Assembly (NCBI GenBank): GCA_028689195.1 | Contig: JAQTWR010000013.1 | Location: forward strand, 1 to 17,068 | Direction of reading: 5' to 3' | DNA length: 17,068 nt | Source of the DNA: Anaerolineales bacterium | GTDB lineage: Bacteria > Chloroflexota > Anaerolineae > Anaerolineales > Villigracilaceae | Shown: piece by piece, positions 1 to 17,068 of the stretch | Layout: each line of letters begins with the position of its first letter | Position numbering within the stretch: the stretch's first letter is position 1 | Translations under genes and position numbers: made by a program | The notes under the pieces: model-generated | What the model was told of the DNA's origin: nothing | The model's database searches: none | The model's input: only the letters and a program-made list of their open reading frames with translations

Positions 1-244
1 CGCCACCACCGGCGGAAGCAAATTTGAAGCGATTGAGAAATTAACCGCGGTCGGCTTGAAAGTGAAAGATGTTGTTGTGCTTGTAGATCGTCAATCTGGC
101 GCGAAGGAATCACTCGCGCAGGCGGGATATTCCATGTACGCGGTGTTGACCATCACGCAGCTGCTCGATCACTGGGAAGCGACGGGGAAGGTCGAAAAAG
201 ATAAAATTGAAGAGACGCGGGAGTTTTTGGCACAAACAGGATAA
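1..244 (+). CDS. pyrE: Orotate phosphoribosyltransferase, C-terminal part (cut by window edge)
   Basis: The enzyme joins orotate to PRPP to make orotidine 5'-phosphate in pyrimidine synthesis in the cytoplasm. Only the last 80 or so residues are present; the frame runs from base 2 to TAA at 242-244. It opens with ATTGGSKFEAIEKL, the end of the PRPP-binding loop (TTGGS) that defines type I phosphoribosyltransferases. DVVVLVDRQSGAKESLAQAG follows, matching the strand and loop after that motif in orotate phosphoribosyltransferases and in the OPRT half of UMP synthases (usually LIDREQGG). The apparent TTG start at 56 is inside the gene. Whether the missing 5' part is a lone PyrE or a PyrF-PyrE fusion cannot be told. 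The pyrD gene 565 bases downstream on the same strand supports the pathway assignment. Confidence 0.88.
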   Translation, partial: ATTGGSKFEAIEKLTAVGLKVKDVVVLVDRQSGAKESLAQAGYSMYAVLTITQLLDHWEATGKVEKDKIEETREFLAQTG

Positions 245-254
245 TGAGGAAAAT

Positions 255-797
255 ATGTCAGGCTTAGCCGTCAATGTTGCTGTGATGCATGAGAATAAAA
301 TATTATTAACTAAGCGTGAAGATTTTGAAACTTGGATATTGCCAAGCGGCGGTGTTGAAGACGATGAAAGTATTGCGCAAGCCGCAATCCGAGAGACAAA
401 AGAGGAAACAGGGTTGGACGTCGAGTTGATAAAATTAGTAGGCGTCTATTCCCGTTTGGGCAATATGCCTTCCGTTCATGTTGCATTGTTTGTAGCAAAA
501 CCAATCGGGGGAGAAATAAAATGTCAGGAAGGGGAAACCATCGAGGTGAAATGGTTTGCTTTTGACGAAATTCCAAGCCCGCTTTCTTTAGGGCAAAGAA
601 AAAAGATCGAAGATGCAATATCGGGCAGAAGCGGCACAGCTGTGTTGCATGAAATTAACGTGCCAACATTCCCCAAGAAGTTAACACGAAAAGAACTGAT
701 TGAACTTCGAGATAGATCGGGATTGTCGCGGCAAGATTTTTACTTGCAAATGATTGAACAAGCAGAATTGAAAGAGAATATTGAAGTTCTTGGATAA
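255..797 (+). CDS. Nudix (MutT-like) hydrolase lying between pyrE and pyrD
   Basis: This is a 180-residue Nudix hydrolase, expected to cleave a nucleoside diphosphate linked to another group; the substrate cannot be predicted. The Nudix box is complete at residues 32-54: G32, E38, then R46-E47-T-K-E50-E51-T-G53, which supplies the metal-binding glutamates. LLTKREDFETWILPSGG before the box is typical of the fold. Residues from about 130 form a charged extension (LTRKELIELRDRSGLSRQDF) outside the core domain. ATG at 255 is chosen because GAGGA sits at 246-250; a longer frame from 207 would overlap pyrE and lacks such a site. It begins 10 bases after pyrE and ends 11 bases before pyrD, so it is probably cotranscribed. 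Its DNA is AT-rich and nearly free of the GCGC runs common in the neighbours, which suggests a later arrival. Confidence 0.9.
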   Translation: MSGLAVNVAVMHENKILLTKREDFETWILPSGGVEDDESIAQAAIRETKEETGLDVELIKLVGVYSRLGNMPSVHVALFVAKPIGGEIKCQEGETIEVKWFAFDEIPSPLSLGQRKKIEDAISGRSGTAVLHEINVPTFPKKLTRKELIELRDRSGLSRQDFYLQMIEQAELKENIEVLG

Positions 798-808
798 TAA
801 AAATATAA

Positions 809-1891
809 ATGTATAACACCCTCCGCCCATACCTTTTTAGACTCGACCCTGAACGCGCGCACGAACTTACGCTGCGCGCGTTACGCATAGCGGGGAATTT
901 TTCTCCCGCGCGGAAGACGCTTGAACTTATTTTCGCTGCTCCGCAAAAACCCGTCGAAGCGTTTGGATTGAAATTCAAAAATCCGGTTGGGCTCGCCGCA
1001 GGATATGACAAAGACGGTGTGGCTCTTCGCGGACTTTCCGCGCTGGGCTTTGGTCACCTGGAAATTGGAACGGTCACGCCGCGTCCTCAGGCTGGGAATC
1101 CATCTCCGCGCGTGTTTCGACTTGTCGAAGATGAAGCCGTCATTAATCGCATGGGGTTTCCCTCGCGCGGCTCGGAACGCGCGCTCATGGAACTGGATTC
1201 CACCCTGCGCGCCAGCATCGTGGAAAGAATCCTCGGCTTCGATCCGCGTCCGCGCGTGTTTACGCGCTTTTCAGATTCTATTTTGGGGGTCAATCTCGGC
1301 AAAAATAAAGAAACGCCCAACGAGCAAGCCGCGCTCGATTACGTCTCTTTGGTGGACGTTTTTTCGCGCTACGCCGATTACTTGACGATCAATATCAGTT
1401 CGCCAAATACGGCGGGATTGCGCCAACTGCAAGAGAGGGATGCGCTCGAAAACTTGTTGAAACATATTCATGCCCAGCGCGTGTTGAACGAAGCGCGGCA
1501 CGAAAAGAAATTGCCCATCCTCATTAAACTTTCTCCCGATTTGTCAGAAGCGGAATTAGACGACGCTATCGAAGTTATTTTACGCGCGAAGATGGACGGC
1601 GTTATCGTCACGAACACAACGCTCTCGCGTGACGGATTGCGGTCAAATTTGAAGGGCGAATCTGGCGGCTTGAGCGGAAGTCCGCTGCGCGCGAGGAGCG
1701 AGGCGGTTCTTCATCAAACGGTGAAGCGCGTTAACGGTCAAATCCCAATTGTGAGCGCGGGCGGAATTATGCATCCTGATGACGCAAAAAAACGGCTGGA
1801 TATGGGCGCGACCCTCATTCAGGTTTATACCGGCTTGATCTATCGCGGTCCCGCGCTGGTCAAACAGATTTTGCAAGGCTTAAAATTCTAA
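809..1891 (+). CDS. pyrD: Dihydroorotate dehydrogenase (quinone), class 2
   Basis: This FMN enzyme oxidises dihydroorotate to orotate and passes electrons to membrane quinone. It has 360 residues, a little longer than the usual 335-350. The N-terminal stretch MYNTLRPYLFRLDPERAHEL is the class 2 membrane-associating helical region. NPVGLAAGYDKDG (58-70) starts the barrel, NRMGFPSRG (113-121) and GVNLGKNKETP (160-170) follow, and NISSPNTAGLR (195-205) carries the class 2 catalytic serine, S198 by alignment to S175 of E. coli. VTNTTLSR (267-274) binds orotate, and SAGGI (316-320) with QVYTGLIYRGP (338-348) binds FMN phosphate. Roughly 15 extra residues (about 130-158) precede GVNLGKNK. There is no clear ribosome site before ATG 809 and only 11 bases after the Nudix stop, so translation may be coupled. 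No terminator is visible after it. Confidence 0.96.
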   Translation: MYNTLRPYLFRLDPERAHELTLRALRIAGNFSPARKTLELIFAAPQKPVEAFGLKFKNPVGLAAGYDKDGVALRGLSALGFGHLEIGTVTPRPQAGNPSPRVFRLVEDEAVINRMGFPSRGSERALMELDSTLRASIVERILGFDPRPRVFTRFSDSILGVNLGKNKETPNEQAALDYVSLVDVFSRYADYLTINISSPNTAGLRQLQERDALENLLKHIHAQRVLNEARHEKKLPILIKLSPDLSEAELDDAIEVILRAKMDGVIVTNTTLSRDGLRSNLKGESGGLSGSPLRARSEAVLHQTVKRVNGQIPIVSAGGIMHPDDAKKRLDMGATLIQVYTGLIYRGPALVKQILQGLKF

Positions 1892-1923
1892 TAAGATTCT
1901 GAAACGATTTAACTTGGCAGCTG

Positions 1924-1932
1924 TGGTATATT
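1924..1932 (+). promoter_or_regulatory. Possible extended -10 promoter for the 1951 gene
   Basis: TGGTATATT fits an extended -10 element (TGn followed by TATATT). No good -35 hexamer is placed 17 bases upstream. The element lies 18 bases before ATG 1951, so the leader would be about 12 bases. The assignment rests on the motif alone. Confidence 0.35.
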
Positions 1933-1950
1933 CTCGGCTGGGTAACTCTT

Positions 1951-2316
1951 ATGGAAGATAAAATCACAATCATCGAAGGTCCCCCGCCGATTTTTGAACA
2001 CGTCAACGACGGCTGGGCAATGGGCTTGAACGAAAGCCCGAATCTTTTTGTGCCTGCGCTGACGCGTCTGCGGACGTTTAATGGCGCGGCGCTCGTGCAG
2101 CGTTGTTATACCGCATGGCATAACCAATCGTCTATTCATTTGCATTATCGCAACGAGACGGGGCTTGAAGAGACGGCTCCCATTTTTGCGGCGCGTAATA
2201 TCGAAACCCCCGACGGGCAGGTTTTGCTGCTTTGGGTTTATTTGGACGGCGACGGCGTTGAATATGAAATGGACGCGGGCGACGACGACCAAAAGGACGA
2301 TTATTCGGATATTTAA
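1951..2316 (+). CDS. Small acidic protein of unknown function
   Basis: This 121-residue soluble protein is not recognised as any named family. It has no signal peptide or membrane segment. The middle part (about 15-105) mixes predicted strands with aromatic residues, including DGWAMGLNESPNLFVPALTR, HNQSSIHLHYRNETG and QVLLLWVYLDGDGVEY. The C-terminus from about 100 is strongly acidic (DAGDDDQKDDYSDI), which could indicate an interaction tail or nucleic-acid mimicry, though this is speculation. It stands alone, with a possible promoter 20 bases upstream and a strong terminator directly after it, so it is probably a monocistronic gene. Codon use matches the chromosome. I chose ATG 1951 as the only reasonable start in frame; the ribosome site is weak. 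The long opposite-strand frame at 1909-2355 is taken as its shadow. Confidence 0.7.
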   Translation: MEDKITIIEGPPPIFEHVNDGWAMGLNESPNLFVPALTRLRTFNGAALVQRCYTAWHNQSSIHLHYRNETGLEETAPIFAARNIETPDGQVLLLWVYLDGDGVEYEMDAGDDDQKDDYSDI

Positions 2317-2325
2317 GGAGAATGA

Positions 2326-2362
2326 GTTGACAGTCGCCTCAAATGCGACTGTCAACTTTTTT
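2326..2362 (+). terminator. Rho-independent terminator, directly before an ATG
   Basis: A perfect 12-bp stem GTTGACAGTCGC / GCGACTGTCAAC (2326-2337 and 2345-2356) closes a 7-base loop and is followed by six T (2357-2362). It ends the 1951 transcript. It finishes only 4 bases before ATG 2367 of the next gene. Confidence 0.88.
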
Positions 2363-2366
2363 ATTT

Positions 2367-3134
2367 ATGACCACCATACTTTCTTCGCTAAACTCCAGCA
2401 TACTTACTTTGACTCTCAATCGTCCTTCGCGCGCGAATTCGTTTAATTTCGAGATGACCAACGAACTGCGCGGCGCGCTCGAAAACGCGGAAAAAGATTC
2501 GCAAGTCCGCTGTGTGGTAATCACAGGCGCCGATAAAGTGTTCAGCGCCGGGCAGGATATTACCGAGATGAAGCGCGGCGCGGAAATTTCATACCGCGAG
2601 CATTTGGAGAGAACGTACAATCCGCTGATTTTGCAAATTCGGAACATAGGCAAACCCATCGTTGCGGCGGTGAATGGTCCTTGCGCGGGCGCGGCTTTTG
2701 GCGTGGCGCTGGCTTGCGATTTACGCATCGCGCATACGCGCGCGTATTTTGTAGTGGGCTTCAGCGGCATTGCGCTCGCGCCTGATTCGGGCGTTTCGCT
2801 GCTGCTGCCGACTTATATCGGCTTGGGGCGCGCGCAGGAATATTTTTATTCCAACGAGAAAATATCGGCGCGGACGGCGCGTCAATGGGGGCTGGTCAAT
2901 CGCGTGGGCGGGTTCAACTTCGAGGCTCTGGTCAAATCGGCGGCGCAGAATCTATCCGCGGGTCCGCGCGAAGCGTTCGCGTTTGGCAAGCGGGCGTTTA
3001 ATCAGGCGGTACTTCCAAATCTGGCGGAAGCCCTTGACTTCGAGGGCGTTATCCAGGAGAAGGCGGGAAAAACGGCGGAACATAAAGAAGGCGTTGCGGC
3101 GTTTTTGGGGAAGCGGCGTCCAAAATTCGAGTAG
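2367..3134 (+). CDS. Enoyl-CoA hydratase/isomerase family protein (PaaG-like)
   Basis: This 255-residue crotonase-fold enzyme is expected to hydrate or isomerise an acyl-CoA double bond. FSAGQDITEM (59-68) and GPCAGAAFGVALACDLRIA (104-122) form the oxyanion hole and CoA site. GIALAPDSGVSLLLP (134-148) places D140 where PaaG-type isomerases carry their catalytic aspartate, and the glutamate pair of true crotonase is not obvious, so an isomerase role is plausible. ATG 2367 is chosen because family members begin with a short strand like TTILSSLNSSILTLTLNRP; the upstream ATG 2343 lies in a terminator stem. No Shine-Dalgarno sequence is available next to the start, because the terminator fills that space. 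Nearby glutaryl-CoA dehydrogenase yields crotonyl-CoA, a family substrate, so a shared route is possible but not shown. Confidence 0.88.
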   Translation: MTTILSSLNSSILTLTLNRPSRANSFNFEMTNELRGALENAEKDSQVRCVVITGADKVFSAGQDITEMKRGAEISYREHLERTYNPLILQIRNIGKPIVAAVNGPCAGAAFGVALACDLRIAHTRAYFVVGFSGIALAPDSGVSLLLPTYIGLGRAQEYFYSNEKISARTARQWGLVNRVGGFNFEALVKSAAQNLSAGPREAFAFGKRAFNQAVLPNLAEALDFEGVIQEKAGKTAEHKEGVAAFLGKRRPKFE

Positions 3135-3207
3135 CCGTCTTTCTTAAAATTACTAAAGTAATCAAAAGTCATCATTTTCAATCAAAGATAAGCGGATTTA
3201 TGTCATA

Positions 3208-3236
3208 TTGACGGGCAACCCGTTTTCGTGTAAAGT
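3208..3236 (+). promoter_or_regulatory. Candidate sigma70-type promoter for gdhA
   Basis: TTGACG (3208-3213) and TAAAGT (3231-3236) are separated by exactly 17 bases. They match the -35 and -10 consensus at five and four positions. Transcription from here would give a leader of about 125 bases containing the hairpin at 3303-3335. Confidence 0.5.
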
Positions 3237-3302
3237 TTGAGCGTAATCGTAATAACGTAGCGACAAACCTATGGCTCAATGGATAGAAATATTTTGTGAT
3301 TA

Positions 3303-3345
3303 AAGCGGACAACCCCATTTTGGGGCTGTCCGCTTATATTTTCTT
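3303..3345 (+). terminator. Terminator-like hairpin in the gdhA leader (possible attenuator)
   Basis: AAGCGGACA (3303-3311) pairs with TGTCCGCTT (3327-3335), and inside it CCCC (3313-3316) pairs with GGGG (3322-3325) across one A/C mismatch and an ATTTT loop. The T-rich stretch ATATTTTCTT follows. It lies 33 bases upstream of ATG 3368 and ends before the ribosome site at 3356-3360. It is either the terminator of upstream transcription or an attenuator for gdhA. Confidence 0.65.
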
Positions 3346-3367
3346 GAAACTCTTTAGGAGAACAGAC

Positions 3368-4666
3368 ATGACAGGACAACTTAATGCTTTTGAAATGGCG
3401 CAGAAACAATTTGACCATGTTGCAAAACAGCTCAAATTGGATTCTGGCGTCGCAGAGGTCTTACGCTGGCCCATGCGCGAATATTCCTTCCGCATTCCGA
3501 TTCGCATGGATGACGGGAATCTTCGCGTTTTTCAGGGATTCCGCGTACAACATAACGACGCGCGCGGACCCAACAAGGGCGGTATTCGCTTCCACCCCGC
3601 TGAGACGATGGACACCGTGCGCGCGCTCGCCACATGGATGACCTGGAAATGCGCCGTCGCGGATATTCCGCTGGGCGGCGGAAAGGGCGGCATTATTGTC
3701 GATCCGTCCACGCTTTCAGTCAACGAAAAAGAAGAAGTTTGCCGCGGCTGGGTACGCGCGATGTGGAAGAATATCGGACCGCGCAACGATGTGCCCGCTC
3801 CCGATGTGGGTACGACCCCTCAAATGATGGGCTGGATGATGGACGAATATTCGCGTCTGGTCGGTCAATATACGCCGGGCGTGTTCACCGGCAAGCCTCT
3901 CGGCGGCGGCGGTTCGCTCGGGCGCACCGAAGCGACCGGTTACGGCGTGATCTACACCGTGCGCGAAGCGATGAAACACCTCAATATTGATTCCAAAAAA
4001 TCCGCCGCCGCGATACAGGGCTTCGGCAACGTTTCGCAATATGCGGCTGTCGGCTTTGTGGAAATGCTCGGCGGCGAAGTCGCTTGCGTTTCGTGCTACG
4101 ACCGCCACGATAAAAAATCCTATACCTACAGCAAGAAAGGCGGCGTTGACCCGCGCTTCCTGCTCACCATTGTGGATGAATACGGCACGATTGACAAGAA
4201 GAAGGCTCAAGATGCGGGCTATGTCGTCGAAGACGGCGACATCTGGATCACCAAGGAAGCCAATGTGTTGATCCCCGCCGCGATTGAAGGTCAGGTTAAC
4301 GCGGATACGGTTTCCAAGATGTCCAAGGGAATCAAAATTGTGGCGGAAGGCGCGAACGGTCCCTGCACGCCGGAAGCGGACGAATACTTCAAGAAGAACA
4401 ACATCTTCAATATTCCCGACTTCCTCTGCAACGCGGGCGGCGTGACCACCTCGTACTTCGAGCAGGTTCAGAACGATATGAACTTCTACTGGTCAAAGGA
4501 AGAAGTTTTGGAAAGACTCGACCAGAAGATGACCTCCGCCTTCCACGGCGTTCTCGACCGCAGCGAAAAGGAAAAGGTCTACATGCGCGACGCGGCTTAC
4601 ATGGTTGCGATTGACCGCGTAGTGAAAGCCATGGATTTGCGCGGCTGGCTGACGGGTAATTCATAA
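3368..4666 (+). CDS. gdhA: Glutamate dehydrogenase (Glu/Leu/Phe/Val dehydrogenase family)
   Basis: The enzyme interconverts glutamate with 2-oxoglutarate and ammonia. It has 432 residues, normal for the hexameric class. In order: GPNKGGIRFHP (67-77), MTWKCAVADIPLGGGKGG (91-108) with the two substrate lysines K94 and K106, and PAPDVGT (143-149) with catalytic D146. QGFGNVSQYAA (217-227) is the dinucleotide loop, and the acidic residue of VSCYD (241-245) at the end of the next strand favours NAD over NADP. That pattern suits a catabolic role, but is inference. ATG 3368 is chosen over an in-frame GTG at 3296 because AGGAG (3356-3360) is 7 bases upstream and the family N-terminus fits. The leader holds a promoter and a terminator-like hairpin, and a strong terminator follows at 4696-4735. 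Confidence 0.96.
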   Translation: MTGQLNAFEMAQKQFDHVAKQLKLDSGVAEVLRWPMREYSFRIPIRMDDGNLRVFQGFRVQHNDARGPNKGGIRFHPAETMDTVRALATWMTWKCAVADIPLGGGKGGIIVDPSTLSVNEKEEVCRGWVRAMWKNIGPRNDVPAPDVGTTPQMMGWMMDEYSRLVGQYTPGVFTGKPLGGGGSLGRTEATGYGVIYTVREAMKHLNIDSKKSAAAIQGFGNVSQYAAVGFVEMLGGEVACVSCYDRHDKKSYTYSKKGGVDPRFLLTIVDEYGTIDKKKAQDAGYVVEDGDIWITKEANVLIPAAIEGQVNADTVSKMSKGIKIVAEGANGPCTPEADEYFKKNNIFNIPDFLCNAGGVTTSYFEQVQNDMNFYWSKEEVLERLDQKMTSAFHGVLDRSEKEKVYMRDAAYMVAIDRVVKAMDLRGWLTGNS

Positions 4667-4695
4667 TAAGCGAGTAGAGACTAGAAATCAGCCCT

Positions 4696-4735
4696 AAAAA
4701 AACGGGATGTGTTTTCATACACATCCCGTTTTTTT
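4696..4735 (+). terminator. Strong terminator after gdhA
   Basis: ACGGGATGTGT (4702-4712) pairs perfectly with ACACATCCCGT (4719-4729) around a 6-base loop. Seven A precede the stem and seven T (4729-4735) follow it, so it could work in both directions. Confidence 0.93.
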
Positions 4736-4748
4736 ATCTGGCACGATT

Positions 4749-4757
4749 TGATACAAT
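4749..4757 (+). promoter_or_regulatory. Extended -10 promoter for glutaryl-CoA dehydrogenase
   Basis: TGATACAAT is a TGn extended -10 with TACAAT, 38 bases before ATG 4796. The -35 position overlaps the T-run of the preceding terminator and is weak. The same nine bases occur in the gntR upstream region on the other strand. Confidence 0.5.
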
Positions 4758-4795
4758 CATATTTACTACTCACTATTCTCTACTATCGAGGAACT

Positions 4796-5974
4796 ATGAC
4801 CAAACAAAACTTCAAATGGGACGACCCTTTCCTTTTCAACGATCAGCTCAGCGACGAAGAACGCATGATCCGCGATACCGCGCGCCGCTACTGTCAGGAT
4901 AAGTTAATGCCGCGCGTCCTCGAAGCGAATCGAAACGAAATCTTCCACCGCGAGATTATGAACGAAATGGGCAGTATGGGATTATTAGGCTCGACGATCC
5001 CGGAAGCATACGGCGGCGCAGAGTTAAACTACGTCGCGTATGGACTCATCGCCCGAGAAGTAGAGCGCGTGGATAGCGGCTATCGCAGCGCGATGAGCGT
5101 CCAAAGTTCGCTGGTGATGCACCCCATCAACGCGTACGGGACTGAATCACAAAAGAAAAAATATTTACCCAAACTCGCCAGCGGAGAATGGATTGGCTGT
5201 TTTGGGCTGACCGAACCGAATCACGGCAGCGACCCGGGCAGCATGGAAACCCGCGCTAAAAAAGTGGATGGCGGCTATATTGTGCATGGCAATAAAATGT
5301 GGATCACCAACTCGCCCATCGCGGATGTATTCGTGGTCTGGGCAAAATTGGAAGGCGAGATTCGCGGCTTCATTCTCGAAAAAGGGATGAAGGGGTTATC
5401 CGCGCCGAAGATCGAAGGCAAGTTCAGCCTGCGCGCGAGCTCGACGGGTGAAATCGTGATGGACGAAGTTTTTGTCCCCGAAGAAAACATCTTCCCCGAT
5501 ATTAAAGGACTCAAAGGTCCGTTTGGATGTTTGAACAAAGCGCGGTACGGAATTGCATGGGGCGCGTTGGGCGCGGCGGAATTTTGCTGGCACGCGGCGC
5601 GTCAATACACGCTGGACCGCCCGCAGTTTGGGCGTCCGCTCGCGGCGAATCAGATTATCCAATTGAAACTCGCGAATATGATGACGGAAATTACGCTCGG
5701 CTTGCAAAGCGTTTTGCGCGTTGGTCGTTTGATGGACGAGGATAAATCCACGCCTGAAATGATCTCGCTTATCAAACGCAATTCATGCGGCAAGGCGCTC
5801 GATATTGCGCGCAACTCGCGCGATATGCACGGCGGAAACGGAATCTCGGACGAGTATCACGTCATCCGTCATGTGATGAATTTGGAGGCGGTGAATACTT
5901 ACGAAGGCACGCACGACATTCACGCGCTGATTCTTGGCAGGGCGCAAACGGGAATACAGGCGTTTAGCGCGTAA
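4796..5974 (+). CDS. gcdH: Glutaryl-CoA dehydrogenase (acyl-CoA dehydrogenase family)
   Basis: This FAD enzyme oxidises and decarboxylates glutaryl-CoA to crotonyl-CoA in lysine and tryptophan breakdown, passing electrons to ETF. It has 392 residues. Hallmarks specific to the glutaryl-CoA branch are [19 protein letters not shown] (89-107), [20 protein letters not shown] (211-230), and [20 protein letters not shown] (364-383). E370 is the catalytic base; E90, R97 and Y369 correspond to Glu87, Arg94 and Tyr369 of the human enzyme, the set linked to decarboxylating members. ATG 4796 has GAGGAA at 4788-4793, close but usable; a longer frame from 4709 runs back through the gdhA terminator and is rejected. 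The gene has its own promoter and a terminator directly after its stop, so it looks monocistronic. Confidence 0.94.
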
Positions 5975-5978
5975 AAGT

Positions 5979-6015
5979 AAAACTCCGAGATTTTCAAAAT
6001 CTCGGAGTTTTTTTT
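5979..6015. terminator. Bidirectional terminator between converging genes
   Basis: AACTCCGAGAT (5981-5991) pairs with ATCTCGGAGTT (5999-6009), flanked by A on the left and eight T (6008-6015) on the right. It terminates the glutaryl-CoA dehydrogenase gene from the left and the cupin gene from the right; the cupin stop codon (6014-6016) overlaps its edge. Confidence 0.9.
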
Positions 6016-6328
6016 ATTCTACATGACCTTCCAAACAAACAACGCCTTCCGCGCCGACTTCCGCTTTGTGTACCATTCCTGCGGGCAAATCCAAACGGTC
6101 GCCCGCCGTCAACTCGACTCGTATTTTCGGGCGCGGCAAATCAAAAATGATGCTGCCCCGCACAACATAGATTACCTTGTGGTAATCATGTTTATGCGCG
6201 AAGTAAACGTCGTGCGGGCTGTTCGACCACAAATAGGGATCTAATCCCTGCCGCGACATGATCTGAACCAAATCGGATTCCGTCGGCAATTCAGCCGCCT
6301 TCCAGCGCGTAACGCGTAATCCGCTCAT
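6014..6328 (-). CDS. Small cupin-domain protein
   Basis: This 104-residue single-domain cupin has no assigned reaction. Motif 1 is HDVYFAHKHDYHKVIYVVRG (39-58), with H45 and H47 in the metal positions; the usual glutamate four residues on is K51, so metal binding may differ or use H50. Motif 2 is GDRLDLPAGMVHKAEV (76-91) with H87. The strand pattern between them fits a beta barrel. The gene starts 6 bases after the oligoendopeptidase F stop, so the two are almost certainly one transcript and translation may be coupled; no ribosome site is seen before ATG 6328. Such small cupins often sense or bind small ligands, but nothing here identifies one. Confidence 0.8.
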   Translation of the reverse strand: MSGLRVTRWKAAELPTESDLVQIMSRQGLDPYLWSNSPHDVYFAHKHDYHKVIYVVRGSIIFDLPRPKIRVELTAGDRLDLPAGMVHKAEVGAEGVVCLEGHVE

Positions 6329-6334
6329 GGAATT

Positions 6335-8137
6335 TTACAACTCGCAGTATCTTTCCACGCGCTTGCCGATGATGGCGAGGCTGTCTGCCCAGAATTTCTT
6401 GGCGCTGATGTTTATGCCAAAACGGCTGGCGAGTTCTGCCGCGCGATCTTCTCCCGTAGAGGCGAGCAGGTTCTTATAATCAGGCACGAAATCCGCGCCG
6501 CGTTTTTGATAAATCGCGTATAAACCTGTCGCAAATAACAGTCCAAACGCATACGGATAATTATAGAACGCGAGGTTGGTGGAGTAATAATGCGGTTTCC
6601 ATGTCCACATAAATTTTTGCAAATAGCGCTCGTCGAGACCTTCGGCGTACGTCGCTTTCTGCGCGCGTTCCATGATGTCGTTGAGGTCGTCGGCGGAGAG
6701 TTCCGATTTTTCGCGGCGCTCGAAAACTTCCTTTTCAAATAGATAGCGCGAATAAATATCCACGATGACCGCCGCCGCGCCGTTGATTTGACTTTCGAGG
6801 ATCGCGAGTTCTTCCTGCGGATTCGTCGCCTGCGCCAGCGTCGCTTCGGTGACGATGGTCTCGCACATGATGGACGCGGTTTCCGCAAGCGTCATGGGCG
6901 TGGATTGTTGCAGTATAGTTTTTCCGGCTTGATAAGCGCACTCGTTATGAAAGGCGTGACCGAGCTCGTGCGCCAGCGTGCTGACCTGATCGAACGAGCC
7001 GTCGAAGTTGGCGAGGATGCGGCTTTCTTTTACGCGCGCGACTTCCATGCAGAACGCGCCGCCGCGTTTTCCTTCGCGCTGCTCTGCGTCAATCCAGTTA
7101 TTGTCGAAGGCGCGCCGCGCAAATTTTCCGAGTTCGGGCGAGAACGTATTGAAATTCTCGATGATGAAATCGCGCGCCTCTTCGAATGAATAAACTTTTG
7201 CGGTTTTGCCCATCGGCGCGGAAAGGTCCCACCATGCCAGTTTTTCCTTGCCGAGCAACTTCGCTTTGTGTTTGAAATATTTGCGGAACATCGGGAAGGA
7301 ATCTTTCATCGCGCCGAGCATCGCATTGAGGGTGGCGCGGTCCATGCGCGAATTGTCAATCGAGGCGTGGAGCGCGTCTTCACGTCCGCGTTTTTTATTC
7401 AACGTGATGGATTCTCCCTTTACGCCGTTCATGCACGCCGCGAGCGTTTCCTGCACGCTTTCCCATGCGACGTTTTCCGCTTCGTAACCGCGGCGGCGCG
7501 TGGCTTCGTCGGGATGCGTGCATAGGTTGATGAGCGCCGGCATGGGAAGTTTTTGCATCTTGCCGTCTAATTCGAAATCTACAGAAAGCTGCGAAGTGAC
7601 CGTCCCTTGAAGTTTGTCGAACGCGTTTCCGCCGCTTAGGGTCATTTCGGCGGCGAGGGTTTCCTCCGCTTCGCTCATCATATATCTGGATTGTTCCACC
7701 GCTTCGTTCAGAATGAACTCATGCGCTTTGGCTGAGGCGTTTGTCTTGGCGGCTTTCTTTACGGTGGATTTTCCGAGTTTGCCCACCCACGCCCGAAACT
7801 TGGTATTCAAAACCCTCGACTGCACCGATATTTGCTCGTATTCTGAAAACGCGCGCATTGCGTCTTTGTTGTGAGAATCCGTCGAGACGAAGGAATAGAT
7901 ATACGGGTCAATGGTATTGGAGAGTTCAAAAATCGCGTTGAATCTATCCACCGCTTCGCCCAATAATTTGCCGAGTTTTTTCGCGTCGGTTTTCGAATCC
8001 GCTTTGCCGGCTTTCTTGACGAACGTTTCCATTTCGTCCAGCAGGGATTTGTATTTCTTGAGGGAGTTTTTGAATTCTTTTGAAGCAAGCGAGGGATAGA
8101 CGTTGGTCAGGTCCCAGCGGGGGGCAGAGACGGTCAT
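6335..8137 (-). CDS. pepF: Oligoendopeptidase F (M3 family zinc metallopeptidase)
   Basis: This 600-residue cytoplasmic peptidase cuts oligopeptides. The zinc site is visible: HELGH at 390-394 (H390, E391, H394) inside FDQVSTLAHELGHAFHNE, and E419 in PMTLAETASIMCE downstream as the third ligand. The N-terminal half is the helical oligoendopeptidase F region (PRWDLTNVYPSLASKEF at 6-22), and the C-terminal YNYPYAFGLLFATGLYAIY is also typical. Length is normal for the PepF/M3B group. ATG 8137 has AGGAG (complement of 8145-8149) 7 bases before it. Sixty-one bases separate it from the helical-protein gene upstream with no terminator between, so it may be read from the promoter at 8889-8918, though a local promoter cannot be excluded. 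Confidence 0.95.
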   Translation of the reverse strand: MTVSAPRWDLTNVYPSLASKEFKNSLKKYKSLLDEMETFVKKAGKADSKTDAKKLGKLLGEAVDRFNAIFELSNTIDPYIYSFVSTDSHNKDAMRAFSEYEQISVQSRVLNTKFRAWVGKLGKSTVKKAAKTNASAKAHEFILNEAVEQSRYMMSEAEETLAAEMTLSGGNAFDKLQGTVTSQLSVDFELDGKMQKLPMPALINLCTHPDEATRRRGYEAENVAWESVQETLAACMNGVKGESITLNKKRGREDALHASIDNSRMDRATLNAMLGAMKDSFPMFRKYFKHKAKLLGKEKLAWWDLSAPMGKTAKVYSFEEARDFIIENFNTFSPELGKFARRAFDNNWIDAEQREGKRGGAFCMEVARVKESRILANFDGSFDQVSTLAHELGHAFHNECAYQAGKTILQQSTPMTLAETASIMCETIVTEATLAQATNPQEELAILESQINGAAAVIVDIYSRYLFEKEVFERREKSELSADDLNDIMERAQKATYAEGLDERYLQKFMWTWKPHYYSTNLAFYNYPYAFGLLFATGLYAIYQKRGADFVPDYKNLLASTGEDRAAELASRFGINISAKKFWADSLAIIGKRVERYCEL

Positions 8138-8198
8138 TTTATTTCTCCTATAATTATGCGATGTGTTGTGTGTTTGCCGTTTTGTAGCGGCGTATTTT

Positions 8199-8546
8199 TT
8201 ATAATAAACCCGAAAGGTCGAGCGCCCGGTCTGACCATTGTTTTGCCTGCACCGAGAGCAGCGTGCGCTGAGATTTATCCCGACTGGCGGTATCCCATGC
8301 TTTTGCCCAAAGCGTAATCAACGTTTGCATAGACACCAACTCTGCGGCGATTTCGGGGGCTGTGTCTGCGGCTGTCCATTCTATAAGATATTTTGCTTCT
8401 TCCAAAAGATTTTTTACGACGGCGGCGTCCGTCGAATTGCGCGTGGACGATGAGATTCGCCCAAGCGTGGCGGCAAGCCCGCCAAGCCTGCGCTCAAGCG
8501 GGTCTCGCAAGAAACGTTCGCGCAATTTTTCTTTGTTGGCGATCAT
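8199..8546 (-). CDS. Small helical protein paired with the DUF5674 gene
   Basis: This 115-residue protein is predicted to be nearly all helical, with no membrane segment and no motif of known function. The N-terminal part MIANKEKLRERFLRDPLERR is basic and followed by LGGLAATLGRISS; a second conserved-looking part is LLEEAKYLIEWTAADTAPEIAAELV, rich in acidic residues, and the C-terminus is KQWSDRALDLSGLL. Its ATG overlaps the stop of the DUF5674 gene in the four bases ATGA (8546-8543 on the minus strand), so translation is very likely coupled and the two proteins may act together. I recall similar small proteins in other Chloroflexota and cyanobacteria, but know no function. Confidence 0.75.
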   Translation of the reverse strand: MIANKEKLRERFLRDPLERRLGGLAATLGRISSSTRNSTDAAVVKNLLEEAKYLIEWTAADTAPEIAAELVSMQTLITLWAKAWDTASRDKSQRTLLSVQAKQWSDRALDLSGLL

Positions 8547-8881
8547 TGCGCGCCTCTAAAAATCTTATTCGCGACAGATTCGACTTGTTGACGTAGTTCT
8601 TCGCTTTGAATCACAATACTGCGGTTATTCAATCGCGGACGGATATTGATTAACGATTCGAATTCAATCCGCTGATCGGCGGGATACCAGTTTGCGCCCC
8701 AAAGGTCGTCTTGCTCGCTGCCGTTATCCAATAAAACCGATTCGCAATCGGCGTGCATTTCGCCTCCGCCCGCAAGAATATGGCGGCGAATATCCACTAC
8801 GATTTTTATCATCGTTTCATATTGTTCCAGCATCCCTTTGATCTGCTCCGAAGTTGGCTGGCGTTCAAGAATATTAATCAT
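8543..8881 (-). CDS. DUF5674 family protein
   Basis: This 112-residue protein matches, from memory, the uncharacterised DUF5674 family. The family core is at 25-85: VVDIRRHILAGGGEMHADCE, LWGANWYPADQRIEFESLIN and IRPRLNNRSIVIQ. The GGGEMHADCE and INIRPRLNNRS stretches look like active-site or ligand-binding loops because of the invariant-looking H, D, C, R and N residues, but no reaction is known. It is soluble with no signal peptide. It is the first gene of a leftward unit, overlaps the next gene by ATGA, and its start lies only 7 bases from a TATAAT box, so the mRNA may begin at or next to the ATG. Confidence 0.75.
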   Translation of the reverse strand: MINILERQPTSEQIKGMLEQYETMIKIVVDIRRHILAGGGEMHADCESVLLDNGSEQDDLWGANWYPADQRIEFESLINIRPRLNNRSIVIQSEELRQQVESVANKIFRGAQ

Positions 8882-8888
8882 ATATCAA

Positions 8889-8918
8889 ATTATACCCCGC
8901 TTGCTTTTATCTTCTTAA
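8889..8918 (-). promoter_or_regulatory. Promoter of the DUF5674 unit, possibly leaderless
   Basis: On the minus strand TATAAT (8894-8889) is a perfect -10, with a weak TTAAGA (8918-8913) 18 bases upstream. Seven bases separate the -10 from ATG 8881, so initiation at the usual distance would leave almost no leader, and no ribosome site is present. Confidence 0.5.
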
Positions 8919-8929
8919 CTCTCTACAAT
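8901..8929 (+). promoter_or_regulatory. Promoter of the rightward 8952 gene
   Basis: TTGCTT (8901-8906) and TACAAT (8924-8929) are 17 bases apart. The expected start near 8936 is just upstream of GGAGG (8941-8945). It interleaves with the leftward promoter of the DUF5674 unit. Confidence 0.55.
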
Positions 8930-8951
8930 AAAGTTGATTCGGAGGCGAATT

Positions 8952-9422
8952 ATGAAACAAGATAAATTTCTAACGGGAATTCTCATCGGCGTCGGCGCGT
9001 TGATTCTCCTCGCGCTGGGATTGTTCTTTGCGCGCCAGAACGGCAGCCGCGAATACGTCGCGGACGCGACTCCCGACGGCGTCGTCCATAATTATGTGCT
9101 GGCGGTCTTGAACAAGGATTATCAAAAAGCCTACGGCTATCTCGCCGACCTCGACCACAAACCCACTTACGAAGAATTTCGTCAGTCGTTCTTTAATGGC
9201 AGCGTCAATACGGCGGGCGTAGGCGTGGAAGTGGGGTCGGTCGAAATCAAGAACGACGAAGCCGTCGTTACGCTTGCGATGTATTATTCGAACAGCGACC
9301 CGTTTTCCAGCCGTTATACGAACGAAGACCGCGCGTTATTGGTTAAACAAAACGGCGCGTGGAAGTTGAATTCCATGCCGTACAACTTCTGGAATTACGG
9401 CTGGTATCAAAAACAACCGTAA
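8952..9422 (+). CDS. Membrane-anchored NTF2-like (DUF4878-type) protein
   Basis: This 156-residue protein has an N-terminal membrane segment at about 7-27 (LTGILIGVGALILLALGLFF) after a short basic start, with no lipobox cysteine, so it is probably a single-pass anchor with the rest outside the membrane. The outer part fits a small alpha/beta NTF2-like fold: DGVVHNYVLAVLNKDYQKAY (42-61) is the first helix, typical of DUF4878-like proteins, and VEVGSVEIKNDEAVVTLAMY plus WKLNSMPYNF form strands. It may bind a small ligand or a cell-surface component; no catalytic residues stand out. ATG 8952 is chosen because GGAGG (8941-8945) is 6 bases upstream. A REP-like palindrome follows 9 bases after the stop. 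Confidence 0.75.
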   Translation: MKQDKFLTGILIGVGALILLALGLFFARQNGSREYVADATPDGVVHNYVLAVLNKDYQKAYGYLADLDHKPTYEEFRQSFFNGSVNTAGVGVEVGSVEIKNDEAVVTLAMYYSNSDPFSSRYTNEDRALLVKQNGAWKLNSMPYNFWNYGWYQKQP

Positions 9423-9431
9423 CCAATACGC

Positions 9432-9507
9432 CATTGCGAGGGCGCGCTTGTTCTTGCCCGAAGTAATCTCCGTTGAAGAGATTGCTTCCGCTTCGCTTTT
9501 CGCAATG
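9432..9507. repeat. REP-like nested palindrome
   Basis: Outer arms CATTGCGA (9432-9439) and TCGCAATG (9500-9507), and inner arms GAAGTAATCTC (9460-9470) and GAGATTGCTTC (9478-9488, one wobble pair), form a nested inverted repeat. Palindromes of this CATTGCGAG...GCAATGACG type are scattered through many bacterial genomes. It ends 3 bases before the GGAGG of the next gene. Confidence 0.75.
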
Positions 9508-9521
9508 ACGGGAGGATTCTT

Positions 9522-9740
9522 ATGAAAACCATCCGAAGACTTTACTTTTACGCCATCGCTTTCATCAGCATGGAAGTTGTGCTGTGGGGAATCATCAGCC
9601 TGTTGCGCTCCATGCTGGGCAAAATAATCGTGGATAGCGCGTCCGCGCTCGCGCAAGCCCTCTCGCTGATTCTCGTCGGCGCGCCGATTTTTCTCTTCCA
9701 CTGGTTGTGGGCGCAACGCGCATCCGCAAAGGATGACTAA
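9522..9740 (+). CDS. N-terminal fragment of the interrupted DUF5671 protein
   Basis: This 72-residue open frame encodes two membrane segments (about 7-30 and 43-65), starting RRLYFYAIAFISM and containing LILVGAPIFLFHWLWAQ. These match the first half of a DUF5671 unit, as seen again downstream in LLIIGAPIWYYSWRVSQ. ATG 9522 has GGAGG (9511-9515) 6 bases upstream, so it is the true start of the original gene. The fragment ends at the premature TAA after QRASAKDD. On its own it would be half a domain, so independent function is doubtful. Confidence 0.65.
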   Translation: MKTIRRLYFYAIAFISMEVVLWGIISLLRSMLGKIIVDSASALAQALSLILVGAPIFLFHWLWAQRASAKDD

Positions 9741-9806
9741 GAAAAAACATCCGGCGTCCGCGCGGTTTTTCTTTACGGAATTTCGCTTGCCACGCTCATT
9801 CCCGTT

Positions 9807-11432
9807 GTGCAAAACCTGCTTGCGCTCATTGACCGCGCCTTCCTCTCTGCGGCAAATCTTTACGTCTCCCGCGCCGTTATCGGCGGCGCGCAAACGTGGA
9901 TTGACAACCTCATCGCCATCGTCATCAATCTGCTCATTGCCGCGTATTTTTGGAACGTCACGCAAAGCGCGTGGAGGGCGCTTCCCGAACAAGAAAACTT
10001 CGCGGAAATTCGCCGTCTTTACCGCTTTATCTGGATGTTATACGGCTTGATTATGATTATCTTCGGCGCGCAGCAGGCGCTAAGTTACGCCTTCGCTTTA
10101 TCCTCCACCGATGTGCTTGGCGCAATGGGGCGCGAGGTTGTGGTCAACGCCATCGCGCTGCTCATCATCGGCGCGCCGATCTGGTACTACTCGTGGCGCG
10201 TCAGCCAGAACGCGCTGTCAGATTCCGATGAACAAGAATCTTTGCTCCGCCTTGCGCTTCTTTACAAACTCTCGTTGATTGGCGTGGTCGTAACGCTGAC
10301 CGCGAGCGGAAACCTGCTCTATCTAATTCTCATGCGCGCCTTTGGCGACGGAAAAACGCTCGCCGAATTCATTCAAAGTATCGGCGCGCCCATTTCTATC
10401 GGCGTCCCGTTTGCCGTCGTTTGGGCGTATTACGGCGATTGGCTGCGCCTGCAATTCGCGTTCGACGAAAACTCCATCCGCCGCGCGGGCAAGCGCAGGT
10501 TGTATTTTTACATTCTCTCGCTTATCGGACTCGCCGCCTCGTTCTTCGCCGTCGCCTCTTTGCTTTCGCTGGTGATTGATTTGCTGACCTCGAAGAGTTA
10601 TCTCAGTTCAGGCGGATTCAGCGAACCGCTTTCGCGCGCTTTAGCCTTCCTTGCGGCTGGTCTCCCGCTTTGGTTATTGACCTGGCGTCCGACTCAATTC
10701 CGCGCCCTCGAAGACGGCGCGCTGGGCGACCATGCGCGGCGTTCGGTGATTCGCAAAATATATTTGTACCTCGTGTTATTCGCGGCGGTCATCGGCGGGA
10801 TGGCTTCTGCGGGCGGGCTGATCTTCACGCTCATCAACGCCGCGCTCGGCGGCGAGACAAGTAATTTCGCCAACTCGATTCTCAACAATTTGCAGGCGCT
10901 GATTTTATTTATCGTCCTGCTGTTCTATCACCTTTCCGCGCTGCGAACGGACGGCGCGCTGCGCGCCGATGCGTTGGAAGCCAAGCAAAAAGGATTTAGC
11001 CTCACGGTATTCGATCACGACGGAAAATTCGGCGAAAGAATGAAGGTCGCTTTCGCAAAGCGCGCGCCGAATTTGACGTTGAATATCGTCAGCGTAAAAG
11101 ACGAAATTCCCGCCGAACTCAAAGCCGACGCGATTCTGTTTTCGAGTATTCTATTGACGGATGCGCCGAAAAATATCGAGGCGTGGATTCGCTCGTTTAA
11201 TGGGAATAAATTGGCGGTCGCCGAAGACGCGGCGGGCGTTTTCTGGGCGGGTAACGATCCGCAGGCAGTAGACTCTGCGCGGGCGTTGGCTGAAGGCGAG
11301 CAGATCCGCCCGCAATCGGCTAAAGGAACTTCCACATGGACGTACATCGCCTATGTGTTCGCGGCGTTGTTCGCGCTGCAAGTATTGTTTATGTTGATAA
11401 CTCTCGGCGTTTCGCTCGTAACTGGTTTTTGA
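9807..11432 (+). CDS. DUF5671 membrane protein, main fragment after the premature stop
   Basis: The frame is open from 9741; the first usable start codon in frame is GTG 9807, with no ribosome site, giving 541 residues. Two further full repeat units are visible: RRLYRFIWMLYG (69-80) to GAPIWYYSWRVSQ (122-134), and RRLYFYILSLIG (230-241) to GLPLWLLTWRPTQ (285-297), each followed by a second pair of membrane segments. About a dozen membrane segments are expected in all. Residues 395-508 form a soluble alpha/beta domain (SLTVFDHDGKFGERMKVAFA at 398-417), and a last membrane helix lies at about 511-536. The role of DUF5671 proteins is unknown to me. If translated at all, this would depend on reinitiation or readthrough. 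Confidence 0.65.
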   Translation: MQNLLALIDRAFLSAANLYVSRAVIGGAQTWIDNLIAIVINLLIAAYFWNVTQSAWRALPEQENFAEIRRLYRFIWMLYGLIMIIFGAQQALSYAFALSSTDVLGAMGREVVVNAIALLIIGAPIWYYSWRVSQNALSDSDEQESLLRLALLYKLSLIGVVVTLTASGNLLYLILMRAFGDGKTLAEFIQSIGAPISIGVPFAVVWAYYGDWLRLQFAFDENSIRRAGKRRLYFYILSLIGLAASFFAVASLLSLVIDLLTSKSYLSSGGFSEPLSRALAFLAAGLPLWLLTWRPTQFRALEDGALGDHARRSVIRKIYLYLVLFAAVIGGMASAGGLIFTLINAALGGETSNFANSILNNLQALILFIVLLFYHLSALRTDGALRADALEAKQKGFSLTVFDHDGKFGERMKVAFAKRAPNLTLNIVSVKDEIPAELKADAILFSSILLTDAPKNIEAWIRSFNGNKLAVAEDAAGVFWAGNDPQAVDSARALAEGEQIRPQSAKGTSTWTYIAYVFAALFALQVLFMLITLGVSLVTGF

Positions 11433-11441
11433 TTTTATTAA

Positions 11442-11450
11442 TGATATACT
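11442..11450 (+). promoter_or_regulatory. Extended -10 promoter for dnaN
   Basis: TGATATACT is an extended -10 (TGn plus TATACT) 33 bases before ATG 11484. The -35 region is not obvious. It lies in the 51-base gap after the membrane protein and gives a leader of about 27 bases. Confidence 0.5.
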
Positions 11451-11483
11451 TTTGAAAAATTCTAAGAAATCGAGGGCGAACCC

Positions 11484-12617
11484 ATGAAAGTTACTGTTCT
11501 TCAGGAAAATCTTGCGCGCGGTTTGGGAATCGTTTCACGCGCCGTTTCGCCGCGCAGTACGCTTCCCGTTCTATCTAACATTTTGATCGCGAGCGACGAA
11601 GGTCGCTTGCGCCTTTCAGCCACAAACCTTGAGTTGGGAATCACTTGTTGGATTGCGGCGCGGATCGACGAGGAAGGCTCGACGACCGTTCCCGCGCGCA
11701 CATTTTCAGATCTGGTGAACACGCTGCCCGGCGATCAGGTTCAATTGACGTTGGATGTGAAAACGCAAAGCCTGCATGTGAAAGGCGGCACGTCGAATAA
11801 CGACATCAAGTGCATTGACGCGCAAGAGTTCCCGCCCCTGCCCGTGCCTGAAATGGAAGGCGCGATTCAATTGAACGTCGGCGATTTCAAAGAGATGATT
11901 CAGCAGGTTGCGTTTGCCGCTTCTACAGACGAATCCCGCCCGGTGTTGATGGGCGTTTTGATGAACGTTGAAAAAGATAAAGTCACGCTGGCGGCTGCGG
12001 ACGGTTTCCGTCTTTCGGTGCGCAAGGCGCTGCTTTCGCAGGCGGCGGCGCAGCCTTTGAATGTGGTCATCCCTGCGCGGGCGTTGAACGAATTGGCGCG
12101 TGTGGCGAGCGATCCTGAAGAGCCGATTTATATGGTCGCGCCGAAAAATCGCGGACAGGTTCTGTTCCGCGTGAAGGACGTGGAAGTGGTTTCGCAGTTG
12201 ATTGAGGGAACTTTCCCCGATTATCAGCAAATCATTCCGCGCAGTTATAAATCGCGCACGCTGGTTTCCACCGCGTCCCTGCTCAAGGCGTGCAAGCAGG
12301 CTGAGATTTTCGCGCGTGAAGGCTCGAATGTGGCGCGTTTCGACATCAAGCAAGCCAACGGCGAAATGCAGCCGAGCGAAGTTGAAATTTCCGCGACCTC
12401 TGAAGAGACGGGTAAGAACGAAACGATTGTCGAAGCCACAGTAGACGGCGGCAGCGTGTTGATTGCGTTCAACGTGAAGTTTTTGCGCGAGGCGTTGGAG
12501 GTTATCAAGACCCCGAACGTGGCGCTGGAAACATCCGCCGCGAACGCGCCCGGCGTCATCAAACCTGTCGGCGACGAAGATTTCCTGCATGTGATTATGC
12601 CAATGCACCTTGGATGA
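11484..12617 (+). CDS. dnaN: DNA polymerase III beta subunit (sliding clamp)
   Basis: The clamp encircles DNA as a dimer and holds the replicative polymerase on its template. The 377-residue length is normal for three clamp domains of about 125 residues each. Recognisable landmarks are MKVTVLQENLARGLGIVSRA at the start, VSPRSTLPVLSNILI (22-36), then FAASTDESRPVLMGVLM (in domain 2), AADGFRLSV, and EGTFPDYQQIIP (in domain 3). The C-terminus FLHVIMPMHLG carries the PMxL ending that lines the partner-binding groove. ATG 11484 has GAGGG at 11472-11476, 7 bases upstream. It has its own promoter and terminator. It is not beside dnaA, recF or gyrB in this window; upstream is a membrane protein and downstream a PPDK_N protein, so the usual origin operon is not present here. 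Confidence 0.97.
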   Translation: MKVTVLQENLARGLGIVSRAVSPRSTLPVLSNILIASDEGRLRLSATNLELGITCWIAARIDEEGSTTVPARTFSDLVNTLPGDQVQLTLDVKTQSLHVKGGTSNNDIKCIDAQEFPPLPVPEMEGAIQLNVGDFKEMIQQVAFAASTDESRPVLMGVLMNVEKDKVTLAAADGFRLSVRKALLSQAAAQPLNVVIPARALNELARVASDPEEPIYMVAPKNRGQVLFRVKDVEVVSQLIEGTFPDYQQIIPRSYKSRTLVSTASLLKACKQAEIFAREGSNVARFDIKQANGEMQPSEVEISATSEETGKNETIVEATVDGGSVLIAFNVKFLREALEVIKTPNVALETSAANAPGVIKPVGDEDFLHVIMPMHLG

Positions 12618-12640
12618 CGAAAGTTTGTCGAATGAATTAG

Positions 12641-12673
12641 AATCCGCTAAACAGGAATGTTTGGCGGATTTTT
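12641..12673 (+). terminator. Terminator after dnaN
   Basis: AATCCGCTAAACA (12641-12653) pairs with TGTTTGGCGGATT (12658-12670), 13 bp with one T-G wobble, around the tetraloop GGAA, followed by T (12669-12673). It ends the dnaN transcript 24 bases after the stop. Confidence 0.88.
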
Positions 12674-12685
12674 ATAATAGGACCT

Positions 12686-12765
12686 ACGCAAGACGGGATT
12701 CTTATCCGCTAATCCGCGCGAATTTAGGAATATGTATTTTGAATGAAGCGACTGTCGTCTTGCTT
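12686..12765. repeat. MITE-like repeat, copy 1
   Basis: An element of about 80 bases ends in short inverted arms GCAAGACG (12688-12695) and CGTCTTGC (12756-12763). Its left 45 bases align by eye, roughly three quarters identical, with the left half of the repeat at 15248-15327, including an identical TTATCCGCTAAT block. It lies just before the PPDK_N gene. The right half has diverged. Confidence 0.6.
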
Positions 12766-12802
12766 GTTAACCATAAAGTCTAATATCAGGATGTAAATTA
12801 TC

Positions 12803-15175
12803 ATGCTGCCGAAAATATCAATTGACAATGTGCTGCGGATTTTTCTCGCGCTCAATCAGTATCCCATTTTAAGCAGGCGCATCCGTTCGCGGATGCGGCG
12901 CGAACTATATGTGCGCGGAATTATCACGAAGGAAAATCTCGACGGTGAAACGCGCAAAAAGGGAATCGAATCGCAGGTGCGCGAGGGCGTGCATAATCCA
13001 TTGGAGGAGGAACAGGCGGACGTATGGGAAACGCGCCTGCTGCGTATCCGCGATTCGTTGACGGATTTTTACTACGCCCATAATATGCCCTACGAGGATT
13101 TCGAAAATCTCGTCCTTCAGGTGTTGACCGAGCGCGGCAGCCCCGATACGGATTTTGTCTGGTTCAACCCGGAACTCGCCCCGCAGGAAATGATCTTCGA
13201 GCAGGCTGAGATGATCGAATCCATGCCGCCGGAGGAACGCAAAAAATACGAAGCGCGTTTGAAAGAATTGAAAGTGGTGTTGATTCGCACGATGGTCAGC
13301 GACCAGTTGAAATATATCAAGATCGCGCGAAAATGGCTGACGGTGGGAGATTTAAAAGAAATTCGCGCGCGTAAAATCGGCAGCGGAAAAGTGGGCGGTA
13401 AAGCCGCGGGAATGTTGCTCGCCATGCGCGTCATCAAAGAGACCGCCCCCGCCGAAATTGCCGCGCGGTTTAGAATTCCCGTTTCTTATTATCTCGGCTC
13501 GGACGTGTTCTACAACTTCCTAAATCATAACGACATGATGCATTGGAACGGGCAGAAATACAAATCCGACGACGAGATTCGCGCGGACTATCCTACCCTG
13601 CGCCAAGAATTTATCGGCGGGACTTTTCCCGTAGAAATCACCGAAAGCCTCGAGCGCATTTTGCAGGAAGCCGGCGGCAGACCGCTGATTGTGCGCTCCT
13701 CCAGTTTGTTGGAAGATAATTTCGGCACTTCGTTTGCGGGAAAATACGACAGCGTCTTTTTGCCTAATCAGGGAAGTTCTGACGAAAAAATTTCCGCGTT
13801 GACCAGCGCCATCGCCGCGATTTACGCGAGCGTTTTCAATCCCGACGCGCTGACGTACCGTCACCTTAAAGACCTTGCGGATTACGACGAGCGCATCGGC
13901 ATTCTCATCCAATTTGTGGAAGGCGAAAAAACGGGACGATATTATTTTCCGCACGCGGCGGGAGTCGCGTTCAGCCGCAACTTGTATCGCTGGTCGCCGC
14001 AGATCAAACAGGAAGATGGATTCCTGCGCCTCGTGTTTGGACTCGGCACGCGCGCGGTGGATATGGTTGCCGACGATTATCCGCGCCTCGTCGCGCTCAG
14101 CCATCCGCGATTACATTCCACCTCCGATGTTCGCGCCATCAAGCGATATTCCCAACAAAGCGTGGATGTGATTGACCTTGAAGAAAATTCGTTCGCGACG
14201 ATTCCCGTCCGCGAAGCGCTCGACGCGGATTATCCCGCGCTTCGTTTTATCGCCCAACTTCAAGAGGATGGCGACCTCAAACCGATCCGCTCGCGCCTCG
14301 CGTCTCCTGAAAAAATGGTCGTCACTTTCGACGGTTTGTTGTCGCGCACGCCCTTTGCAGAAAGTATGCGAACCGCGCTAAAACTGCTGGAGACCCATTA
14401 CAAATCTCCTGTGGATACCGAGTTCGCTTTGGAGGTCGTCAATCCCGACGAGCGTCCCGAAGTTCAAATTACGCTTTTGCAGTGCCGCCCGCAAAGTCAC
14501 ATGAAGGACGGCGCCGAGATCGAAATCCCGGAAGATTTGGACGATGAAGATATTATCTTCTCCACGCATACGATGGTGCCGCAAGGCGCGGTGGAAAATA
14601 TTCAGTACGTTCTCTTTGTTCCCGCGGAGGGATATTTCAAACTTCAATCGCAAAATGAACGGGCGCAATTGGAGCGCGCGATTGGTCAACTCAACGCCGC
14701 GTTAAAAGACCAAAAATTTATCGCCGTAGGACCCGGGCGCTGGGGAACTTCTACGCCCGATCTTGGCGTGCATGTGGCGTACAGCGATATTTATAATTCC
14801 CGCGCTTTGGTCGAACTGGCTGGCGAGGAAATTGGCGCGTCGCCCGAACCCTCCTTCGGCACGCATTTTTTTCAAGATTTGATGGAAGCAAATATCTATC
14901 CGCTGGGCGTGTTTCTCGACGACGACAAAACCATTTTCAAACGCGACTTTTTCTACAAGACTCCCAATCGTCTCGCTGATTTTATTTCGGTGGATAATCC
15001 GCGCGCGCTGAACGCCTTGCGATTAATCGCCGTCCGCGATTATCGTCCCAACCGCCATTTGGATTTAATCATGGACGCGCAGCAAAGTTACGCCGTCGCT
15101 TTTCTTGTCGGCGAGGGGAAGCCTGCCGCGGCGGAGGATGCGCCAATAAGCGCGCCGCCATTTGGCTTGGAGTAA
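12803..15175 (+). CDS. PPDK_N (ATP-grasp) protein with uncharacterised C-terminal domain, lacking the phosphohistidine domain
   Basis: This 790-residue protein contains a complete pyruvate-phosphate-dikinase N-terminal (ATP-grasp) domain. GSGKVGGKAAGM (193-204) is the glycine-rich loop with K200; VRSSSLLEDNFGTSFAGKYD (297-316) holds R298 and E304; ITLLQCRP (556-563) is the closing motif. Residues 1-185 are a helical N-terminal region with acidic stretches. After 563 there is no TSHA-type histidine domain and no PEP/pyruvate barrel. Residues 564-790 form another domain with GPGRWG (643-648), LGVHVAYSDI (654-663) and SFGTHFFQDL (684-693). It therefore cannot perform the full PEP synthase or PPDK cycle; it may phosphorylate another target. 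ATG 12803 has AGGA at 12788-12791. It is monocistronic, with a terminator 5 bases after its stop. Confidence 0.85.
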   Translation: MLPKISIDNVLRIFLALNQYPILSRRIRSRMRRELYVRGIITKENLDGETRKKGIESQVREGVHNPLEEEQADVWETRLLRIRDSLTDFYYAHNMPYEDFENLVLQVLTERGSPDTDFVWFNPELAPQEMIFEQAEMIESMPPEERKKYEARLKELKVVLIRTMVSDQLKYIKIARKWLTVGDLKEIRARKIGSGKVGGKAAGMLLAMRVIKETAPAEIAARFRIPVSYYLGSDVFYNFLNHNDMMHWNGQKYKSDDEIRADYPTLRQEFIGGTFPVEITESLERILQEAGGRPLIVRSSSLLEDNFGTSFAGKYDSVFLPNQGSSDEKISALTSAIAAIYASVFNPDALTYRHLKDLADYDERIGILIQFVEGEKTGRYYFPHAAGVAFSRNLYRWSPQIKQEDGFLRLVFGLGTRAVDMVADDYPRLVALSHPRLHSTSDVRAIKRYSQQSVDVIDLEENSFATIPVREALDADYPALRFIAQLQEDGDLKPIRSRLASPEKMVVTFDGLLSRTPFAESMRTALKLLETHYKSPVDTEFALEVVNPDERPEVQITLLQCRPQSHMKDGAEIEIPEDLDDEDIIFSTHTMVPQGAVENIQYVLFVPAEGYFKLQSQNERAQLERAIGQLNAALKDQKFIAVGPGRWGTSTPDLGVHVAYSDIYNSRALVELAGEEIGASPEPSFGTHFFQDLMEANIYPLGVFLDDDKTIFKRDFFYKTPNRLADFISVDNPRALNALRLIAVRDYRPNRHLDLIMDAQQSYAVAFLVGEGKPAAAEDAPISAPPFGLE

Positions 15176-15179
15176 AAGC

Positions 15180-15208
15180 AAAAGGACGGCTTACAACCGT
15201 CCTTTTTT
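15180..15208 (+). terminator. Terminator after the PPDK_N gene
   Basis: AAAAGGACGG (15180-15189) pairs with CCGTCCTTTT (15197-15206) around a 7-base loop, with T running to 15208. It begins 5 bases after the stop codon. Confidence 0.92.
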
Positions 15209-15247
15209 CTTTGTCTCGTAAACAGAACTTATGTTCTAATTATAAGA

Positions 15248-15327
15248 CTTGCGCAAAACAAGATTTTTATCCGCTAATCTGCGCAAATTCGTGAAGATTA
15301 GCGGACTCTTTTAAGGTTTTGCGTAAG
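15248..15327. repeat. MITE-like repeat, copy 2 (complete)
   Basis: Terminal inverted arms CTTGCGCAAAAC (15248-15259) and GTTTTGCGTAAG (15316-15327) differ at one position. Inner arms TCCGCTAATCT (15270-15280) and AGATTAGCGGA (15295-15305) are perfect. The 80-base element could fold as a nested hairpin. It lies just after the PPDK_N terminator. Confidence 0.75.
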
Positions 15328-15489
15328 CCCTAATTTACTAATTTTGAAACTAACCTGCTGGCGGCGCGTTACAGGTTTTGTTCTTTTTTGCCGACGCGCT
15401 TTGAAGCGGCTTGCATTAGAATGTCCGCGACATGGATGAGTTACTTTTAACAGAAGCCTCTACAGCGGCGTTTTTTTGGATATTGCGTA

Positions 15490-15505
15490 TGTTTCACATG
15501 GAACG
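15490..15505. promoter_or_regulatory. Degenerate parS-like ParB site
   Basis: TGTTTCACATGGAACG matches the bacterial parS consensus TGTTTCACGTGAAACA at 13 of 16 positions. It lies 30 bases past the 3' end of the sdpI gene. Its pairing with the better site at 16211 raises the likelihood that it is real. Confidence 0.45.
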
Positions 15506-15534
15506 TTTGCTTGTTGCGGCGGCGTATTTTTTTT

Positions 15535-16191
15535 CTATGAATGCTCCTTTGTTTCATTTCTGTACAAAACATAAGAGTAGACGACAAGGAATACCGACGA
15601 GCCGATCAACGGAACAAACACCAGCCAGAACGCAGTCGCGCCGCCGAAAAATCCGCCGACGATAGCGAGCGCGCCAGACACCATGAACAAGGTCGCGCCG
15701 AGTTGATGCGTCTTATCCCAAACCGTATCGCTGGATAAAGTCCATGGCGTGCGGATGCCGATGAAGAAATTCCGTTTGGCTTTCCGCAGCAGGTATCCCA
15801 CGAAGATGAACAGCAATCCCATGAGCGGAAGCATTGCCGCGCTCATCTTGAAGTTCTGGTTGCCGAGATTCCACGCAAGCGTTAGACCGTGAATATACAA
15901 CATGAAGACCGTGATGAACACGATGAACAAATTGAACGTCTCGCGGAATTGCGCGATGTTTGCTTTGAGCGGGTCTATGGATGGAATGAACAGGAACAGC
16001 AGGAACATCGCCATTGTCGTCAGCGGGATGAGAGCCGCGCCCCAGGTCTTCGAGACGTAGCCGTTCACTTCGTCGTTGATGTCCCAATGCGACGCCATCT
16101 GAGCCGGGAGTTGATTCCACAACAACGCGCTTGCAAATATAGAGACGATGATCAATATCAGGACGGTGATAATAGTCGCTTTTGTAGTCAT
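15535..16191 (-). CDS. SdpI/DUF1648 family membrane protein
   Basis: This 218-residue integral membrane protein has six predicted segments at about 5-25, 52-70, 87-107, 117-135, 164-182 and 187-208. NQLPAQMASHWDINDEVNGY (26-45) is the DUF1648 signature, and KRNFFIGIRTPWTLSSDTVW (139-158) is the SdpI/YhfL hallmark. In Bacillus subtilis SdpI gives immunity to the SdpC toxin and senses it, but most family members are unstudied, and no toxin gene is visible here. ATG 16191 has AAGGAG (complement of 16199-16204) 7 bases upstream. It lies 149 bases downstream of the gntR gene on the same strand, a pairing common for this family, so GntR probably controls it. A parS-like palindrome at 16211-16226 sits in its leader. 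Confidence 0.85.
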   Translation of the reverse strand: MTTKATIITVLILIIVSIFASALLWNQLPAQMASHWDINDEVNGYVSKTWGAALIPLTTMAMFLLFLFIPSIDPLKANIAQFRETFNLFIVFITVFMLYIHGLTLAWNLGNQNFKMSAAMLPLMGLLFIFVGYLLRKAKRNFFIGIRTPWTLSSDTVWDKTHQLGATLFMVSGALAIVGGFFGGATAFWLVFVPLIGSSVFLVVYSYVLYRNETKEHS

Positions 16192-16210
16192 TTTTTCTCC
16201 TTATAAAACT

Positions 16211-16226
16211 GGTTTCACGTGAAACA
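16211..16226. promoter_or_regulatory. Near-consensus parS (ParB binding) site
   Basis: GGTTTCACGTGAAACA differs from the parS consensus TGTTTCACGTGAAACA only at the first base, and the central GTTTCACGTGAAAC is a perfect 14-base palindrome. It lies in the gntR-sdpI gap, 20 bases upstream of ATG 16191. parS sites in other bacteria cluster near the replication origin. Confidence 0.75.
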
Positions 16227-16340
16227 TAGACCTCTTGCAAAAATCTTTTTTAGCCGCATGTCCGTGAAGTTTACGGCAGAGAATCTATCCGCTTTGCTGA
16301 TCCAAGAAGTTTGTTGTATAAAATCGTCTTTGAGATTGTT

Positions 16341-16727
16341 TTATGATTTCAGATCGTCTTTGACGACAAGCAATATTTCTTGTTTTGAAAATCCCATTTG
16401 CTGGGCTTCAGCGATAAATCGCTGCGTTAACGATTCCAGGATTTCATGCCGTAGTTGATCTTTGGTGTTTGCGGAAGGTTTCTCTGTGATGTAAGTTCCG
16501 CGCCCTTGCTGGGTAGAGATGACGCGGGCTTTGTCCAGAATGCGATAGGCGCGGGCGACGGTGTTGAAGTTCACCCCAAGTTCTTCCGCCAATGCGCGGA
16601 TGGTGGGCAACTGTTCTCCAATCTCTACGTTGCCGCGCGTAAGCAGGCTTTGTATCTGGTTTGCGATCTGGATATAAATGGGCAAGCCCGAACGAAAATC
16701 CAGGCGAAGGGCGAGTTTTGCCGTCAT
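16341..16727 (-). CDS. GntR family transcriptional regulator, YtrA-type
   Basis: This 128-residue regulator has an N-terminal winged helix at about 10-81: PIYIQIANQIQSLLTRG, GEQLPTIRALAEELGVNFNT (37-56) with the recognition helix VNFNTVARAYRIL, and the wing ISTQQGRGTYI (70-80). The remaining 45 residues form a short helical dimerisation tail (DQLRHEILESLTQRFIAEAQQMG), the short type found in the YtrA subgroup, not the long ligand domains of FadR or HutC. These regulators typically control nearby membrane or transport genes; the target here is most likely sdpI and itself. ATG 16727 is preceded by AAGGAAGG (complement of 16733-16740). The promoter at 16770-16797 contains a perfect palindrome that could be its operator. 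Confidence 0.92.
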   Translation of the reverse strand: MTAKLALRLDFRSGLPIYIQIANQIQSLLTRGNVEIGEQLPTIRALAEELGVNFNTVARAYRILDKARVISTQQGRGTYITEKPSANTKDQLRHEILESLTQRFIAEAQQMGFSKQEILLVVKDDLKS

Positions 16728-16769
16728 TTGACCTTCCTTGTAAATTGTAATAATTGTATCATTGACCTT

Positions 16770-16797
16770 ATTGTATCTTCCGCGGAAACTTTGTCAA
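16770..16797 (-). promoter_or_regulatory. gntR promoter with a palindrome in its spacer
   Basis: On the minus strand TTGACA (16797-16792) is a perfect -35 and TACAAT (16775-16770) a near-perfect -10, 16 bases apart. Between them TTCCGCGGAA (16778-16787) is a perfect 10-base palindrome, the normal place for a repressor operator. A second TGATACAAT lies at 16761-16753. The start near 16763 gives a 36-base leader. Confidence 0.7.
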
Positions 16798-16810
16798 GCG
16801 GCGCGCCGCT

Positions 16811-16944
16811 CTGAGAGTGTCTAACTTTGTGGGCTAAACACAAAGTCACGAAGACTCGAAGACTCGAAGAAACCTTTGAGGCTTGGCGTCTTTGCGCCTT
16901 CGCGTTAAAGAAAGCCCATCCTTTTAGACACTCCTCGCTCTCAG
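16811..16944. repeat. Palindromic dispersed-type repeat beside the IS element
   Basis: GAGTGTCTAA (16815-16824) and TTAGACACTC (16924-16933) are perfect inverted arms, with outer CTGAGAG (16811-16817) and CTCTCAG (16938-16944). Inside are CTTTGTG/CACAAAG (16825-16831 and 16839-16845) and a tandem ACTCGAAG pair (16854-16869). Sequences of the style ACACAAAGTCACGAAGACTC are recalled from many environmental bacterial genomes. No coding frame fits. Confidence 0.55.
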
Positions 16945-17068
16945 GGCAATCGCATCTAAATTAGTGATGAAATAGGGTAAAACTGGCTATCCAAAAGGAG
17001 TAGCCATGTCCAAGAAGCCATTGGAAGCGATAGAAGAACATTTCAGCAAAGTCAGCGACCCACGGAAG
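16942..17068 (+). mobile_element. Left end of an ISAs1-type insertion sequence (cut by window edge)
   Basis: The transposase start lies at 17006. CAGGGCAATCGC at 16942 resembles the CAGGG terminal repeats I associate with this group, so the left end is placed there. The boundary is uncertain because the right end is not in the window. Confidence 0.5.
17006..17068 (+). CDS. ISAs1 family transposase, N-terminal start only
   Basis: Twenty-one residues are present before the window ends. LEAIEEHFSKVSDPRK resembles the opening of ISAs1 transposases, whose associated N-terminal domain starts with a helix followed by F..I.DPR. AAGGAG (16995-17000) is 5 bases before ATG 17006. The DDE catalytic domain would lie beyond the edge, so whether the element is intact cannot be judged. 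Confidence 0.65.
   Translation, partial: MSKKPLEAIEEHFSKVSDPRK

Follow-up and report, generated by a model that had tools for sequence, protein, structure and literature searches.

The closest described case that we found for the protein studied here is VadK (Rv1127c), a histidine kinase derived from pyruvate phosphate dikinase (PPDK), which is reported to combine an ATP-binding domain with a PPDK kinase domain carrying the catalytic His422 (PMC13400623). According to that report, VadK autophosphorylates at His422, an activity that is lost in H422A, and interacts with methylcitrate-cycle enzymes, near whose genes its own gene is located (PMC13400623). The window, meaning the whole 17,068-base stretch of DNA that was analysed, is a single contig from the draft genome of a Chloroflexota bacterium (2.85 Mb, 422 contigs, 82% complete), and it encodes an uncharacterised relative of PPDK that is a new variant among PPDK-type phosphotransfer proteins.

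A first-pass annotation had assigned the gene at 12803..15175 (+) to the PPDK_N group, and Pfam analysis of the 790-aa product confirmed the assignment, with PPDK_N at residues 196-579 (E 2.6e-52, 178.6 bits vs a cut-off of 27). Near full-length relatives with 43-82% identity are present in related genomes. The protein begins with an all-helical N-terminal domain without a Pfam match (residues 1-180, 12803..13342, +), followed by the ATP-grasp domain (residues about 190-570, 13370..14512, +), which holds K200, R298, E304, D538, E540, Q560 and R562, and by a tail domain (residues 575-771, 14525..15115, +). The Pfam search gave no match in the tail, only noise besides PPDK_N, and detected neither a Response_reg domain nor a PEP/pyruvate barrel; the chain stops at 790, directly after the tail, so the earlier statement that the barrel is missing holds. 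NCBIfam matches were far below cut-off and fell on dikinase-type proteins, PEP synthases among them, and a PDB sequence search returned five weak matches, each confined to the ATP-grasp part of a protein named PEP synthase. The tail motifs were located where they had been described: GPGRWG at residues 643-648 (14729..14746, +), LGVHVAYSDI at 654-663 and SFGTHFF at 684-690, the last including GTHFF at 686-690 (14858..14872, +). Within GTHFF, the candidate phosphohistidine H688 (14864-14866, +) is the first residue of a predicted helix.

Family matches occurred in 44 of 61 related genomes, the window's own included; 43 were strong, and one (G045) covered the ATP-grasp only (E 6.6e-4). A scan of species genomes gave at least 587 matched stretches, at least 520 of them relatives. 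Titles of the best 80 of these relatives are all Chloroflexota, with Anaerolineae-type assemblies as the nearest named ones; the relatives beyond these 80 may include other phyla. Searching with a tail profile matched 24 of 301 Chloroflexota genomes, one of the 24 outside the class. Bacteroidota carry a 984-aa form that is 29% identical to the window protein over ATP-grasp and tail (526 columns), in agreement with the first-pass annotation's mention of similar tails in other phyla; the tail is a conserved region that has no family model. The only annotated relative seen, from Parabacteroides (L126), is named 'PEP/pyruvate-binding domain-containing protein'.

Short forms are ordered as helical N-terminus, ATP-grasp and tail, and long forms (984-1016 aa) as receiver-like N-terminus, ATP-grasp and tail. 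Response_reg was matched in two of three long forms scanned (E 2.2e-6 and 9.9e-7, both under the curated cut-off), and by eye the matched receiver is without a clear phosphoacceptor Asp; a second region (VEDS ... ISD ... DK), which has no Pfam match, looks by eye like a more complete receiver. The long form in L186 also has a DUF5752 match at residues 337-411, between the receiver-like and ATP-grasp regions. The N-terminal domain is missing from a 580-aa form, and a 1062-aa paralogue (L026, 11431-14619, -) has an extra C-terminal nucleotidyltransferase domain (PF01909). ATP-grasp and tail are the part common to all forms, which makes an external phosphate acceptor probable and suggests that the remaining domains serve as inputs. 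A viral origin was also considered, but of 46 stretches that came up as candidates in viral contigs, none was confirmed. A phage collection contains four matching records: two match just the rph-like ATP-grasp of Listeria, and two are unverified faecal 'Bacteriophage sp.' scaffolds carrying the Bacteroidota-type gene (L201 and L202; MT835667.1 and MT835811.1), of which L202 is probably bacterial DNA because the start of gdhA is also present. The record behind L126 (NZ_OY725790.1) is labelled a plasmid; with genes for valine--tRNA ligase and ruvC and two for glutamate dehydrogenase (GDH), it is probably a chromosome fragment.

The K, R, D/E and Q-x-R residues of the ATP-grasp have catalytic roles in PPDK. 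In a 102-row alignment of the family, K200, R298, E304, E540, R562 and R646 are invariant (102/102), Q560 is Q and W647 is W in 100 rows each, and the D538 position is D in 94 rows, E in 7 and A in 1, bearing out the earlier observation that the key ATP-grasp residues K200, R298, E304, Q560 and R562 are kept. Short local matches between the genome's own PPDK and the family cover GGK and DxEF, the Q-x-R correspondence was drawn by eye, and PDB entry titles among the structural matches name K22A and R337A mutants. In the N-terminal domain of the short forms, P21, M31, Q58, E61, G62, W75 and R78 are invariant in 60/60. Of the 101 rows extending as far as H688 (L097 is cut by a contig end), 99 have H there, so that the three tail residues singled out by the first-pass annotation, R646, W647 and H688, are all nearly invariant, and its proposal of H688 as acceptor gains support. 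H688 is the best acceptor candidate, and its phosphorylation is predicted. The two exceptions are L185 (GTQFY, with GPGRWG also lost) and one member (GTDFF) of the L188 tandem pair, paralogues without the conserved histidine at 6733-9036 (-) and 7335-9698 (-), respectively. The L188 copy is in tandem with a GTHFF copy, perhaps as a kinase/pseudokinase pair.

The first-pass annotation had further held that the protein lacks the phosphohistidine domain, with something else in its place. The motif is indeed missing: the window protein has no TSHA, and none of 61 family members has it. The absence of the domain itself was not confirmed: structure comparison of the model placed the predicted tail fold closest to the PPDK phosphoryl-carrier domain, at the same chain position and with a moderate Z. 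The first-pass annotation had named a clear match between this region and a characterised domain as grounds for refuting it; predicted structure supplies such a match, at the moderate Z just given, and sequence comparison did not return one. PF00391 was found in 0/61 tails at E <= 10, a range in which HMMER filters drop most matches above about 0.1, and hhalign comparison of the tail profile with 30 PEP-utilizers domains, repeated with a broader set of 101 tails, was not significant (P 0.58 and 0.63). At low stringency the aligner placed the motifs differently, and for that reason we do not equate residues on sequence grounds. Foldseek with the tail alone gave a best E of 0.086, which we did not take as evidence. 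Based on the model, the tail is probably a heavily diverged phosphohistidine swivel domain, though the TSHA motif is missing, and the earlier statement that the histidine domain is absent is probably wrong.

A Glu/Leu/Phe/Val dehydrogenase (GDH) gene at 3296..4666 (+) lies 8.1 kb upstream of the PPDK_N gene on the same strand, and it is the only PF00208 match found in the 82%-complete genome. GDH occurs within 8 kb in 14 of 80 loci, always upstream and on the same strand, with early contig ends scored as without. In 10 of 102 rows it is <=1 kb from the match (L109, L118, L122, L124, L126, L127, L186, L187 and two of three copies in L026), and this state changes at least seven times on the tree. 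In L026, 18 bp separate the end of a GDH gene from the start of the 580-aa copy. GDH directly borders each of the two Chloroflexota long forms, in divergent orientation in one case and co-directional in the other, and gdhA is divergent next door in three of five Bacteroidota-type loci (L126, L127 and L202), with no GDH within the available stretch of L128 and L201. L026 (G049:C20:8000-27500) holds three paralogues and two GDH genes in one stretch, where GltD-like, FAD/NAD-binding (NfnAB-like), sensor kinase and response regulator genes were recognised by eye.

Each of the 24 tail-profile genomes has one or two PF00208 matches. Fifteen of them have GDH no more than 30 kb away on the same contig (G000, G021, G026, G037, G048, G104, G130, G138, G184, G224, G240, G256, G264, G303 and G330), one (G232) has it farther away on the same contig, and eight have it on other contigs. 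These counts come from genomes related to one another and are not independent events, and a binomial test, which presupposes independence, was set aside. As a control in eight genomes (G000, G012, G021, G026, G033, G037, G048 and G049), 1/21 PF00391 matches were within 30 kb of GDH, vs 6/8 for the family studied here. A second control, which found GDH, dnaN or dNK beside other PPDK_N or PEP-utilizers proteins in 0/32 loci, is weak because the 1.5-kb flanks around the domain match fall mostly inside the same gene; we rely on the first.

Directly upstream of the PPDK_N gene is dnaN (DNA polymerase III beta; 11484..12617, +), and this arrangement recurs in the window's clade: in 54 of 80 related loci a co-oriented dnaN precedes the gene at a distance of at most 1.4 kb. 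L185, a distant paralogue, likewise abuts dnaN. Within 80 bp downstream of the PPDK_N gene, a deoxynucleoside kinase gene was recognised by eye in 12 of the 80 loci (L066, L068, L069, L071, L073, L076, L079, L086, L087, L093, L094 and L106). The window also encodes a 541-aa protein with two DUF5671 stretches (9807-11432, +); a protein group, possibly the same one, has a similar upstream place in 15/80 loci. In Bacillus subtilis, the PEPut domain of PykA carries a TSH motif and reportedly influences the initiation of replication (PMC10427196), and by analogy with that report a replication link for the family studied here, given its dnaN neighbour, is conceivable.

On balance, we lean toward a dikinase-type kinase that passes phosphate from ATP to H688 on the swivel tail and on to an external acceptor, with the GDH system as target. 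The ATP-grasp domain would bind ATP and phosphorylate H688, probably with AMP release as in the PPDK family, and the swivel domain would then carry the phosphate to a partner; because there is no PEP/pyruvate barrel, the phosphoryl group would go to an external acceptor. Conserved catalytic residues, the likeness of the predicted tail fold and the near-invariant H688 are the observations from which autophosphorylation and transfer are inferred. GDH linkage in several lineages suggests, by analogy with VadK, that the target may be GDH or a GDH regulator, in which case the PPDK_N protein would tune nitrogen assimilation much as VadK reportedly tunes the methylcitrate cycle. The GDH step is least secure in the clade of the window itself, where dnaN is the gene next door. 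A broader proposal, that undescribed, widespread ATP-grasp phosphohistidine kinases control GDH in Chloroflexota and Bacteroidota, with long forms acting as a receiver/swivel-histidine phosphorelay on a dikinase scaffold, is put forward tentatively and is doubtful at present.

We weighed the transfer of phosphate to a partner against three other readings. Structure comparison of the full model gave rifampin phosphotransferase as the best match. Half of its top rows end at the ATP-grasp domain, which, like the weak second control, slightly lowers our confidence in the preferred reading. The rifampin phosphotransferase match and the seven invariant N-terminal residues of the short forms would fit a small-molecule dikinase whose metabolite substrate, bound by the N-terminal helical domain or some other surface, accepts the H688 phosphate. 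Such an enzyme seems unlikely, as the N-terminus is inconstant, being helical in short forms, receiver-like in long forms and missing in the 580-aa form, and Pfam shows no domain besides PPDK_N in the window protein. It is quite improbable that the tail is an unrelated domain serving another acceptor or a ligase-type reaction, the view that the first-pass annotation took, since 8/8 top structural rows for the tail belong to one domain family at the expected chain position. We give least credence to a sensor or scaffold that binds ATP and has lost phosphate transfer, its motifs holding the fold or binding a ligand: two paralogues do retain the architecture without the histidine, but the conservation of the ATP-grasp residues and H688 across the alignment exceeds what mere binding would need.

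No description of the family was among the literature matches listed (titles and abstract starts; open-access full text), and no paper on the GPGRWG motif, on DUF5752, or on GDH with an ATP-grasp/phosphohistidine regulator was found in open-access full text, a search outside which most subscription journals lie. If the preferred kinase reading is true, sequence profiles have missed a phosphohistidine domain in two phyla, gut Bacteroidota included, protein phosphotransfer of the VadK kind is commoner than has been assumed, and a regulator of GDH has gone unnoticed.

Like PPDK and PEP synthase, the window protein has a PPDK_N ATP-grasp with catalytic residues followed by a swivel-like domain, but it is without their TSHA motif and PEP/pyruvate barrel. 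Rifampin phosphotransferase and HpeI (9goj; PMC12167813) are among the nearest solved ATP-grasp folds; both are described as small-molecule enzymes, whereas the window protein has no recognised substrate domain. The Parabacteroides protein and similar Bacteroidota proteins are homologous over ATP-grasp and tail, with GTHFF and GPGRWG kept, and differ in their receiver-like N-terminus. Compared with VadK as reported, the window protein has an extra N-terminal domain and a histidine domain that has diverged beyond sequence detection. The two are alike in pairing an ATP-grasp with a histidine domain, predicted here, without a PEP/pyruvate domain, and the VadK gene lies near metabolic genes that it reportedly regulates, for which the counterpart in this family is the GDH neighbour.
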